This document shows positions 1 through 64,000 of a DNA stretch of 64,000 nt, one piece after another. Where the stretch lies: the NCBI RefSeq assembly GCF_013113715.1, contig NZ_CP053344.1:3534001-3598000 (forward strand). Direction: 5' to 3'. Each line of letters begins with the position of its first letter. The first letter of the stretch is position 1. The translations under genes were made by a program, and so were the position numbers. This DNA comes from Herbiconiux sp. SALV-R1 (GTDB lineage Bacteria; Actinomycetota; Actinomycetes; Actinomycetales; Microbacteriaceae). The notes beneath the pieces were generated by a model that saw only the letters and a program-made list of their open reading frames with translations, made no database searches and was not told where the DNA came from.

Positions 1-1953
1 ACGCCGGGCGAGTTCGAGTGGGGCGACTACGACCGCCTGATGGATCTCGCGCACGCGAACGGCCTCACGGTCGTCATCAGCACGATCGCCGAGATGCAGC
101 CGGCGTGGGTGCTGAGGCGGTATCCGGATGCGGCGATGGTCGACCACCTGGGGAGGGTCACGCCGTCGACGACCCGCGTCGAGGCGCAGGCCGGGGTGAC
201 GCCCGGTGGCTCGTTCGACGACCCGCGGGTGCTCGGGCACATGCGCGACTTCCTCGAGGAGGCGGCGCGGCACTTCGCGTCGCACCCCGCGCTGGTGGCG
301 TGGGACTGCTGGAACGAGAACCGCTGGGCGATGGAGGGCGACGGCTATCTCGACTACAGTCCCGCGAGCATCCGGGCGTTCCATGAGTGGCTGCGCTCGC
401 GATACGGCGACCTCGACGGGGTGGCGCGGGCATGGCGGCGGCGGTTCGGGTCGTGGGACGACGTGCAGCCCGGACGCAAGCCGGGGCTGCCCTACACCGA
501 TCTCGTCGCGTTTCAGCGCTTTCTCACGGAGCGGGCGGCGGTGCACCTGCGTTTTCGGCGTGACGCACTTCGGGGGGTCGACCCCGTGCATCCGATCTCG
601 GCGCACTGCGGCGAGCCCTCGGTGAACTCGGCGGGGAGCCTGTTCGAGCAGCCCCTGTCGCGGGGCAACGACTTCGCGCTGGCGGCGGAACTCGACGGCT
701 ACGGCACGTCGAGCTTTCCGCACCTGCAGGGCATGTCTCTTCTCGACCTCGGGGTGCGCATCGAGGCGACGCGCAGTGCGGCCGGCGATCGGCCGTTCTG
801 GCTGGCCGAGCTGCAGGGTGGCGGGGGGCGGCTCGGCCATCACGTGCTGCCGGCTGTTCGGGTCGACGAGCAGCAGCGGTGGCTGTGGAACGGGATCGGC
901 CGCGGCGCCAAGGGCACCATCATCTGGCAGTGGCGCGACGAGGTGCTCGGTCGGGAGTCGGGGGGTTTCGGGTTCGCCGGCGACGACGGGCACGCGAAGG
1001 CGCGAGCGGAGGCGATGGCACGCACGGCGTCGGTGCTCGCGTCGCACGAGGAGTTCTTCGACGAGTACCGACCGGAGGCGGCTCAGGTGGGAGTGCTGTT
1101 CCTCCCCGACACGTACTACCTCGAGTGGGCGCAAGACGGCACCTTCGGCGTGCAGGCGCGCGAGAGCCAGCTGGGGTGGATGCGCGTGTTCGAGGAGCTG
1201 CAGGTGCCGTACGAGGTGCTCGACCCCGATCATCTGGCGCGGCTCGACGACCTGAAGCTGCTCGTGTTGCCGTGGCCGCTCCACGTTCCCGCGCCTGCGC
1301 TCGCGGCGGTCGCTGCGTGGGTGGATCGGGGTGGGATGCTGCTGACCGAGGCGGATCTCGGGGCGTTCGACTCGGAGGCGTTCTATCGTCCGCCTGCTTC
1401 TCGCGACGGTCTCGCAGCACTCTCGCTGGGGCGGCGGGCTGTACCCGCCTCCGAAACGATCTCGGTGGAGCTCGACGGTGCTCGCTTCGAGCTGCCGGCC
1501 GCGAGCTGGGTCGAGCACTACGACGAGACGGGTGCGCGGGTGTTGGGAGTGGACGACGGCCACCCCGTCGCCGTGGAACGCACTCTCGGTTCGGGCTCGG
1601 TCATCTCGGTCGGCACCTTCCTCGGCCTCGCCCACAGCCTGCTCCCGTCCACCGCCGTGCTCGACTTCGCCAGCCTCCTGGTGAGCCGCTCCGGCGTCGC
1701 GGTCTCGGCGCGCGTGCGTGGCAGCGGGTCGGCCACCGACGGCACGACCGTGCAGTGGCGCCGTGGCACGAGCGGCGCCTGGTCGGTCCTCTTCGTCACC
1801 GGCGCCCCCTCCTCCGAACTCCACATCGACATCCCCGCCCTCGGCGACGTCACCACCCTCGAAGAACTCACGGACGGCCGCGCCACCCTCGTCCGCCACC
1901 GCCTCGTCATCGCCCTCTCCCCCACCGGCACCGCCGTCATCCGCTGGCGCTAG
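1..1953 (+). CDS. GH42-type beta-galactosidase, 5' end truncated by window
   Basis: Cytoplasmic-type glycoside hydrolase expected to remove terminal beta-galactosyl or related residues from oligosaccharides. The frame is open from base 1, so the real start lies outside the window; 650 residues are visible. Seen: a TIM-barrel start (GEFEWGDYDRLMDLAHANG), the GH42 acid/base region WNEN (E106 counted from base 1) and a candidate nucleophile in WLAELQGG (E270). From about residue 355 a GATase-like middle domain follows, as in GH42 trimers, then a short beta C-terminal domain. The last 180 bases are C-rich and G-poor on the sense strand. Family assignment is firm; the sugar specificity cannot be read from sequence. 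It opens a sugar-catabolic region. Confidence 0.85.
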   Translation, partial: TPGEFEWGDYDRLMDLAHANGLTVVISTIAEMQPAWVLRRYPDAAMVDHLGRVTPSTTRVEAQAGVTPGGSFDDPRVLGHMRDFLEEAARHFASHPALVAWDCWNENRWAMEGDGYLDYSPASIRAFHEWLRSRYGDLDGVARAWRRRFGSWDDVQPGRKPGLPYTDLVAFQRFLTERAAVHLRFRRDALRGVDPVHPISAHCGEPSVNSAGSLFEQPLSRGNDFALAAELDGYGTSSFPHLQGMSLLDLGVRIEATRSAAGDRPFWLAELQGGGGRLGHHVLPAVRVDEQQRWLWNGIGRGAKGTIIWQWRDEVLGRESGGFGFAGDDGHAKARAEAMARTASVLASHEEFFDEYRPEAAQVGVLFLPDTYYLEWAQDGTFGVQARESQLGWMRVFEELQVPYEVLDPDHLARLDDLKLLVLPWPLHVPAPALAAVAAWVDRGGMLLTEADLGAFDSEAFYRPPASRDGLAALSLGRRAVPASETISVELDGARFELPAASWVEHYDETGARVLGVDDGHPVAVERTLGSGSVISVGTFLGLAHSLLPSTAVLDFASLLVSRSGVAVSARVRGSGSATDGTTVQWRRGTSGAWSVLFVTGAPSSELHIDIPALGDVTTLEELTDGRATLVRHRLVIALSPTGTAVIRWR

Positions 1954-2016
1954 CCCCCTCACGCTGCGCGCGGACAGCATCACGGCAGTGTTGGTTGCCG
2001 ATGCGATGCTGTGCGC

Positions 2017-2625
2017 ATGAACGATGGCTACGCGGGCGCCCTGAGAAGCGCGTCGGGTGCGCCGTTGCACGCTTGGGTGGATGAGTCCGTTCACGTGGGG
2101 AATGAGTTGTATCTGCTGGCCGCGGCCGTAGCACCGCAGAACTCGAGGCTGCTGGAAACGTGTCGGCTGAGCCTGCAGGCCCTCGCTCGCGATCGACGCC
2201 GTCGACTGCACTGGAACAGCGAGGAAGAGCGCGACCGTCTCGCGATCGTGCAGGCCATCGCTGAGATGCCGCTCACCAGTATCGTCGTCACCGCGACCCG
2301 ACTCGATCCGCGGCGACAGGAAAGAGCGCGCCGAAAGCGCCTGGAGCGCTTGCTCCATCACCTGGCCGCGAAGGAGGTCGAACACGTCTGGCTCGAGTCT
2401 CGCGATGCGATCGGCAACCGTCGAGATCTCGCGATGGTCGCCAGCCTGCGAACGACTTTCGCCCTCGCCGAATCGGTTCGGGTAGATCACGCCCGGCCGC
2501 TCGACGAGCCACTTCTCTGGGTGCCCGACTCGGTGGCCGGAGCAGTGGTCGCCGCACACAACGGTCAACTCCTGTACCGAGACCCACTGGACGCCGTTCT
2601 CGAAGAGATCGTGTTCGAGCTCTAG
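2017..2625 (+). CDS. DUF3800-like hypothetical protein
   Basis: A 202-residue soluble protein. The N-terminal WVDES followed by a hydrophobic strand (YLLAAAVA) and an acidic/arginine-rich middle resembles DUF3800 proteins, an RNase-H-like fold family of unknown role often found near mobile or defence genes; this assignment is by pattern only. The ATG at 2017 is preferred over an in-frame GTG at 2011; neither has a convincing ribosome binding site. It ends just before a strong hairpin (2634-2669), so it seems to form its own short transcription unit after the GH42 gene. No catalytic claim can be made. Confidence 0.55.
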   Translation: MNDGYAGALRSASGAPLHAWVDESVHVGNELYLLAAAVAPQNSRLLETCRLSLQALARDRRRRLHWNSEEERDRLAIVQAIAEMPLTSIVVTATRLDPRRQERARRKRLERLLHHLAAKEVEHVWLESRDAIGNRRDLAMVASLRTTFALAESVRVDHARPLDEPLLWVPDSVAGAVVAAHNGQLLYRDPLDAVLEEIVFEL

Positions 2626-2633
2626 AAACGCGA

Positions 2634-2669
2634 AGACCGGGTCCCGTCATGCGGCGGGGATCCCGGTCT
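2634..2669 (+). terminator. Hairpin terminator after DUF3800-like gene
   Basis: AGACCGGG (2634-2641) pairs perfectly with CCCGGTCT (2662-2669), and the stem can extend through TCCC/GGGA with one bulge. It begins 9 bases after the stop codon at 2625. The stem is followed by TCACTTCC rather than a long T run, as is usual for GC-rich actinobacterial terminators. Confidence 0.6.
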
Positions 2670-2776
2670 CACTTCCTCGCACCCCTCGGGGGGAGGCTCG
2701 CCATCATTCTACAGACCCTTCAGGAGCCCATCAAGGTCGCGACCCCACGCCCATCAGTATGGGCGGCGCACGAGAA

Positions 2777-2792
2777 CCGCCGCTGACGGCGG
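2777..2792 (-). terminator. Possible hairpin terminator for the 2801-5242 gene
   Basis: CCGCCG (2777-2782), loop CTGA, CGGCGG (2787-2792): a 6-bp GC stem 8 bases beyond the minus-strand stop codon at 2801. Short and without a U tract, so only tentative. Confidence 0.3.
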
Positions 2793-2800
2793 CCGGCGCG

Positions 2801-5242
2801 CTAGGACCAGCTCACGACGAGGGAGCCGGTGACGTGGGGGAGGGTGAGGCGGCCGTCGGCCAGGTCGGGGGTGACGTCGTGGGGGGTGACGGGGTCGCCG
2901 ATGAGGTTGAGGGTGGCCTGGTCGTCGCGGAGGAGGGTGACGTGGGTGGCGGTGCGGGGGACGGTCACCGTGACGTGGGCGTCGGTGAAGCCGGTGGCCT
3001 TGAGGGTGCGGGTCATTGAATACGGGTAGGGAGGGAGTTCGCGGCAGGTGAGGGTGGCGGCGTCCTGTTGCTGTACGAAGATGCGGGCCTCGGCGTGGAG
3101 GGTCTTGCCGAAGGAGTATTCGGTGTGGCCGTCGGCGTACCAGGCCTCGAGGCCGGTGAAGACGGGGGCACCGAGGGGGAGACGGTAGCGGACCCGGGTG
3201 GTGGTGTCGGCGAGGTAGCCGTTCAGCCAGGTGGCATCGGTGTGGTGGTGCAGGGACTGCACGGCAACGCGTGAGGTGATGTCGCGCCGGGTGAAGCGGC
3301 AGGACAGTCCGAGCTCGCCGAGCACCCGGCCGAGCACGGCGCCCGCCTCCTCGAACTCGCGCGGGTCGAGGGGGCGGGAGTGGCGGAAGCCGTGGTCATC
3401 CATGGGGGCGCGGTCGAAGGTCGAGGAGCCTCGCACCCACGCCCACGATCCCCGCCGGGTGGCGTACGCCCGCACCTCGGAACCCGAGCGCACCGATGCC
3501 AGCACCGTCGCATCCGGTGTCGCCGTCTCGCGTACGGGGCCGCCCGACAGGGTCGACGAGTGGCGGAGAACACGACCGAGAGGGTGAGGCCCTGACACGA
3601 CCGCATCGGAGTCGAGTGTGGTCTCGAGAGAGAGGTCACCCTCGAGACCGTCGCCCAGAGTCACCCCGAGCAGGCTGCGACCCCGCTCATCCGCCCGGTC
3701 GGCCGCGCCGTAGGCCAGCACCCGAGCACCCCGCCCGCTCGCCAGTGTCTCGAGCAGCGAGAGCACCCGCCCGCGCAGCGCCCGCGTCGGCACCACGAGA
3801 ATCCGCCCGTCGAGCGAGCCCGCCGCGACGGCCGCCGCGAGCGAGCGCGTCGACACCACCGTGTTCACCGGGGCACCGGCATTGATGGCGGCCGTGAGGT
3901 ACCAGTCCTCGAAGTACGGGTGCCGCACCGACGACGGGTCGGCCACCGCATCGTCGGCGTACTCGTCGAAGGGGTAGACCCACACGACCGGGCCCGCCGC
4001 ATCGGGCGCCGACTCGAGCGCACGCAGCACGTGGCCGCTCACCTCGCGGCCGGCACGCGCATCCAGGCCCCCTCCTTCGGTGTCGATCGAGAGGAACTGC
4101 ACATCGGATGCGGTGCGCACGACCCCGCGCGAGTCCAGTCGCGAGACGTTGAGCGGGAGGTAGATGTCGAAGGGTTCGCGGTTGTAGAAATCCCACCAGG
4201 GGTTCTGCCAGAACCACGGGTCGTTCACGTAGAAGCGGAAGAGGAACCCGTCTGACGGCACCTCGGCGATGCGCGAGAGGTAGCCCGACAGCTCGATACC
4301 GAAGTCCTCGTTGAGCGGGCCCCAGGGCGAGTTCGGCGGCGGGTTACGAAAGCGGCCGGCCGCGTAGATCTCGCGGGTGGGCACGGCGTCGCCGCCCAGG
4401 TCGATGCCGGTCGAGAAGTTCGTGCCCCGCACCTCGACCGGGAAGGGGCACTCACGTAAGAAGGCGCGCCAGAACCCTTGCAGCGTCGCCGAGACCTCGG
4501 GCACGCGGTCGCTGAGGAACTCGTCGCCGTTGTAGGTCTCGCCGAGCGGGGTCCACGAGTAGGCGCTGAAGCCGAAGCCGTTCGAGAGCCAGAGGTAGTC
4601 GAAGCCCATCTCCGCGAGGTACGACGCGGCCTGCCGGCCGAGGAACTCGCCGAACGACGTACCCTCCGGCACACCGTCGGGGTACCCCGCGAACGCCCGC
4701 TCGTCGGCGTGCAGCACCGAGTTGGCGCGGATCATCTTGATCAGCTTGCCGAGGCGCTCCTCGTCGTCTCCGGCGACGATCTCCGGATGCTCCTCGAACT
4801 TGAAACGCGAGGTCGCGAACTCGGGCCCCGGGTCGAACGTCGCGCCCACCGTCACGGGGACCCCGAGCATCCGCTCGCCCACTCGGCGGATCGTCGCCAC
4901 CAGGCGATGGATGTCGCGGTAGCGGAGCGGATGCACGTCGGGCCGGAAGGGCTGGGCGGTGTTGTCCGGAGTGACGGCGTGCGGGTAGGCGCCGTACTCG
5001 GTGTTGGAGAAGCCCACCGAGCTCGCCCAGGTGACCTCGCGGTCGAGGTCGAGGTTCCATTCCAGGATCTCGCTGCCGTCGGAGATCCAGAGCAGGACGG
5101 CCGCCGACTCGGCCGCAGCGAGGAGGTCGCGCCACTGGTCGAACATGGTGGCGGCCGTGGACTCGAGATCGCCCTCCGACCAGGATGGGAACGGCTTCAG
5201 CGATGTTTCCAACCCGACTCGCGTGAGGCTGCGGTGACTCAT
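2801..5242 (-). CDS. Unrecognised large protein, possible TIM-barrel glycosidase
   Basis: 813 residues, no signal peptide or membrane segment. I do not recognise the family. The first two thirds alternate hydrophobic strands and helices with many aromatic and acidic residues (for example LLWISDGSEILEWN, DYLWLSNGFGF, DPWFWQNPWWDFYN), which looks like a carbohydrate-active TIM barrel; the last third has beta-sandwich-like alternation. Candidate catalytic acids are D/E in SDGSEI and IDTEGGG but nothing proves this. The ATG at 5242 is chosen because GGGAG lies six bases upstream; a TTG at 5254 is in frame but lacks support. It is divergent from the acid-sugar operon starting at 5371, with a palindrome between, so shared regulation is likely. 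Confidence 0.6.
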   Translation of the reverse strand: MSHRSLTRVGLETSLKPFPSWSEGDLESTAATMFDQWRDLLAAAESAAVLLWISDGSEILEWNLDLDREVTWASSVGFSNTEYGAYPHAVTPDNTAQPFRPDVHPLRYRDIHRLVATIRRVGERMLGVPVTVGATFDPGPEFATSRFKFEEHPEIVAGDDEERLGKLIKMIRANSVLHADERAFAGYPDGVPEGTSFGEFLGRQAASYLAEMGFDYLWLSNGFGFSAYSWTPLGETYNGDEFLSDRVPEVSATLQGFWRAFLRECPFPVEVRGTNFSTGIDLGGDAVPTREIYAAGRFRNPPPNSPWGPLNEDFGIELSGYLSRIAEVPSDGFLFRFYVNDPWFWQNPWWDFYNREPFDIYLPLNVSRLDSRGVVRTASDVQFLSIDTEGGGLDARAGREVSGHVLRALESAPDAAGPVVWVYPFDEYADDAVADPSSVRHPYFEDWYLTAAINAGAPVNTVVSTRSLAAAVAAGSLDGRILVVPTRALRGRVLSLLETLASGRGARVLAYGAADRADERGRSLLGVTLGDGLEGDLSLETTLDSDAVVSGPHPLGRVLRHSSTLSGGPVRETATPDATVLASVRSGSEVRAYATRRGSWAWVRGSSTFDRAPMDDHGFRHSRPLDPREFEEAGAVLGRVLGELGLSCRFTRRDITSRVAVQSLHHHTDATWLNGYLADTTTRVRYRLPLGAPVFTGLEAWYADGHTEYSFGKTLHAEARIFVQQQDAATLTCRELPPYPYSMTRTLKATGFTDAHVTVTVPRTATHVTLLRDDQATLNLIGDPVTPHDVTPDLADGRLTLPHVTGSLVVSWS

Positions 5243-5268
5243 TCGATCTCCCAATCTGCGGTGATCAG

Positions 5269-5282
5269 TCCACGATAGTGGA
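5269..5282. promoter_or_regulatory. Palindrome in divergent promoter region
   Basis: TCCAC-GATA-GTGGA is a perfect 5-bp-arm inverted repeat in the 128-base gap between the divergent genes at 5242 (-) and 5371 (+). A possible plus-strand promoter, TTGAAC (5298-5303) with an 18-base spacer to TAGCAT (5322-5327), lies just downstream. It is a plausible operator; no regulator gene is adjacent. Confidence 0.35.
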
Positions 5283-5370
5283 TTACAGTCCGGCCTGTTG
5301 AACTTTACGGCTACCTTGAGCTAGCATCGCTGAGCAGCCACTCCACGAAGAAGTCGGAACCGAGGAACCA

Positions 5371-6465
5371 GTGCAGATCCGCAACGTCACGGTGATCGTG
5401 ACGCCGTTCTCGACCGGCACCTGGCTCGACGAGAGCCGCGTGTCGACGCCGCTCTCGCGGTACCCGGAGTTCGCCGAGCGCCGCAGCAGCTGGCGCGGCC
5501 CGGGGAGCGATCTGGTGTGGGTGCTGATCGAGACCGCCGACCCCGACGTCTTCGGGGTCGGGCAGAGCCGGGGCGGGGTGGTGACCGCCGCGTTGATCGA
5601 GGGGCACTTCCGCGGGATGCTCCTCGGGCGCGACCCACTCGACCTCGAGACGCGGGTCGACCAGCTGCGCCTGGCTGCGCTCCCGTACGCCGCCGGTGGC
5701 GTCGCATCGATGGCGCTCTCCGCGTGTGAGCTGGCGCTGTGGGATGTGGCTGCGCGAGCATCCGCTGTGTCGCTGGCGCAGCTGCTCGGCGGGAGTGACA
5801 GCGCCTTGCCCTACTACCTCACCTGCCCCGAGCCGCGATTGCTCGACGAGGTCGACGCCGAGCTGATCGCGGCGAGCGCGACCGTGAAGGTGCCGATGGC
5901 GTACGGGCCGGCTGACGGGGCTGCCGGTCTGCGAGCCAACCTGGCCCGACTCGACGAGACCCGCACTCGCGTGACGGAAAGCGTCCCGCTGTCGGTCGAC
6001 TGCTTCATGTCGTGGAACGTCGACTACGCGACCGCTTTCCTCCGTGACGCGAGCGATCACGGGCTCGGGTGGATCGAGGAACCGCTGCTGCCCGACGACC
6101 TCGCGGGGTACGCGGAGCTTCGGCGGAGCCAGCCCGTGGCGGTGGCAGGTGGGGAGCACCTGTTCGGGCTGGCCGAGGCGGGGCGGTTCCTGCAGGCGGA
6201 GTGCGCCGACGTCATGCAGGTCGACGTCACGTGGTGCGGCGGCATCGGCACGGCACGGGCCGTGGCAGAGCTGGCCGGCGCGCGCGGCGTGACCTTCGCG
6301 CCGCACGGTGCCGCGATGCATCCGTGGGCGGTGGCGCTGCTGTCGGCGCTCGAGGGTGACATTCTCACCGAGGTGCTGATCGGCCTCGGCGGGGCACCCG
6401 AGCCACCCCGCGCGTCGTCGGGCCCCGGGGTCGGAATCGAGCCGGGGTCGGTGGGGCTGCGGTGA
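5371..6465 (+). CDS. Enolase-superfamily acid-sugar dehydratase (RhmD-like)
   Basis: 364 residues. Mandelate racemase/muconate lactonizing enzymes abstract the proton alpha to a carboxylate and, in the acid-sugar dehydratases, expel water to give a 2-keto-3-deoxy acid. Closest by memory to L-rhamnonate dehydratase: the stretch VKVPMAYGP, then VDCFMS, WIEEPL, GGEH, WCGGI and PHGAA follows its layout. Predicted Mg2+ ligands are D210, E236 and E262; the acid/base His is H312 and the lysine region is K173. The GTG start has GAGGAA upstream. It heads an operon and overlaps the next gene by 4 bp (GTGA). Substrate is uncertain: L-rhamnonate or another six- or five-carbon sugar acid. Confidence 0.75.
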   Translation: MQIRNVTVIVTPFSTGTWLDESRVSTPLSRYPEFAERRSSWRGPGSDLVWVLIETADPDVFGVGQSRGGVVTAALIEGHFRGMLLGRDPLDLETRVDQLRLAALPYAAGGVASMALSACELALWDVAARASAVSLAQLLGGSDSALPYYLTCPEPRLLDEVDAELIAASATVKVPMAYGPADGAAGLRANLARLDETRTRVTESVPLSVDCFMSWNVDYATAFLRDASDHGLGWIEEPLLPDDLAGYAELRRSQPVAVAGGEHLFGLAEAGRFLQAECADVMQVDVTWCGGIGTARAVAELAGARGVTFAPHGAAMHPWAVALLSALEGDILTEVLIGLGGAPEPPRASSGPGVGIEPGSVGLR

Positions 6466-7304
6466 TCGTCGACGCGCACTGCCACCTGTGGCGACGGTGG
6501 CCGTATCCGGCGGCTGCGGCGACGCCACCCGCCGCCGGGACGACACCGGAGGCGCTGCTCGATGAGCTCGCGGCGAACGGGGTGAGCCGGGCGGTCGTGG
6601 TCGCGGCCGCGATCGGTGGGGAGGATGCGCGCACCGCCAACCCCCTCAACAACGATGACGTCGCTCGGGCGGGGCGCGAGCATCCTGAGGCGTTGCGGAT
6701 GTTCGCCGACGTCGATTCGCGGTGGTCGTCGAGCTACCACCGGCCGGGAGCGGCGGCCCGACTCGCTGAGGAGATCGGGCGCACGGGGGCGGGGGGCTTC
6801 ACGCATTACCTCGGCGATGACGATGACGGGTGGTTCGACACCGCCGCGGCCGCCGAGTTCTTCGCCGCGGCGGAGAGCCTCGGGCTGGTCGCGAGCGTGC
6901 ACGCACCGCCCGCCTGGCACGCGGCGATCGGCGGGATGGCGGAGCGGCATCCCGACCTCCCGATACTGCTGCACCACCAGGGGCTGGCGAGCACGGACGG
7001 CGAGGTGGAGGCGCTGATCGTGCTGGCCGCGCATCCGTCGATCGCGGTGAAGGTGTCGGGGTTCCGCTACGTCTCGAAGGCGGCCGCACCCTACGCCGAC
7101 GTGAAGCCCCGGCTCGAGCGCCTGGCTCGAGCATTCGGTGCCGAGCGGCTGGCGTGGGGCTCGGACTGGCCCGTCTCGACCCGGCACCACTCGTATGCCG
7201 ACGCACTCGCCTTCGCCGCCGACGCGCTCGCCTTCCTGGATGCGTCGGAGCTCGACTGGGTGTTCGGCGGCACGATCCTCGCCCTCTACCCTTGGGGCAG
7301 CTGA
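6462..7304 (+). CDS. Amidohydrolase-2 family hydrolase, likely sugar lactonase
   Basis: 280 residues. TIM-barrel metal-dependent hydrolase of the amidohydrolase-2 type, which includes L-fucono- and L-rhamnono-lactonases as well as decarboxylases. Seen: N-terminal HxH (VDAHCHLW, H6 and H8), histidines in VHAPP and LLHHQG, KVSGF, and the late aspartate in WGSDWPVS. Length matches the family (about 270-300). It overlaps both neighbours by a few bases, so it is co-translated with the acid-sugar dehydratase; a lactonase step just before the dehydratase would fit. This role is inferred from context, not from a diagnostic residue. Confidence 0.7.
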   Translation: MIVDAHCHLWRRWPYPAAAATPPAAGTTPEALLDELAANGVSRAVVVAAAIGGEDARTANPLNNDDVARAGREHPEALRMFADVDSRWSSSYHRPGAAARLAEEIGRTGAGGFTHYLGDDDDGWFDTAAAAEFFAAAESLGLVASVHAPPAWHAAIGGMAERHPDLPILLHHQGLASTDGEVEALIVLAAHPSIAVKVSGFRYVSKAAAPYADVKPRLERLARAFGAERLAWGSDWPVSTRHHSYADALAFAADALAFLDASELDWVFGGTILALYPWGS

Positions 7305-8458
7305 TGCGACAGTTCGAGTTGTCGCGCGACGAGATCCGCGCCTCGGTGCGCGGCACCGAGTTCGTCGACGAGACCGAGCACGGGCTGGCCCCCATCCGTC
7401 TTCCGCACAGCATCCGGAACCGGGGCGGTGACGCGTCGATCGAGCGCATGGCGGCGCAGACGGCCGGAGTGCGGCTCGAGGTGTCGACCGCCGCGAGCGT
7501 GATCGAGGTGGAGGCGCTGCTCACGCGGAGCTTTCCGGCCGACGTCGGCGACGACACACGGCCCGCCGTGCTGGCCGCGGTGATCGACGGGGTCGAGGTC
7601 GGTCGGAAGTCGTTCGTGAACGGGCCGATTCTGCGCCAGCTGCGCACCGGAGGTCTGGAGCGGGTCGACGGGACGGTGTCGGTCGCCGCGCTCGATCTCG
7701 GCGGGCCGACTGCCGAGCCGCGGGTGGTGGAGGTCTGGTTGCCACAGGTGAGCGCCACGGAGATCCGCTCCGTGCGCGCCGACGCTCCACTGCACCCAGC
7801 CCCGTCGCGGGCGCGACCGCGCTGGACGCACTACGGCAGCTCGATCAGCCACTCCGCCGAGGCCGACGGCCCCACCCGCACCTGGACCGCGCTCGCCGCC
7901 CTCGCACTCGACTGGGACCTCACGAACCTCGGCTTCGGCGGCCAGGCGATGATCGATCCCTTCGTGGCCCGGGTCATCCGCGATCGGCCGAGCGAGCTGA
8001 TCACGCTGAAGATCGGCACGAACCCCCTCAACGCCGACGCGTTGCGGATGCGCACCTTCAGCCCCGCGGTGCACGGGTTCCTCGACACCATCCGGGAGGG
8101 GCAGCCCGAGACGCCGCTGGTCGTCATCTCCCCCGTCTCCCTTCCGATGCACGAGACCACGCCCGGCCCCACCGTGGTCGGGCCCGACGGTCACCTCGCC
8201 GGAACCCCCGCCGGCGACCGCCCCGGCGTGCTCACGCTGTCGTGGGTGCGGCCGGAGCTCGAGCGCATCGTCGACGAGCGCGCCGACCCTGCCCTGCACT
8301 ACCTCGACGGTCGGCGCATGCTGGGCCCCGCCGACGCCCATCACCTGCACGACAGGCTCCACCCCGATGCCGCGGGGTACGCCCTCATGGGCCGGCGCTT
8401 CGTCGAGCTGGCGCGCAGCGCGCCTTGGGCGCCCCGAACCACGACCATCGGAGAGTGA
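7304..8458 (+). CDS. SGNH/GDSL-family esterase
   Basis: 384 residues, no signal peptide. An N-terminal beta-rich region of about 165 residues precedes an SGNH hydrolase domain, the arrangement of some carbohydrate esterases. Blocks seen: YGSSISHS (block I, nucleophile S179), GFGG (block II glycine), IGTNPLN (block III asparagine) and DRLHPD (block V, D350 and H353). Expected to remove acyl groups, for example acetyl groups, from a sugar or sugar acid. Its ATG shares one base with the upstream stop (TGATG). The exact ester is unknown. Confidence 0.75.
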   Translation: MRQFELSRDEIRASVRGTEFVDETEHGLAPIRLPHSIRNRGGDASIERMAAQTAGVRLEVSTAASVIEVEALLTRSFPADVGDDTRPAVLAAVIDGVEVGRKSFVNGPILRQLRTGGLERVDGTVSVAALDLGGPTAEPRVVEVWLPQVSATEIRSVRADAPLHPAPSRARPRWTHYGSSISHSAEADGPTRTWTALAALALDWDLTNLGFGGQAMIDPFVARVIRDRPSELITLKIGTNPLNADALRMRTFSPAVHGFLDTIREGQPETPLVVISPVSLPMHETTPGPTVVGPDGHLAGTPAGDRPGVLTLSWVRPELERIVDERADPALHYLDGRRMLGPADAHHLHDRLHPDAAGYALMGRRFVELARSAPWAPRTTTIGE

Positions 8459-8465
8459 CCCCACC

Positions 8466-9359
8466 GTGTCCCGACGAGAACGCCTCGCCATCAACCCCCT
8501 CCCCTTCCTCCTCGACGGCAGCGGCCTCGATCTCTCGCCGGAGCGCCTTCACGCGAGCTTCGCCGACATCGCCCGGGCCGGTTACTCAGCGGTGCACGCC
8601 GACGTGCCCCCGCACCTCACGCCCCGCGAGTACGGTGAGCTGCTCGCCGCCCACGGGCTCCGCCCCGCCCCTGGCTACTTCGGCGGATTCTTCGACGACC
8701 CGGATGCTCGTGCCGACGCCATCGAGGGAGCACGCCGCCACGCTGCCGCCACCGCCGAGCTCGGTGTCGACACTCTGTTCATCGCCCAGCACATGTGCGA
8801 TCCCCGCCGCGCGCATCCGGCGATCGGGGTAGAGGCGTCGGCCGAACGGGTCGCGATCATGGCCGACGGCCTGGAACTCGCCGCGCAGGTGGCGCGAGCC
8901 GAGGGGGTGACGGCAGCACTGCATCCGCATGTCGGCTCGTGGATCGAAGTCGAGGCCGAGGTGCGCGGCGTTCTCGACCGCACGCGGGGCGGGGCGCTCG
9001 CGTTCGGGCCCGACACCGGCCACCTCGCGTTCGCCGGCATCGACCCGGTGCAACTCGTCGGCGACTACCGTGACCGCGTCGCGGCCGTGCACCTCAAAGA
9101 CCTCGACACCGCCGCTGCCGCACGCGTGCTCGCCCAGGGCACGAGCTACTTCGACGCCACCCGTACCGACCGCATCTGGGCCGAACCCGGCGCCGGGGGG
9201 CTCGACCTCACGGGGGTGCTCGACGCGCTGCCCGCCGACTTCGACGGCTGGTACGTGATCGAAGTCGACCTGCCCAAGCACGGCACCCCCTTCGACAGCG
9301 CCGTGCTCTCGCGCGAGAACGTGCTCGCCCTCCCCTACTTCGCGGAGGCCGCCCGATGA
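8466..9359 (+). CDS. Sugar phosphate isomerase/epimerase family (IolE-like)
   Basis: 297 residues. AP-endonuclease-2/xylose-isomerase-like TIM barrel, a family containing inosose dehydratase, hydroxypyruvate isomerase and sugar epimerases. Seen: HPHVGSWIE, FGPDTGHLAF and VHLKDLD, which carry metal-binding E, D, H and D/E residues on successive strands. The GTG at 8466 is chosen because it lies 7 bases after the upstream stop and leads straight into the first barrel strand; upstream in-frame starts would overlap the esterase gene extensively. It overlaps the following oxidoreductase by 4 bp (ATGA). The reaction is probably isomerisation or dehydration of a keto-sugar in this operon. Confidence 0.72.
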   Translation: MSRRERLAINPLPFLLDGSGLDLSPERLHASFADIARAGYSAVHADVPPHLTPREYGELLAAHGLRPAPGYFGGFFDDPDARADAIEGARRHAAATAELGVDTLFIAQHMCDPRRAHPAIGVEASAERVAIMADGLELAAQVARAEGVTAALHPHVGSWIEVEAEVRGVLDRTRGGALAFGPDTGHLAFAGIDPVQLVGDYRDRVAAVHLKDLDTAAAARVLAQGTSYFDATRTDRIWAEPGAGGLDLTGVLDALPADFDGWYVIEVDLPKHGTPFDSAVLSRENVLALPYFAEAAR

Positions 9360-10435
9360 CGACCGAACCGTTCGGCGTCGGCATCGTGGGCGCCGGGCCC
9401 GTGGTGCAGGCCATCCACCTGCCGACCCTCGCCCGGCTCGGCGAGCTGTTCGAGGTGCGGAACATCATGGACGTGGACCCGGAAGTCGCGGCCGCCGTCG
9501 CACGCCGCGCCGGCGCCCGCGCGTCGACCTCGATCGACGAGCTGCTCGCCGACGAGCGCATCGAGGTCGTCGCGATCTGCAGCCCGAGCGCTTTCCACGC
9601 ACAGCAGGTCATCGCCGCGATGCGAGCGGGCAAGCGCGCGGTGCTCTGCGAGAAGCCGTTCGCCACCGACCGGCAGCAGGCGGAGCTGATCGCCGAGGCC
9701 AGCCGCGAGACCGGGGTGCCCGTCATCGTAGGCGCGATGCACACGGTCGACCCGGTCTGGCTCGCCGCGCTGGCGGAGTGGGATGCTCTCGGTCACGAAG
9801 CCCACACCATCCGTTCTCGTGTGGTGCTTCCGCCGAACGCCCGCTTCGAGACCTCGGCGACGGAGGTTCTGACGGCGCGGCCCGCCCTGGGGCTCCCCGA
9901 CCTCGACGACCCGGCCGTGCGGGCGCAGATGGTGTTCGGCGGGGTGCTGGGCCTCGCCGTTCACGACCTCCCGCTCATCCGCCGGCTGCTCCCCGGAGTC
10001 GACGATCTCGAGGTGGTGTCGGCGAGCGCGCTCTCCCCGTGGGGCTACGAGATCGGGTTCACGGCGCACGGCCGGCTGGTGCACGCCATCGGCGCGCTCA
10101 CCGAGCAGTGGCGGCCCACCTGGGAGCTCGAGGTGGTGGCCGACGAGGCCAGGCTTCTGCTCGAGTTCCCACCGTCGTACGTGCAGGCGGGCTCTGCGAC
10201 CGCGACCATCGCCACGGATGCGCGCACCGTGCGCTTCGGTCCCTCTGCCCACAACGGCTACGAAGGCGAGTGGCGGGCGCTGCACGCCATCGCCGCGGCG
10301 GGGTCGGCGGCGGGGTCGGCGGGGTCGGGGTCGGCGGCTGCGCCTTCCGTCGACGCGCTCATCGACGATCTCGAGTTCGTCTTGACGGTCGCCGCGGCGG
10401 CCTCCGAGACCGCTTGGCGGGAGGAGACGCGATGA
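9356..10435 (+). CDS. Gfo/Idh/MocA-family NAD(P)-dependent oxidoreductase
   Basis: 359 residues. Sugar or cyclitol dehydrogenase: N-terminal Rossmann domain with GIVGAGPV near residue 8, and the family signature CEKPF (E99, K100, P101) where the lysine acts with a downstream histidine. The C-terminal alpha/beta domain begins near residue 130. It likely oxidises a sugar carbon at C1, C3 or an inositol hydroxyl. A run of Gly-Ser-Ala near the C-terminus (about residues 315-328) is encoded by imperfect GGGGTCGGC repeats. The next gene starts 4 bp inside its end. Confidence 0.8.
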   Translation: MTTEPFGVGIVGAGPVVQAIHLPTLARLGELFEVRNIMDVDPEVAAAVARRAGARASTSIDELLADERIEVVAICSPSAFHAQQVIAAMRAGKRAVLCEKPFATDRQQAELIAEASRETGVPVIVGAMHTVDPVWLAALAEWDALGHEAHTIRSRVVLPPNARFETSATEVLTARPALGLPDLDDPAVRAQMVFGGVLGLAVHDLPLIRRLLPGVDDLEVVSASALSPWGYEIGFTAHGRLVHAIGALTEQWRPTWELEVVADEARLLLEFPPSYVQAGSATATIATDARTVRFGPSAHNGYEGEWRALHAIAAAGSAAGSAGSGSAAAPSVDALIDDLEFVLTVAAAASETAWREETR

Positions 10436-11283
10436 CCGCGTGGTCGGTGCAGGTCGAGTCGGCAGACCCGGAGCGTACGGCTGTGGCGGTGGCGACTCTC
10501 GCGACGCTTCCCCTCTCGTTCCGACGCTTCTCCGCCGGGGCTTCCGACGCCCGCGCCGACGCCGTCGCCGCTCGTCCCGATGTCGTGGTGGTCGCGGGCT
10601 CCGAGGGGTGGGTCGAGCGGGCTCGGGAGGCGGCGAGCGCCGGGGCGCGCGGTGTGGTCGTCACCGATCCGCTGCCCGTGGCTGCGCGTGTGCCCCTCGT
10701 CGCCTTGGCCGACGACGTCTCGGGCTGCGCCATCGTGCTGGCCGAGAGCTGGGCCTCCTCGCCCGCGCTGCTGACGGCGGCGGAGCGCCTGTCCGCCCCG
10801 ATCGCCCGCACCCGCGTGGTCGACGCCCGGAGCATCGAACCCCGTAGAGGCCGCGATCTCCGCGCAGTGCTCTTCGCCCAGCTCCGGGCGGTGCAGCGGC
10901 TCGGGGTGGAGGTGAGCTCGCTCGAGGTCGTCGCGGAGACGGCATCCTCCCTCCTCGGAGTGGGCCGATCGACGACGGGGGCCCGGATCGTGCTGAGCGC
11001 CGCGCGCAGCGACACCGCGGACTGCACGCTCGACCTCCTGCTCGTGGCTCCCGACGAGACCATCCGCATCGAGGTGCCCGATGGCACGACGGCGCGCCCC
11101 GGGCGGGCAGTCCACACCTCGGCGAGCGACGCCGTCGAGCTGCCCACGATCTGGCAGACCGCGCACCGCACCGCGTGGCAGAGACTCAACGACGCGCTCC
11201 TCGCCGGCGGGCGACCCGGCGACCTCGAGTCCTTCGCCAGAGCGAGCGCTCTCCTGCCTCCCCTCACCCCGCCGGGCGACTGA
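10432..11283 (+). CDS. Hypothetical protein, possibly degenerate Gfo/Idh-like
   Basis: 283 residues, last gene of the operon. No sure family. The first half alternates strands and helices like a nucleotide-binding domain, but it lacks a GxGxxG loop and the EKP motif; the second half (from about residue 140, RDLRAVLFAQLRAVQRLG) resembles the C-terminal part of some sugar oxidoreductases. It may be a non-catalytic partner of the preceding oxidoreductase. The ATG at 10432 forms ATGA with the upstream stop. Its end overlaps by 20 bp the 3' end of the convergent VOC gene, so the transcription units meet here. Confidence 0.5.
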   Translation: MTAWSVQVESADPERTAVAVATLATLPLSFRRFSAGASDARADAVAARPDVVVVAGSEGWVERAREAASAGARGVVVTDPLPVAARVPLVALADDVSGCAIVLAESWASSPALLTAAERLSAPIARTRVVDARSIEPRRGRDLRAVLFAQLRAVQRLGVEVSSLEVVAETASSLLGVGRSTTGARIVLSAARSDTADCTLDLLLVAPDETIRIEVPDGTTARPGRAVHTSASDAVELPTIWQTAHRTAWQRLNDALLAGGRPGDLESFARASALLPPLTPPGD

Positions 11284-11635
11284 ACAGATTCACGACGTTC
11301 CCGTCGGGGTCGCGCACGAGCGCCGAACGGTTGCCCCAGGGCATGGTCGTCGGCGCGAGCACGACCTCGTCGCCCTCGGGCTGCAGCGCCGCGAAGCACC
11401 CGTCGACGTCATCGACCTCGAACTCGATGAACACCGACCGGTTCGCCGCCGGCGCCATCGCGCCGCCGAGCATCGCGACGGTGGAGGTGTCGGCGATCGC
11501 CAACGCAGCCCCCGGTCCGCCGAACTGGGCGAACGGCGGCGCCGGCCGCTCGGCCTTCTGCCCGGTGACCCGCTCGTAGAACGCGACCATGCGGTCGAGA
11601 TCGGCGTTGACGATGCGGATGGATGCGAATGACAT
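11264..11635 (-). CDS. VOC/glyoxalase-superfamily protein
   Basis: 123 residues. Vicinal-oxygen-chelate fold with two beta-alpha-beta-beta-beta modules: ASIRIVNADLDRMVAFYERVTG starts the first and SVFIEFEVDDVDGCFAALQ the second, ending in LVRDPDGNVVNLF. Such proteins are glyoxalases, dioxygenases or antibiotic-binding proteins; the strong metal-ligand pattern of glyoxalase I is not obvious, so function is open. The ATG at 11635 has GGAGG upstream. Neighbouring minus-strand genes are a WYL regulator and a small hypothetical protein. Confidence 0.75.
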   Translation of the reverse strand: MSFASIRIVNADLDRMVAFYERVTGQKAERPAPPFAQFGGPGAALAIADTSTVAMLGGAMAPAANRSVFIEFEVDDVDGCFAALQPEGDEVVLAPTTMPWGNRSALVRDPDGNVVNLFSRPAG

Positions 11636-11718
11636 GGGAGACCTCCGGATGCGATGGGACGGGGAAGCTCCACCATCGCCCTCGGGTGCGACGACGTCCT
11701 GTCGGCATTTCGGCGGAA

Positions 11719-12420
11719 TCAGTCCCAGTCGACCGCCGAGCGCAGCCTCCCGTATTCGATGGCGAGGTCGGAGGCGCGGAGCGACCGTCTCGGCGGGCGT
11801 TCGTCCATGATCTCCAGCGCGAGCATCCGGTCGCTGCGGAAGGCGCGCACGCCGTCTCGCGTGCGGCACCAGGCGACGAGGTACCAGGCGCCGTCTCTGC
11901 CGATCGAGCCGAGGGGTTCGACGTCGCGCCAGGTCTCGGTGCCCGCGCCGTCTCGGTAGCGGAGCCTCACCACGCGGTCGGCGAGGAGGGCGCGGGAGAA
12001 GTCCGCCGGCGCTGCGACGGTCTGCTCCTCCTCTTCGAGGAAGTGGATGCGCGACCCCAGGGCGAGAGCACGCGCCGAATCGCTGTCGGGCATGGCGGCA
12101 AGGGCCTTCCGCGCGGCGCTGCGAGCCGCGTGTCGGAACGGGCTGTGCCTGAGCCCGCCGAGCGCGATCAGCACCGCGAGCGCCTCGTCGAGGGTGAATC
12201 GCATCGGGCCGAGGGTGGCCGAGACGTCGATGACGTAGCCGCCCGCCCGGCCCGGCTCCGCCCAGATCGGCAGGCCCGACTCCTGGAGCGCCAGCAGGTC
12301 GCGCTCGATCGTGCGGGTGGAGACCTCGAAGCGGGCGGCGAGGCGGCGTGCGCTCGAGGGGCGCGGTGACGTCGCCCGCAGTTCCTCGACGAGGCCGAAG
12401 AGCCGATCCGTGCGGTTCAC
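11719..12420 (-). CDS. WYL-domain HTH transcriptional regulator (YafY/DeoR type)
   Basis: 233 residues. Residues 1-60 form an HTH-11 winged helix (RLAARFEVSTRTIERDLLAL), followed by a WYL domain whose core is seen as GAWYLVAWCRTRDGVRAFRSDRM. WYL proteins bind nucleic acid or small ligands and control nearby genes. It starts with GTG; the VOC gene lies 83 bases downstream on the same strand and may be its target. There is no evidence for a phage or CRISPR setting. Confidence 0.85.
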   Translation of the reverse strand: MNRTDRLFGLVEELRATSPRPSSARRLAARFEVSTRTIERDLLALQESGLPIWAEPGRAGGYVIDVSATLGPMRFTLDEALAVLIALGGLRHSPFRHAARSAARKALAAMPDSDSARALALGSRIHFLEEEEQTVAAPADFSRALLADRVVRLRYRDGAGTETWRDVEPLGSIGRDGAWYLVAWCRTRDGVRAFRSDRMLALEIMDERPPRRSLRASDLAIEYGRLRSAVDWD

Positions 12421-12465
12421 CTCTCGATTATGCGCCGCCGGGCAGTCGTCGCCGACGCGGGCTCG

Positions 12466-12825
12466 CTACCGCTGCGCCTCGCCCGTGGCGGTGATCGGGT
12501 TGTGGTGGGCCACCGGCGCACCCCCGTCTCCGCCGGGCTCCTCGACCAGCTGCAGGCCTCCGGGCTTGTTGGCCTCGAGCATGAGCGCCTCCACCCAGGC
12601 CCCGTTGATGCTCGGATTGCGGTGCCCGTAGAACTTGAAGGTCACGTCGGCCAGCGGGTGCACCCACGTGGTGGTGCGCCCGTCGCCCGAGTCGGCGCTG
12701 TCGCGCCAGCTGAAGAACGTCGACTCACCCCGACGCAACTTGGCGCCGATGACCACCTGCAGGTGAGCCAGGACACGGTCGTCGAACTCGACCTCGATGT
12801 GCGATCCGCACAGGAATTTTCCCAT
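12466..12825 (-). CDS. Small DUF7882-like protein (often mislabelled DNA ligase)
   Basis: 119 residues. I recognise the pattern MGKFLCG..IEVEFDDRVLAHLQVVIGAKLRRGESTFFSW from many Microbacteriaceae proteins that databases call ATP-dependent DNA ligase, yet it has none of the nucleotidyltransferase motifs (no KxDG). The HPLADVTFKF..HRNPSINGAWVEALM stretch is also typical. Role unknown. The ATG at 12825 has GAGGAGG about 7 bases upstream; the frame is open further but without a better start. Its presence supports a Microbacteriaceae origin. Confidence 0.6.
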   Translation of the reverse strand: MGKFLCGSHIEVEFDDRVLAHLQVVIGAKLRRGESTFFSWRDSADSGDGRTTTWVHPLADVTFKFYGHRNPSINGAWVEALMLEANKPGGLQLVEEPGGDGGAPVAHHNPITATGEAQR

Positions 12826-12935
12826 CAGAGCCTCCTCACCCCTCCACACTCCCGCGCACTTCGGACGACGTCAACCGTGGGCGGATAATTGGGCGGCGGT
12901 TGGCCGTGTCGATCAGCACCACGCCCGTCTTCGAG

Positions 12936-13628
12936 CTATCGGCCGACACCGTCAGAGGTCGCTGACGACCAGGCGCGGCCGACTCCGGCGATGTGCTCGC
13001 CGATGAGCCTCTCGGCGGCATCGACCTCGCGATCGCGAAGCAGCTGCACGAGCTCGCCGTGCTCCGCGGCGCTCCGCAGCAGCAACGGTCTCTTCTCCTC
13101 CCGGCCGAGGCCGCTCAGTCGCGACCGCGAGCGCAGCACGCGGATGGTCTCCACGACCTCCGTGTTGCCCGCGAGCGCGAGAAGCGACAGGTGGAAGTGC
13201 TGGTCGGCCACGACGTGGCCGGTGAAGTCGAGGTCTTCGACCGCAGCCTTCGTCGCGTCGGCGAGGTCGAGCAGCGCCGCGTACTCCTGGTCGCTGAGGC
13301 CCCGCGCCGCGATCCGCGCGGTGATGGGCACCTCGATCAGCAGCCGGAGGTCGAGCAATTGGGCGAGCTGGGCGGCCGAGGGCTCGACGACGCGGAAGCC
13401 CTTGTTGCGCACGACCTCGACCAGTCCGTCCTTGGCGAGGTCGATCATGGCCTCGCGCACAGGGGTCGCCGAGACACCGAGCTCGGCGCCCAGGGCCGGG
13501 GCCGAGTAGACCACCCCGGGCTTCAGCTGCTCGGCGAGCACCGACGCTCTCAGGATCTCCGCGACCTGGTGACGACGGCTGGGCAGATCGGTCGGGCGAT
13601 CCAGCGGCCAGCGCTCGTTGATGGTCAC
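12936..13628 (-). CDS. GntR-family regulator, FCD domain (copy 1)
   Basis: 230 residues. Winged-helix GntR domain (about residues 20-85; SAPALGAELGVSATPVREAMIDL) then an all-helical FCD ligand domain. FCD proteins sense organic or amino acids, often via a metal. Divergent from the hydroxyproline epimerase gene across 61 bases that contain TGCAATGTCAC and a promoter, so it probably controls both. It is a clear paralogue of the regulator at 14701-15420: both share VVYSAPAL, TPVREAMI and NKGF in the same places. Start GTG or ATG upstream is not needed; the listed first residue gives a normal GntR N-terminus. Confidence 0.85.
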   Translation of the reverse strand: MTINERWPLDRPTDLPSRRHQVAEILRASVLAEQLKPGVVYSAPALGAELGVSATPVREAMIDLAKDGLVEVVRNKGFRVVEPSAAQLAQLLDLRLLIEVPITARIAARGLSDQEYAALLDLADATKAAVEDLDFTGHVVADQHFHLSLLALAGNTEVVETIRVLRSRSRLSGLGREEKRPLLLRSAAEHGELVQLLRDREVDAAERLIGEHIAGVGRAWSSATSDGVGR

Positions 13629-13631
13629 GGC

Positions 13632-13662
13632 TTGCCCTCTCTGTGCAATGTCACGTTATATT
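13632..13662 (+). promoter_or_regulatory. Promoter and operator for the epimerase gene
   Basis: TTGCCC (13632-13637) with an 18-base spacer to TTATAT (13656-13661) is a plausible promoter 28 bases before the epimerase ATG. The spacer carries TGCAATGTCAC (13644-13654), the same 11-mer found at 15485, and in variant form at 15533 and 20455. It is read as a GntR-type operator that would block the promoter when occupied. Confidence 0.55.
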
Positions 13663-13689
13663 AGCAACACCTGTCACCGAGGAGGATGA

Positions 13690-14691
13690 ATGCGAAGCAG
13701 CAGGATGATCAGCGCCGTCGACTCGCACACCGAGGGGATGCCGACCCGGGTCGTCATCGGCGGTGTCGCGCCCGTGCCAGGCACCACCATGTCGGATCGC
13801 CGCGACTGGGCCCAGACCCATCTCGACGATCTGCTCGGCTTCCTCATGCGCGAACCTCACGGTCATGCCTCGATGTCGGGCGCGATCCTCCAACCCCCCA
13901 CGCGCGCTGACGCCGACTGGGGCGTGCTGTACATCGAGACCACCGGATTCCTGCCCATGTGCGGGCACGGCACGATCGGCGTGGCGACGGTGCTGATCGA
14001 GACGGGGATGGTCGAGGTGGTCGAACCCGTGACCGTCATCCGTCTCGACACGCCAGCCGGCCTCGTGACCGCCGAGGTCTCGGTCACCGATGGTCGCGCG
14101 ACGTCGGTGACGCTCACGAACGTGCCGTCGTTCGTCTTGGCCCGCGATCAGGTCGTGCACGTCGACGGTCACGGCCTGCTGCGCTACGACATGGTCTACG
14201 GAGGCAACTTCTACCCCATCGTCGAGGCGGCCGACCTCGGGCTCGACGTCGACCTCCAGCACAAGCAGGAGCTCATCGACCTCGGTCTGCGTGTGATCAG
14301 CGCGATCAACGAGCAGAACCCGCCCGCGCATCCCGAGAACCCCTCGATCGCCACCATCCACCACGCCCAGTTCGTCGCGCCGGGACGCGACGGAGCGGAT
14401 GCGCGCAACGTCGTTCTCAACGTGCCCGGTTATTTCGACCGGTCCCCCTGCGGCACCGGCACCTCGGCCAGGCTCGCCCTGCTGCACGCCCAGGGCCGCC
14501 TCGGAGTGGGCGAGGAGTTCGTGAACGAGTCGATCATCGGGAGCCGCTTCGTCGGCCGGGTGCTCGAGACGACGACGATCGCCGGCTTCGACGCCGTCGT
14601 GCCCTCGTTCTCGGGCCGGGCCTGGATCACCGGTTTCAGCCAGCATCTGCTCGACCCCACCGACCCGTTCCCGGCCGGTTTCACCGTCTGA
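13690..14691 (+). CDS. Proline racemase-family enzyme, probable 4-hydroxyproline 2-epimerase
   Basis: 333 residues. Cofactor-independent PLP-free racemase fold. Both catalytic cysteines are present: C91 in MCGHGTIG and C254 in SPCGTGTSA. Two cysteines mark racemases/epimerases, whereas trans-3-hydroxyproline dehydratases replace the first. Expected reaction: trans-4-hydroxy-L-proline to cis-4-hydroxy-D-proline, the first step of bacterial hydroxyproline use. ATG at 13690 follows GGAGG with 4 spare bases. The adjacent DapA-like and DadA-like genes and amino-acid ABC transporter support hydroxyproline rather than proline as substrate. Confidence 0.8.
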   Translation: MRSSRMISAVDSHTEGMPTRVVIGGVAPVPGTTMSDRRDWAQTHLDDLLGFLMREPHGHASMSGAILQPPTRADADWGVLYIETTGFLPMCGHGTIGVATVLIETGMVEVVEPVTVIRLDTPAGLVTAEVSVTDGRATSVTLTNVPSFVLARDQVVHVDGHGLLRYDMVYGGNFYPIVEAADLGLDVDLQHKQELIDLGLRVISAINEQNPPAHPENPSIATIHHAQFVAPGRDGADARNVVLNVPGYFDRSPCGTGTSARLALLHAQGRLGVGEEFVNESIIGSRFVGRVLETTTIAGFDAVVPSFSGRAWITGFSQHLLDPTDPFPAGFTV

Positions 14692-14700
14692 GCGAGGAGT

Positions 14701-15420
14701 TCACTCCTGCGCAGCGGCCTCCTCGCGCCAGGCGTCGCCCGCCAGCCGCAGGTGCTCGTCGAGGAGCGTCGCGGCGGCGTCGGCATCCTTCGCCCGGATG
14801 AGCTCCACCAGTTCGCGGTGCTGCTCCGAGGTGTGGATGAGGACGTCGTGCTTGGCCGGTGAATCGAGCCCGCTGAGCCGCCAGCGGGCCCGCAGGGTGC
14901 GCACGATCTCGGTGATCTCGGCGTTGCCGCCGAGCCCCACCAGCTCGACGTGGAAGGTGAGATCGGCGAGCACGTGGGCGATGAAGTCACCCTTCTGCGC
15001 CGTGGTGAGCGTGTGGTCGGCGAGTTCGCCGAGTCTCGCGTAGTCGTCGTCGGAGAGACCGTCCTGCGCGACGCGGCGGGCCATCGGCACTTCGAGAAGC
15101 AGCCGGGCGTCGAGCATCTCGGTCAGCTCGCGCTGGGTGGGCGACGCCACCACGAAGCCCTTGTTGGGCGCCACCGTGATGAGCTTCTCGCGCGCGAGGG
15201 TGATCATCGCCTCGCGCACGGGGGTCGGCGAGACGCCGAACTGGGCCGAGAGTGCCGGAGCGGAATAGACGACACCGTCCTCCATCGCGCCCGAGAGCAC
15301 CGCGGCGCGCAGCACGTCGAGGATCTGGTCACGCCGGTTGGGCACCGCCAGCCCACCCGGCGCGGTGCCGAGCATGCGTGCGGCGGCCGAGGAGACGTCA
15401 TCGGGGAGCTTGTTGATCAC
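14701..15420 (-). CDS. GntR-family regulator, FCD domain (copy 2)
   Basis: 239 residues with the GTG start at 15420 (GGAGGA lies about 11 bases upstream); an ATG at about 15456 is in frame but has no ribosome binding site. GntR winged helix (SAPALSAQFGVSPTPVREAMITL) plus FCD domain. It converges on the epimerase gene with 9 bases between stops and is divergent from the operon starting at 15569. The shared gap contains a TTGACA promoter flanked by two TGCAATRTCAC sites. Paralogue of the regulator at 12936-13628; the two may compete for the same operators. Confidence 0.85.
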   Translation of the reverse strand: MINKLPDDVSSAAARMLGTAPGGLAVPNRRDQILDVLRAAVLSGAMEDGVVYSAPALSAQFGVSPTPVREAMITLAREKLITVAPNKGFVVASPTQRELTEMLDARLLLEVPMARRVAQDGLSDDDYARLGELADHTLTTAQKGDFIAHVLADLTFHVELVGLGGNAEITEIVRTLRARWRLSGLDSPAKHDVLIHTSEQHRELVELIRAKDADAAATLLDEHLRLAGDAWREEAAAQE

Positions 15421-15484
15421 GCTGACTCGATTCCTCCGAGGGCTGGGTGGACCCATCGATGGTATCGAGGACAGCAGATCTTTG

Positions 15485-15495
15485 TGCAATGTCAC
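15485..15495. promoter_or_regulatory. GntR-type operator half-site TGCAATGTCAC
   Basis: TGCAATGTCAC, identical to 13644-13654. It lies 10 bases upstream of TTGACA and 65 bases from the divergent regulator start, a position suited to controlling both directions. Confidence 0.55.
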
Positions 15496-15504
15496 ACTGT
15501 TTTC

Positions 15505-15551
15505 TTGACATCGCCGCAGCGACCTGATTCTATGCAATATCACATTGCAAT
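15505..15551 (+). promoter_or_regulatory. Operon promoter with overlapping operator
   Basis: A consensus TTGACA (15505-15510) is followed 17 bases later by TTCTAT (15528-15533). TGCAATATCAC (15533-15543) runs directly into ATTGCAATG (15544-15552), making TGCAAT-ATCAC-ATTGCA, an inverted repeat covering the end of the promoter and probable transcript start. This is classic repressor placement for the operon beginning at 15569. Confidence 0.6.
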
Positions 15552-15568
15552 GCCGCTAAGGAGTCCAC

Positions 15569-16249
15569 GTGCCCGAATTCATCTTCATGCTCACGAACCG
15601 CGATCGAACCGTCGACGATGCTCGGACCGTGCTCGACCAGATCGCGGGCACCGGCCTTCGCCACGTGGGGTTCAAAGACGTCGGCGCGACGCCCGAGCTG
15701 CAGCGCGAGCTCACCGCGCAAGCGAAGGCAGCAGGGATGACGGTCTACCTCGAGGTCGTCTCCCTGACGGCCGACGACGAGCGCCGCTCGATCGACGCCG
15801 CCCTTGGCGCGGGGGTCGACTGGGTGCTCGGCGGGCAGTTCGCCGAGACGGCGAGCGCCCACCTCGCCGGCTCCGGCATCCGTTTCGCTCCGTTCCCCGG
15901 CAAGATCGTCGGGCACCCGAGCGAGTTGACCGGTTCGGTCGAGGAGATCGCCGACCACGCCGGCGCCCTGTCGGCGCTCGACGGGGTCGACGGCGTCGAC
16001 CTGCTCGCCTACCGGCACACGAGCGCCGACGTGCCGGAACTCATCCGCCGCACGGTGCAGGCCGTGCCGGGGCGGGTCATCGTCGCCGGCTCCGTGACCA
16101 CAGAGGCTCAGGTGGCCGCGATCGACGAGGCCGGCGCCTGGGGCTTCACCATCGGGGGAGCCATCTTCGACGGCGTCCTGCCGGGCGAGAAAGACGTCGT
16201 GTCACAGGTGCGGACGGCGTTGGCCTTCGCCGAGCGGGCCCGGCGCTGA
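15569..16249 (+). CDS. Unassigned phosphate-binding-barrel-like protein
   Basis: 226 residues, soluble. It looks like a compact beta/alpha barrel: strands such as HVGFKDVG, VYLEVVS, WVLGGQ, FAPFPGKIVG, LLAYRH and VIVAGSV, then GAWGFTIGGAIFDG, which resembles the C-terminal phosphate-gripping loops of HisA/NanE-like ribulose-phosphate barrels. I cannot name the family. GTG start with AAGGAG upstream. It is the first gene of the operon that includes the DapA-like, DadA-like, cupin and FGGY kinase genes; a kinase downstream suggests that its substrate may be phosphorylated. It is not a known part of hydroxyproline degradation. Confidence 0.6.
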   Translation: MPEFIFMLTNRDRTVDDARTVLDQIAGTGLRHVGFKDVGATPELQRELTAQAKAAGMTVYLEVVSLTADDERRSIDAALGAGVDWVLGGQFAETASAHLAGSGIRFAPFPGKIVGHPSELTGSVEEIADHAGALSALDGVDGVDLLAYRHTSADVPELIRRTVQAVPGRVIVAGSVTTEAQVAAIDEAGAWGFTIGGAIFDGVLPGEKDVVSQVRTALAFAERARR

Positions 16250-16296
16250 GGCGCGCGCATCCGACATCCAGCATCAGACATTCAGAAGGAGAGAAC

Positions 16297-17220
16297 ATGG
16301 ATCGCAACACCGTCGACTGGAAGGGCTACTGGCCCGCGGCTCCGACCGCATTCACCGAGGAGGGGTCGTTCGATGATCAGGTCATGCGGGAGATCATCGA
16401 GCTGTACGTCCAGGCCGGCGTGCACGGAGTGCTGATCAACGGCAGCGCCGGCGAGTGGTGGGCGCAGACCGACGAGGAGCGTACGAACACGGCCCGGGTC
16501 GCCGTCGAGGCTGCAGCGGGACGCATCCCCGTGATCGTCGGCTGCACCTCGTTCACCGCAGACCAGGTGCTGCGGCTGGCCGACGGCGCGGCCGAGGCAG
16601 GCGCCTCCGGCGTGCTCACGACTCCCCCGCCCTACGCCCACCCCACCCAGCAGGAGGTGCTGCAGTTCTACCGCGACGTCGACGCCCAGGTGCAGCTGCC
16701 GCTCGTCGCGTACAACTGGCCACGGGGTGCCGCGCTCGAGATCGAGCTCGACACGGCCCGGCACATCGCCGACCTCGAGCACGTCGTCGCGATCAAGAAC
16801 AGCACGGCCGACTGGGTTCGCGTCGTCGACTTCATCGAGGCACTGGCCGGCCAGGTTCGCATCTTCTCGAGCCTCATCAACCGACGGGGTCTCGCCATCA
16901 TGCGCGAGCTCGGCGGTGACGGCTACATCGACGGCGGCGGAATCGGCGCACCGTTCGCCGTACCGTTCTTCGAGAACCTCTGGGCCGGCGACCTCGACGC
17001 GGCTCGACCCTGGGCCGACAAGTGGTGGGCCCTCACCTCGTCGTTCATCGCGCCCGACTTCGGTGGTCGCTTCGGTTCGCCGAGCTCGCAGCTCAAGTCG
17101 GCGATGGCCATTCTGGGTCAGCCCGTAAGCCACGTGCGCCCGCCGCTCCAGCCCGTCACCGACCCGGTGCTGCGGCAGGCCATCGCCGACCGGCTGCGTG
17201 ACGCCGGACTGATCGACTGA
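16297..17220 (+). CDS. DapA-family (DHDPS/NAL) lyase, candidate pyrroline-4-hydroxy-2-carboxylate deaminase
   Basis: 307 residues. Class I aldolase barrel with Schiff-base lysine K167 in AIKNST, tyrosine Y139 in AYNWP and the GSAGEWW loop in place of GTTGE. Family members include dihydrodipicolinate synthase, N-acetylneuraminate lyase, 5-keto-4-deoxyglucarate dehydratase and the hydroxyproline-pathway deaminase that gives alpha-ketoglutarate semialdehyde. With an epimerase and a D-amino-acid oxidase-like gene beside it, the deaminase role is favoured, but a sugar-acid lyase role is possible given the kinase. ATG at 16297 with AAGGAGAG upstream; the frame is open far upstream but overlaps the previous gene. 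Confidence 0.7.
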   Translation: MDRNTVDWKGYWPAAPTAFTEEGSFDDQVMREIIELYVQAGVHGVLINGSAGEWWAQTDEERTNTARVAVEAAAGRIPVIVGCTSFTADQVLRLADGAAEAGASGVLTTPPPYAHPTQQEVLQFYRDVDAQVQLPLVAYNWPRGAALEIELDTARHIADLEHVVAIKNSTADWVRVVDFIEALAGQVRIFSSLINRRGLAIMRELGGDGYIDGGGIGAPFAVPFFENLWAGDLDAARPWADKWWALTSSFIAPDFGGRFGSPSSQLKSAMAILGQPVSHVRPPLQPVTDPVLRQAIADRLRDAGLID

Positions 17221-17236
17221 CGACCGGACTGATCGA
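17204..17236 (+). repeat. Short tandem duplication across a stop codon
   Basis: CCGGACTGATCGA occurs at 17204-17216 and again at 17224-17236, a 20-base period that spans the stop of the DapA-like gene. Probably a small slippage duplication that lengthened the spacer before the next ribosome binding site. Confidence 0.6.
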
Positions 17237-17252
17237 GCAAGGGAGAGACGGA

Positions 17253-18527
17253 GTGTCAGCACAACGCATCGCGGTCGTCGGCGGCGGGGTCGTGGGAGTC
17301 ACGACCGCCTGGTCGCTGCTCCGGCGCGGCCACTCCGTCGACCTCTACGAGCGGGAGGAGACGGCGGCCACCGGGGCGACGGCGTCGAACGCCGGACTGA
17401 TCGTGCCCGGCGACTCGCTGGTGTGGGGTACGCCCTCGGCGATCGGCATGCTGGCGCGCTCCCTGCTCGCCCGCAAGCAGTCGTTCATCCGGGTGCGCGC
17501 CGGCGCGGGACCGTCCCTCGTGCCGTGGGGACTGCGCTTCCTCAGGGAATGCCTCCCGTCACGGATGCGACGGAACGTGCGCGCGGCCCACGCGCTGAGC
17601 TCCTACAGCCTCGACCGGCTGCAGGAGCTGCAGGCGGAGCTCGGGCTCGACTTCTCGTTCGAGGCCAACGGCATGGCCTTCCTCGCCGGTTCGCCCGAGC
17701 ACCTCGCAGCGCTCGCTGAGGAACGCGGGCAGCTCGCTGCGGCGGGTGAACGCTACGAGAGCTACGCCGGGGCGCGGTTCACCGAGGTCGACCCCGGGTT
17801 CGCCGCGGCGGCCACGGGTCTCGGTGGCGTGCTCTACACCACGGGTTCCGCGCACGGAGACGCCCGCGCCTTCACCCTGCAGCTGCTGCAGCGGGCCGTC
17901 GACGGCGGCTTGACGGTGCACTCCGCCACCGAGGTACGCGCGATCGAGTCGCAGGCGCGGGCTGTGACAGGGCTGGTCACTCCCGGTGGCTCCCGCTCGT
18001 TCGACGCCGTCGTGCTGGCGGCGGGGGCCCGCACGGCCGAGCTCGCTCGCACGGCCGGACTGCGCCTGCCCATCCTGCCGGCCAAGGGCTACGCCGCGAC
18101 GGTCCCCATCCGCCCCGGAGCATCGGTCGCCGACGTCGGCGGGGTCGACGAGCGCGCACACGTCGCCTTCTCCCGCATGGGCGATGCGCTGCGCCTGTCG
18201 TCGACGGCGGAGTTCGCCGGTTACGACAGCGGATCGAACCCAGGCGACTACGACTCGATCCGCGCGACGGGCGACCGCCTGTTCCCGGGTGCGCTCGACT
18301 GGGCGGGCGCCGAGTTCCACGTCGGCTGGCGGCCGGCGACCCCCGACGGCAACCCGATCCTCGGCCGCACCGCCCTCCGCGGACTGTACGTCAACAGCGG
18401 TCACGGCCATCTCGGCTGGACCCAGGCGGCGGGCTCGGCCGAGATCGTCGCCGACCAGATCGACGGCATCGAGCCGGCGATCGACACCCAGCCCTATCGA
18501 ACCCCACGAGGAAGGACACGTCGATGA
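17253..18527 (+). CDS. DadA-like FAD-dependent D-amino acid dehydrogenase
   Basis: 424 residues. N-terminal dinucleotide-binding loop VVGGGVVG with YERE closing the second strand, and C-terminal GWRPATPDGNPILG and YVNSGHGHLGWTQAAGS, the signature of DadA/glycine-oxidase proteins. It should oxidise a D-amino acid to an imino acid; here cis-4-hydroxy-D-proline to a pyrroline carboxylate is the likely reaction. GTG start with GGGAGAGACGGA upstream. It overlaps the cupin gene by 4 bp. No membrane anchor is seen; electrons would go to quinone or oxygen. Confidence 0.8.
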   Translation: MSAQRIAVVGGGVVGVTTAWSLLRRGHSVDLYEREETAATGATASNAGLIVPGDSLVWGTPSAIGMLARSLLARKQSFIRVRAGAGPSLVPWGLRFLRECLPSRMRRNVRAAHALSSYSLDRLQELQAELGLDFSFEANGMAFLAGSPEHLAALAEERGQLAAAGERYESYAGARFTEVDPGFAAAATGLGGVLYTTGSAHGDARAFTLQLLQRAVDGGLTVHSATEVRAIESQARAVTGLVTPGGSRSFDAVVLAAGARTAELARTAGLRLPILPAKGYAATVPIRPGASVADVGGVDERAHVAFSRMGDALRLSSTAEFAGYDSGSNPGDYDSIRATGDRLFPGALDWAGAEFHVGWRPATPDGNPILGRTALRGLYVNSGHGHLGWTQAAGSAEIVADQIDGIEPAIDTQPYRTPRGRTRR

Positions 18528-18868
18528 CGACGACAGCCAGCACGGTGCGCCTGACAGAGGCCACCGAATTCTACGAAGGGCCCGAACTCTGCCGGGAGTA
18601 CTTCCGCAACGACCTGCTCTGGTTCGGCACCTCGGTGGTCGAACCGGGCGAGATCGGGGGCCTCGACGCGGGCCACGCACGCTCCTGGGAGGTGTTCTAC
18701 TGCACCGAGGGCGAGGCAGTCGTCGACGACGGCAGCGCGGAGCACGTGCTCCGCGCCGGCGACGCCCTCACCATCCCGCCCGGCGTGCCGCACACCATCC
18801 ACAATCGCGGTTCGGAGCGCGTGGTCATCGTCTGGGCGGGCGGGCCCGGCGAGGAGGCAGGAGCATGA
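18524..18868 (+). CDS. Small cupin-domain protein
   Basis: 114 residues, single cupin barrel. Motif 1 is altered (LDAGHARSWEVFYCTEGEA) and motif 2 is PPGVPHTIHNRG, so one or two metal-binding histidines and a glutamate are visible. Small cupins act as isomerases, epimerases or ligand sensors in sugar and amino-acid pathways. Coupled by 4-bp overlaps to the DadA-like gene before it and the kinase after it, so it is made together with both. The reaction is unknown. Confidence 0.75.
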   Translation: MTTTASTVRLTEATEFYEGPELCREYFRNDLLWFGTSVVEPGEIGGLDAGHARSWEVFYCTEGEAVVDDGSAEHVLRAGDALTIPPGVPHTIHNRGSERVVIVWAGGPGEEAGA

Positions 18869-20451
18869 GCGTGAGCGTGAGCGCCCCGGCGTTCCTCGGC
18901 ATCGACCTCGGAACCACCGCCCTCAAGTGCGCCGTCTACGACTCCCGCGGCGCGCTCGTCGGCGAGGAGACCGAGGAGTACGGGCTGCTCGCACCCCACC
19001 CCGGCTGGGTCGAGGTGGAGGTGGAGACCTACTGGCAGGCGCTCCGCCTCGCGCTCGGCCGGCTGCTGCGCGCATCCGGCGTCGATGCGGGCAGCATCCG
19101 CGCGGCGGCCGTCTCGGCCCAGGGCGAGACACTGGTACCGGTCGATGCCGCGGGAACCGCGCTCAGACCCGCCATCGTGTGGCTCGACAACCGCGCGACG
19201 GCCGAGGCCGCGCACCTCGCCGACGTCTTCGGCGACGAGGTCTACCGGGTCACCGGTCAGCCCGAGATGCTCGCCACCTGGCCTGCCGCGAAGGTGCTGT
19301 GGCTCACCCGCAACGAGCCCGCCACGGCCCAGGCGGCAGCGCGCTACCTGCTGCTCGAGGACTGGCTGATCTGGCGGCTGACCGGTGAGTACGTGACCGA
19401 GGGATCCCTGGCCACCTCGACCTGCTACTGGGACTTCCGCAGCAAGCAGTGGTGGCCCGAGATGCTCGACGCGATCGGCATCGACGCCCACCAGCTGCCC
19501 GCGATCGTCGAACCCGGTTCCCCTGTGGCGACCATCCGCGGCTCCGCTGCCGACGAGCTCGGCCTGCCGGCCTCGATGCTCGTCTGCACCGGGGCACTCG
19601 ACCAGGCCTGTGGGGCGATCGGCGCCGGAAACTTCGTGCCGGGCGGCTTCAGCGAGAACACGGGTGCGGCGATCGCCCTCTGCGCGACCATCGAGGCACC
19701 CCGCCTCGACCCGAGCGGGGCGATGCCCTGCCACTACCACGCGCTGCCCGACACCTACATGTTCCACACCTTCACCAGCGGCGGCATCATCCTGCGCTGG
19801 TTCCGCGATCAGCTCTCCGAGTCGGTCGTCTCCGACGCGGCGCGCTCCGGTGACGACGGCTACGCGCGGCTCGGTGAACTCGCCGCGGAGACCCCGCCCG
19901 GCGCCGACGGACTGATGATGCTGCCCTATCTGCAGGGGGCGATGGCGCCGGAGAACAACGACGACGCGAGCGGAGTGCTGCTCGGCCTCAGCCTCCAGCA
20001 CACCCGTGGCCACGTCGTTCGCGCGATCTTCGAGTCGGTCGCCTTCGTCGTGCGGCGCAACGTCGACGTCATGAGGCAGCTCGGCGTTCCGATCGACCGT
20101 GTGAGAGCCCTCGGTGGAGGAGCGAGGAGTGCCGTCTGGAAGCAGATCGAGGCCGACATCCTCGGCCTCCCCGTCGTGACGATGGCGCAGCTCGACGCCG
20201 GCGCCCTGGGCGCGGCCGTGCTCGCCGGCGTGGGCAGCGGCCACTGGGGCTCCGTCGCCGAGGCCACGGAGAGCATGGTGCGAGAGGCGCGGGTGTTCGA
20301 ACCCGACGCCTCGCGAGCCGCGCTCTACGACGACAAGTACGAGCTCTTCCAGAGCGCCTACCGCGATCTTCTCCCCACCTTCGACCGCATCTCGGCGGCA
20401 CGCGCCTCAGCCGACCCGCACCACAGCTCCTCCCCTGCTGCCACCCTGTGA
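18865..20451 (+). CDS. FGGY-family carbohydrate kinase (XylB-like)
   Basis: 528 residues. Actin-like ATPase fold with FLGIDLGTTALKCAVYD at the N-terminus (phosphate-1 loop), VSAQGETLVPVD, IVWLDNRA and the C-terminal adenosine motif ALGGGARSAVWKQIEADIL. The family phosphorylates sugars and polyols such as xylulose, ribulose, erythritol or glycerol. The substrate cannot be read; it is unusual beside hydroxyproline genes. The ATG at 18865 overlaps the cupin stop by 4 bp; a far longer open frame upstream has no coding character. Its TGA stop lies inside the operator at 20448-20465. Confidence 0.82.
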   Translation: MSVSVSAPAFLGIDLGTTALKCAVYDSRGALVGEETEEYGLLAPHPGWVEVEVETYWQALRLALGRLLRASGVDAGSIRAAAVSAQGETLVPVDAAGTALRPAIVWLDNRATAEAAHLADVFGDEVYRVTGQPEMLATWPAAKVLWLTRNEPATAQAAARYLLLEDWLIWRLTGEYVTEGSLATSTCYWDFRSKQWWPEMLDAIGIDAHQLPAIVEPGSPVATIRGSAADELGLPASMLVCTGALDQACGAIGAGNFVPGGFSENTGAAIALCATIEAPRLDPSGAMPCHYHALPDTYMFHTFTSGGIILRWFRDQLSESVVSDAARSGDDGYARLGELAAETPPGADGLMMLPYLQGAMAPENNDDASGVLLGLSLQHTRGHVVRAIFESVAFVVRRNVDVMRQLGVPIDRVRALGGGARSAVWKQIEADILGLPVVTMAQLDAGALGAAVLAGVGSGHWGSVAEATESMVREARVFEPDASRAALYDDKYELFQSAYRDLLPTFDRISAARASADPHHSSSPAATL

Positions 20452-20465
20452 CATTGCAATATCAC
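20448..20465. promoter_or_regulatory. GntR-type operator, full palindrome
   Basis: GTGACATTGCAATATCAC is an 18-bp palindrome with a single mismatched pair and gives the full form of the half-sites at 13644, 15485 and 15533. It begins over the kinase stop codon and lies 20 bases before the transporter binding-protein ATG, so the ABC transporter has its own regulated promoter or the site acts as an internal control. Confidence 0.65.
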
Positions 20466-20485
20466 CCCAATCCCGAAAGGTTGAC

Positions 20486-21424
20486 ATGAACACCGCACCG
20501 CTCCTCCGCCCCCGCCGGGTCACCGCGACCCTCGTCGCAGCTATGGCCACGGCCGCCCTGCTCGCCGGATGTTCGACACCCGGTTCCGAAGACGGCACCC
20601 CGACCGCCGGCGCGGAGTCCGGCAGCGGCGCCGAGTCGTTCGGGCTCTCCCCGGTCGACAGCGTCACCGCCCTCGTGCCCGACGATCTCGCGGGCAAGGC
20701 GCTGACCGTCGCGATCTACAACGACGGCGCGCCCCAGCAGTTCCTCGAAGACGGCAAGCTGGTGGGCATCCAGCCCGACTTCGCGCAGGCGGTCGCCGAG
20801 GTATCGGGGCTCGACTTCCAGGCGTCAGGCGTCGGCAGCTTCGACAGCATCATCCCGGGCCTGCAGGGCGGCCGCTACGACGCGGCCTTCGTCGACTTCG
20901 GCGTGACCGAGGAACGGCAGGAGATCGTCGACCTGGTCTTCCAGTTCGTGCTGCCCACCGGTTTCGCGGTGCGCGAGGGCGCTGAACTCACGCTCGACAC
21001 CCAATCCGATCTGTGCGGCATCAAACTCGCCACCCTCGCCGGCTCGTACTTCATCGACCAGGTCGAGGCGATCAGCGAGGAGTGCGTCGCGGGCGGCGAG
21101 CCGGCCATCGACATCCAGACCTTCCCCACGCAGACGGATGCGGTGCTCGCGGTCTCGACCGGTCGTTCCGACGCGTACGCGGTCTCGAGCGACCAGCTCG
21201 CCTACGCCGCAGACCAGGAGAACGCGAAGCTCGCGGTGCAGGCCTTCGAGCACGAGCCGCTGCCGCAGGCCATCGGTGTGCCGAAGGACAGCGCGCTCGG
21301 GCCCGTGGTGGTGGAGGCGCTGAAGGTGCTGATCGCCGACGGCACCTACCAGAAGATCCTCGACAAGTGGGGCATCTCGACCGCAGCGATCACGGCCGAC
21401 CAGGTCGTCATCAACCCCCTGTGA
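20486..21424 (+). CDS. ABC transporter substrate-binding lipoprotein (polar amino acid type)
   Basis: 312 residues. Signal peptide with lipobox LLAGC near residue 31, so a membrane-anchored extracellular binding protein. The mature part is SBP_bac_3 type: LTVAIYNDGAPQQF, LVGIQPDFAQAVAEVSG, FVDFGVTEERQEIVDLVFQF. Two cysteines (CGIK and EECV) could form a disulfide. Partner of the permease and ATPase just downstream. Given the cluster, hydroxyproline or a related amino acid is the probable cargo. Confidence 0.88.
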   Translation: MNTAPLLRPRRVTATLVAAMATAALLAGCSTPGSEDGTPTAGAESGSGAESFGLSPVDSVTALVPDDLAGKALTVAIYNDGAPQQFLEDGKLVGIQPDFAQAVAEVSGLDFQASGVGSFDSIIPGLQGGRYDAAFVDFGVTEERQEIVDLVFQFVLPTGFAVREGAELTLDTQSDLCGIKLATLAGSYFIDQVEAISEECVAGGEPAIDIQTFPTQTDAVLAVSTGRSDAYAVSSDQLAYAADQENAKLAVQAFEHEPLPQAIGVPKDSALGPVVVEALKVLIADGTYQKILDKWGISTAAITADQVVINPL

Positions 21425-21428
21425 TCGT

Positions 21429-22370
21429 ATGAGCACCGATCTGAAGGCCCTCGACGTCGATGGCGACGTGCGGGTGAAGCATCGACAGCATCCGGTGTGG
21501 TGGGTGGTGACCGGGCTGGTCGTGCTCGCGGCGCTCGGCGCGGCCAACATCTTCATCACGAACCCGAACCTCGATTGGGGAGTCGTCGGCGAGTACTTCT
21601 TCAGCCCCCAGATCCTCCGCGGACTCTGGCTCACGATCGTGCTGACCGTGCTGTCGATGGCGGCCGGCATCTCCATCGGAGTCGTCGCCGCCCTCATGCG
21701 CCTGTCACCGATCCGCATCCTGCGGTGGGTGGCGTGGTTCTACGTCTGGTTCTTCCGCGGCACACCGCTACTCGTGCAGATCATCTTCTGGTTCAATCTT
21801 GCCGCGCTGCTGCCCGAGATCTCGATCGGGGTTCCCTTCGGCCCCACGCTGGTGGAGCTCGACGTGAACGACGTGGTCACGCCGTTCACCGCGGCCCTGC
21901 TCGGCCTGGCGCTGAACGAGGGCGCCTACATGTCGGAGATCATCCGCGGCGGCATCCAGTCGGTCGACGGCGGGCAGGACGAGGCGGCGAGGGCGCTCGG
22001 TATGACGGGCGGTCGACGGATGCGTCGTGTCGTGCTCCCGCAGGCGATGCGGGTGATCATCCCGCCGACGGGCAACCAGGTGATCAGCATGCTGAAGTCC
22101 TCGTCGCTGGTGAGCGTGACCTCGCTCCCCGAGCTGCTCTATAGCGCGCAGCTGGTGTATCAGCGCACCTTCGAGACGATCCCGCTGCTGGTCGTCGCGA
22201 GCCTGTGGTACCTGATCGTCACCACGCTCCTCACCATCGGGCAGTACTACATCGAGCGGCACTTCGCCCGGGGCTCCCTGCGTCACCAGCCGCAGACCCC
22301 CGTGCAGATCTTCACCAGCGGCATCCGGCGACTGGTGTCGACGCCGCCCCAGAAAGGAGGAAGGCCATGA
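21429..22370 (+). CDS. Polar amino acid ABC transporter permease
   Basis: 313 residues, about six membrane segments. The HisM/GlnP-type loop [29 protein letters not shown] is the EAA motif that contacts the ATPase; the preceding [17 protein letters not shown] is also typical. A single permease gene implies a homodimer. It starts four bases after the binding-protein stop and overlaps the ATPase gene by 4 bp. Confidence 0.9.
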
Positions 22371-23128
22371 GCCCGCTGCTCGAGGTCGAGGGAGTGCACA
22401 AGAGCTACGGCTCCCATGCCGTGCTGCGCGGCGTGAGTCTCGGGATCGATCGCGGCCAGGTCACCTGCGTGATCGGGCCTTCGGGGTCGGGCAAGAGCAC
22501 GCTGCTGCGCAGCATCAATCAGCTCGAGGAGATCGACCGCGGTCGCATCCGGCTCGAGGGCGAGCTCATCGGCTACCGCGACGAGGGGTCGCGACTGGTG
22601 CAGCTGCCGGAGCGCGACCTCGCACGGCAGCGCACTCGGCTCGGCATGGTGTTCCAGAGCTTCAACCTGTTCCCCCACATGACCGTGCTCGAGAACATCG
22701 TCGAGGCGCCCGTGGGGGTGCTCAAGGTGCCCCGCCAGGAAGCGGCCGCGCGTGCCGTCGCACTGCTCGAGCGGGTGGGGCTCGCCGAGAAGGCCGCGGC
22801 CTACCCGCGCCATCTCTCGGGTGGTCAGCAGCAGCGCGTGGCGATCGCCCGCGCGCTCGCCATGCAGCCGGAGGTGATGCTGTTCGACGAACCGACGAGC
22901 GCGCTCGACCCGGAACTCGTCGGCGAGGTGCTCGAGGTGATGCGCTCCCTCGCCGACGACGGCCTGACGATGGTGATCGTGACGCATGAGATGGCCTTCG
23001 CGCGGGATGTCGCCGACACCGTGGTCTTCATGGACGGCGGCGTGGTGGTCGAGAGCGGGCCGCCCTCCGAGCTGTTCAGCAACCCGCGCGAGGCACGCAC
23101 GCGGAGCTTCCTGGCCAGCGTGCTGTGA
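22367..23128 (+). CDS. Polar amino acid ABC transporter ATP-binding protein
   Basis: 253 residues. Walker [11 protein letters not shown]-loop ([14 protein letters not shown]), signature [16 protein letters not shown], Walker [13 protein letters not shown] and switch histidine VTHEMAFA are all present, as in GlnQ/HisP. ATG at 22367 with AAAGGAGG upstream. Forms the complete importer with the two preceding genes and ends the hydroxyproline-type cluster. Confidence 0.92.
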
Positions 23129-23170
23129 CGTCGTCGGGCCGTGACGTCGTCGGGCAGCGGTCGTCGGGCA
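23125..23170 (+). repeat. 16-bp tandem repeat between genes
   Basis: GTGACGTCGTCGGGCC (23125-23140), GTGACGTCGTCGGGCA (23141-23156), then a shortened copy ending in GGTCGTCGGGCA (to 23170). It fills the gap between the ABC ATPase stop and the HAD start and could also be read through in frame by a GTG at 23125. Confidence 0.7.
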
Positions 23171-23172
23171 TC

Positions 23173-23862
23173 ATGGGAGACATGACCGGGCTCGCTGTCT
23201 TCGACCTCGACGGAGTGCTGACGAGGCGCGACCTGATGACCGCCGTCGTCACCGCGGCACTGCGGCGAGCGCCGCACCGGGCACTCGTGCCGCTCCCCGC
23301 GGTGGCGAACTCGATGCGGCTGCGGAACGACCCCGAGAGGCGTCGGGCCGCCGCGGCGACCGTCATCGGCCACGCGTTCGCCGGATGGTCGCCGGCCGAG
23401 CTGCGGGAGCTCTCCGTCGGCATCGCGACCCGGTGGGTTCGCGAGCGCAGGTTCATCCGCGAGGCGGCCGTCGAGGCCTTCCGGGAGCACACGCGTCGAG
23501 GCGACGAGGTCGTGGTGGCGACGGCGAGCAACGACGATGCGGCTCGTGCCCTGGTCGGCGCGCTCGGCCTCGAGCCGGCGGCCGTGGTGGCCTCGGCCAT
23601 CACCGTGGGCGCGGGGCGGGCCTTGATCGAGCCGTACAACATCGGCGAGCAGAAGCTCCGGTCGCTGACGGATGCGGGGGTCGACGTCGGAACGGCGGTC
23701 TTCTACACCGACTCCGCATCCGATCTGCCGACCGCCCGTGGCGCTCGGCGCACCGTGCTGGTCGCCCCGAGCGCCACGACCGTCCGCCGCTTCGACGAGG
23801 CGGGGGTGCGGTACACCCTCCTCGATGAGGTGAGCACATCGACCCCAGGGAGAGTGCCGTGA
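23173..23862 (+). CDS. HAD-superfamily phosphatase (HAD-IB, SerB-like)
   Basis: About 229 residues. Motif I VFDLDGVLT (nucleophile and acid/base aspartates), motif II threonine in VVATAS, lysine in GEQKLRSL, and motif III YTDSASDLP. The helical cap between residues 20 and 90 matches HAD-IB enzymes such as phosphoserine phosphatase-like proteins. The start may be ATG 23173, ATG 23182 or GTG 23125; the HAD core begins at once after 23182, so the repeat-encoded extension is unlikely to matter. Overlaps the epoxide hydrolase by 4 bp. Confidence 0.8.
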   Translation: MGDMTGLAVFDLDGVLTRRDLMTAVVTAALRRAPHRALVPLPAVANSMRLRNDPERRRAAAATVIGHAFAGWSPAELRELSVGIATRWVRERRFIREAAVEAFREHTRRGDEVVVATASNDDAARALVGALGLEPAAVVASAITVGAGRALIEPYNIGEQKLRSLTDAGVDVGTAVFYTDSASDLPTARGARRTVLVAPSATTVRRFDEAGVRYTLLDEVSTSTPGRVP

Positions 23863-24995
23863 CCGAGAACTACACGCCGACGAGACTGCTCGAGGTGACC
23901 TCCGGAGAGCTCGCCGAGCTCCGCCGTCGAGTTCGCGACACCCGGTGGGCGCCCGAGTGGCCGCCGGTCGAAGGACGAGCCGGCACCGATGCGGCACTGC
24001 TGCGCCGCCTCGCCCGGTACTGGGCGGACGGCTTCGACTGGCCCGCGCAGGAGAGGGAGATCGCAGCACTGCCGGCGTTCGAGGCGGTGATCGACGGCAC
24101 GCCCGTGCGCTTCCTGAAGTTCGACGCCGAGCGGCCCGGCGGCCTCCCGCTGATCGCCACGAACGGCTGGCCCAGCACGATCCTCGAGATGGTCACCCTC
24201 GCCCGTCTGCTCTCCGCCCCCTCGCGGTACGGCCTCGACCTCACCCCGCGCACCGTCGTGGTGCCGGCCATTCCCGGGCTGCCGTTCTCTCCGCCACGCC
24301 CACGCCTCGGCGAGCAGACCCACGAGCTCTGGCACCGGCTGATGCACGAGGTGCTGGGATTCGAACGCTACGCGTCCCACGGCGGTGACCTGGGAGCAGG
24401 AATCACCTCCCGTCTCGCGCAGGCCCATCCCGAGGCGGTCGCCGGCATCCACCTGATGGCGGTGGCGGGCCCCGCCGATCCCGACCCGGCCGGCCTCACG
24501 CCGGACGAGCGCGACCACCTCGCGGCCATCGCCCTGTGGGAGAAGGAGGAGGGGGCGTACGAGCACCAGCAGCAGACCCGACCCTTGTCGCTCGCGCCTG
24601 CCCTGAGCGACTCCCCCGTGGGCCTGCTCGCCTGGATCGTCGAGAAGTACGACGCCTGGAGCGACGACGACGGCGACGTGAGCACCCGCTTCTCCGACGA
24701 CGCGCTGCTCACCCAGGCGTCGGCCTACTGGTTCACGAACTCGGCCTCGACCTCGCTCCGCCCCTACTACGAGTTCGCGCACGGGCAGACGACACCGATC
24801 CGCTCGGTCACCGTGCCCACCGCCGTCGCCGTGTTCCCGCACGACCTCGTGCAGCCTCCCCGCGAATGGGCTGAGCGCAGCTACCGGGTGGTGCGCTACA
24901 CGCGGTTCCCCCGCGGCGGCCACTTCGCACCGCACGAGGAGCCCGAGCTGCTCGCCGCCGACATCGCGACCTTCCTCGACGAGCTCGAGCGCTAG
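23859..24995 (+). CDS. Epoxide hydrolase (EHN-type alpha/beta hydrolase)
   Basis: 378 residues. N-terminal EHN domain (about residues 8-105; LAELRRRVRDTRWAPEW) then an alpha/beta hydrolase core. Nucleophile D177 in GGDLGAG, oxyanion-hole NGWP (HGxP in most members, here N), and the late histidine in RGGHFAPHEEPE. It opens epoxides to diols, often in xenobiotic or secondary metabolism. Coupled to the HAD gene by GTGA. Substrate unknown. Confidence 0.85.
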   Translation: MTENYTPTRLLEVTSGELAELRRRVRDTRWAPEWPPVEGRAGTDAALLRRLARYWADGFDWPAQEREIAALPAFEAVIDGTPVRFLKFDAERPGGLPLIATNGWPSTILEMVTLARLLSAPSRYGLDLTPRTVVVPAIPGLPFSPPRPRLGEQTHELWHRLMHEVLGFERYASHGGDLGAGITSRLAQAHPEAVAGIHLMAVAGPADPDPAGLTPDERDHLAAIALWEKEEGAYEHQQQTRPLSLAPALSDSPVGLLAWIVEKYDAWSDDDGDVSTRFSDDALLTQASAYWFTNSASTSLRPYYEFAHGQTTPIRSVTVPTAVAVFPHDLVQPPREWAERSYRVVRYTRFPRGGHFAPHEEPELLAADIATFLDELER

Positions 24996-25009
24996 GCGGG
25001 GGCCCGGCG

Positions 25010-25369
25010 TCAGCGGGCGGTGAAGAGCGACCAGCCGGTGGCGGCCATCGTGATGACGAGGGCGAGGGTGAGGGCGGCTGCGGCGACGCAGAAGAGGGTC
25101 AGGGCGGCGATGAGGCGGCCGCCGGCAAGGGCCGCGCGGTCGCCCTCATCGGTGAGGAGGCGGTGGTGGGTGCTGTAGCGGCGGTGCACGGCCCAGAGCA
25201 GAGCGCCCGCCGCGACAACGCCGACGAGGCCCAGCGCGACGGCCCAGGTGCCGAAGACCTCGGGCAGGATGCGCAGGGCGACGAGAGAGCCGACGAGCAG
25301 GGCGAGCGCCGTGCGCCGCCACGCCAGGGCCGTGCGCTCGGGCTGGAGACCGGGGTCGAAGACGCTCAC
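25010..25369 (-). CDS. DUF202 membrane protein (short form)
   Basis: 119 residues with three membrane segments. Begins with the DUF202 signature LQPERTALAWRRTALALLVGSL. Function unknown; related to yeast Vtc1-like small membrane proteins. The GTG at 25369 overlaps the stop of the upstream DUF202 gene by 4 bp, so the two are translated together and may form a heteromer. Confidence 0.8.
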   Translation of the reverse strand: MSVFDPGLQPERTALAWRRTALALLVGSLVALRILPEVFGTWAVALGLVGVVAAGALLWAVHRRYSTHHRLLTDEGDRAALAGGRLIAALTLFCVAAAALTLALVITMAATGWSLFTAR

Positions 25370-25776
25370 ACGAGGATGCCGATCAGCACCAGCACGCCCA
25401 CCACCCCGACCACGATCGCGAGCGGCAGCGCGAGCGGAGCGCTCGGCAGCGGCGTGCCGAGGCGCAGCGCCCGCTCGGTGCGCACCCAGCCGAACCAGCC
25501 CTGCAGCGGGGTGAGGAGTCCGGCGACGATCAGGATGAGCGACGCGGCGAGGCGGAAGCCGGGATGGATGCCGAGACCGAGGGCTTCGAGGGCGACACCT
25601 CCGGCGAGGAACGCCAGGCCCGTGCGGATCCAGGCCAGGAAGGTGCGCTCGTTCGCGAGGCTGAACCGCGCATCCGGTTCGCTGCCCCTGCCGAAGACCG
25701 AGGCGGGGAACCGACGGGGCCGCGAGGGGACGGCGCTCGGGCGGTCGGCGGGAGGGGGCGGATCGCTCGGCGTCAC
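25366..25776 (-). CDS. DUF202 membrane protein (YidH-like)
   Basis: 136 residues: a proline-rich cytoplasmic N-terminus, then RFSLANERTFLAWIRTGLAFLAGG (DUF202 signature) and three membrane helices, as in YidH. The GTG at 25776 is chosen because GAGAGGGG lies just upstream; a GTG at 25800 is also in frame. Paired with a second, shorter DUF202 gene, a common tandem arrangement in actinobacteria. Confidence 0.78.
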   Translation of the reverse strand: MTPSDPPPPADRPSAVPSRPRRFPASVFGRGSEPDARFSLANERTFLAWIRTGLAFLAGGVALEALGLGIHPGFRLAASLILIVAGLLTPLQGWFGWVRTERALRLGTPLPSAPLALPLAIVVGVVGVLVLIGILV

Positions 25777-25830
25777 CTCGGCCCCTCTCGTCGATTCCAC
25801 AGTACCCTCGCCCGGCGGGGGCGGGTCGGG

Positions 25831-27183
25831 TCACGCGGGGCCGGTACCTCCGTCGCCGGACGAGCTGTCGCCGGACGAGCCGTCGGGCGCTCCGCGGCTG
25901 GGCGCCCCGCTACCCCCGCCCATGCCGCCGGTCGCGGCCTGCTGGGTGACGCTGCCGGCGTAGTCGTTCGCGGGGTCGCGGTAGATGGTGTGCACGTGGC
26001 CCCATCCGGAGGTCGTGACGCCGTCGACATCGGCTCCGGCCGAGCCCTGCTGGGCCTGGAACGCGACGTACACGTTCGGGCCCGAGATCGAGAAGTTGAT
26101 GCCGTCGCCCGTGGTCATGTCGTAGGTGGTCTCGCCCGACCAGGCGATCACTGTCTCGTCGAGGGTTGCGGCGATCTCGGCGCGGGTGGTCGCCGCGGTC
26201 TGGGCGTCGGCCATCTCCGACCAGTTGGCGATGAGGTCGAGGAGGAGCTCCTTCTGCTCGTCGGTGAGGTCGGCGCCGGTGAGGCCCGATCCGGTGGAGA
26301 AGTCGCAGGTGTCGCCCGGGGCGCACATGCTCACGTCGCCCGAGGTGAGGGTGGCCTGCTGCTCGGCGGTGAGGCTGTCGAAGAACGCGAAGGCATCGGT
26401 GTAGATGCCGTCGAAGGGCTGCACCTCGGTGCCGTCGGCAGTCGTGTAGACGGCCGGCTGCACGCCGAGGTGCGTGGGAGCGAAGGTGATGGCACCGGTG
26501 CCGGAGTCGGCGGAGCCGTCGAGGGTGGCGTTGATGCCGAGGTGGTGCCCGCCGAACTGCACCTCGAAGGCGCTGGAGTCGGTGGGGTCGCCGAAGAAGG
26601 CGATGTAGTACTGGCCGAGCGACTCCTCGGTGCTGGAGGAGTTCTCGTGCAGGTACTCGTCTCCGCCCATGATGCCGACCACGGTCTCGTACGCCTCGTC
26701 GCTCAGCAGCGACTCGAGCACGGCGAGGGCCGCGGTCTGCTGCTCCTCGGTGAGGTCGGCGAGGTTGAGGCCGGCGCGCTCGACGAAGGTCACGGGGAAG
26801 TTCGACCACGAGGTCGTCTTCGTCTCGTCGTCGTAGTCGTAGAGCACGGCCTCGCGCTGCTCGTCGGAGAGCGTGGCGAGGAAGGCCTGGGCCGCGGCCG
26901 CCGTGTCGGCGATGGTCTCCGCGGTCGTCGTGGCATCGGTGGTCGAGACCGTGGCGGCGTCGGTGATGGTGCTGGCGCTCGAGCCGACCGTCGACGAGCT
27001 CGACGTGCTCGACGATCCGGATGCGCTGTCGCCCGTGGTCGCGCATCCTGCCAGCGCGATGCTGCCGGCCAGCAGCACGGAGGCCATCCAGGCGGCACGC
27101 TTCGTGCGGGAGCGGTCGGCGCGAGAGCGTCGCGCGTCGGCACGCCTCGCTGCGCGGTTCAGGGGTTCGGTTGGTGGGGTCAT
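25831..27183 (-). CDS. DUF3500-family lipoprotein
   Basis: 450 residues. Arg-rich start, one hydrophobic segment and lipobox LAGC near residue 46, then a Ser/Thr-rich linker. The DUF3500 core is seen in GHHLGINAT, SGPNVYVAFQAQQG and HVHTIYRDPANDYAG; members are extracellular proteins of unknown function, sometimes with conserved histidines that could bind metal. The C-terminus is a Gly/Ser-rich tail. Convergent neighbours are absent; it probably stands alone. Confidence 0.78.
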   Translation of the reverse strand: MTPPTEPLNRAARRADARRSRADRSRTKRAAWMASVLLAGSIALAGCATTGDSASGSSSTSSSSTVGSSASTITDAATVSTTDATTTAETIADTAAAAQAFLATLSDEQREAVLYDYDDETKTTSWSNFPVTFVERAGLNLADLTEEQQTAALAVLESLLSDEAYETVVGIMGGDEYLHENSSSTEESLGQYYIAFFGDPTDSSAFEVQFGGHHLGINATLDGSADSGTGAITFAPTHLGVQPAVYTTADGTEVQPFDGIYTDAFAFFDSLTAEQQATLTSGDVSMCAPGDTCDFSTGSGLTGADLTDEQKELLLDLIANWSEMADAQTAATTRAEIAATLDETVIAWSGETTYDMTTGDGINFSISGPNVYVAFQAQQGSAGADVDGVTTSGWGHVHTIYRDPANDYAGSVTQQAATGGMGGGSGAPSRGAPDGSSGDSSSGDGGTGPA

Positions 27184-27260
27184 GTCGACGACAGTATGGA
27201 GGCGGTCTATACGCCCCCTATGCCATTCCTATGACCCTCCCAAGAGATGCCGCGCGCCGC

Positions 27261-28532
27261 TCAGCGCTCCCCGGCAAAGGTGCGCGACCGCCCGCGCGCC
27301 CACAGCAGCACCGGGATGAGCAGGAGCGCGAGTACCCCACCGGCGAGGGAGAGGGTGGCGTAACTCGTGCTCGCCATGACGAGGCTCGACATGACGCCGG
27401 CACCCGCCCCGGCGAGCGCGATCAGCACGTCGAGGGTGCCCTGCACCCGGGCGCGGTTCGCCGGCACGGTGTTGTCGACCACGAGTGCGGTGCCCGAGAT
27501 GAGTCCGAAGTTCCAGCCCAGCCCGAGCAGCGCCAGGGCGACCACGAGCAGCAGCATGTCGTCGCCCGGCGCCACGGCAGCGGTGATGCCCGCCGCCAGC
27601 AGCGTGACCCCGGCGGCGACGGCCATCGGGGTGCGCCCGATGCGGTCGACCAGCACACCCGTGACGAGCGACGGCAGGTACATCGCCCCGATGTGGATGC
27701 CGATAACCAGCCCGATGTCGCCGAGGTCGTGATGGTGCGCGCGCATGTGCACGGGCGTCATCGTCATGATGGCCACCATCGCGATCTGCGTCAGCACCAT
27801 GATCGCCGCGCCCACGTACGCTCCCGCGCCGGGCTTCGGCGCCTCGCCCTTCGGGTCGACTCCGGATGCGCCGCTCACGACGGGCGCACTCAGCCGGCGC
27901 GCGAGAAGGAACGGGTCAGGCCGCAACAACGCCAGCAGCACGGTGCCCGCCGCCAGGTACGCGGCCGCGGCGAGGAGGAACGGGCCCGCCAGGGCGGGCA
28001 GACCGAGCGCCGAGGCGAGCGACCCGAGCGGCTCGACCAGGTTGGGCCCGGCGACGGCCCCGAGGGTCGTCGACACGAGGGCGATGCTCACCGCCGTCGC
28101 ACGCCGGGTGGGGGCCGCCAGGTCGGTTCCGGCATACCGCGCCTGCAGGTTGGTGGCGGTGCCCGCGCCGTAGACGAACAGGGAGACGAGCAGCAACGGC
28201 ACGGAACCGCTCGCCGCGGCGACGACGACCCCGATGGCGCCGAGCCCGCCGGCGGCGAAGCCGAACCCGAGCCCGAGCCTGCGGCCGGAACGCTGCGTCA
28301 CCCGGCCGATCAGGTACGCGGTCGACGCCGAGCCGAGCGTGAACAGGGCGGTGGGAACGCCCGCGAGGCTCGCGGAGCCGAGCATCTGCTCCGCGAGCAG
28401 TGCACCGACGGTGACGCCGGCGGCGACGCCCGCGCCGCCGAGAACCTGGCTGATGACGACGACCACGAGGGTGCGCCGTTGCACCCTCGCGCGCTCGCCG
28501 TCGTCGGCCGTCACGTTCTCGGCCTCCGGCAT
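27261..28532 (-). CDS. MFS transporter
   Basis: 423 residues with about 12 hydrophobic helices. The loop between helices 2 and 3 reads GRVTQRSGRRLG and between 8 and 9 DRIGRTPM, both MFS motif A-like. A histidine-rich stretch (MRAHHHDLGDIG) lies before helix 8. Most like drug/metabolite exporters of the DHA type. ATG at 28532 with GGAGGGG upstream. Divergent from the beta-propeller gene. Confidence 0.82.
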   Translation of the reverse strand: MPEAENVTADDGERARVQRRTLVVVVISQVLGGAGVAAGVTVGALLAEQMLGSASLAGVPTALFTLGSASTAYLIGRVTQRSGRRLGLGFGFAAGGLGAIGVVVAAASGSVPLLLVSLFVYGAGTATNLQARYAGTDLAAPTRRATAVSIALVSTTLGAVAGPNLVEPLGSLASALGLPALAGPFLLAAAAYLAAGTVLLALLRPDPFLLARRLSAPVVSGASGVDPKGEAPKPGAGAYVGAAIMVLTQIAMVAIMTMTPVHMRAHHHDLGDIGLVIGIHIGAMYLPSLVTGVLVDRIGRTPMAVAAGVTLLAAGITAAVAPGDDMLLLVVALALLGLGWNFGLISGTALVVDNTVPANRARVQGTLDVLIALAGAGAGVMSSLVMASTSYATLSLAGGVLALLLIPVLLWARGRSRTFAGER

Positions 28533-28591
28533 ACCGCCCCTCCTTCGCGATGACGATGGTGCGCGGAACCCCGGTGTGGTGTCATGAGTCC

Positions 28592-29980
28592 GTGCCCCTC
28601 AACCATGCCATCATCACCGGGAGACGTCTGGCCGTGCTCGCCGGGGGCCTGATGCTCGCGCTCGGCGCCGTCGGGGTGTCGCCGGCGGCCGCGGAGACCG
28701 ACGGGCACTCGCACACACCCGCCCTCTACGTGACGTTCCACGGCGAGGCGAGCGACGCGCGCGCATCCGACGCCGCCTCCTCGAGCAACAACATCTCCTC
28801 CTACGACGCCTCCGGCCACCTCGTGTCGAAGACCGTGCTGGCGACCGGAAAGCACGATCCCGTCCTCGCCGAGCTGCGCGGCATGCTCCTCACCGCCGAC
28901 GGCGGGCTGATGGTCGCCAACGCGACGAAGAGCGACAGCGCGGTTCTGAGCTACCAGACACCGGATGCTTCGGGCACGCGTCATCCCGCACCGCCCTCGG
29001 GCGTCTTCGCCCCCGGCGCACCCACCAACCCGGGCATCGACCACCCCTACGGCCTCGCCGCAGCAGCCGACGGCGGCCTCCTGGTCTCGAGCCAGGACAG
29101 CGCCGTGGTGACGGCCCTCGACAGCTCAGGGGCACCCACCCCCACGACGGGCGCCTCCTCCTGGTGGGCGGAGCAGTACCCTGACGTCGTCTTCGACGCC
29201 GGCACCCTGGTGCCCTCGGCGACGGAGGTGCCGGCCGAGGCCGGCGGTCTCGTCGCACCCCGCGGGCTGGTCATCGCCCCCGCGAGCGGCACCGGCAGCG
29301 CCACCGATACCGCCACGACCCTTTACGTCGCCGACAACACCGCGCAGCTGGTGCGCAGCTACGACGCCACCACGGGCCGCTTCCTCGGCGACGTGCTCTC
29401 GCCCGCCGTGGGCGGCATCGGCAACCCCGTCGGCCTGATCGTGAACGACGGCATCCTCTACGTCACGAGCGAGGGCACCGACGACGTCGTCTCCCTCGAC
29501 CTCGCCACCGGCAGCACCACCGAGGTCGTTCCTCGCGAACTCGGGAAAGCGAAGCTCGACCACCCTTCGGGCCTCGGCTTCGGCGCCGACGGCAGGCTCT
29601 ACGTCGCCAGCCGGGTCGGCCAAAAGATCATCGCCTACACGCTCGACTCCACGAACACGAAGGCCGTGAAGGCCGATTTGTTCGTCGACGGCCTCCCCGA
29701 CCAGCCCGAGCAGCTCCTCCTGCTCGACGACGCGGATGACGGCGCCGAACCACCACCCCCGGCCTCGCCCTCCCCGACCTCGCCGGCCCCCGCATCCGTT
29801 CCCCCCACCACCCCCACGGCCGACCCGCACGAACCGGGGCACGGCGAGCTCGCCGCCACCGGGTTCGGGCCGGACCTCCGCCCCGCGGTGGGCCTCGCGC
29901 TGATCGCCCTGGTCGCACTGTCGGCAGGGATCGCCGTGCTCGCCTCCCGCCGAGGCCTGAGAACACCCGGCGGGAGGTGA
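28592..29980 (+). CDS. Secreted beta-propeller protein with LAATG sortase signal
   Basis: 462 residues if GTG 28592 is used; an ATG at 28550 is in frame but no start has a clear ribosome binding site. Signal peptide (RRLAVLAGGLMLALGAVGVSPAAAE), then NHL/SMP-30-like repeats (DHPYGLAAAADGGLLVSSQ, GNPVGLIVNDGILYV, DHPSGLGFGADGRLYVASR). A Pro/Ser/Thr linker precedes LAATG (residues 420-424), a hydrophobic helix and a basic tail RRGLR. LAxTG is the substrate type of class E sortases in actinobacteria, so the protein is probably attached to the cell wall. Ligand or partner unknown. Confidence 0.75.
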   Translation: MPLNHAIITGRRLAVLAGGLMLALGAVGVSPAAAETDGHSHTPALYVTFHGEASDARASDAASSSNNISSYDASGHLVSKTVLATGKHDPVLAELRGMLLTADGGLMVANATKSDSAVLSYQTPDASGTRHPAPPSGVFAPGAPTNPGIDHPYGLAAAADGGLLVSSQDSAVVTALDSSGAPTPTTGASSWWAEQYPDVVFDAGTLVPSATEVPAEAGGLVAPRGLVIAPASGTGSATDTATTLYVADNTAQLVRSYDATTGRFLGDVLSPAVGGIGNPVGLIVNDGILYVTSEGTDDVVSLDLATGSTTEVVPRELGKAKLDHPSGLGFGADGRLYVASRVGQKIIAYTLDSTNTKAVKADLFVDGLPDQPEQLLLLDDADDGAEPPPPASPSPTSPAPASVPPTTPTADPHEPGHGELAATGFGPDLRPAVGLALIALVALSAGIAVLASRRGLRTPGGR

Positions 29981-29988
29981 GGGGACGG

Positions 29989-30948
29989 ATGGACGACGCG
30001 ACCCTGCTGGGCATCCTTCTGCGCGTGCGGCCGGCGACCATCGACGAGGCGGTCTCCGCGACGCACCTCGATGTCGCCCACGTGGCCCAGGCCGTGCATC
30101 GCCTGCGCGACCAGGGGCTGATCGCGGGTGCGGGCGAGCGTCTCGCCTACCCGCCGCCCGCCGACTGGGCGAACGACGCGGTCTCGGTGCACACCCGCCG
30201 GGTGAGGGTGGCGGCCGAGGATGCGATGTCGGGCATCGAGAGGATCCTCGAGAACCTGCCGTCGATGCTGCGCGCCTGGTCGGTGGGCGAGACCTCGACC
30301 GACCTCGTGCCGACGGTGCTGCGCCACGGTCCGTTCGCCGCCGAAGACCTGTGGTGGGAACTCGTGCCGAAGCCCTCCGGCACCCTCGTCGCGGTGTTCA
30401 CCGAGATCGACCGGCTGATGGATGCCTCGAGCGAGCGGGCCGTGCGGTTCGGCAAGGCCCTCGCCGAGCAGGACTCGGTGCGCATCATCGTGCCGAGCGC
30501 CGCCACCGCCGACCCCGCTGTGCGCGAGCGCATGGCGCAGTACGGCCCCCACGGCCTGGAGTACCGCTCGCTCGAGCGAGCGCCCGGCTGGTTCTGGGTC
30601 GACGGCGACCACATCGCCATGCCGTTCATCTGGGGCGAGACCACCCCCACCGGGGTGCTCGGGGTGCAGCACGCCGGCCTCGCGAACATCGTGCGCGCCT
30701 ACTTCGACGAGCTCTGGCGGCGGGCCGAGCCCATCGGGGCGGAGCAGCAGCCGTGGACGTCGCTGCTGCGCCTCATGCAGCAGGGCAACACCCTCGAGAG
30801 CGCCTCGAAGCAGCTCGGCATCAACCCGCGCACCGGCCGCCGCCGCATCTCGGCGGCCATGGAGCACTACGGCGCCCCAACTCTCTTCGCCGTCGGCGCC
30901 GCCTGGACCGCGGCGGGCGCGGGCACCCCACCCGCCGCGGAGGCCTGA
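29989..30948 (+). CDS. HTH regulator (TrmB-like/LuxR-like)
   Basis: 319 residues. An N-terminal helix-turn-helix (ATIDEAVSATHLDVAHVAQAVHRLRDQGLI) recalls TrmB, a middle domain with acidic and aromatic residues could bind a ligand, and the C-terminus (LLRLMQQGNTLESASKQLGINPRTGRRRISAAME) resembles a LuxR-type HTH. ATG 29989 follows GAGGGG; an upstream GTG at 29977 overlaps the previous stop. It may respond to surface state together with the beta-propeller gene. Confidence 0.65.
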   Translation: MDDATLLGILLRVRPATIDEAVSATHLDVAHVAQAVHRLRDQGLIAGAGERLAYPPPADWANDAVSVHTRRVRVAAEDAMSGIERILENLPSMLRAWSVGETSTDLVPTVLRHGPFAAEDLWWELVPKPSGTLVAVFTEIDRLMDASSERAVRFGKALAEQDSVRIIVPSAATADPAVRERMAQYGPHGLEYRSLERAPGWFWVDGDHIAMPFIWGETTPTGVLGVQHAGLANIVRAYFDELWRRAEPIGAEQQPWTSLLRLMQQGNTLESASKQLGINPRTGRRRISAAMEHYGAPTLFAVGAAWTAAGAGTPPAAEA

Positions 30949-31046
30949 GCGCGGCACGCGGCGGCTTCTGCATCTTTGGGATGAACTGCGGAGGTGGCGT
31001 CTTCCTGCCGTAGAGCGGTGTTCGGGGGCTTCGTAGCGTGGCGGAC

Positions 31047-31958
31047 ATGACTACTGCAGAACGATCTCTCGACCGGCAGCCCGCATCCGTCGCCCCCTCC
31101 CCGCGCCCCATCGGGGGTCTTCGTGGGGTGCTGCGCGCGCATCCGCTCATCTCCTTCTTCGTGCTCGCCGACGTGCTGAGTTGGCTGGCCTGGCTGCCCT
31201 ACGTGCTGTCGCAGAACGGTCTCGGCGTGTGGGCGTTCCGCTTCCCCGACATGCTCGGCAGCAGCCAGATACTCGGGGTGCTGCCCGGCGCCTATCTCGG
31301 CCCGATCGGCGCGGCCTTCCTCATCACCGCGGTGGTCGGCGGCCGGCAGGGCCTCCGCGCGTGGGGTGCGCGGTTGTGGCGCTGGCGGGTGGCTCCGCGC
31401 TGGTACGCGATCACCCTGCTCGGTGTTCCGGCGGCGATGCTCCTCACCGGGCTGGTCTTCTCGGGCGGGCGCATCGAGGCCCCCTCGGCGGCGGCGCTGC
31501 TCGCTTTCGTGCCCGTGCTGCTGTTCCAGATGATCACGACCGGCCTCGCCGAGGAGCCGGGTTGGCGCGACTTCGCCCTGCCCCGGCTGCAGGGCCGCTA
31601 CACGCCGCTGCGCGCCGCGTTCGTTCTCGGACCGCTGTGGGCGCTCTGGCACGCGCCCCTGTTCCTCACCGAGTGGGGCGGCTTCCTCGAAGCCTCGTGG
31701 GTGCGCCCCGCCGCCTTCTTCGTGTTCTGCGTCGCCTTCAACGTGGTGATGTCGTGGGTGTTCAACCGCACCGGGCAGAGCCTGCCGCTGTCGATGCTCA
31801 TGCACGTCGGCGTCAACACCTTCGCCTCGGTGCTGTGGGTGGAGATGTTCCCCTCGCTCGACGGCGACGTGGCGCTGGTGGCGATGGCGACCGGGGCGCT
31901 CGTGGCCGCAGCGGCGATCATCCTCCTCACCCCGGGCCGACTCGGTCTGCGGCGGTGA
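31047..31958 (+). CDS. CPBP-family intramembrane metalloprotease
   Basis: About 303 residues, seven to eight hydrophobic helices. CPBP (Abi/CAAX) motifs: EEPGWRDFALPRLQ (motif 1, EExxxR) and FVLGPLWALWHAPLF (motif 2, FxxxH), then a third-helix histidine in LMHVGVN. Family members cleave membrane proteins or prenylated peptides and are often linked to bacteriocin immunity. ATG 31047 or GTG 31038. It precedes the two-component genes by about 45 bases. Confidence 0.85.
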   Translation: MTTAERSLDRQPASVAPSPRPIGGLRGVLRAHPLISFFVLADVLSWLAWLPYVLSQNGLGVWAFRFPDMLGSSQILGVLPGAYLGPIGAAFLITAVVGGRQGLRAWGARLWRWRVAPRWYAITLLGVPAAMLLTGLVFSGGRIEAPSAAALLAFVPVLLFQMITTGLAEEPGWRDFALPRLQGRYTPLRAAFVLGPLWALWHAPLFLTEWGGFLEASWVRPAAFFVFCVAFNVVMSWVFNRTGQSLPLSMLMHVGVNTFASVLWVEMFPSLDGDVALVAMATGALVAAAAIILLTPGRLGLRR

Positions 31959-32004
31959 CGTGCGCGCTCGAACCGTCGCCGCCCGGTCGCATTACGATCG
32001 GCTC

Positions 32005-33270
32005 ATGCCCGCGGTGCACCGCCTCCACCGGACGATCGCCGTCACGACAGCTCTCGTGACCGCGATCGTCGCGGTGGCCGCGGCCTGGGCGGTCGGCTCC
32101 CTCGCCGAGCTCGACCCCTCGGAGCACGGGGCGCGGCCGGGGGCGGCGACGTGGGCCGTCACGGTGGCGGTGCTCGTGCTTCAGTCGGCCGCACTCACGG
32201 CGGTGCGCAGGGCACCGCGCGTCACACTCCTGGGGGTGGCTGCCCTTCCCGTGCTGGTGGCCGCGTTCGCTCCCTCCGCCCTGTTCAGCGCCAGCGCCGT
32301 GCCCGTGCTCGTCGGGGCCTTCGCGGCCGCGGTGCAGCTGCCGCTCCGCCTCATCGCGGTGACCGCCGCCGCATCCGCCGCCCTCGTTGCCGTCGGTCAG
32401 TTCGTGGCGGGCGTCGGCTTCGGTCGCACCGATCCCGTCGTGCTGGCCCTCGAGGCTGCCGGGCAGGGGCTCATCGTGGTGGGCGTGCCGCTGATCGTGG
32501 GCTCGACGATCGCCGCCAACCGTGCTGCCGCGCGGGCGAAGCAGGACGCCCTGGATGCCGTACTCCGCGAGCGGGAGGCGCAGGTGGGCGAGGCGATCGC
32601 GCGGGAGCGCAGCGCCATGGCGCGCGAACTCCACGACATCGCCGCCCACCACCTGTCGGGCATCTCGCTGATGGCCTCGGCTATCGCCCGGCAGGTCTCG
32701 ACCGACCCCGCCGCGGCACGCTCCGGGGCGCTGCAGATCCGCGAGCAGAGCAACGCCGTGCTCGACGACCTGCGAAGCCTGGTCGGGCTGCTCCGCGAGT
32801 CGGAGTCGAGAGCCGGCCACGGCGGCGACGGTGCGCTCAAGACGCTGGCGACGGTGGGCGATCTGGTGACGGCGGCGCAGCAGACGGGTGCACCGGCCAG
32901 CCTCGACGTGCGTCTCGGCGCCTTGGGCCCGCTCGGCACCGGCATCGCCCCGCTCGCCCAGCTCGCGGCGTACCGCATGGTGCAGGAGTCGCTCACGAAC
33001 GCCGCCCGCCACGCGCCCGGCGCGGCGACCACCGTCACCATCGACGACAGCGCCGAGTCGCACGCCACGGTGACCGTCGGCAACGGCCCCCGCACCGGCG
33101 CGCATCCGCTGCCCCTTCACGACGACGGGTTCGGCGTGCTCGGCATGCGTGAGCGCGCCGCACTCATCGGCGCCTCCTTCGAGGCGGGCCCCACGGAGGT
33201 GGGCGGGTGGGAGACCAGGATGCGCATCCCGCGCGACCTGTCACGAACAGGTCCGGAGGAGCAGCGATGA
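32005..33270 (+). CDS. Two-component sensor histidine kinase (HisKA_3, NarL partner)
   Basis: 421 residues. Four to five membrane helices in the first 165 residues, a short coiled-coil, the dimerisation box RELHDIAAHHLS with phospho-acceptor H210, and an HATPase_c domain whose N-box is QESLTNAARHA and G-box near FGVLGMRERAAL. Typical of actinobacterial NarL-type kinases. Its stop overlaps the response-regulator start by 4 bp (ATGA). The partner gene is frameshifted, so signalling may be altered in this strain. Confidence 0.88.
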   Translation: MPAVHRLHRTIAVTTALVTAIVAVAAAWAVGSLAELDPSEHGARPGAATWAVTVAVLVLQSAALTAVRRAPRVTLLGVAALPVLVAAFAPSALFSASAVPVLVGAFAAAVQLPLRLIAVTAAASAALVAVGQFVAGVGFGRTDPVVLALEAAGQGLIVVGVPLIVGSTIAANRAAARAKQDALDAVLREREAQVGEAIARERSAMARELHDIAAHHLSGISLMASAIARQVSTDPAAARSGALQIREQSNAVLDDLRSLVGLLRESESRAGHGGDGALKTLATVGDLVTAAQQTGAPASLDVRLGALGPLGTGIAPLAQLAAYRMVQESLTNAARHAPGAATTVTIDDSAESHATVTVGNGPRTGAHPLPLHDDGFGVLGMRERAALIGASFEAGPTEVGGWETRMRIPRDLSRTGPEEQR

Positions 33271-33952
33271 TCCGCGTCGTGATCGCCGACGACCAGCCGC
33301 TCGTGCGCGCCGGGCTCGCCGCGCTCATCGGCTCCGAAGACGACATCGAGGTCGTCGGGGTGGCCGCCGACGGCGTCGAGGCGCTCGAGCTCGCCGTGAG
33401 CCTCGCGCCCGACGTGGCGTGCCTCGACATCCGGATGCCCGGACTCGACGGCATCGAGGTGGCCTCCCGGCTGTGCGGTCCCGACGCCGACCCGGCGATC
33501 CCCGTGCTCATCCTCACCACCTTCGACATCGACGACTACGTCTTCCGCGCGCTCGAGGCGGGGGTGTCGGGGTTCCTGTTGAAGGACTCCGACCCCGACG
33601 AGATCATCCGCGCGATCAGGAGCGTCGCCGAGGGGCACGGCACCCTCGACCGCACGCTGACCCGGCGCGTCGTCGACGAGTACGTGCAGCGTCGCCGATT
33701 GCAACCGGTGACCGCCGCTCGGGCCGTCGAGCTGCTCACGGCGCGGGAGCGCGAGATCCTGCTGCTGCTCGCCAGGGCATGACCAACGAGCAGATCGCCG
33801 CCGAGCTCGTGGTGGAGGTCGCGACGGTGAAGTCGCATCTGGCGCGGCTGCTGCCGAAGCTCGGGGTGCAGTCGCGGCTGCAGGCCGCGGTGTGGGCGTA
33901 CCAGAACCGCGTCGTCACGGTGGCGGGGCCGGGGCCCGGGCCGGGGCGCTGA
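33267..33952 (+). pseudogene. NarL/LuxR-family response regulator split by a frameshift
   Basis: The first frame encodes a complete receiver domain (ADDQPLV with D8/D9, phospho-acceptor D54 in CLDIRMPG, K in LLKDSDP) and the start of the LuxR HTH (LLTAREREILLLLA) and stops at 33782. The rest of the HTH (GMTNEQIAAELVVEVATVKSHLARLLPKLGVQSR) continues in another frame to 33952. A single extra G in the GGG run at 33775-33777 would restore 228 residues with the family-typical LLARGMTNEQIAAEL. Either a true one-base deletion that removes DNA binding or an assembly error. Directly coupled to the kinase gene. Confidence 0.85.
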
Positions 33953-33973
33953 GGCGCGCCCGCCGCTCGCCCC

Positions 33974-34978
33974 TCAGCTGCTCTCGCGCACGATGAGGCG
34001 GTGGGGGGCGACCACCTCGACGGCCTCGCGGTCGGGGTCGTCGATGCGTTCGGCGATGCGGGCCACGGCCTGGGCCGCGATGAACGGGGTGTCGAGCGAC
34101 ACCGTGCTGAGCGAGGGGCGCGAGTACCGGCCCTCCTCGATGTCGTCGATGCCGACGATCGCGATGTCGTCGGGAACACGTAGGCCCGCGTCGAAGACGG
34201 CGCGCATCGCACCCATCGCCAGCAGGTCCGAGTAGCAGAAGATCGCATCCGGGGCTTCGGTCGAGGCGAGCAACTCCTGCGCGGCGGTGTATCCGTCGGC
34301 GCGGCTGTAGTGCGCGGCAGGTCGCGTGAGCTCGGGCTCGAAGTCGAGACCCGCGTCGGCGAGCGCCTGCCGGTACCCGGCGGTGCGCTGCTGCGGCGTG
34401 GAGTACCCCTCGGCGGGCTGGGTGCCGAGGGCGCCGATGCGCGTGCGGCCCGAGGCGGCGAGGTGCCGCACGGCGTCGGCGGCGGCTTGCACGTTGTCGA
34501 TCGCCACGTGGTCGAAGCGCCCGTCGAAGTCGTGCTCGCCGAGCAGCACGAGCGGCATGCCGCTCCTGGCGTTCATCTCGCGCAGCTCCGCCTGGGTGAC
34601 GAGCGGGCTGAACAGGATGCCGTCGAACAGCATGGTGCGATCGCCGCCGGTGAGCAGTTCGCGCTCGCGCTGGTGGTCGTGCCCGGTCTGGTCGATCATC
34701 ACCCGGTAGCCGAGCTCGCCCGCCGCGTTGATGACGTCGCGCGCCAGCTGGCTGAAGTAGGGAACGTCGATCTCGGGCACCACGAGTGCGAGCACCCCGG
34801 TGCGCCCGGTGCGCAGGGTGCGGGCCACCGGGTTGGGGCGGTAGTCGAGCTCGTCGATGGCCTTGAGCACGCGGGCGCGCATCCGTTCGCTGACGTGCTC
34901 GTAGCCGCTGACGACGTTCGAGACGGTGCGGATGGAGACGCTCGCCCGCTCGGCGACGTCACGCAGCGTTGCCGGCAT
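33974..34978 (-). CDS. LacI-family transcriptional repressor
   Basis: 334 residues. N-terminal LacI HTH (TLRDVAERASVSIRTVSNVVSGYEHVSERMRARVLKAIDELDYRPN) with hinge, then a periplasmic-binding-like sugar domain. ATG at 34978 with GAGGAGG upstream; the frame is open further but the HTH begins here. Divergent from the sugar ABC transporter operon; two palindromes in the gap are its likely binding sites. Expected to release DNA on binding a sugar imported or cut by the neighbouring genes. Confidence 0.9.
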   Translation of the reverse strand: MPATLRDVAERASVSIRTVSNVVSGYEHVSERMRARVLKAIDELDYRPNPVARTLRTGRTGVLALVVPEIDVPYFSQLARDVINAAGELGYRVMIDQTGHDHQRERELLTGGDRTMLFDGILFSPLVTQAELREMNARSGMPLVLLGEHDFDGRFDHVAIDNVQAAADAVRHLAASGRTRIGALGTQPAEGYSTPQQRTAGYRQALADAGLDFEPELTRPAAHYSRADGYTAAQELLASTEAPDAIFCYSDLLAMGAMRAVFDAGLRVPDDIAIVGIDDIEEGRYSRPSLSTVSLDTPFIAAQAVARIAERIDDPDREAVEVVAPHRLIVRESS

Positions 34979-35028
34979 GCCTGGGCCTCCTCGCGCTCGA
35001 ACCTGATGACGGATGCCGCCAGCATAGC

Positions 35029-35047
35029 GTTTGCATCGTGTGCAAAC
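35029..35047. promoter_or_regulatory. LacI-type operator 1
   Basis: GTTTGCA-TCGTG-TGCAAAC: perfect 7-bp arms with a 5-base centre, 51 bases upstream of the repressor ATG. Confidence 0.65.
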
Positions 35048-35059
35048 ACGGGCTACAGT

Positions 35060-35077
35060 TTTGCCTACGTTGGCAAA
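35060..35077. promoter_or_regulatory. LacI-type operator 2
   Basis: TTTGCC-TACGTT-GGCAAA: 6-bp arms around a near-palindromic ACGT centre, 13 bases beyond operator 1 and 25 bases before the binding-protein TTG start. The half-site TTTGC is shared with operator 1. Confidence 0.6.
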
Positions 35078-35102
35078 CGCACAGTCACAAAGGAGTGTCC
35101 CC

Positions 35103-36458
35103 TTGCACAAGCACCTGCCCCGAGCGGCGACCCGGGCCGCCGCGCTCGGCCTCGCCGCCGCCGTCGCCCTCGGGCTCACGGCCTGCGGTCCCGACATCGG
35201 CTCCGCCTCCCCCACCGACCTGCTCCAGCTTCCGGCCGAGGAGTCGCCCTCGGGCGAGATCACCATCTGGGACAGGTCGGGCGACCTGTTCGAGGTGTTC
35301 GACGACGCCATCGCCGCCTTCAACGAGAGGTACCCCGACGTGAAGGTGAACCACGAGGCAGTCGACATCGACGCGAAGCTGCAGAACACGCTCATCACGG
35401 GCACCGACGTTCCCGACGGCGTCTTCCTCGACGACGCCAAGATCGCCGGGTTCAGCGACCACCTGTGGGACCTCTCCGACGTGCTCGCCCCGCACTCGGC
35501 CGACATCGCGCCGCAGAAGCTCGACGTCAACACCGTCGACGGCGGCATCTACGGGGTGCCCTTCGACTCGAACCCGGGCCTGCTCTACTACAACGCCACG
35601 GCGCTCGAGGCGGCCGGCGTCGACGCGTCGACCATCACCACCTACGACGAGCTGCTCGACGCGGCACGCGCCTACAAGCAGGCCGTGCCGAGCGCAGCCC
35701 CCATCCACCTCGAGCAGTCGCCCTTCCTCGGTCAGCTGCAACTCGAGATGTACGCCAGTCAGCTCGGCACCAGCCTCGCCGACGCCGACGGCCAGCTGCG
35801 CCTCGACAGCCCCGAGTACGAGCAGATCCTCGGCTACCTCGACACGGTGCAGAAGGAGGGGCTCGGCACCCGCGCCGAATACCTCGGCCCCACCGACATC
35901 GCCGAGCTCGAGAACGGCAACCAGGTGTTCTACCCCTGGGCGATCTGGTTCGACTTCGCCCCGCAGCAGCTGCTCACCGAGACCCAGGGCGACTGGCGCG
36001 CGATGCCGCTCCCGGCTTGGGAAGACGGCGGCGCGCGCAGCGGAGCCATGGGAGGCTCGTCGTTCGCCATCCCGAAAGACGCCGAAAACCCCGAGCTCGC
36101 CGCCCTGTTCTACAGCTTCCTCATGTTCGACGAGGCCGGTTACAGCGCCGTCTGGGGACCGAACTCCGTCTACCCCGAGGGCCTCAACACCTCGATTCCG
36201 AGCTACCTGCCCGCCGCCGACCCGAGCACCCCGCTGTTCGAGCCGGTTCCCGCGCTCGGCGACCAAGACCTCTGGGCCGTGGCCACCGAGGCGGGTGCCG
36301 AGATCCCGGCGAGCGTTCCGACGCCGTCGTGGTGGGCGGGCGCGGTCGACTACCTCGGCACGAACATCCAGCGCATGCTCGACGGCGAACTCACGCCGAG
36401 CCAGGTGCTGGAGCAGTCGAGCGACGAGATCCAGACCAACCTCATCGACCGGCAGTAG
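35103..36458 (+). CDS. Sugar ABC transporter substrate-binding lipoprotein
   Basis: 451 residues. Starts with TTG at 35103, chosen because AAAGGAG sits 7 bases upstream. Signal peptide ends in lipobox LTAC near residue 26. SBP_bac_1 features: EITIWDRSGDLFEVFDDAIAAFNERYPDVKVN, YGVPFDSNPGLLYYN and SFAIPKDAENPELAALF. Binds an oligosaccharide or glycoside outside the membrane and hands it to the two permeases that follow. Cargo is probably a beta-galactoside or beta-glucuronide because a GH2 enzyme ends the operon. Confidence 0.9.
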   Translation: MHKHLPRAATRAAALGLAAAVALGLTACGPDIGSASPTDLLQLPAEESPSGEITIWDRSGDLFEVFDDAIAAFNERYPDVKVNHEAVDIDAKLQNTLITGTDVPDGVFLDDAKIAGFSDHLWDLSDVLAPHSADIAPQKLDVNTVDGGIYGVPFDSNPGLLYYNATALEAAGVDASTITTYDELLDAARAYKQAVPSAAPIHLEQSPFLGQLQLEMYASQLGTSLADADGQLRLDSPEYEQILGYLDTVQKEGLGTRAEYLGPTDIAELENGNQVFYPWAIWFDFAPQQLLTETQGDWRAMPLPAWEDGGARSGAMGGSSFAIPKDAENPELAALFYSFLMFDEAGYSAVWGPNSVYPEGLNTSIPSYLPAADPSTPLFEPVPALGDQDLWAVATEAGAEIPASVPTPSWWAGAVDYLGTNIQRMLDGELTPSQVLEQSSDEIQTNLIDRQ

Positions 36459-36474
36459 GGCGGCGCACCAGACC

Positions 36475-37353
36475 ATGACCGTGATGACCGCCGCGCGGGC
36501 CCGGCGCAGACTGGCTCCTTATCTGTTCGTGCTCCCGTTCGTCGCGGTGTTCCTCGCGTTCAGCGTCTACCCGCTCATCTTCACCGCCCGCCTGAGCTTC
36601 ACCAACTGGAGGGGCTCAGGCGCGGCGGAGTGGGTGGGCTGGGACAACTACACCTACCTGCTCACGAGCCCCGGCTTCTGGAACTCCCTCGCCAACTCGG
36701 GGGTGCTGTGGCTGCTCATCATCCCCGCGCAGCTCGTGATCGCCCTGGTCGCCGCGGTGCTGCTCGACAACGCGAAGCTGCGCCTGCGCGGCTTCTACCG
36801 GGTCGCGTTCATCGTGCCCTTCGTCACCCCGCTGGTCGCCGTGGCGCAGATCTGGGTCGTCGTCTTCGACACGAACTACGGCGCGGTGAACGGTCTGCTC
36901 GGGCTGGTGGGGCTGCCGGACGTCGGCTGGCTCACCACGAGCGAGTGGGCGAAGCCGACCCTGGCGCTGCTGTTCCTGTGGAAGACGACGGGGTTCATCA
37001 TCATCATCCTGCTGTCGGGCCTGCAGTCGATCGACTCGACCGTCTACGAGGCCGCCTCGCTCGACGGGTCGAGCAGGCTGCGCACACTGTGGAGCATCAC
37101 CGTACCGCTGCTGCAGCGCACCATCATGTTCGCCGTCGTGCTGCAGACGCTCGCGGTGTTCCAGATGTTCGCCGAGCCGTTCGTCGTCACCCAGGGCGGG
37201 CCGTACAACTCCACCACCACGGCCGGCTACTACCTCTACAACCACATCACGCGCGCCGACCTCGGCACGGGAGCCGCCAACTCCTTCCTGCTCGTGATCA
37301 TCGTCATGGCGCTGTCGCTGCTGTTCGTGCGACTGCTGCGAGCGAAGGACTGA
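36475..37353 (+). CDS. Sugar ABC transporter permease (MalF/UgpA type)
   Basis: 292 residues, six membrane helices. First helix APYLFVLPFVAVFLAFSVYPL is typical of the family; the EAA loop is YEAASLDGSSRLRTLWSITVPLLQ. ATG 36475 lies 16 bases after the binding-protein stop. Forms a heterodimer with the next gene product. Confidence 0.9.
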   Translation: MTVMTAARARRRLAPYLFVLPFVAVFLAFSVYPLIFTARLSFTNWRGSGAAEWVGWDNYTYLLTSPGFWNSLANSGVLWLLIIPAQLVIALVAAVLLDNAKLRLRGFYRVAFIVPFVTPLVAVAQIWVVVFDTNYGAVNGLLGLVGLPDVGWLTTSEWAKPTLALLFLWKTTGFIIIILLSGLQSIDSTVYEAASLDGSSRLRTLWSITVPLLQRTIMFAVVLQTLAVFQMFAEPFVVTQGGPYNSTTTAGYYLYNHITRADLGTGAANSFLLVIIVMALSLLFVRLLRAKD

Positions 37354-37356
37354 CGG

Positions 37357-38277
37357 ATGACCGCACTCACCACACCGCGGAGCACGAGCGGCACCCGCTC
37401 CCCCGCGCCCGTCGGCACCCGCAACCCGCCGCGGCGCTCGCGGCCCGCGATCGGCTCGCAGCTGTTCCTCGTGCTGCTCACCGTCGCGTTCCTCGCCCCG
37501 GTGGCCTGGGCGCTGCTGTCGGCGTTCAAACCCGCGAACGACATCATCCGCTCGCCCCTGCTGTTCGACCCGTCGACGTTCACCCTCGACAACTACGTGG
37601 CGATGTTCGACGACGTGCCCATCGCATCCGGGTTCCTCAACACGGCGATCGTGCTCGTGTTCAAGGGCGCCATCACGCTGTTCTTCGCCCCGCTCGCGGC
37701 CTTCGCCTTCGCGAAGTACTCGTTCATCGGCAAGAACCTCATCTTCGGTGCGGTGCTCATCAGCCTGATGCTGCCGACGATCGTGCTCATCATCCCGCTG
37801 CTGCTCGAGATGAAGGAGCTCGGCTGGGTGAACACGTACCAGGCGCTCATCCTGCCCGGGGCCGTCGACGCGTTCGCCATCTTCTGGATGCGCCAGGTCA
37901 TCAGCGCCGTGCCCGACGAACTGCTCGACGCGGCACGGGTCGACGGGTGCAGCGAGTTCGGCATCTTCTGGCGCATCGTGCTGCCGGTCATCAGGCCGGG
38001 GCTCGCGGGGCTCGCGGTGCTCACCATCATGAACATCTACAACGACTTCGTCTGGCCGGTGGTGATCGCCTCGTCGGAGCGCATGGCGACGCTGCAGGTC
38101 GTCTTGTCGACCCTCTCCCAGAACATCACCGGCAACCGCATCGGTGCCGACTACGCGACCGTGACCGGCGAGCTGCTCGCCGCCAGCTCGGTCGCCCTCA
38201 TTCCGCTGCTCGTGCTCTTCATCGCACTGCAGCGCCATTTCATCAACGGAATCCTCGCTGGAAGCGTGAAGGGCTAG
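37357..38277 (+). CDS. Sugar ABC transporter permease (MalG/UgpE type)
   Basis: 306 residues, six membrane helices, with a basic N-terminal tail of about 30 residues. EAA loop LLDAARVDGCSEFGIFWRIVLPVIRPG. Starts three bases after the upstream stop. There is no ATPase gene in the operon, so a shared MsiK/UgpC-type ATPase encoded elsewhere is expected, as is common for actinobacterial sugar importers. Confidence 0.9.
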   Translation: MTALTTPRSTSGTRSPAPVGTRNPPRRSRPAIGSQLFLVLLTVAFLAPVAWALLSAFKPANDIIRSPLLFDPSTFTLDNYVAMFDDVPIASGFLNTAIVLVFKGAITLFFAPLAAFAFAKYSFIGKNLIFGAVLISLMLPTIVLIIPLLLEMKELGWVNTYQALILPGAVDAFAIFWMRQVISAVPDELLDAARVDGCSEFGIFWRIVLPVIRPGLAGLAVLTIMNIYNDFVWPVVIASSERMATLQVVLSTLSQNITGNRIGADYATVTGELLAASSVALIPLLVLFIALQRHFINGILAGSVKG

Positions 38278-38284
38278 ACCACCA

Positions 38285-40495
38285 ATGACCATCGCGACAG
38301 AACTCGCAACCTCCACCTCCTCGGCCGCGGCCGCGGCCGCGTCGGCCGTGCCGGCGTTCGTGCCGAAGGGTGAATACCCCCGCCCCGACCTCGACCGCTC
38401 GGAGCGCTGGCTCAGCCTCAACGGCGAGTGGGACTTCTCGAGCATCGACGGCGACTCCCGCATCACCGTGCCCTTCGCCTGGGAGACCCCGGCCTCGGGA
38501 ATCGAGCGCACCTGGCTCGAGGCTGCGACCTACCGGCGCACCCTCGCGGTGCCCGCCTCCTGGGCCGACGCCCGGGTCGTGCTGTGCTTCGGGGCCGTGC
38601 ACCACCGCGCCACCGTCTCGATCGACGGCGTCGTCGTGGGCACCCACGTGGGCGGCTACACCTCGTTCGAGTTCGACGTGACCTCGCACGTGCGGGCCGG
38701 GCGGGATGCTGTGCTCGAGGTGGCCGTGGAGTCACCAGCCGACAAGCGGTCGATCGTGCACGGCAAGCAGCGATCGATCCCCCGCGACGACTACGACGGG
38801 GTGTCGTTCACCCCCACCTCGGGCATCTGGCAGAGCGTGTGGGTCGAGGCCCGCGGGCGCACGTATGCGCGCTCGGTGACGCTGCGGGGCGACAGTCTCA
38901 CGCGGATCGACGTTGCCGTGGAGCTGGCGGGCGACGCCCCCGCGGGGGCCGCGGTGCGCATCCGGGTGCTCGACGGGGGCGCGGGCGCTGCGGGCGTGGC
39001 GGCGACGGATGCGCGTGCTGAGTCGGCGACGGAGGCTGCGGCCGGTCTGCATCCCACGGGCGCCGAGCTCCGCCTCACCGCCGACGCGGCCGGCCGCGCG
39101 AGCGGGCGCCTCGAGATCGCCGAGCCGCGCCTATGGTCGCCCGCCGACCCGCACCTCTATCGCGTCGAGGTGACCGTGGGCGAGGGTGCGGGGGCCGATC
39201 GCGTCGTCGCCACCACCGGACTCCGCTCCCTCGAGTGGAGCGACGGCGTGCTGCGCCTGAACGGCGACCGCCTGTACCTGCGCGGTGTGCTCGACCAGGG
39301 TTATTGGCCCGAGACGGGCCTCACCGCGCCGAGCGACGAGGCGCTGCTCGCCGACCTCGACCTCGCCCGCGAGCTCGGCTACACGATGGTGCGCAAGCAC
39401 CTCAAGCTCGAGGAGCCGCGGTGGCTCCACCGCGCCGACGAGCTCGGCATGCTCGTGTGGGCCGAGCCCGCAGCGCCGAGCCGCTTCAGCCCGGAGGCAG
39501 CTGCCCTGTTCGAGGACCAACTGGAGCCGATGGTGCGACGCGACGGCAATCATCCGTCGATCGTGGTGTGGGGGTTGTACAACGAGGAGTGGGGGCTCGA
39601 CTGGGACATCCCGGGCAGCCGCCGCCGCGCCGAGGCCGCCGCGCACGCCTACGACACGATGGCGGCCCTCGACCACACCCGGCCGCTGGTCGAGAACTCG
39701 GGCTGGGCGCACGTGAAGAGCGATCTCGTCGACTGGCACTACTACGAGCCCGACCCGGCGACCTGGGCCGAGAACGTGCGCGACCTCGCCAGCGGGGCGC
39801 GCGAGGTCTTCCCAGTGAAGCTCGGTCCCGACTTCGTGGTCGACAAGAGCCTCTACGGGTCGGGAGAGTTCCCACGCACGGGCGTGCCGCTGCTCAACAG
39901 CGAGTACGGCGAGGGCTACACCAGCCTCGAACGCGCCTGGCACCTGCGCTGGCAGACCCAGGAGCTGCGCCGCCACGACCGCTACTCGGGCTACGTCTAC
40001 ACCGAGCTCGCCGATGTCGAGCACGAGAACGCCGGCCTCCTCGACGCCGACCGCCGCCGCAAGGACTCGGGCGGCCTCCGCCCCGCCGACGTGAACGCCG
40101 ACACCCTCCTCGTCATCGACCTCGTGCCCCGCGCCGCCGGTGCCGACATCGAGGTGCCGCTCGAAGCGTTCGAGCTGACGGTGCGCGTCTCGCACCACGG
40201 CACGGATGCGGTGGCCGGGCGGGTGGAAGCCGCGTGGATCGCGGCGGGGTCACCGCTGCCCGCCTCGCTCGGGCGTGGCGCCTTCTCCGCTGCGGTTCCC
40301 GCGGTGACGCCCTTCGTGCTGGGCGCTCCGGTGACGCTGACGATCGAGCCGCCGGCCGCATCCGCTCGTCTCGCGCTGTACCTCGTCGACGAGGCGGGTG
40401 CGGTGCGCGCGCGCAGCTACCTCGACGCCGCCCCCGTCGAGGAGCCCAACCGCCGGGGGGCGCGGCCCGCGCCCGCCCCCGCGCCTGCTCCCTGA
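38285..40495 (+). CDS. GH2-family beta-galactosidase/beta-glucuronidase-like enzyme
   Basis: 736 residues, no signal peptide, so it acts on imported substrate. Order: sugar-binding jelly roll (about 45-180, FCFGAVHHRATVSIDG), immunoglobulin-like beta sandwich (about 190-320), TIM barrel from about 325. Catalytic acid E434 in YNEEWG, nucleophile E540 in LNSEYGEG. A low-complexity Ala/Ser tract lies at residues 8-22 and an Ala/Pro tail ends the protein. Last gene of the LacI-controlled operon. Exact glycoside is open: GH2 also covers mannosidases and glucosaminidases. Confidence 0.87.
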   Translation: MTIATELATSTSSAAAAAASAVPAFVPKGEYPRPDLDRSERWLSLNGEWDFSSIDGDSRITVPFAWETPASGIERTWLEAATYRRTLAVPASWADARVVLCFGAVHHRATVSIDGVVVGTHVGGYTSFEFDVTSHVRAGRDAVLEVAVESPADKRSIVHGKQRSIPRDDYDGVSFTPTSGIWQSVWVEARGRTYARSVTLRGDSLTRIDVAVELAGDAPAGAAVRIRVLDGGAGAAGVAATDARAESATEAAAGLHPTGAELRLTADAAGRASGRLEIAEPRLWSPADPHLYRVEVTVGEGAGADRVVATTGLRSLEWSDGVLRLNGDRLYLRGVLDQGYWPETGLTAPSDEALLADLDLARELGYTMVRKHLKLEEPRWLHRADELGMLVWAEPAAPSRFSPEAAALFEDQLEPMVRRDGNHPSIVVWGLYNEEWGLDWDIPGSRRRAEAAAHAYDTMAALDHTRPLVENSGWAHVKSDLVDWHYYEPDPATWAENVRDLASGAREVFPVKLGPDFVVDKSLYGSGEFPRTGVPLLNSEYGEGYTSLERAWHLRWQTQELRRHDRYSGYVYTELADVEHENAGLLDADRRRKDSGGLRPADVNADTLLVIDLVPRAAGADIEVPLEAFELTVRVSHHGTDAVAGRVEAAWIAAGSPLPASLGRGAFSAAVPAVTPFVLGAPVTLTIEPPAASARLALYLVDEAGAVRARSYLDAAPVEEPNRRGARPAPAPAPAP

Positions 40496-40574
40496 GGGGC
40501 GGGCCCCAGCCGTGGCGCGCGTCCCCTGCCAACGTGGCGCGCGCCACACCCTCCCTTCGACCGCTGCGGGAGCG

Positions 40575-40590
40575 GTATAACGCGTTATAC
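40575..40590. promoter_or_regulatory. Perfect 16-bp palindrome upstream of toxin-antitoxin genes
   Basis: GTATAACGCGTTATAC, ending 7 bases before the antitoxin ATG. It contains two TATAAC/GTTATA half-sites overlapping the probable -10 region. Ideal position for autorepression by the ribbon-helix-helix antitoxin. Confidence 0.7.
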
Positions 40591-40597
40591 TCTCTCC

Positions 40598-40843
40598 ATG
40601 AAGACCGCCATCTCCCTCCCCGACGATGACTTCGAGCGCTTCGACCGGGTCGCCTCGCGGCACGGGATGAACCGTTCGGAGTTCTTCCGCGCGGCCGCCA
40701 GCCGCTACGCCGACGAGCTCGACGGCGACAAGGAGCTCACCCGCCTCGCCGACGCGGTCATCGCCCGGGCCGGTCAACCCTCGGCCGACGGCGAGTTCGT
40801 GCGCGAGGCGGAACGACGGATGCTGGAGCACACCGAGTGGTGA
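40598..40843 (+). CDS. Antitoxin, ribbon-helix-helix (CopG/MazE-like)
   Basis: 81 residues. N-terminal RHH: MKTAISLPDDDFERFDRVASRHGMNRSEFFRAAASRYADEL, followed by an acidic tail that would wrap the toxin. Its stop overlaps the toxin start by 4-7 bases. Expected to neutralise the toxin and, through the palindrome at 40575-40590, repress its own operon. Confidence 0.85.
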   Translation: MKTAISLPDDDFERFDRVASRHGMNRSEFFRAAASRYADELDGDKELTRLADAVIARAGQPSADGEFVREAERRMLEHTEW

Positions 40844-41184
40844 TCGCCCGCGCCGACATCGTCTGGGTCGACTTCGGCTCGCCCCGCGGGTCGGAGCCGG
40901 CGAAGGTGCGCCCCTCGATCGTGCTCCAGGAGGACTGGCTGCTTGCCACGACCATCAACACGGTCGTCGTGGTACCCCTGACGTCGAACACCGCGCTGGA
41001 GGCGTTTCCCGGAAACGTCTTGCTCCCGGCCGACGCCTCCGGACTCGAGAAAGACTCCGTGGCCGTCGTGTCCCAGCTCGGGCCCGTGAGCCGCGAGTTC
41101 ATCGACCCCTATCCCGCAGGGCGCGTGCCACTCCACCTCATGAACCGCGTCATGGAGGGCATCAGGCTCACGATCGGGCTGTGA
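40840..41184 (+). CDS. MazF/PemK-family endoribonuclease toxin
   Basis: About 114 residues. PemK fold: ADIVWVDFGSPRGSEPAKVRPSIVLQ at the start (catalytic Arg in RP), VVVVPLTSN, and DSVAVVSQLGPVS. MazF toxins cut mRNA at short motifs and arrest growth. Start is GTG 40840 (GTGA overlap with the antitoxin) or GTG 40837. Length is normal, so it should be active. Confidence 0.87.
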   Translation: MIARADIVWVDFGSPRGSEPAKVRPSIVLQEDWLLATTINTVVVVPLTSNTALEAFPGNVLLPADASGLEKDSVAVVSQLGPVSREFIDPYPAGRVPLHLMNRVMEGIRLTIGL

Positions 41185-41212
41185 CGCGTGCGGGTGCGGC
41201 TACGCTCGAGCC

Positions 41213-41659
41213 ATGTTCGACGGGGAGCCACCGCTGCGGGCGGGTCAGATCTGGATGACGGGCGCCTACCACGTCTCGCGCGAGGAGATGGTGGGGTTCG
41301 CGCGGCAGTGGGACCCGCTGCCGATCCATCTCGAGGCGCCCCCCGGTGAGTCGCCGTTCGCCGACGTCATCGCGAGCGGGCTGCTGTCGCTCGCCGTCTT
41401 TCAGCGGCTGGTGGCGGTCGAGGTGTACGGGAGCCTGCCCATCGTCGCGGCCCGCGGTCTGCGTTCGGTGCGGTTCCTCCAGCCGGTCTATCCTGACGAC
41501 GAGCTCACGGCGCGGGTCGAGGTCGTCGGCGTCGCACCGCCGTCGCGCGGTCGACGCGAGGTCGAGGTCGCGGGCACCCTGCTGCGCGGGGGGTCGGCCG
41601 TGATGACGGTCGCTGTCGATCTGGTGATGGCGCATACAATGCCAGAGTCTGATATCTGA
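41213..41659 (+). CDS. MaoC-like hotdog-fold dehydratase (1)
   Basis: 148 residues. Hotdog fold with the hydratase-2-like region REEMVGFARQWDPLPIHLE followed by FADVIASGLLSLAVFQRL; the Asp and His of the catalytic motif (D..PIH) are present. Such proteins hydrate or dehydrate enoyl-CoA thioesters. The gene stands just upstream of an FCD-GntR regulator and the CoA-ligase cluster, which holds two more MaoC-like genes. Confidence 0.8.
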   Translation: MFDGEPPLRAGQIWMTGAYHVSREEMVGFARQWDPLPIHLEAPPGESPFADVIASGLLSLAVFQRLVAVEVYGSLPIVAARGLRSVRFLQPVYPDDELTARVEVVGVAPPSRGRREVEVAGTLLRGGSAVMTVAVDLVMAHTMPESDI

Positions 41660-41678
41660 TCCGACACGGGAGGCAGCC

Positions 41679-42344
41679 ATGGAGTCACGACGAGGCGGCG
41701 GCGTGAAGCCCGCCGGTGTGGCGAGCCTCGTGGCACAGGACATCCGGGAGCGCATCTTCGACGGCCGCCTGCGGGCAGACGAACGGGTTCCGCAGGACGC
41801 GATCGCCGAGCAGCTGGGCGTGAGCAGGCTGCCGGTTCGCGAGGCGCTCATCGCGCTCGAGGCAGATGGTCTGGTGCGCACGGAGCAGCATCGTGGCACC
41901 TTCGTGAACGAGATCACCGAACAGGATCTGCGCGACCACTACACCATCTGCGGCCTCATCCACGGACTCGCCGCCAGCCGTGCGGCGACCCGCATGGACG
42001 ACGACGATATCGCGCAGCTCCGACGCATGAACGACGCCATGCTGGAGACCGACGACGAGACCGAGCGCTACGACCTGCATTGGCGGTTCCACCAGCTCAT
42101 CAATCGGGTCGGCGGCTCCAACCGGCTGAGGTCGGTGCTCAACCAGCTCTCGCACAACCTCCCCAGAAGCCTGTTCACCTCCATCTCGCCGCGTGACGTC
42201 GAGGCGCGGGATGCGCACTCTACGATCATCGAGGCCATCAACGAGGGAGACGGCGTGCTGGCGGCGTCGCTGTGCCGTCGCCACCTCGAGGCAGAAGCGG
42301 AGATCCTCATCGAGGGACTGTCGGCGAAGGGACTGTTCGCGTGA
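41679..42344 (+). CDS. GntR-family regulator, FCD domain (copy 3)
   Basis: 221 residues. GntR winged helix (LRADERVPQDAIAEQLGVSRLPVREALIALEADGLV) then an FCD domain with histidines in HWRFHQLIN and a late H that could bind metal. Only 19 bases separate it from the MaoC gene. It probably controls the operon beginning at 42395 through the palindrome at 42372-42393. Confidence 0.87.
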   Translation: MESRRGGGVKPAGVASLVAQDIRERIFDGRLRADERVPQDAIAEQLGVSRLPVREALIALEADGLVRTEQHRGTFVNEITEQDLRDHYTICGLIHGLAASRAATRMDDDDIAQLRRMNDAMLETDDETERYDLHWRFHQLINRVGGSNRLRSVLNQLSHNLPRSLFTSISPRDVEARDAHSTIIEAINEGDGVLAASLCRRHLEAEAEILIEGLSAKGLFA

Positions 42345-42371
42345 TGAGAGTGCGGGCCTTGCGCCGGGACT

Positions 42372-42393
42372 CGTATATATGATCAAATATACG
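42372..42393. promoter_or_regulatory. 22-bp operator-like palindrome at the start of an operon
   Basis: CGTATAT and ATATACG arms (7 bp, perfect) surround ATGATCAA, itself containing TGATCA; over 22 bases only one pair mismatches. It ends one base before the SMP-30 ATG and includes TATGAT (42378-42383), which may be the -10 box. No ribosome binding site fits, so the transcript may be leaderless. Confidence 0.65.
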
Positions 42394-42394
42394 C

Positions 42395-43294
42395 ATGAGC
42401 AAAGACGCTTCCTTTCTCGGCGCGGTGAGGACGATCGCAGCCGACATCGGCTTCACGGAGGGCCCGGTCTGGACGGGGCGATCGGTGATCGTCACCAGCA
42501 TCACCCGGGGTGAACTCCGGGAGGTCTCGCTCGGCGGCGGTCCGTCGCGAGTGGTGGCGAAGCCCGGCGGAGGCCCCAACGGTCTCGCCTACGAGTCCCG
42601 CACCGGCACGACCTGGGTCGCGCAGAACGGGCGGGTGCACATGCCCCACCGGTCAGGGGTCGCCGATCGCCGCCCCGGCATCCAGAGCATCGTCGACGGC
42701 GAGGTGCAGCAGCCGCTCACCGTGACGACCGGCGCACCCAATGACTGCGTCATCGGGCCCGACGGCCGACTCTGGTTCACCGAGCCGGACGGCGACCCGC
42801 ACGGCCCCGGGCAGCGGGTCGGACGGGTGTGGGCGTGGGATCCCTCGACGGGCTCGCGAGAACTCCAGCTGGAGACCGACGGGTACCCCAACGGTCTCGC
42901 GTTCGGCGCCGACCCCGACCGCCTGTTCATCGCCGAGACCCGGTACGGGCGGGTGCGGGAGTTCTCCGTCGACGGCGGCCTCCGGGAGGTCTCCCGCGTC
43001 ACCCTCGAGCGGGGCTTCCCCGACGGACTCGCGGTCGCCGCCGACGGTACCCTCTTCGTCGCCGGCACCAGCTCGGGCACGGTCGAGATCTTCGGGCCCG
43101 ACGGCGTGCTGCGTGCATCCCTCGACCTCGGAGCCGACTCCATGCCGACCAACGTCTGCTTCGCCGGAGACCGGCTCGATCAGCTCGTCGTGACGGTGGC
43201 TCGGGGTGGCCGGGTGCTCGCCCTCGACTGCGAACTCCCCGGCCTCGAACTCCCCGCCGCCCTGCGCTCGCTCGACTCGGAGGTCTCGGCATGA
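42395..43294 (+). CDS. SMP-30/gluconolactonase-family protein
   Basis: 299 residues. Six-bladed propeller typical of lactonases: IGFTEGPVWTGRSVIVTSI (metal Glu in EGP), GGGPNGLAYES, TTGAPNDCVIGPDGRLWFTEPDG (metal Asn and Asp), DGYPNGLAFGADPDRLFIAET and GFPDGLAVAADGTLFVAGT. Opens a lactone ring with a divalent metal. First gene of the catabolic operon; it suggests that the imported or formed substrate is a lactone. Overlaps the CoA ligase by 4 bp. Confidence 0.85.
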   Translation: MSKDASFLGAVRTIAADIGFTEGPVWTGRSVIVTSITRGELREVSLGGGPSRVVAKPGGGPNGLAYESRTGTTWVAQNGRVHMPHRSGVADRRPGIQSIVDGEVQQPLTVTTGAPNDCVIGPDGRLWFTEPDGDPHGPGQRVGRVWAWDPSTGSRELQLETDGYPNGLAFGADPDRLFIAETRYGRVREFSVDGGLREVSRVTLERGFPDGLAVAADGTLFVAGTSSGTVEIFGPDGVLRASLDLGADSMPTNVCFAGDRLDQLVVTVARGGRVLALDCELPGLELPAALRSLDSEVSA

Positions 43295-44877
43295 CGACCA
43301 TCCTCCCCGCGACCTTCACGGCCATGCTCCGCGACGCAGCCGAACGCTGGCCCGAGCGCCCCGCCGTCGTCTTCGAAGACACGACGCTGACCTTCCGGGA
43401 ACTCGATTCGACAGTAGACGTGTGGGCTCGCGCACTCCTCGCCTCGGGAATCGAACCCGGCGAACGCGTGGCAGTGCTCGCCTCGAACCGCCCGGAATGG
43501 CTTCTGGCGAGCTTCGCGGTGGCGCGCGTCGGCGGGGTCGTCGTCGCGCTGAACACCTGGCACAAGCTCGACGAACTCGACGCGACCCTCCGCCGCTCGG
43601 CTGCCGTGGCGCTGCTCGCGACGACGGGGATGCAGAACGTCGACTTCGTCCCGTTCCTCCAGGCCGCGCCCCGATCGCCGCGGGTGCGGCAGGTCATCTG
43701 CCTCTCGCCGACCGCGCCCGAGGGCACGACCGCGCTCGACGCGTTCCTGAACGCGGGCGCCGGCGTCGCTCACGAGGCGCTCCGCGACAGGGAGGCAGCG
43801 GTCGCAGGATCAGACGACCTGTTCATCCTCTTCACCTCGGGCAGCACCGCCGAACCCAAAGGCGTCATCACCCAGAACGACCGCACCGTGTCGAACAACT
43901 ACTGGATCGGCGAACGCCAGGGCCTGAACGAGCACGACGCGCTCTGGCTCGCCGTGCCCCTCTTCTACGGCTTCGCCGCGGCCAACGCGATCGGCGCCGC
44001 CTGGACCCACGGGGTCGCACTCGTGCTGGAGGAGCGCTTCGACGCCGACCGGGCGCTCGACACCATGGAACGCACCGGCGCGACCGTCTACTACGGCCTC
44101 GGCAACATGACCCGCGCGCTCGTCAACGCTCAGCGCGAGCGACCGCGCCGACTCAGCCTCCGCAAAGGCCTCACCGGCTACTCCTACGAAGACAAGCGTG
44201 TCGCCATCGAAGACCTCGGCGTGAGCGAGCTGTGCGGAATCTACGGTCTCACCGAATGCCACGGCCTGTGCGCCATGACCTCGGCGACGGATGCGGTGGA
44301 GACCCGCCTGGAGATCGACGGCTATGCCCTCCCCGGCTGGGAACTGCTCGTGGTCGACCCCGAGACAGAACTGCCGCTCCCCGCAGGAACGGTCGGGCAC
44401 CTCCTCGTGCGCGGCCCGCTCAGCCGTGGCTACCTCGACCAGCCCGAGGCGACCGCCGCGGTGTTCCGAGACGACGGGTACTTCCGTACCGGCGACCTGG
44501 TGTCGATCGACGCCGAGGGCCGCATGAACTACCACTCCCGACTCAAAGACCTGGTCAAGGTGGGCGGCATCAGCGTCTCGCCCCGCGAGGTCGAGTCAGT
44601 GGTCGAACTGCACCCGGCCGTGCGCCAGGTGTTCGCGGTCGGGGTGCCCGACGAGGCGCGCGGCGAGGCCGTCGCCGTGGTGGTCGAGCTGCGCGACGGG
44701 GAGTCGCTGACCGCCGACGAGCTGCGCCGGTTCACCAAGGAGAGGGCTGCTGCGTACAACACGCCGACGCACGTGCTCTTCCTGGGCGACGACGAGATTC
44801 CGAAGCTCGCGAGCGGCAAGGCGTCGCTCCGCGAACTGCGTGAGCATGTGGTGCACGCGATCGGGGTGCAGCGATGA
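43291..44877 (+). CDS. AMP-dependent acyl-CoA synthetase/ligase
   Basis: 528 residues. ANL superfamily: P-loop ILFTSGSTAEPKG, adenine region GIYGLTECHG, hinge/adenylation YFRTGDLVSID, and C-terminal lysine loop IPKLASGKASLRELR. Activates a carboxylic acid as an acyl-adenylate and then a CoA thioester. The ATG at 43291 forms ATGA with the upstream stop and the MaoC gene overlaps its end by 4 bp. Substrate presumably the hydroxy acid released by the lactonase. Confidence 0.88.
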   Translation: MTTILPATFTAMLRDAAERWPERPAVVFEDTTLTFRELDSTVDVWARALLASGIEPGERVAVLASNRPEWLLASFAVARVGGVVVALNTWHKLDELDATLRRSAAVALLATTGMQNVDFVPFLQAAPRSPRVRQVICLSPTAPEGTTALDAFLNAGAGVAHEALRDREAAVAGSDDLFILFTSGSTAEPKGVITQNDRTVSNNYWIGERQGLNEHDALWLAVPLFYGFAAANAIGAAWTHGVALVLEERFDADRALDTMERTGATVYYGLGNMTRALVNAQRERPRRLSLRKGLTGYSYEDKRVAIEDLGVSELCGIYGLTECHGLCAMTSATDAVETRLEIDGYALPGWELLVVDPETELPLPAGTVGHLLVRGPLSRGYLDQPEATAAVFRDDGYFRTGDLVSIDAEGRMNYHSRLKDLVKVGGISVSPREVESVVELHPAVRQVFAVGVPDEARGEAVAVVVELRDGESLTADELRRFTKERAAAYNTPTHVLFLGDDEIPKLASGKASLRELREHVVHAIGVQR

Positions 44878-45284
44878 CCACACGACCTCGCTCCGACTTC
44901 ACGCCGGGGGAGCTCATCGTGCACTCGCGCTCCCGGATGCTCACCGAGGCCGATGCAGTCATCTTCAACTCGGCGACGCATCTGGAGCCGACGACGAGCC
45001 TGAGCCCGTACCTGGTCTTCTCGGTGGTGCTGGGCCTGTCGGTGCCCGACCTGTCGGAGTCGGGCGGTCCGTTCCTCGGTGCCGACGGCATCCGGTTCGG
45101 GAAGACGCCCGAGGCCGGCGTCACCGTGCGCGCGGGGAGCCGCGTGCTCAGCTCCCGCCCCTCGGGGTCGCGGGCCGGCTGGAGCGTCGTCGAGTGGGAG
45201 ACCGTCGGCGTCGACGACGACGGGGAGGAACTCGTGCGCTTCCGCCGCGCGAGCCTGGTGCGCGGGGAGGCTGCTGATGACTAG
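44874..45284 (+). CDS. MaoC-like hotdog protein (2), N-terminal-type half
   Basis: 136 residues. Hotdog fold; FTPGELIVHSRSRMLTEADAVIFNSAT is like the MaoC start, but the catalytic D..N/H motif (usually D..PLH) is weak here. In two-domain hydratases the N-terminal half is non-catalytic, and this gene overlaps the next MaoC-like gene by 8 bases, so the two may form a heterodimeric hydratase. Confidence 0.72.
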   Translation: MTTRPRSDFTPGELIVHSRSRMLTEADAVIFNSATHLEPTTSLSPYLVFSVVLGLSVPDLSESGGPFLGADGIRFGKTPEAGVTVRAGSRVLSSRPSGSRAGWSVVEWETVGVDDDGEELVRFRRASLVRGEAADD

Positions 45285-45795
45285 CTTCGACGGGTTCACG
45301 GTGGGCGACGTCGTGCGCCATCGCCGCGGACACACGATCTCCGAGGTCGACGTGCAGACCCTCGCCCTCCTGTCGATGAACACCGCGCAGACGCACTTCA
45401 ACCGCGCGTCGCTCGCCGACTACTTCGACGGCAGCTTCCGCGACCTTCCGCTCAGCGCGCCGGTCGCGCTCGCGCTCACCGTCGGGCTGTCGACCGAAGA
45501 CATGAGCACGGGCGCACTGCGCGAGATCGAGTGCACCGAGGTGCGCTCGCACGCCCCGCTCTTCGCAGGCGACAGCATCGCCGTGTGGAGCGAGGTGATC
45601 GCACTGCAGCCGGTCGACGACGGCAGCGGGCTGCTCACCTACCGGGCCACCGCCGAGCGCGATGGAGTCACGGTGCTGTCGGCCGTGCGGAGCGTGCTGC
45701 TGCCGCGCGGAACCGACGGCGAAGTCGACGACGACGCCCGCGCCCTGCGCTTCGAGGAGCTGCTGCCCTGGCCCACCTCAGCCGCACCCCACTGA
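45277..45795 (+). CDS. MaoC-like hotdog protein (3), C-terminal-type half
   Basis: 172 residues. Hotdog fold: VGDVVRHRRGHTISEVDVQTLALLSMNTAQTHFNRA carries N and H in the place of the catalytic motif (N..QTHFN), followed by LPLSAPVALALTVGLSTEDM. Together with the preceding half it could act as a mesaconyl- or enoyl-CoA hydratase-like pair. The ATG at 45277 lies inside the end of the previous gene. Confidence 0.75.
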   Translation: MTSFDGFTVGDVVRHRRGHTISEVDVQTLALLSMNTAQTHFNRASLADYFDGSFRDLPLSAPVALALTVGLSTEDMSTGALREIECTEVRSHAPLFAGDSIAVWSEVIALQPVDDGSGLLTYRATAERDGVTVLSAVRSVLLPRGTDGEVDDDARALRFEELLPWPTSAAPH

Positions 45796-45841
45796 TCACC
45801 CCTCCCACCGGCAGTCCATCGAAGAACAGAGAGGTTCTCCC

Positions 45842-47173
45842 ATGACCCTGGAATCACAGATCGAGTCGCTCACGACCAACGACATCGACCCCGCCACCCG
45901 CCGTGCCGTGCGACGAACCGTCGTCGGCGGAGCCGTGGGCTCGATCGTCGAGTTCTACGAGTTCTCCACCTACGGCGTTCTCGCCACGACGCTGGCCGTC
46001 GTCTTCTTCCCCTCCACCGACTCCACGGCCTCCCTGCTGGCCACCCTCGCCGTGTTCGCCGTGGCGTTCTTCGCCAGGCCCCTGGGCGGCTTCGTCTGGG
46101 GGTCGATCGGCGATCGCATCGGGCGCAAGAGAACCCTCGCGCTCACCATCATCTTGATGAGCGTGTTCACCACGCTGATGGGCATCGTGCCGGGCTACGC
46201 GGCGATCGGCGTAATCGCTCCGATCCTCATCATCGCCCTCCGATTCCTGCAGGGTGTCGCCGCCGGCGGCGAGGTGTCGGGCGCGGTCTCGTTCGTCGCC
46301 GAACACTCACCCGCACGCACGCGCGGCTTCAACGTCGGGATGATCACGGTGGGTGCGGGAACCGGAACCCTCCTCGGCACGATCGTTCCGAGCATCCTGC
46401 TGCTCACCCTCACGCCCGAGCAGATGACGGAGTGGGGATGGCGCATCCCGCTTCTCATCGCACTGCCCCTCGGCATCATCGGTCTCTACATCAGGCGTCG
46501 CCTCGACGAGACGCCGTACTTCCTCTCGCTCGCCAAGCAGGGCGACACGTCGGAGCACCCGATCCGCTCCGCACTGAGCGGGTCGCGGCAATGGCGGCTG
46601 CTCATCACCGCCTTCCTCATCACGGCGCTGAACGCCGCGTCGTTCTACATGCTCGCCGGATATCTCCCGACCTTCGCGCGCACCAGCCTGGAGCTCACGG
46701 GGTTCGCAGCGCTCGCACCCGTCGTCATCGCCGTGGCCTGCGCCATCGTCGCCGAGGTGATCGCCGCGCGCATCTCCGACCGGGTGGGACGCAAGCGCGT
46801 GCTCATGGTCACCGCGATCGGGCACCTCGTACTCGCGCTCCCCTGCTTCCTGCTCATCACCTCGGGCCAGTTCGGTCTGATCGTGCTGGGACTGGTCATC
46901 CTGAGCGCACCGATCGGTGGGTACGCGGCCGTCACGAACTCCACCCTCATCGAGCTGTTCCCGACCCGGGTGCGCGTGAGCGGCCACGGCATCACCTACA
47001 ACCTCTCGGTCGCGATCTTCGGAGGCGCGGCCCCCTACCTGCTCACCTGGCTCACCGGGATGACTGGCAGCATGCTCGTCGGAGCGTTCTACCTCATGGC
47101 GCTCGCCGTCATCGCCATCCCCGTGCTGCTCTCGATCACCGAGAGCGCGGGCAAGCCGCTGCGCACGGAGTGA
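45842..47173 (+). CDS. MFS transporter, metabolite:H+ symporter (MHS/ProP type)
   Basis: 443 residues, 12 membrane helices. MHS hallmarks: VGSIVEFYEFSTYG in helix 1, FFARPLGGFVWGSIGDRIGRKRTL (motif A), RFLQGVAAGGEVSGAVSFVAEHSP and DRVGRKRVLM. Such carriers import organic acids such as alpha-ketoglutarate, shikimate or proline/betaine. ATG 45842; GAGAGGTT lies about 8 bases upstream. It probably brings in the acid degraded by this cluster. Confidence 0.88.
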   Translation: MTLESQIESLTTNDIDPATRRAVRRTVVGGAVGSIVEFYEFSTYGVLATTLAVVFFPSTDSTASLLATLAVFAVAFFARPLGGFVWGSIGDRIGRKRTLALTIILMSVFTTLMGIVPGYAAIGVIAPILIIALRFLQGVAAGGEVSGAVSFVAEHSPARTRGFNVGMITVGAGTGTLLGTIVPSILLLTLTPEQMTEWGWRIPLLIALPLGIIGLYIRRRLDETPYFLSLAKQGDTSEHPIRSALSGSRQWRLLITAFLITALNAASFYMLAGYLPTFARTSLELTGFAALAPVVIAVACAIVAEVIAARISDRVGRKRVLMVTAIGHLVLALPCFLLITSGQFGLIVLGLVILSAPIGGYAAVTNSTLIELFPTRVRVSGHGITYNLSVAIFGGAAPYLLTWLTGMTGSMLVGAFYLMALAVIAIPVLLSITESAGKPLRTE

Positions 47174-47176
47174 CCC

Positions 47177-47941
47177 GTGACCGTCGACAGGAGGGCGGCC
47201 GTGGTGACCGGGGGCGCTGGAGGCATCGGCGCTCGCGTGGCCCAGCGCATCGCCGCAGCCGGCACCGCGGTGCTCGTGGTCGACCGAGACCTCGACCGCG
47301 CATCCGATGTCTGCGACGAGATCAGGCGCGAGGGCGGTGTCGCCTGGGCCCACCAGGCCGACCTCACCGATCGCGGTTCGTCGGGCGCCGTCGTCGACGA
47401 GTGCCTCGCACGGTTCGGAAGGCTCGACATCGTGGTGAGCGGAGCCGGATCTGCGATCTCGTCGCCGGTGCAGCACACGCGCGATGACGACTGGGACGGC
47501 TTACTGAAAGGGATGCTCACCGCCACCTTCACTCTGTACCGGGCGGCGGCGGGAGTGATGCGCGACGGGGGCCGGTTCGTCGCCATCTCCTCGGTGCACG
47601 GCTCCGTCGGAGTGCCCGGTCGCGCGGCCTACGGGGTGGCGAAGGCCGGGATCGAGCAGCTGACGCGCACCCTCGCGATGGAGCTCGGCCCCCGCGGGAT
47701 CACCGTGAACGCCATCGCGCCCGGCCGGATCGAGACGGCGATGGTGGCGGGTCACACGCGCGCGGAGCGCGAGCAGTGGAACGCGCGCCTCGCCCTCGGC
47801 AGATACGGCACACCCGACGAGGTGGCCGCCAGCGTCGCGTTCCTGCTGTCGCCCGAAGCCGGGTACATCACCGGGCAGACCATCCACGTCGACGGCGGGT
47901 TCACCGCCGGGGTGCGGGGGTCGCTGCCGGCGTACGGGTGA
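47177..47941 (+). CDS. Short-chain dehydrogenase/reductase
   Basis: 254 residues. Cofactor loop [12 protein letters not shown] in place of NNAG, catalytic Ser in ISSVHGS and YGVAK with Y/K, and IHVDGGF at the end. Oxidises an alcohol or 3-hydroxyacyl group with NAD(P)+. GTG start three bases after the transporter stop, so it is the last gene of the operon. It may oxidise the hydroxyacyl-CoA formed by the MaoC proteins. Confidence 0.88.
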
Positions 47942-48000
47942 GGCGCGTCGCCCGCGAGCCCTCGCCCCCCTCTCTGCTTCCCGACCCCGACTCCCCGACC

Positions 48001-48060
48001 GCTCGGTCGCCGCCCGCGTCGTGCACGCGAACGGTTAGGTGCCTCTCGCGGCGACCGAGC
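48001..48060. terminator. Inverted repeat between convergent genes
   Basis: GCTCGGTCGCCGC (48001-48013) and GCGGCGACCGAGC (48048-48060) are perfect 13-bp arms with a 34-base loop, placed centrally in the 148-base gap between the convergent SDR and VIT-family genes. It likely ends transcription from both sides. Nothing else is seen in the gap. Confidence 0.5.
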
Positions 48061-48089
48061 CCTCTCCCGCCGAGAACGTCTCCGGCAGC

Positions 48090-48833
48090 TCAGACCACGC
48101 CGGAGGCGCCGAGGAGGGCGCCTATGCCGTAGGTGGCGGCGAGGGCGAGGGCGCCGCCGATGACGACGCGGAGGGTGGCGCGGCGGCGGGAGCTGCCGCC
48201 GATCTGGGCCGAGACGGCGCCGGTGATGGCGAGGGCGAGCAGCACCGCCACGAACGTCACGGGAACGCGCAGCTCGGGCGGGGGCAGCAGGATGGCGAGC
48301 ATCGGCAGGATCGCGCCGATCGTGAACGCCGCCGCCGACGCCGCGGCCGCGTGCCATGGGCTCACCACGTCGTTCTGGTCGATGTTGAGCTCGGCGGCGA
48401 GGTGGGCGCTCAGCGCGTCCTTCTCGGTGAGCTCGATCGCGACCTGGCGGGCGGTCTGCTCGCTGAGGCCCTGGGCGCGGTAGAGCGCGGTGAGCTCGTC
48501 GAGCTCCTGCTCCGGCGTGTCGAGCAGCTCCTGCTTCTCCTTTGCGATGAGCGCCCGCTCGCTGTCGCTCTGACTGCTCACCGACACGTACTCGCCGAGC
48601 GCCATCGAGATCGCGCCGCCGACGAGCCCGGCGACGCCCGCAGTGAGGATCGGGCCCGTCTCGGTCGTCGCCCCCGCCACACCCACCACGATCGCGGCGA
48701 CCGACACGATGCCGTCGTTCGCCCCCAGCACACCAGCGCGCAGCCAGTTCAGCCGCTGCGCGACACCCGAGCGATGCGGCTCGTCGGCATGCGGCTCGGC
48801 GGGATGCGCACCCGCGGTTCCGTCATTCGTCAT
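48090..48833 (-). CDS. VIT1/CCC1-family membrane protein
   Basis: 247 residues, five membrane helices. RLNWLRAGVLGANDGIVSVAAIVVGVAGA and LVGGAISMALGEYVSVSSQ are the conserved first helices of VIT family Fe/Mn transporters; a cytoplasmic helical stretch with Glu-rich ALIAKEKQELLDTPEQELDELTALY lies between helices 2 and 3 and in plant VIT1 binds metal. Moves iron or manganese, direction unknown. Confidence 0.87.
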   Translation of the reverse strand: MTNDGTAGAHPAEPHADEPHRSGVAQRLNWLRAGVLGANDGIVSVAAIVVGVAGATTETGPILTAGVAGLVGGAISMALGEYVSVSSQSDSERALIAKEKQELLDTPEQELDELTALYRAQGLSEQTARQVAIELTEKDALSAHLAAELNIDQNDVVSPWHAAAASAAAFTIGAILPMLAILLPPPELRVPVTFVAVLLALAITGAVSAQIGGSSRRRATLRVVIGGALALAATYGIGALLGASGVV

Positions 48834-48880
48834 GGCTTCACCCTAAGCAAGCGGACACCCTCTCGTGCGCGCCGCCGAGG

Positions 48881-49528
48881 TCAGCCGCCGTTCGCCCACA
48901 CGAGCGCGGCCCCGTACGCGGCCGCACCGCCGAGCGCTGCAGCGACGCTGCCGGCCAGCACGAGCATCCGGGGCCTGACGCGCACGACCGCGACGACGAG
49001 GAACACCAGCGCCAGGGCGATCTCGAGGGCCCAGTAGAACCACCCGGTCGTGTCGGCGATCGTGTTCAGCGCCCAGACGCCCTCGCCGAGCAGCGCTGCC
49101 GAGAGGGGCGCGACGGCGAGCATCCGCCTCGTCGGCGATTCCGAGCGCACCCACGACGCGGCGATGCCGATCACGGGGCCCGCGACGACGGCGATCACGG
49201 TCCAGATCGTCGAGAACGGGTCGGCGTAGAAGAAGCCGCGCCAGGCCGACACCAGCGCGTAGCCCTCGACGAGCGCGAGGTAGACCAGCACGCCGCCGAA
49301 CGCCGCCGGAAGCGGGCGCAGACGCGTGAGCCACACGGCGGCGAAGGCGAGCATCGTCCACCCGCCGGTGGAGTTCGCGAACGACGTCACCCCGGAGGGC
49401 AGGAGGGTCTGCCCGACACTGGTCAGCCCGCCCAGCACGAGGCCGAGAACGACGCACGCCGCGAGGCCGGCCGCGATCTGCAGCGCTCTGCGATGGCGAG
49501 CGATCGAGACTGCTGCGGCGGATGTCAT
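48881..49528 (-). CDS. Hypothetical membrane protein (possibly DUF6518)
   Basis: 215 residues with six hydrophobic helices. The SVGQTLLPSGVTSFANSTGGWTMLAFAAVW and GFFYADPFSTIWTVIAVVAGPVIG segments look like a family I associate with DUF6518, but this is from memory. No signature of transport or catalysis. It stands between the VIT-family gene and a flavoprotein on the same strand. Confidence 0.65.
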   Translation of the reverse strand: MTSAAAVSIARHRRALQIAAGLAACVVLGLVLGGLTSVGQTLLPSGVTSFANSTGGWTMLAFAAVWLTRLRPLPAAFGGVLVYLALVEGYALVSAWRGFFYADPFSTIWTVIAVVAGPVIGIAASWVRSESPTRRMLAVAPLSAALLGEGVWALNTIADTTGWFYWALEIALALVFLVVAVVRVRPRMLVLAGSVAAALGGAAAYGAALVWANGG

Positions 49529-49569
49529 GCGACCATCCTCGCCGCCGGCGACGCCTCTCCGCCTCCTCC

Positions 49570-50745
49570 TCAGGAGCGAAGAACATGGTCCCCCGGTACC
49601 GACACCTCGGCGGGCCGCACCGTCGCGAGATCGCGCACGATCGCCGTCACCGCCTGGCGTCCCGCGCGGTTCGCGCCGACCGTCGACTGGGAGGGGCCGA
49701 AGCCGATGAGGTGGATGCGCGCATCCGCCGCCGTCTCGGTGCCGGTCATCGTGATGCCGCCGAGCTCGTTGCGGAGCCCGAGCCCGTCGAGGTGCCCGAG
49801 TGCCGCCCGGAACCCGGTCGCCCAGAGGATCGTGTCGACCGACGTGAAGCTGCCGTCGGCCTCGCGCACCCCGTGCGGCTCGATGCGGGTGAACATGGGG
49901 CGTCGCACGAGCACGCCGCGGTCGCGGGCGGCGCGGGTGTACGGGGTCCAGCCGAGGCCGGTGTACGACACGACGCTGCTCGAGGGCTTCCCCGCCTCGA
50001 CGTCGGCGGTGACGCGCGCGATGGTGTCGCGCCCGGTGGTCTCGGGCTCGAACTCGCCGTCGAGGAACACGGGCTCACGCCGGGTGTACCAGGCGGTCGT
50101 CGCCACCCGCGAGATCTCCTCGAGCTGCTGCACCGCCGAGATGCCCCCGCCGACGACGGCCACCCGGCGCCCGCGGAACTGCTCGAGGTCGACGTAGTCG
50201 GCGGTGTGCAGCTGGCGGCCGAGGAAGGTGTCGCTGCCGGGGTAGAGCGGATGCACGGGGTTCGTCCACGTGCCCGTCGCGTTGATCGCGTGGGCCGCCC
50301 GCCACTCGCCCGCCGAGCTCTCCACCACCAGGTCGGCGCCGGCGCGGCGCACCGCGGTGACGGTCACCGGGCGGAGGATCGGGAACTCGTTCAGCCGCTC
50401 GTACTCGGCGAAGTACCTGGGCACGGCGGTGCGGCTCGGCTCCGCCGGGTCGATCGGAGGCTTCTCGAGCCCCGGGAGATCGAAAATGCCGTTCACGGTG
50501 GCCATGGTGAGCGACTCCCAGCGGTGCTGCCAGGCTCCGCCGGGGGCGGCGTTCGCGTCGAGCACCACGAAGGTGCGCTGGGCGGCGACGTCCGCGCTCG
50601 CGGGCAGGCCCGTGCGGGCGTTCGAGCCCTGCGCCGACTCGAGGGCGCTCGTGAACCCGCGCCGCTGCAGGTGGTAGGCGGCCGACAGGCCCGCCTGCCC
50701 GGCCCCGATCACCACGACGGTGGCCCGCCGCATCCCGTCACTCAC
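49570..50745 (-). CDS. FAD/NAD(P)H-dependent flavoprotein monooxygenase (CzcO/Trk-like)
   Basis: 391 residues. N-terminal FAD loop VVIGAGQAGLSAAYHLQRRG, second nucleotide loop VAVVGGGISAVQQLEEI for NADPH, and ATGTW and LWATGF motifs as in flavin-containing and Baeyer-Villiger-type enzymes. The FMO fingerprint FxGxxxHS is seen only as FLGRQLHTA. Probably oxygenates a small hydrophobic compound or acts in metal tolerance as CzcO. Its promoter region holds the large palindrome at 50806-50871. Confidence 0.82.
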   Translation of the reverse strand: MSDGMRRATVVVIGAGQAGLSAAYHLQRRGFTSALESAQGSNARTGLPASADVAAQRTFVVLDANAAPGGAWQHRWESLTMATVNGIFDLPGLEKPPIDPAEPSRTAVPRYFAEYERLNEFPILRPVTVTAVRRAGADLVVESSAGEWRAAHAINATGTWTNPVHPLYPGSDTFLGRQLHTADYVDLEQFRGRRVAVVGGGISAVQQLEEISRVATTAWYTRREPVFLDGEFEPETTGRDTIARVTADVEAGKPSSSVVSYTGLGWTPYTRAARDRGVLVRRPMFTRIEPHGVREADGSFTSVDTILWATGFRAALGHLDGLGLRNELGGITMTGTETAADARIHLIGFGPSQSTVGANRAGRQAVTAIVRDLATVRPAEVSVPGDHVLRS

Positions 50746-50805
50746 CCCACCCTCAACCCCGCGCGCCCCGTGCGTGTTCCCGCGCCGCGCACCAAGCCCC
50801 GTGCG

Positions 50806-50871
50806 CCGATCGACCCGTCACGATCGGCCCTTTCAGGGCCCGCAGAGGGCGGATCGTGACGGGTCGATCGG
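50806..50871. repeat. 66-bp palindrome with nested hairpin
   Basis: Perfect 20-bp arms: CGATCGACCCGTCACGATC (50807-50825) plus a flanking C at 50806 pair with 50852-50871. The 26-base loop contains GGCCC-TTTCA-GGGCC (50826-50840), so a branched fold is possible. It lies between the stop of the acyl-CoA synthetase gene and the start of the flavoprotein gene, both on the minus strand. Terminator, RNA-stability element or small repeat family are all possible. Confidence 0.75.
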
Positions 50872-50888
50872 GTGGGGCGGGATGCGGG

Positions 50889-52610
50889 TCAGAGGCGGTC
50901 GGCGCGCCACTCGGTGGCGAGCTCTTCGCCGCGGGCGAAGGCGGCCTCCTCGCGCTCGCGGAGTTCGACGCGACGGATCTTGCCCGAGATGGTCTTCGGC
51001 AGCTCGAAGAACTCCAGGCGGCGCACCCGCTCGTAGGCGGAGAGCTCGGCACGGGCGTGCGCGAAGATCGCCCGGGCCGTCTCGGCCGAGGGTTCCCAGC
51101 CTGAGGCGAGGGCGACGTAGGCCTTCACGATGCTGTGGCGGGTCGCATCCGGAGCCGGAACCACCGCAGACTCGGCCACCGCGGGGTGCCGCAGCAGCAC
51201 GCTCTCGACCTCGAACGGGGAGATCTTGTAGTCGGACGACTTGAAGATGTCGTCAGTGCGTCCGATGAAGGTGATGGTGCCGTCGTCGGCGAGCTCGGCG
51301 ACGTCTCCGGTGTGGAAGTAGCCGTCGGCGCGAGCGGAGGCCGTGCGCTCGGGGTCGTTGTGGTACCCCGCCATGAGGTTCACCGGGTCGGCGCCGAGGT
51401 CGAGGCAGATTTCGCCCGTCGAGGCGCGTTCGCCCGACACGGGGTCGACGATCGCGATAGCGACCCCCGGCAGCGGCCGCCCCATCGCGCCGGGAACGAC
51501 GGATGCGCCGGGCGGGTTCGCGATGAGCGCCGTCGTCTCGGTCTGGCCGTAGCCGTCGCGGATGGTGAGCCCCCAGGCCTCCTCGACCGCGGAGATCACC
51601 CCCGGATTGAGCGGCTCGCCGGCCGAGAGCACCTCGCGGAGGCCGCGCGGCTTCGCCCCCAGATCGGCTTGGATGAGCATGCGCCACACGGTCGGCGGCG
51701 CGCAGAACGTGCTGACGCCTGCCTCGTCGAGCTTCGCGCGCAGCGCGGCGGGGTCGAAGCGCGCGTAGTTGTAGACGAACACCGTCGCCTCGGCGTTGAA
51801 GGGGGCGAAGAAGCAGCTCCAGGCATGCTTCGCCCAGCCCGGGGAGCTGATGGCGAGGTGGACGTCGCCGGGGCGCACGCCGATCCAGAACAGGGTCGCC
51901 AGGTGCCCGACCGGGTAAGAGGTGTGCGTGTGCACGACCATCTTCGGCTTCGAGGTGGTGCCCGAGGTGAAGTAGATGAGGCACGGGTCGGTCGACGAGA
52001 CGGCGACCGTGGGGGCGATGCCGAGACCTTCGAGCGAGTCGTCGTAGTCGAGCCAGCCGTCGGCACTGCCGCCCACCACGATGCGCCCGAAGTCGAGAGC
52101 GCCGTCCGCGGCGCCCGCATGACCCGAGCCGCCCGCGCCCGGCAGCCCCTCGAACTTCCCCACCTCGCTCACGTCGGCGATCACGTGCGCGACCTCTCCG
52201 CGCTCCAGCCGGTCGGCAAGATCGGCGGGCGAGAGCAGCGTCGTCGTCGGCAGGATGACCGCGCCCAGCTTCATCACCGCCAGCATCGACTCCCACAGCT
52301 CCACGCGGTTGCCGAGCATGAGCATGACGTGGTCGCCCTGCTCCACCCCGACGCTCGACAGCCACGCGGCGACCTCGTCGGAGCGCCAGCGCAGGCGGTC
52401 GTAGCTCACCTTCGTCTCCGAGCCGTCCTCCTCGACGATCCACAGCGCGAGGTTCTCGTTCCCCACGGCCACGGCGTCGAACCAGTCGATCGCCCAGTTG
52501 AAGCTCGTCCCCACGTCGGGCCAGTCGAACTCCTGCGCGGCGGCGGCGACATCGTCGCGGTGACGGATGAGGGTGTCGCGGGCGACCCGGAAGCTCTCGG
52601 TCGGATTCAT
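50889..52610 (-). CDS. AMP-dependent acyl-CoA synthetase (medium-chain/AcsM-like)
   Basis: 573 residues. ANL motifs: LIYFTSGTTSKPK (P-loop), DGYGQTETTALI, FHTGDVAELADDG and FKSSDYKISPFEVE, C-terminal GKIRR(V). Resembles synthetases for short/medium-chain or branched acids. The ATG at 52610 is preceded by a GGGGGG very close; no better start is seen. Divergent from the TetR gene with a 24-bp palindrome between, so it is the probable target of that repressor. Confidence 0.88.
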   Translation of the reverse strand: MNPTESFRVARDTLIRHRDDVAAAAQEFDWPDVGTSFNWAIDWFDAVAVGNENLALWIVEEDGSETKVSYDRLRWRSDEVAAWLSSVGVEQGDHVMLMLGNRVELWESMLAVMKLGAVILPTTTLLSPADLADRLERGEVAHVIADVSEVGKFEGLPGAGGSGHAGAADGALDFGRIVVGGSADGWLDYDDSLEGLGIAPTVAVSSTDPCLIYFTSGTTSKPKMVVHTHTSYPVGHLATLFWIGVRPGDVHLAISSPGWAKHAWSCFFAPFNAEATVFVYNYARFDPAALRAKLDEAGVSTFCAPPTVWRMLIQADLGAKPRGLREVLSAGEPLNPGVISAVEEAWGLTIRDGYGQTETTALIANPPGASVVPGAMGRPLPGVAIAIVDPVSGERASTGEICLDLGADPVNLMAGYHNDPERTASARADGYFHTGDVAELADDGTITFIGRTDDIFKSSDYKISPFEVESVLLRHPAVAESAVVPAPDATRHSIVKAYVALASGWEPSAETARAIFAHARAELSAYERVRRLEFFELPKTISGKIRRVELREREEAAFARGEELATEWRADRL

Positions 52611-52662
52611 CCCCCCAGTCTGCTCCACAGCGCATTCCCCGCCCGAGATCGACAGCCCCGAT

Positions 52663-52686
52663 AACTTGCACAGTATTGTGCAAGTT
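52663..52686. promoter_or_regulatory. 24-bp TetR-type operator
   Basis: AACTTGCACA (52663-52672), GTAT, TGTGCAAGTT (52677-52686): perfect 10-bp arms in the gap between the divergent TetR and acyl-CoA synthetase genes, 14 bases before the TetR GTG. Spacing and symmetry fit a TetR dimer. Confidence 0.75.
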
Positions 52687-52700
52687 AGTATCATCGATCC

Positions 52701-53396
52701 GTGCCCACCACCCTGCCCAAGTCCACGCGCGCCCCGCGCCGCGACGCCGCCGAGAACCGCGAGGCGATCGTGGCGGCGGCCGCCACCGTCTTCCGCCACG
52801 ACCCCGAGTCGTCGCTCGACGCGGTCGCCGCCGAGGCCGGACTCAGCCGCCGCGCCCTCTACGGCCACTTCGCCTCCCGCGACCAGCTGCTCGCCGAACT
52901 CCTCACGCGCGGCGCCGCCCGCATCTCGGGAGCGCTGGCCGGCGTGCACGACGACGACCCGCGCATCCATCTCGCCCTCATCGGCGCGGCCCTCTGGCAG
53001 GAGGTGCAGCAGATGCGCGTGCTCGCCCAGCTCGCGGTGCACGGCCCGCTCGAGCGCACCGTCGCCGAGGCCCTGCTACCCGTGCGCACTTCGGTGCGCG
53101 ACGCCGTGCGGCGGGGTGTCGACGACGGATGCTTCCGCCCCGACATCCCCGTCGAGAGCATCGCGCGTCTGGTGGAGGAAGCCGCGATCGCGGTGCTCGA
53201 CGAGGCGGTGCGCACCGACCTCGACGAGGAGTCGGGACGACGACTCGTGATGTCGGTGGGGCTGTCGGTGGCCGGGCTGTCCTGGCGCGAGACGGATGCG
53301 CTGCTCGACTCGCTGCAGCTCCCCACCACCGCACGACCCACGACCCCCGGCCGGAAGACCCCCGGCCCCACGACCCCCGAGGCGCACACCGCATGA
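52701..53396 (+). CDS. TetR-family regulator
   Basis: 231 residues. HTH: AVAAEAGLSRRALYGHFASRDQLLAELL. A helical ligand domain follows and the C-terminus is a Pro/Thr-rich tail (TTARPTTPGRKTPGPTT). GTG start. Overlaps the pseudo-ABC gene by 4 bp and shares a promoter region with the acyl-CoA synthetase gene, so it probably controls both directions and senses a fatty acid or acyl-CoA. Confidence 0.88.
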   Translation: MPTTLPKSTRAPRRDAAENREAIVAAAATVFRHDPESSLDAVAAEAGLSRRALYGHFASRDQLLAELLTRGAARISGALAGVHDDDPRIHLALIGAALWQEVQQMRVLAQLAVHGPLERTVAEALLPVRTSVRDAVRRGVDDGCFRPDIPVESIARLVEEAAIAVLDEAVRTDLDEESGRRLVMSVGLSVAGLSWRETDALLDSLQLPTTARPTTPGRKTPGPTTPEAHTA

Positions 53397-54301
53397 GAAT
53401 CGAAGCCATCGCCGTGAGCAAGGGCTCGCACGGCGCCCCCCTCCCCGAGACCAGCTTCGTCGTCGACAGCGGCGAGGTGACGATCGTCGAGGCCGAGACC
53501 GGCGACCGCCCGGTCGTGCTCGCCCTCATCGCATCGGGGCGCATGGTTCCCGACTCGGGCACCATCACGCTCGACGGCTCGGCCGAACCCGCGCTCCTGC
53601 GCGAACGCATCGCCCTCGTCGACGCCCCCGAGATCAGCGAGCCCCCCGCCGACATCAGGCTCTCGACGGCCCTGCGCGAGGAGCTCTCGTACGCCGGCCG
53701 CTCGACGAGCCGTTCGAGCATCCTGCAGACCATCACGGATGCGCTCCACACCAACCACGAACAGGGCCTCACCCCCGAGACCCGCTCCGCCGCCCAGCTC
53801 GCCTCGCTGCCCATGCGCGACGTTCCCCCGGCACTCCGCATCCGCCTCCTCGCCGAACTCGCCCTCTCCCGCCCCGGCGTCGAGGCCCTCGTGCTCTCCT
53901 CCCCCGACCGCCACGGCGGCCTCCCCACCGACTGGTACACCATCGCCCTCGACCTCGCCTCCCGCCACCACCCCCTCCTCATCATCTGCGGCGCTCCCTC
54001 CGCCGCCCTCCTCCCCACCCACCAGGAGGCGGAGGCCGCCACCCCCACCACCCCACACCCGGCGGAGCTCCCCGAACCGACGTGGCTACCGAACGTTGCC
54101 CTCCCCCCAGCGCCGGCTGCGGGTGAAGGGGATGAGGGCTCCGGTGTGGCGGGCGTCTACGGGCAGAGCCCTCATCCCCTTCACCCGCAGCGACCCCGAG
54201 CAACATCGACGACACCGACAACCCAGACGACCCCCGCAACCCCCACGGCACCCACGCCCCCCACCCCGCGACACACCACACCCCAGGACCCCGACGCATG
54301 A
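53393..54301 (+). CDS. Degenerate ABC-ATPase-like protein with palindromic-element insert
   Basis: 302 residues. The layout follows an ABC ATPase (IAVSKGSHGAPLPETSFVVDSGEVTIVEA, SGRMVPDSGTITLDG), but Walker A is missing (VEAETGDRPVV), no LSGGQ signature is seen, and Walker B is reduced (VEALVLSSPD). It is therefore unlikely to hydrolyse ATP. Residues 242-266 are encoded by the 76-bp palindromic element, and the last 35 residues are Pro/Thr-rich. ATG overlaps the TetR stop and the YhgE-like start overlaps its own stop, both by 4 bp. It may be a non-catalytic partner of the membrane protein. Confidence 0.7.
   Translation: MRIEAIAVSKGSHGAPLPETSFVVDSGEVTIVEAETGDRPVVLALIASGRMVPDSGTITLDGSAEPALLRERIALVDAPEISEPPADIRLSTALREELSYAGRSTSRSSILQTITDALHTNHEQGLTPETRSAAQLASLPMRDVPPALRIRLLAELALSRPGVEALVLSSPDRHGGLPTDWYTIALDLASRHHPLLIICGAPSAALLPTHQEAEAATPTTPHPAELPEPTWLPNVALPPAPAAGEGDEGSGVAGVYGQSPHPLHPQRPRATSTTPTTQTTPATPTAPTPPTPRHTTPQDPDA
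54116..54191 (+). repeat. 76-bp intragenic palindromic element, copy 1
   Basis: Left arm 54116-54141 (begins GCTGCGGGTGAAGGGG) and right arm 54166-54191 are perfect 26-bp inverted repeats; the 24-base centre is 54142-54165. Read in the host gene frame it gives AAGEGDEGSGVAG then VYGQSPHPLHPQ. The whole 76 bp is identical to the reverse complement of 57449-57524. Not a terminator in position, because it lies 110 bases before the host stop codon. Confidence 0.9.
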
Positions 54302-56277
54302 AACTCCTCCACCTCGTCGCCACCGAACTCCGCCGCCTCACCGCCACGGGCATGGCCCGCCTCGCCCTGGTCGCCCTCATGCTCGTGCCGGTGCTCTACG
54401 CCGGCCTCTACCTCTGGGCCAACAACGACCCCTACGGCAACCTCAAAGACGTCCCGGTCGCCCTGGTGGTCGAAGACACCGGATCGACCCTCGACGGCAA
54501 GGCCGTGAACTACGGCGACGACGTGAAGGAGCAGCTGCTCGACGACGCCTCCGTGGGCTGGAAGGTCACGACCGCAGCCGAGGCAGCAGAGGGTGTGCGC
54601 GACGGCGAGTTCGACTTCATCCTGACCCTCGGCCCCGACTTCTCGAAGGCGCTCACCTCGGCCGCCGGAGACACCCCCGAGCAGGCCGTGGTGGAGCTCA
54701 CGACGAACGACACGAACAGCTTCCTCGCCACGACCATCGCTGGCCAGGTCGCCGAGAAGGTGCGGGCGAGCATCACCGAGCGCGTCGGCAAGGAGGCGGC
54801 CCTGTCGCTGCTGAACGGCTTCGCCACGGTGCGCAGCAACCTCATCGAAGCCGTCGACGGAGCCACGAAGCTCGCCGACGGCACGACGAGCGCGGCCGAT
54901 GGCGCGAAGACCCTCGCCGACGGCACCGCCACCGCGTCGGCGGGCGCACTCTCACTCGCACAGGGCGCGGGCTCCGCGAACGTCGGCGCCCAGCAGCTCG
55001 ACTCGGGCCTTCAGCAGCTGCGCGCCGGATCGGCCGACCTCCCTGCCCAGGCGAATCAGCTCAACGACGGTGCCCAGCAGATCGCCGCGGGCAACGCGCA
55101 GCTCTCGGCGACGGCGAACGAGGTGGCGAGCACGGTTCAGGATGCGGTGAACCAGGTTCCCGCCGCCCGCGCCGACATCGTGGCCATCCTCGACGCCTCG
55201 AGCCTCACGCCCGAGCAGAAGGCCGCCGTGCTGGCGCGCCTCGACCAGGTCGGCACCGCGATCGACGACGGCAACACGAAGGTGCAGCAGGCGAACGCGC
55301 AGATCGGCGCGCTCGCCGCCGGCAGCGCGCAGCTCGCCGCGGGCACGCAGCAGCTCGCCGACAACGCCCCCACCCTCACGAACGGCATCGCCCAGGCGGC
55401 CGACGGCTCCTCGCAACTGAGCGGCGGGCTGCAGCAGCTCGCCCAGGGCTCCCTCGACCTGAGCAACGGCATGCAGCAGCTCGTCGACGGCAGCAGCGCG
55501 CTCAGCACGGGGCTGAACACCGTGAACGACGGCGCCGGCACCCTCCGCGACGGACTCGCCAGCGGCCTCGACGACGTGCCGAACCAGACCGCCGACCAGC
55601 GCGAGGCCTCGGCCCAGACCATCTCCGACCCGGTCGCCCTCGACACCAGCGCGGTCACCAAGGCGAGCAACTACGGCGCCGGCATGGCCCCGTTCTTCAT
55701 CAGCCTCGCGGCCTGGATCGGCATCTACGCCCTGTTCCTCATCGTCAAGCCGCTCTCCCGGCGCGCGGTCACCGCGATGAAGAGGCCGTTCCTCGTCGCC
55801 ACCGCGGGGTGGGCGACGCCGGCCGTACTCGGGGCGATCCAGATGGCTGCCGTGTTCGGCATCATCACCGTCGCCCTCGGGTACCAGGTCGAGCATCCGT
55901 GGGGCATGTTCGGCTTCATGGCGCTCACCTCGGCGACGTTCGCGACGATCATCCTGGCGCTCAACATCCTGCTCGGCAGTGTGGGGCAGTTCCTCGGGCT
56001 CGTGCTCATGGTGCTGCAGCTCGTGACCGCCGGAGGCACCTTCCCCTGGCAGACCCTGCCCGGCCCGCTACAGGTGCTGCATCAGATCCTGCCGATGAGT
56101 CACGCGGTCGACGGCATCCGTCAGCTCATGTACGGCGGCAACCTGTCGCTGGCGGGGGCGGATGCGGGGGCCCTGTTCTTCTGGCTGGTCGGCGCCCTGC
56201 TGGTGTCGTACCTCGGAACGCGTCGGCTCACGCGGCACCGCACCCTGCGCGACCTGCGGCCGTCGCTGATCGGCTGA
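54298..56277 (+). CDS. YhgE/Pip-family membrane protein
   Basis: 659 residues. One membrane helix near the N-terminus (ARLALVALMLVPVLYAGLYLW), a long extracellular region with repeated LADGT..LADGA and LSxG/LxNG patterns (about residues 180-430) forming helical/coiled structure, then about five membrane helices at the C-terminus. Family includes Bacillus YhgE, Lactococcus phage-infection protein Pip and the T7 secretion protein EsaA. Role is probably export or cell-envelope related. Coupled to the pseudo-ABC gene. Confidence 0.87.
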   Translation: MKLLHLVATELRRLTATGMARLALVALMLVPVLYAGLYLWANNDPYGNLKDVPVALVVEDTGSTLDGKAVNYGDDVKEQLLDDASVGWKVTTAAEAAEGVRDGEFDFILTLGPDFSKALTSAAGDTPEQAVVELTTNDTNSFLATTIAGQVAEKVRASITERVGKEAALSLLNGFATVRSNLIEAVDGATKLADGTTSAADGAKTLADGTATASAGALSLAQGAGSANVGAQQLDSGLQQLRAGSADLPAQANQLNDGAQQIAAGNAQLSATANEVASTVQDAVNQVPAARADIVAILDASSLTPEQKAAVLARLDQVGTAIDDGNTKVQQANAQIGALAAGSAQLAAGTQQLADNAPTLTNGIAQAADGSSQLSGGLQQLAQGSLDLSNGMQQLVDGSSALSTGLNTVNDGAGTLRDGLASGLDDVPNQTADQREASAQTISDPVALDTSAVTKASNYGAGMAPFFISLAAWIGIYALFLIVKPLSRRAVTAMKRPFLVATAGWATPAVLGAIQMAAVFGIITVALGYQVEHPWGMFGFMALTSATFATIILALNILLGSVGQFLGLVLMVLQLVTAGGTFPWQTLPGPLQVLHQILPMSHAVDGIRQLMYGGNLSLAGADAGALFFWLVGALLVSYLGTRRLTRHRTLRDLRPSLIG

Positions 56278-56333
56278 GGCCGAACGGATGCGCGGCTCGC
56301 CCCCGCGCATCCGCATCGCCGCCGCGCATCCGC

Positions 56334-58016
56334 TCAGTTCACGGTCACGCTGTGCGCATCCCACCCGGTGGCGCCGTCGGGCGCCGGGGGCGCCTGGTCG
56401 GAGGTCTGCGTGTAGCCCGAGGCGTCGGTGGCGCGCACCGACAAGGTGTGGCTGCCGGAGGTGGCCTCCCACGGGTAGAGCCACTGCACCCAGGTGTCGG
56501 GGCCGGAGGTCTCGGCGAGGCGCGCCTCCTGCCAGTCGCCGTCGTCGATGCGCACCTCGACCTTCGCGATGCCCGTGTGCTGGGCCCAGGCCACTCCGGC
56601 GACGGGCACGGTTCCGGCGGAGACGCTCGCGCCCGCCGAGGGCACGTCGATGCGCGACTCGGTCTTGATCGGGCCGAGGGCCGACCAGCCGCGCGGGGTC
56701 CAGTAGCCCTGGGCGTCGGCGAAGCGGGTGACCTCGAGCTGGATGACCCACTTCGTCGCCGACACGTAGCCGTAGAGGCCGGCGACGACCATGCGCACCG
56801 GGAATCCGTGCTCGACCGGGAGCGGCTCGCCGTTCATGCCGACGGCGAGCATCGCCACCCGGTCGGGATCGGTGAGCGCCTCGAGGGGCGACCCCGCGGT
56901 GAAGCCGTCGACACTGGTGGAGAGCACCATGTCGGCACCCTCGAGCGGCTTCGCGCGGGCGAGCAGCTCGCGAATCGGGTAGCCGAGCCACAGCGCATTT
57001 CCGATGAGGTCGCCGCCCACCTCGTTCGAGACGCAGGCGAGGGTGACGAGGTGCTCCTCGAGCGGGAGGGCGAGCAGTTCGGAGAAGCTGATCGCGACCT
57101 CCTGCTCGACCATGCCGGTGATCTTGAGCGACCAGGTGTCGGCGTTCACCTGGGGCACCTGGAGGGCGGTGTCGATGCGGTAGAAGGAGTCGTTGCCGGT
57201 GACGTAGGGGGTGATGCCGTCGACGTCGAGCGCGGCGCCTGCCGGCACCGGCTCCGCCTTCGTGGCCGCGGCGGGGAGGGCGATGGAGTCGCGGACGGCG
57301 CTGACGGCGGTGGCTGTGGCGTTCATCGAGCGGGCGATCACGCCGGCGAACACGGCTGCCACTGCGGCGATGCCGGTGGCGGTGAGGAAGCGGCGGCGGT
57401 CAACGCGGGTCGTGGGGGTTGTCTGTGGTGCGGGGGTTGTTCGGGGGCGCTGCGGGTGAAGGGGATGAGGGCTCTGCCCGTAGACGCCCGCCACACCGGA
57501 GCCCTCATCCCCTTCACCCGCAGCGCGGCCGGGGGCCGGCGCGCGGGAGGGGGAGGTGGAGGGGGATGCGGGGGTTGCGTCGAGTTCCCAGGTGCGGAGG
57601 CGGGAGATGAGGAGACGCAGCACGACGGCGCCGACGATCATGCCGAAGACGGTCGGGATGGCGGAGAACGGGGTCGCGCCGGCGCGTGTCGTGACGGCGA
57701 GGACGGCGACGCCCGAGACGACGACGAGAACGATGATGCCGAGCGGCGGGCGGCGTTGCTCGAGGAGGCCGGCCGCTGCGGCGAGCGCGAGCACGACGAT
57801 GCCGAGGATGACGAGCAGCGCGGCCTTGTCGCCCGTGCCGAACAGCCCGATCATGACGTCTTTGACCCCTGGCGGCGCGAGGTCGATCGCCAGCGATCCC
57901 ACAGCGAACAGCGGACTCGACTCCGCGCCGACGAAGACGGCGACCACTTCGGCTGTTGCCAGCACCACTGCCGCCGACACCACCCCGGCTACCGCCGCCC
58001 ACAGCTTCGAGCTCAT
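56334..58016 (-). CDS. Membrane-anchored sulfite-oxidase-type molybdoenzyme
   Basis: 560 residues. First about 150 residues: four membrane helices. Residues 165-189 come from the palindromic element, then VDRRRFLTATGIAAVAAVFAGVIA, which resembles a twin-arginine signal but is internal. The rest is a sulfite-oxidase fold (from about 240; the Mo-ligating Cys is probably in LVTLACVSNEVGG) with a C-terminal Mo-co dimerisation domain (ASVSAGTVPVAGVAWAQHTGIAKVEVRIDDGDW). The catalytic domain should face outside the membrane. ATG 58016; TTG 58022 is also in frame. Confidence 0.82.
   Translation of the reverse strand: MSSKLWAAVAGVVSAAVVLATAEVVAVFVGAESSPLFAVGSLAIDLAPPGVKDVMIGLFGTGDKAALLVILGIVVLALAAAAGLLEQRRPPLGIIVLVVVSGVAVLAVTTRAGATPFSAIPTVFGMIVGAVVLRLLISRLRTWELDATPASPSTSPSRAPAPGRAAGEGDEGSGVAGVYGQSPHPLHPQRPRTTPAPQTTPTTRVDRRRFLTATGIAAVAAVFAGVIARSMNATATAVSAVRDSIALPAAATKAEPVPAGAALDVDGITPYVTGNDSFYRIDTALQVPQVNADTWSLKITGMVEQEVAISFSELLALPLEEHLVTLACVSNEVGGDLIGNALWLGYPIRELLARAKPLEGADMVLSTSVDGFTAGSPLEALTDPDRVAMLAVGMNGEPLPVEHGFPVRMVVAGLYGYVSATKWVIQLEVTRFADAQGYWTPRGWSALGPIKTESRIDVPSAGASVSAGTVPVAGVAWAQHTGIAKVEVRIDDGDWQEARLAETSGPDTWVQWLYPWEATSGSHTLSVRATDASGYTQTSDQAPPAPDGATGWDAHSVTVN
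57449..57524 (-). repeat. 76-bp intragenic palindromic element, copy 2
   Basis: Arms 57449-57474 and 57499-57524 match those of copy 1 exactly; the 24-base centre (57475-57498) is the exact reverse complement of the centre of copy 1. In the sense direction of its minus-strand host gene it is therefore the same sequence in the same frame, adding the same 25 residues. It sits in the linker between the membrane helices and the RR-containing segment. Confidence 0.9.
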
Positions 58017-58105
58017 GCGCAATCATAGGCTCGCCCCACTGAGCGCCCGCCGTGCGCCGCCGCGCGCATCCGTCTCGCTGGTTCGACCGGCCGGAGGTCT
58101 CGGGT

Positions 58106-59047
58106 TCAGTACAGCAGTGAAGCCGGTTCGAGCTGGCTGGTCTGGTCGCCGACTCGGGTGGGGTCTCGGGGGTCGAGTTTTCGTACGTCGGGGGTGACGG
58201 CGAGGTCGTCGAGGGTGATCCAGAAGATGTTGGGGCTGCGGGTGGACCCGAAGTAGTAGATGCGGTTCGTGAGGTCGGCGCCGGCGCGCCACCACGTCGG
58301 GTACACGTCGCCGGTCGAGTACGGAGCTCCGTAGGGCACCGACACGTTCGCGATGAGCTGGAACACCCCGGCGACGGCCTCCTCGACGCTCTCGGGCTCG
58401 GGAAGGTAGTGCAAGAAGTAGGACGAGCGCACGAACCGGTCGGCCGACGTGATGTCACCGGGCGGCGGCAGCTCCCCGCCGAACGGACGGTACCGGGCGA
58501 GGTTCTCGAGCTGCTTGTCGAGGGTCGGCGAGTTCGCCATCACCGCGAACTCCCGGCCGTGGTGCACCACGAGCGAGCCGTCGAGGGGTTCGATGATCGC
58601 GGAGTCTCCGCTGGCGTCTTCGAGCGCGATGTGCACGCCGAGTTCGATGCCACGGAACAGGGGCGAGGTGATGCGCACGCGGTCGATGTCGGCGATGGCG
58701 TCGGCGACGGTGCTGTAGGTGTCGAGCAGGTACTGCACCCACAGCGCGTTGGCCACCGAGGGTCGCCCGTCGGCGGCGGGGAACGCGACGTCGTCCGGGT
58801 CGAGGTAGAGAGCGTGGGCGGCGAGGCCCTTGTCGTTCAGGCCATCGACGGTGCCCATCCCCCACATGCTGGTCACGACGCTGCCATGCTGCGACGTCCA
58901 GGTGAGCGATTCGTGATCGGCGTTCCCGCTGCGCGTGAGCCCGGGCGGGAGGTACCAGAGCTCGGGTTCGTCGCTGACCGCCCAGTCCATGCAGCGGGCG
59001 ACGGTTGTGGCGACATCGTTGGTGTTCCACAGGATGCGAGTGCACAT
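58106..59047 (-). CDS. Linear amide C-N hydrolase (choloylglycine/penicillin V acylase family)
   Basis: 313 residues. Ntn hydrolase: after removal of Met the nucleophile is Cys2 in MCTRILWN; RCMDW (R/D pair), the VDGLNDKGLAAHALYL region and NRIYYFGSTRSPNIFWI fit the family. Cleaves amide bonds in conjugated bile salts, penicillin V or acyl-homoserine lactones. ATG 59047 fixes the Cys2. No signal peptide, so a cytoplasmic enzyme. Confidence 0.85.
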   Translation of the reverse strand: MCTRILWNTNDVATTVARCMDWAVSDEPELWYLPPGLTRSGNADHESLTWTSQHGSVVTSMWGMGTVDGLNDKGLAAHALYLDPDDVAFPAADGRPSVANALWVQYLLDTYSTVADAIADIDRVRITSPLFRGIELGVHIALEDASGDSAIIEPLDGSLVVHHGREFAVMANSPTLDKQLENLARYRPFGGELPPPGDITSADRFVRSSYFLHYLPEPESVEEAVAGVFQLIANVSVPYGAPYSTGDVYPTWWRAGADLTNRIYYFGSTRSPNIFWITLDDLAVTPDVRKLDPRDPTRVGDQTSQLEPASLLY

Positions 59048-59107
59048 GCTCGTGAGCGTATCCCCTTCACCGCGCCGCCCGAGTGCGTGCCGGGATAGTG
59101 TTCGGAG

Positions 59108-59491
59108 ATGAGCGAGCGGGGCGATGGCCCGAACCTGCGGTGGTGGCAGCTCCCCGGAGCCTGGCTGAGCGAACAGAAGCTGTGGCGTGACGTTCTCACC
59201 CGGGTGCTCGCCGGAGTCATCACCGCCGCGATCGTCTACGCCGGCGCGGTGCTGCTCGGCTACCTCCACACGCCGGAGCTCGAAGCCGGCGCCCTGCTCG
59301 CGCTGGGCATCGCCGGTGGTGTGCTGCTGGTGGGCATCGCCGTGCTGCTCGTGGCGTCGCTGCCCGCGCGGCGACGTGCCGGTCGGGCCGTCCTCGGCCG
59401 CACGATCGCCGCGGGGCTGCTGGTGGTCGCGTCGATCGCGCTCGTGCTCGGCGTCATCGCCGACGTGCAGGGCGCTGGCGCGGCCCCCTGA
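59108..59491 (+). CDS. Small two-helix membrane protein, unknown
   Basis: 127 residues. After a polar start (MSERGDGPNLRWWQLPGAW) come hydrophobic helices at about residues 30-55, 60-80 and 98-118. I do not recognise it. Convergent with the TatA-like gene (20 bases between stops) and divergent from the amide hydrolase gene. Confidence 0.6.
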   Translation: MSERGDGPNLRWWQLPGAWLSEQKLWRDVLTRVLAGVITAAIVYAGAVLLGYLHTPELEAGALLALGIAGGVLLVGIAVLLVASLPARRRAGRAVLGRTIAAGLLVVASIALVLGVIADVQGAGAAP

Positions 59492-59511
59492 GCGGCGGCG
59501 CGGCGCTGCGA

Positions 59512-59715
59512 TCACCCCTTCGGCGGGTGCGGCTCGGCGACGTCCCCGGGGGCGGCCTCGGGGGCGGGGCGGTCGGGGGCGACGACTTCGGTGCGGAGGA
59601 TGCGGAGGGATTGGCCGACGCCGCGGGCGAGGGCGGGGAGACGGGTGGCGCCGAAGACGAGGAGGACGACGACGAGCACGATGAGGAGGTGCCAGCCGTT
59701 CAGGTTCGCGAACAT
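59512..59715 (-). CDS. TatA/E-family twin-arginine translocase component
   Basis: 67 residues. One membrane helix (WHLLIVLVVVLLVFGATRLPALARGVGQSLRILRTEV) with the FG hinge and amphipathic helix typical of TatA/E, then an acidic Pro-rich tail. ATG 59715 has AAAGGG upstream. It is 34 bases downstream of the large GH99-like gene on the same strand. The main tatAC locus is probably elsewhere, so this is an extra copy. Confidence 0.75.
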   Translation of the reverse strand: MFANLNGWHLLIVLVVVLLVFGATRLPALARGVGQSLRILRTEVVAPDRPAPEAAPGDVAEPHPPKG

Positions 59716-59749
59716 GGTAGCCCTTTCGAGGGTGGGGAGACGAAGCGGC

Positions 59750-62700
59750 TCAGGGGGTGCGGAAGCCGAGCCAGTCCTGGGCGACGGCGGTGCCGATGGC
59801 ACGGGTGCCGCTGAGGCTGAACTGCCCGGAGTTGGTGTCGGAGAGGTAGACGGTCGCTCCGGCGGGGATGGTCGTCGAGGTGAGCCCCGACAGCTGCGAC
59901 CGGTGGAGGTATCCGGAGGTGAGGATGCGCCCGGTCTCTCCCGGCACCATGCGGTTCAGCGACACCCCCACCACGTCGGCGGGCTGCGCCGCCGTCGTCG
60001 CCGCGTCGACCTTGCCGGTGCCGCGGTCGACCACGGCGAACCAGCGGCCGACGGCGAAGGGCCCGCTCGCCGTGCGCGACAGCTCGCGGTCGGGGAACGA
60101 CGGGTACACCTCGTTCTGCGGCACCTGGAACTCCGCGGCCTGCGCGAGTCCGCTGATGGCCTGGTTGATGGTCGCGATGACCGTCGCGTTGGTCTGCGTC
60201 GTGTGGTTCTGGTCGAAGGTCACGGTGCGGCTCTGCCCGCCCGTCGTGACCACGAGTTGTACGGGGTTCAGCGTGCGATCACCCAGGCGCCGTCCGAGGG
60301 TGTTCGCGACCGTGGTGTTCGACTGCAACCCCACCAGGATGCCCGAGATGTCGACACTGCCGAAGACGTACGCCGGGAGTCCGGCCCCGCCGGCCCGTGA
60401 GGTCGGCGTGCCGAACAGCACGGGCACCGCCGAGCCCGACAGCGTGAGCGTCGTGCCGGTCGAGGTCGCGGTGGTGAACACCCGCAGGGCGAGCCCGCGC
60501 TGTCGCGGGAGGTAGCCGAGCGGCGCCGTGCCGTTCACCGTCTGCACGATCTCGGCATGGTTCGCGACCTGACCTTCGGGCCGCGCCGTGATCCACGGGG
60601 TGTCGGTGTCGTCGATGTACCCGGGCGACCAGGTGCAGTCGGTGAACGTCACCGTGTCGGCGGTTCCCGATCCAAGCGACTGCGTCGCCGACACCACCCC
60701 GAAAGCGGCACCCGTGCGCTGCAGCTCGCAGTTCTCGAGCACGTTCACGGTGGGGGCGGTGAAGTCCTTGTTGGTGTGGATGTAGAAGGCCTCTTTCGTG
60801 CCCACCAGCGTGCTGTCGGTGATGGTCACGTGCACGCCCGACCCCGAGCCGTAGCCGTACGGGCGGTCGTAGAGCCAGACGTTCGCCGGCGACAGACCGC
60901 TGCCCGGGTTGGCCGTGCGCCAGGCGCGTGCCGCGTCATTGCCCGCGTGCTCGATGCGGCAGTTGGTGATCGTGTGCACGGCGTCGACGTTCGCTCCCTG
61001 CGCCTCGTCGTGCACGGCGTAGCGCATGTTCTTGGCCAGGATGGTGAGGTTCTCGAGCGCTGCCGTGCCCGAGAGCCAGAGGGTCGACGAATTGGTGATC
61101 TGCGCATCCGTCGCATCGTCGGGCAGGTCGCCGCGCAGCACGCAGGTGGCGCGGTCGGTGCCGCGCACCGTCACGTGCGGCTTCACCGTCCACTCCCGGC
61201 CGAGGTACTCCCCCGGATGCACTTCGATGACGTACGGCATGACCGCCGAGGCGTCGAGGATCGACTCGTTCGCCTGCTGCGGCGTCGTGAAGTCGCCCGA
61301 TCCGTCGGCTTTCACCGTGATGACGATGGGCGTGCCGGTGATCGACAGCTCCTGCGTGCTGGCATTCCACTCGACCTCGAACCCGAGCACGTCGGCGAAG
61401 AACGAGGCGGGCGCCCCGAAGCTCCCGTCGGCCATCTCGCGCAGCGGTGCCTCGATCGAGACGTCGTTCCCGTTGTGCCGCACCGTGGTGCCCGTGGTGG
61501 GCAGCGTGACGGTGTCGCTGCCGCGCGCGATGTGCACCGCGTCGCGGTCGGGCGCCGTTCCCGCACGCCCGCCCACCGCGAGGAACACCTGCTCGATCGA
61601 CACGTACACCACTCCGCCCGCAACCTCGGGCCGGCGGTGGAACTCGAGCACCCCGTTCAGGCGCACGCGCGGACCGGTCATCGGCACGTTCCGCACCCCG
61701 ACGTAGTCGATGGCGAAGTCACCGAGGTCGGTGATCGGGTCGATCCTGATCTGATGGATGCGCCCCCGCCAGGTCGAGACCCGCCACATCGGAACATCCG
61801 CCTGACCGTACTCCTCGCCGGGCGCGGGGATGGCCATGAAGCGCGAGCCCTTCGACTGGCTGTAGACGCCGTCGCTCTCGGTGATGAAGAAGATCTCGCC
61901 CTGCTGGATGGGCGTGCTCTTCATGCGGATGCGGAGGTACGGATGCTCGGCCGCCTCCAGCCCCAGACCCGCCGGCGACACCACCCGCGGGTCGGCGGCG
62001 ACGCTCGTCGCCCGCAGCGCGCCGCCGGTGGCCTCGAGCCCGCTGAGCCCGCCGAGATCGGTCCAGCCCTCGAGGTCGCCGTCGGTGCCGAAGTCCCACT
62101 CGGTCGTGAAGTCGCCGACCTCGGGAGGCGGGGTGCCGAGCGCCGGCGAGAGCGCCCGGTCGTAGGGGTAGAGCTTCTGCAGGCGCTTCTGCTGGGCAGC
62201 GGTGGGCCGCGTGCTCGCCACCGTCGACGAGGTGAAGGTGTCGCGGATGGCTTCGAGGAAGCCGAATCCGCTGTAGTCGCTCGGCTGGATGAAGTGCCCC
62301 TCGCCCCACTCGTTCCAGTTCGCCAGCATCGTGAGCCGACGGCCGAGGTGCCCGGCGGGGAGCGAGGGGATGTAGTCGTCGCGCGCCCACTCGGCGATCT
62401 GCTGGAACTCGCCGGGTGGCATGATGCGGCCCTGCGTGCGGATCCACGGCAGGTCGTCGCGCCCGACCGCCAGCGTGGAGAGCACCTGCAGCGGGCTCGT
62501 CGCGTGGCGCGCGGTCATGAGCGCCTCCTGCAGGGCGGGGTAGCCGTCGTAGGAGTAGGCGTACTCCCCCGCGATGCCGAGCTGCGCGGCCTCGGGCGCG
62601 ACGCCGATCGTGAGGTAGACGACATCCGGGAACCCGAGGGCCTGGATCGCCGTGCGCAGGTAGTCGAGCTCGGCCTTCGCCGCGGTCGCCGAGCCGAAGT

Positions 62701-64000
62701 TGCTGATGAGTGTGCGTGAGTTGTAGATGCAGAACACGGGCTTGCCGTCGATGCAGAAGTACCGGGGGTCGCGGAAGTAATACTCGATGAGGTAGGGCAC
62801 GATGTTCTGGCGGAAGTCGGTGGAGTTGGTCTGTCCACTCGCGACGTTCTCCCACATGATGGCGAACTTGAGCGCGTCGCCGTACTCCGACGGGAAGTAG
62901 CCGTCGTGGAGCGCGTGGTGCAGGTCGGGCAGTTTGATCGGTTGCCCGACTCCGGCCAGGGGCCTGAACCAGCACTGCATCCGGAACGCGACGCCGGCCT
63001 CGGCCATCCAGGTGTTCTCCCAGTCGGCGACCTCGGGGATGCCGTCGTCGTACCAGCCGAGGTAGGGCTTGCGTTCGGGGAACCGGGTGATGAGGTCCCA
63101 GCCGAGGTGGTGACCGGTGCGCCAGCCGCCGAACTCCGACATGCCGATGGCGTGGTCGCCGGCCGGCGCGACGGCCTGCGGTGCGGGCGCGTAGTCGAGC
63201 GGCAGCGGCCCCTCCCAGTACGCCTTAACGTCGTCGAGCAGGATGCGCGTTCCGGCCGGCAGGTCGAAGCTCGCCGATGCGGGGGTGTTGCTCGCGCTCG
63301 CCGCGCCGCCGAACACCGAGGTGCCGCTCAGGATGCTCGCACCGTTCACCGCGACGTCGAGCAACGACCCGGTGACGTCGATGCGTACAGTGAGGTGGTT
63401 CCAGAAGTCGCGCCGGTAGCCGTAGCTCACCAGCACGTCGTTGTCGTGGTCGATGACGTCGATGGTCGTGGCGCCAAAGCGCAGCAGCATCCGCTTGCCG
63501 TCGGCGAGCGTCACGCGGTAGAGCACGGTGCCCGCGGTCTCGATCTTGATGCGGAACTCCGTCACGCAGTGCGGGTCGGTGGCCGTGAAGCCCGCGAGGG
63601 CCGCCGGGAACGCCAGCCCGCCGCCGGAGGAGCCGCCGACCGCCTGCAGGCAGAACCTGTCGACCCAGGTGGAGTGCATCCGTTCGACCACCGTCAGGGC
63701 GGTTCCGCTCGCTGCCGCCGTCCAGGCCGTCGGCACGGTGCCCGGCATCACGTCGAGGAACTGCTCGTTGATGACCGTGTCGCGGTACAGCCGCACCGGC
63801 CCGAAGAAGAAGTCCGACCGCGCGCCCTCCGAGCTGGCCACGAGCAGGTTGTCGGCTCCTCCGTCGGCGAGCAGAACCACCCCGGTCGCCTTCTGCACGC
63901 CGTTGACGAAGACACTCGCCACGGAGCCGTCGAGGTCGACGACAGCCCGCACGGCCATCTCAGTGTCTGCGACCACGGAGCTGAGCGCGACGTCGGGCCC
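59750..64000 (-). CDS. Very large multidomain GH99-like/beta-helix protein, 5' end outside window
   Basis: At least 1416 residues; the frame stays open to base 64000. In order: a LamG/concanavalin-like region (first about 250 visible residues), a GH99-like/WbsX TIM barrel (HHLGWDLITRFPERKPYLGWYDDG, ANWNEWGEGHFI), a domain like the copper amine oxidase N-terminal stalk (VYVSIEQVFLAVGGRAG), a pectinesterase-like right-handed beta-helix (VTVKADGSGDFTTPQQA, VEVHPGEYLGREW) and a C-terminal region ending AVAQDWLGFRTP. Such combinations act on, or attach to, extracellular polysaccharides. No cysteine-rich or LPxTG end is visible, and the N-terminus is missing, so export cannot be judged. Confidence 0.7.
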   Translation of the reverse strand, partial: GPDVALSSVVADTEMAVRAVVDLDGSVASVFVNGVQKATGVVLLADGGADNLLVASSEGARSDFFFGPVRLYRDTVINEQFLDVMPGTVPTAWTAAASGTALTVVERMHSTWVDRFCLQAVGGSSGGGLAFPAALAGFTATDPHCVTEFRIKIETAGTVLYRVTLADGKRMLLRFGATTIDVIDHDNDVLVSYGYRRDFWNHLTVRIDVTGSLLDVAVNGASILSGTSVFGGAASASNTPASASFDLPAGTRILLDDVKAYWEGPLPLDYAPAPQAVAPAGDHAIGMSEFGGWRTGHHLGWDLITRFPERKPYLGWYDDGIPEVADWENTWMAEAGVAFRMQCWFRPLAGVGQPIKLPDLHHALHDGYFPSEYGDALKFAIMWENVASGQTNSTDFRQNIVPYLIEYYFRDPRYFCIDGKPVFCIYNSRTLISNFGSATAAKAELDYLRTAIQALGFPDVVYLTIGVAPEAAQLGIAGEYAYSYDGYPALQEALMTARHATSPLQVLSTLAVGRDDLPWIRTQGRIMPPGEFQQIAEWARDDYIPSLPAGHLGRRLTMLANWNEWGEGHFIQPSDYSGFGFLEAIRDTFTSSTVASTRPTAAQQKRLQKLYPYDRALSPALGTPPPEVGDFTTEWDFGTDGDLEGWTDLGGLSGLEATGGALRATSVAADPRVVSPAGLGLEAAEHPYLRIRMKSTPIQQGEIFFITESDGVYSQSKGSRFMAIPAPGEEYGQADVPMWRVSTWRGRIHQIRIDPITDLGDFAIDYVGVRNVPMTGPRVRLNGVLEFHRRPEVAGGVVYVSIEQVFLAVGGRAGTAPDRDAVHIARGSDTVTLPTTGTTVRHNGNDVSIEAPLREMADGSFGAPASFFADVLGFEVEWNASTQELSITGTPIVITVKADGSGDFTTPQQANESILDASAVMPYVIEVHPGEYLGREWTVKPHVTVRGTDRATCVLRGDLPDDATDAQITNSSTLWLSGTAALENLTILAKNMRYAVHDEAQGANVDAVHTITNCRIEHAGNDAARAWRTANPGSGLSPANVWLYDRPYGYGSGSGVHVTITDSTLVGTKEAFYIHTNKDFTAPTVNVLENCELQRTGAAFGVVSATQSLGSGTADTVTFTDCTWSPGYIDDTDTPWITARPEGQVANHAEIVQTVNGTAPLGYLPRQRGLALRVFTTATSTGTTLTLSGSAVPVLFGTPTSRAGGAGLPAYVFGSVDISGILVGLQSNTTVANTLGRRLGDRTLNPVQLVVTTGGQSRTVTFDQNHTTQTNATVIATINQAISGLAQAAEFQVPQNEVYPSFPDRELSRTASGPFAVGRWFAVVDRGTGKVDAATTAAQPADVVGVSLNRMVPGETGRILTSGYLHRSQLSGLTSTTIPAGATVYLSDTNSGQFSLSGTRAIGTAVAQDWLGFRTP

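Follow-up and report, generated by a model that had tools for sequence, protein, structure and literature searches.

How did two unrelated genes come to carry the same palindrome in the same reading frame? In the window (the whole stretch of 64,000 nucleotides that was analysed, from Herbiconiux sp. SALV-R1), the 76-bp sequence at 54116-54191 is the exact reverse complement of that at 57449-57524. As the original prediction stated, each copy has perfect 26-bp arms that flank a 24-nt centre, and both open reading frames continue through their copy and read the same 25 residues, AAGEGDEGSGVAGVYGQSPHPLHPQ. The features of the locus are as follows.

53393..54301, + strand: host gene 1, an ABC-ATPase-like ORF (resemblance only) with a low-complexity C-terminal tail
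54116..54191, + strand: element copy 1, 76 bp; its G-rich tip strand is the coding strand
54116..54141, + strand: 5' arm of copy 1
54142..54165, + strand: conserved tip of copy 1, including a small covarying C-R/Y-G hairpin
54166..54191, + strand: 3' arm of copy 1, the exact complement of the 5' arm
54192..54236, + strand: diverged 3' tail, common to copy 2
54298..56277, + strand: ABC-2 type permease gene (PF12698), between the copies and outside the element
56334..58022, - strand: host gene 2, a molybdopterin oxidoreductase (PF00174) with an N-terminal hydrophobic part; the element is in the linker before the catalytic domain
57404..57448, - strand: diverged 3' tail, common to copy 1
57449..57524, - strand: element copy 2, 76 bp, the exact reverse complement of copy 1
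57475..57498, - strand: conserved tip of copy 2

The "ABC-like" label of the first host protein is in keeping with the ABC-2 permease gene that comes next, but the protein itself has no Pfam match at E ≤ 0.001. Elsewhere in the window, positions 50806-50871 hold an adjacent inverted repeat (33-nt arms, 88% complementary) that is unlike the element.

Origin and age of the two window copies

When the 4.5-Mb genome was searched with the 76-bp sequence, the two window copies were the only full matches, and the remaining matches were weak (31 bp or less). A search of the same genome for the arm pattern, with up to three mismatches allowed, found the four arms of the two copies and nothing else. The predicted RNA fold of the element has z = -7.0, with 0 of 200 shuffles equally stable, and both copies recur in the same pair of genes in a sister species (G015); a chance origin of the palindromes is thus excluded.

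The duplicated unit reaches past the 76 bp. A repeat search reports the window pair as an inverted repeat of 132 nt at 87% identity because about 45 bp of the 3' flank are related too. Over the first 40 nt of this diverged 3' tail, 29 are identical, a score that 0.0005 of triplet shuffles reach, while the 5' flanks of the two window copies have no likeness (0.78 by triplet shuffles).

Both window copies are older than the split from G015. Between G000 and G015, the copy in the ABC linker is identical at 76/76 positions, and its adjoining flanks match at 61/100 and 61/90 (61-68%). The molybdoenzyme copy matches at 73/76 (the three changes include one compensated pair), with flanks at 70/85 and 75/88. 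The perfect identity of the copies had been taken as a sign of recent spread, and we reject this: with an unchanged ABC-linker copy beside diverged flanks and a 3' tail matching at 29/40, the identity does not date the spread. The element is constrained, at least in places. For copies in an mnhA-like antiporter gene, the element matches at 69/76 between G005 and G001, and the gene around it at 530/600 and 527/591, so there is no excess identity there. Homogenisation between the two nearby window copies may be the source of their identity.

A family of hairpins with a common tip

Among the 16 Herbiconiux genomes, the 76-bp query matched seven, often at the centre only; the genus has 17 copies in 7 of the 16. 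We then compared 29 distinct elements, which came from searching named genomes and 398 family genomes for the tip under a pairing filter. They come from Herbiconiux, Homoserinimonas, Terrimesophilobacter, Cryobacterium, and other Microbacteriaceae. A covariance model matched 39 of the 398 family genomes and 15 of 85 genera at E ≤ 1e-4; matches near this limit may be false, and some elements were missed (three genomes of genus g45 with the element fell below it). Overall, we have 79 distinct elements, all from Microbacteriaceae, with a common tip and with arms that mostly differ yet still pair. Two of 396 genomes drawn from the order matched, both of them Microbacteriaceae (the share of other families in this draw is not shown), and in the collections searched, matches with paired arms came from Microbacteriaceae only.

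Pairing of the arms goes with the tip match itself and is not a product of filtering. The 16 Herbiconiux genomes contain 16 tip matches with no more than two mismatches, and every one of these has 24-26 of 26 bases paired, versus only 10-14 of 26 for the 13 three-mismatch matches that we read. The tip search of named genomes gave 54 matches in 53 stretches: the arms are clearly paired in 18 and reach no more than 13 of 26 pairs in 35, and the remaining one, in Novosphingobium, has 16 pairs with a shifted register and was taken as chance. A tip match in G286 from the 398-genome search had no paired arms (9 of 26). Ten match places of the covariance model were left out of the reading (G007, G060, G130, G107:C49, G261:C101, three of G298, G374:C76, and G397:C259).

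At the gathering score, Rfam found only TPP and small SRP RNAs across 17 loci, away from the elements; in E-value mode, window copy 1 had 35 matches, all below gathering and mostly to microRNA families. Viral contigs gave three matches, without paired arms by eye, and no match to a second tip type; a phage search with one element from L189 gave no match. Of 11 plasmid matches, none covered more than 80% of the query, and the two that we read lie in unrelated genes. Nor did we find an earlier description of this family of short DNA hairpins: the open-licence papers searched give no account of such an element in Microbacteriaceae.

The stem evolves as paired bases. Across the 29 elements, 98.1% of 754 stem cells are paired, as compared to 60.4% after shuffling. 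Double-sided changes occur in 24 of the 26 stem pairs (260 such cells, versus 70), and the signal is lost when the register is slid. The stem is not wholly free, since four pairs (8-71, 20-59, 25-54, and 27-52) are nearly constant, at 26-28 of the 29 elements. The conserved features are a tip rich in G, approximately GG-(2-4 nt)-GG-Y-GGGC-R-UYNN-Y-GGGC-R-G, and the capacity of some 26 bases on either side to pair into one long hairpin.

The conserved tip holds GGGC-R-NNNN-Y-GGGC in 72 of the 79 distinct elements. Its R-Y pair is standard in 67 of these 72 (56.0 expected) and Watson-Crick in 56 (32.6 expected). Five of the seven elements that lack this simple motif are from g45 and have a longer hairpin in its place. 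Under a loose pattern, the four G runs are kept in all 79 elements; tips were the search key, so tip conservation is partly built in.

Mismatches in the stem are not symmetric between strands. In the set found without a structure model, the G-rich strand has 18 G.T and 3 A.C mismatches, which suggests that this is the strand that folds, as RNA or as single-stranded DNA. In a wider set, the counts are 63 G.T, 19 A.C, and 56 others (1 of the 79 elements was below the cut-off for this count); this set was picked with an RNA model, which could favour G.T. Nominal p values for the asymmetry are too small in that the elements are related.

Two orthologous sites show a reversal of the tip with no change in the inner arms beside it. 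In the acetate kinase gene, the tip runs one way in G089 and G374 and the opposite way in G202, with the inner arms kept. (G151 has two elements in its acetate kinase gene, in opposite orientations.) In a gene with lumazine-binding domains, the alignment of G089, G374, and G202 is continuous across flanks and arms, and the one reversed part is the tip of G202.

In genus g45, the element follows guaB, whose product is IMPDH (PF00478), in 8 of 9 genomes; by eye, the ninth genome has no element. Among these eight guaB-linked copies, 9 of 26 stem pairs have changed on both sides, and the tips are 94% identical. Their inheritance looks vertical, and this is also compatible with a host function.

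Sites, dispersal, and genomic context

The element is dispersed, as seen from orthologues that lack it, from shared elements at apparently non-orthologous sites, and from 11 element matches in one genome (G085). The insert is absent from the linker in 8 of 10 readable Herbiconiux orthologues of the molybdoenzyme (motif parsing failed for 4 of 14, and for 9 of 16 orthologues of the ABC-like protein), and an element is present in 3 of 15 Herbiconiux orthologues of the mnhA-like gene and absent in 12. A pair of elements from G001 and G005 share 68 bp at 97% identity, the sole match between stretches of 18 kb and 17 kb (E ≤ 1e-20), and a 2.8-kb locus of G009 has an 89-bp match to G001, also at 97%. 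The prediction of an inserted, dispersed palindrome that tolerates in-frame insertion therefore stands on genes with and without it. An old protein motif was to be recognised by diverged forms of the peptide in the same position in different genera; within Herbiconiux, the only group in which we looked, this pattern did not appear, with a reservation for G010, whose ABC-like protein has an element with other arms in the same C-terminal tail.

Among the sites compared, we found neither an exact empty site nor a target duplication, and two that first looked empty are ambiguous. The idea that one arm is copied from the native flank at insertion looked good at first for dnaX and a rocD-like gene, and we do not claim it, because by eye a remnant with a reversed tip is present at the rocD-like site of G005 and the dnaX gene of G089 has one arm amid many other repeats. 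The G005 remnant (L292, 12200-12490) is at the start of a class-III aminotransferase gene and has no complementary arms; the G001 element is intact there. The dnaX linker (a Pfam gene call; L156, 6300-6620, in G089 and L120, 3480-3760, in G374) is packed with another palindromic repeat, CTCCCTGAGG...CTCGAA; of the G374 hairpin, G089 has a single isolated arm.

Several other sites have features of their own. The N-terminal extension of the class-III aminotransferase (rocD-like) holds elements with different arms in two genera, in L175, L189, and L190 of genus g25 and in L185 of G001; L175 has a second element just upstream that is absent from L189 and L190. In the mnhA-like gene of G001 (L034, 1509-1600), the 3' arm is followed by a near-exact direct repeat of itself, which gives a second PQKLQPEP. 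In G085 (L192 and L194-L199), the element is near multi-copy DUF222-HNH genes, among another repeat (CCCTTCGACAAGCTCAGGGACCG-like). A DUF222-HNH gene, which we considered and rejected as a mobiliser, is near the element at 7 of the 9 fetched G085 loci, and a distant relative occurs at one Cryobacterium site. No gene that could mobilise the element was identified.

For genomic context, we used a set of 84 rows, in which orthologous sites are entered more than once and which leaves out two matches in G374:C50. A simple gene caller put 17 rows in genes (14 sense and 3 antisense; the reversed-tip sites of G202 account for two of the antisense rows) and 67 in intergenic regions. The in-gene count is low because the caller missed the copies in the ABC linker (L002 and L026) and in the rocD-like gene (L185); at least these three are coding on reading. 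In-frame copies occur in both window genes and in mnhA-like antiporter, amidohydrolase, acetate kinase, and class-III aminotransferase genes. The frame in the first four of these gives small residues (GVAGVYGQ or like), and other frames and orientations occur in acetate kinase and in the rocD-like gene of G001. Most relatives of the window copies are thus called intergenic. The original prediction missed this, and also that the family shares mainly its tip and that its stems change in matched pairs.

Twenty-nine of the 67 intergenic rows lie between convergent genes. For 26 of the 29, the nearer of the two stop codons is that of the gene on the opposite strand (median distances of 25.5 versus 109.5 bp), and the same holds for 20 of 22 after de-duplication by hand to one row per orthologous group (one dropped row, L182, goes against the trend). 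This placement favours a host cis-acting RNA element, a terminator or 3'-end stabiliser that follows stop codons, acts in the neighbour's mRNA, and occasionally spreads. So does the retention of the element after guaB in g45, where the extended tip on the guaB-sense strand is UUCG or UGCG in most copies, which we take to be UNCG tetraloops. Read on the G strand, the 8 nt that precede the hairpin are 25% A (mean of 84 rows), which makes U moderately common on the opposite strand. But T makes up just 8% of the 8 nt after the hairpin, and neither side of it has the U run of an intrinsic terminator in the 84 flank rows. Also, the copies inside genes, in either direction, would cut their own genes, which argues against strong termination, and the excess of G.T over A.C favours folding of the strand opposite to the one that the stop codons point to. 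We consider a host RNA element to be rather unlikely as the main explanation.

Even less probable, in our view, is a REP-type element moved by a RAYT/Y1 (HUH) transposase that acts on the folded single strand. The small size, the preference for gene 3' ends, the inverted pairs, and the strand-specific mismatches all fit such an element. REPs of the GTAG and CGTC families, as described in the accessible part of one account, combine a stem of 5-13 bp with a foot that reads GTAG or CGTC (PMC3733652), whereas the stems here are about 26 bp with covarying letters, and by eye we saw no common foot of this type in the 84 flank rows, which places the element outside the definition of a REP.

A peptide motif spread by gene duplication or by recombination between linkers would account for the 25 residues that both window genes share in one frame, which is a possible reading frame for the mnhA-like, amidohydrolase, and G010 ABC-like copies too, but this explanation is largely contradicted, and very improbable, given that 67 of 84 copies were called intergenic (at least three of them, as above, being coding), that other frames and orientations are used, and that the ABC-linker copy kept all 76 nt, third codon positions included, beside a diverged linker.

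Proposed working and relation to known systems

We think it probable that the window copies belong to a gene-less family of palindromic elements of about 70-92 nt in Microbacteriaceae that are recognised by their tip and whose stem is renewed by template switching. The folded G-rich strand, with its tip, would be recognised by a putative factor and then moved or copied. During replication, template switching inside the hairpin would re-copy one arm from the other, so that stem letters could change and stay paired and the tip could flip. Within genes, survival would be limited to copies in flexible stretches, with the sense direction the commoner one. A more specific version, which we judge somewhat less likely than not, is a self-renewing mobile hairpin: just the tip and a few stem positions are kept, template switching rewrites the rest and at times reverses the tip, and recognition is by the folded shape and the tip rather than by a terminal-repeat sequence.

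MITEs, including the terminator-like SPRITE of pneumococcus, are short, gene-less, dispersed, and hairpin-forming, and the Microbacteriaceae element is like them in each of these respects. It differs in that it has no family-wide terminal repeat sequence (the arms are related within groups and not conserved across the family) and in that no target duplication was found at the sites compared.

Template switching can make and keep perfect stems and can invert loops, according to the part of a study of microRNA and rRNA loci that was available (PMC8794818); in that study's own data, loop inversions were extremely rare. The hairpins described here resemble those loci in that double changes keep the stems paired and loops are reversed, as the model predicts (PMC8794818), but the Microbacteriaceae hairpin is itself dispersed. 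Its rewritten stems and the two reversed tips form a natural series in bacteria, by which the proposed role of template switching in keeping hairpins paired becomes directly testable.

The element has in common with REPs that both are short palindromes, with many at gene ends, some in inverted pairs, and some inside genes. To judge from the same partial source, however, a REP family is defined by its stem and foot (PMC3733652), whereas here the stem letters vary widely and pairing and tip are kept across genera, also inside protein-coding linkers.

In its behaviour, the element works like the Rickettsia palindromic elements to which it was originally compared; we propose an analogy only. The accessible text on those elements describes palindromic repeats of about 150 bp in ten families, each with a conserved peptide ORF, that sit in frame in unrelated genes and are tolerated in the product (PMC10969869). 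The Microbacteriaceae element also lies in frame in unrelated protein genes, but it is 76 bp in length, conserves mainly its tip, and has most of its copies in regions called intergenic. It adds one more bacterial group with palindromes that live in frame inside proteins.
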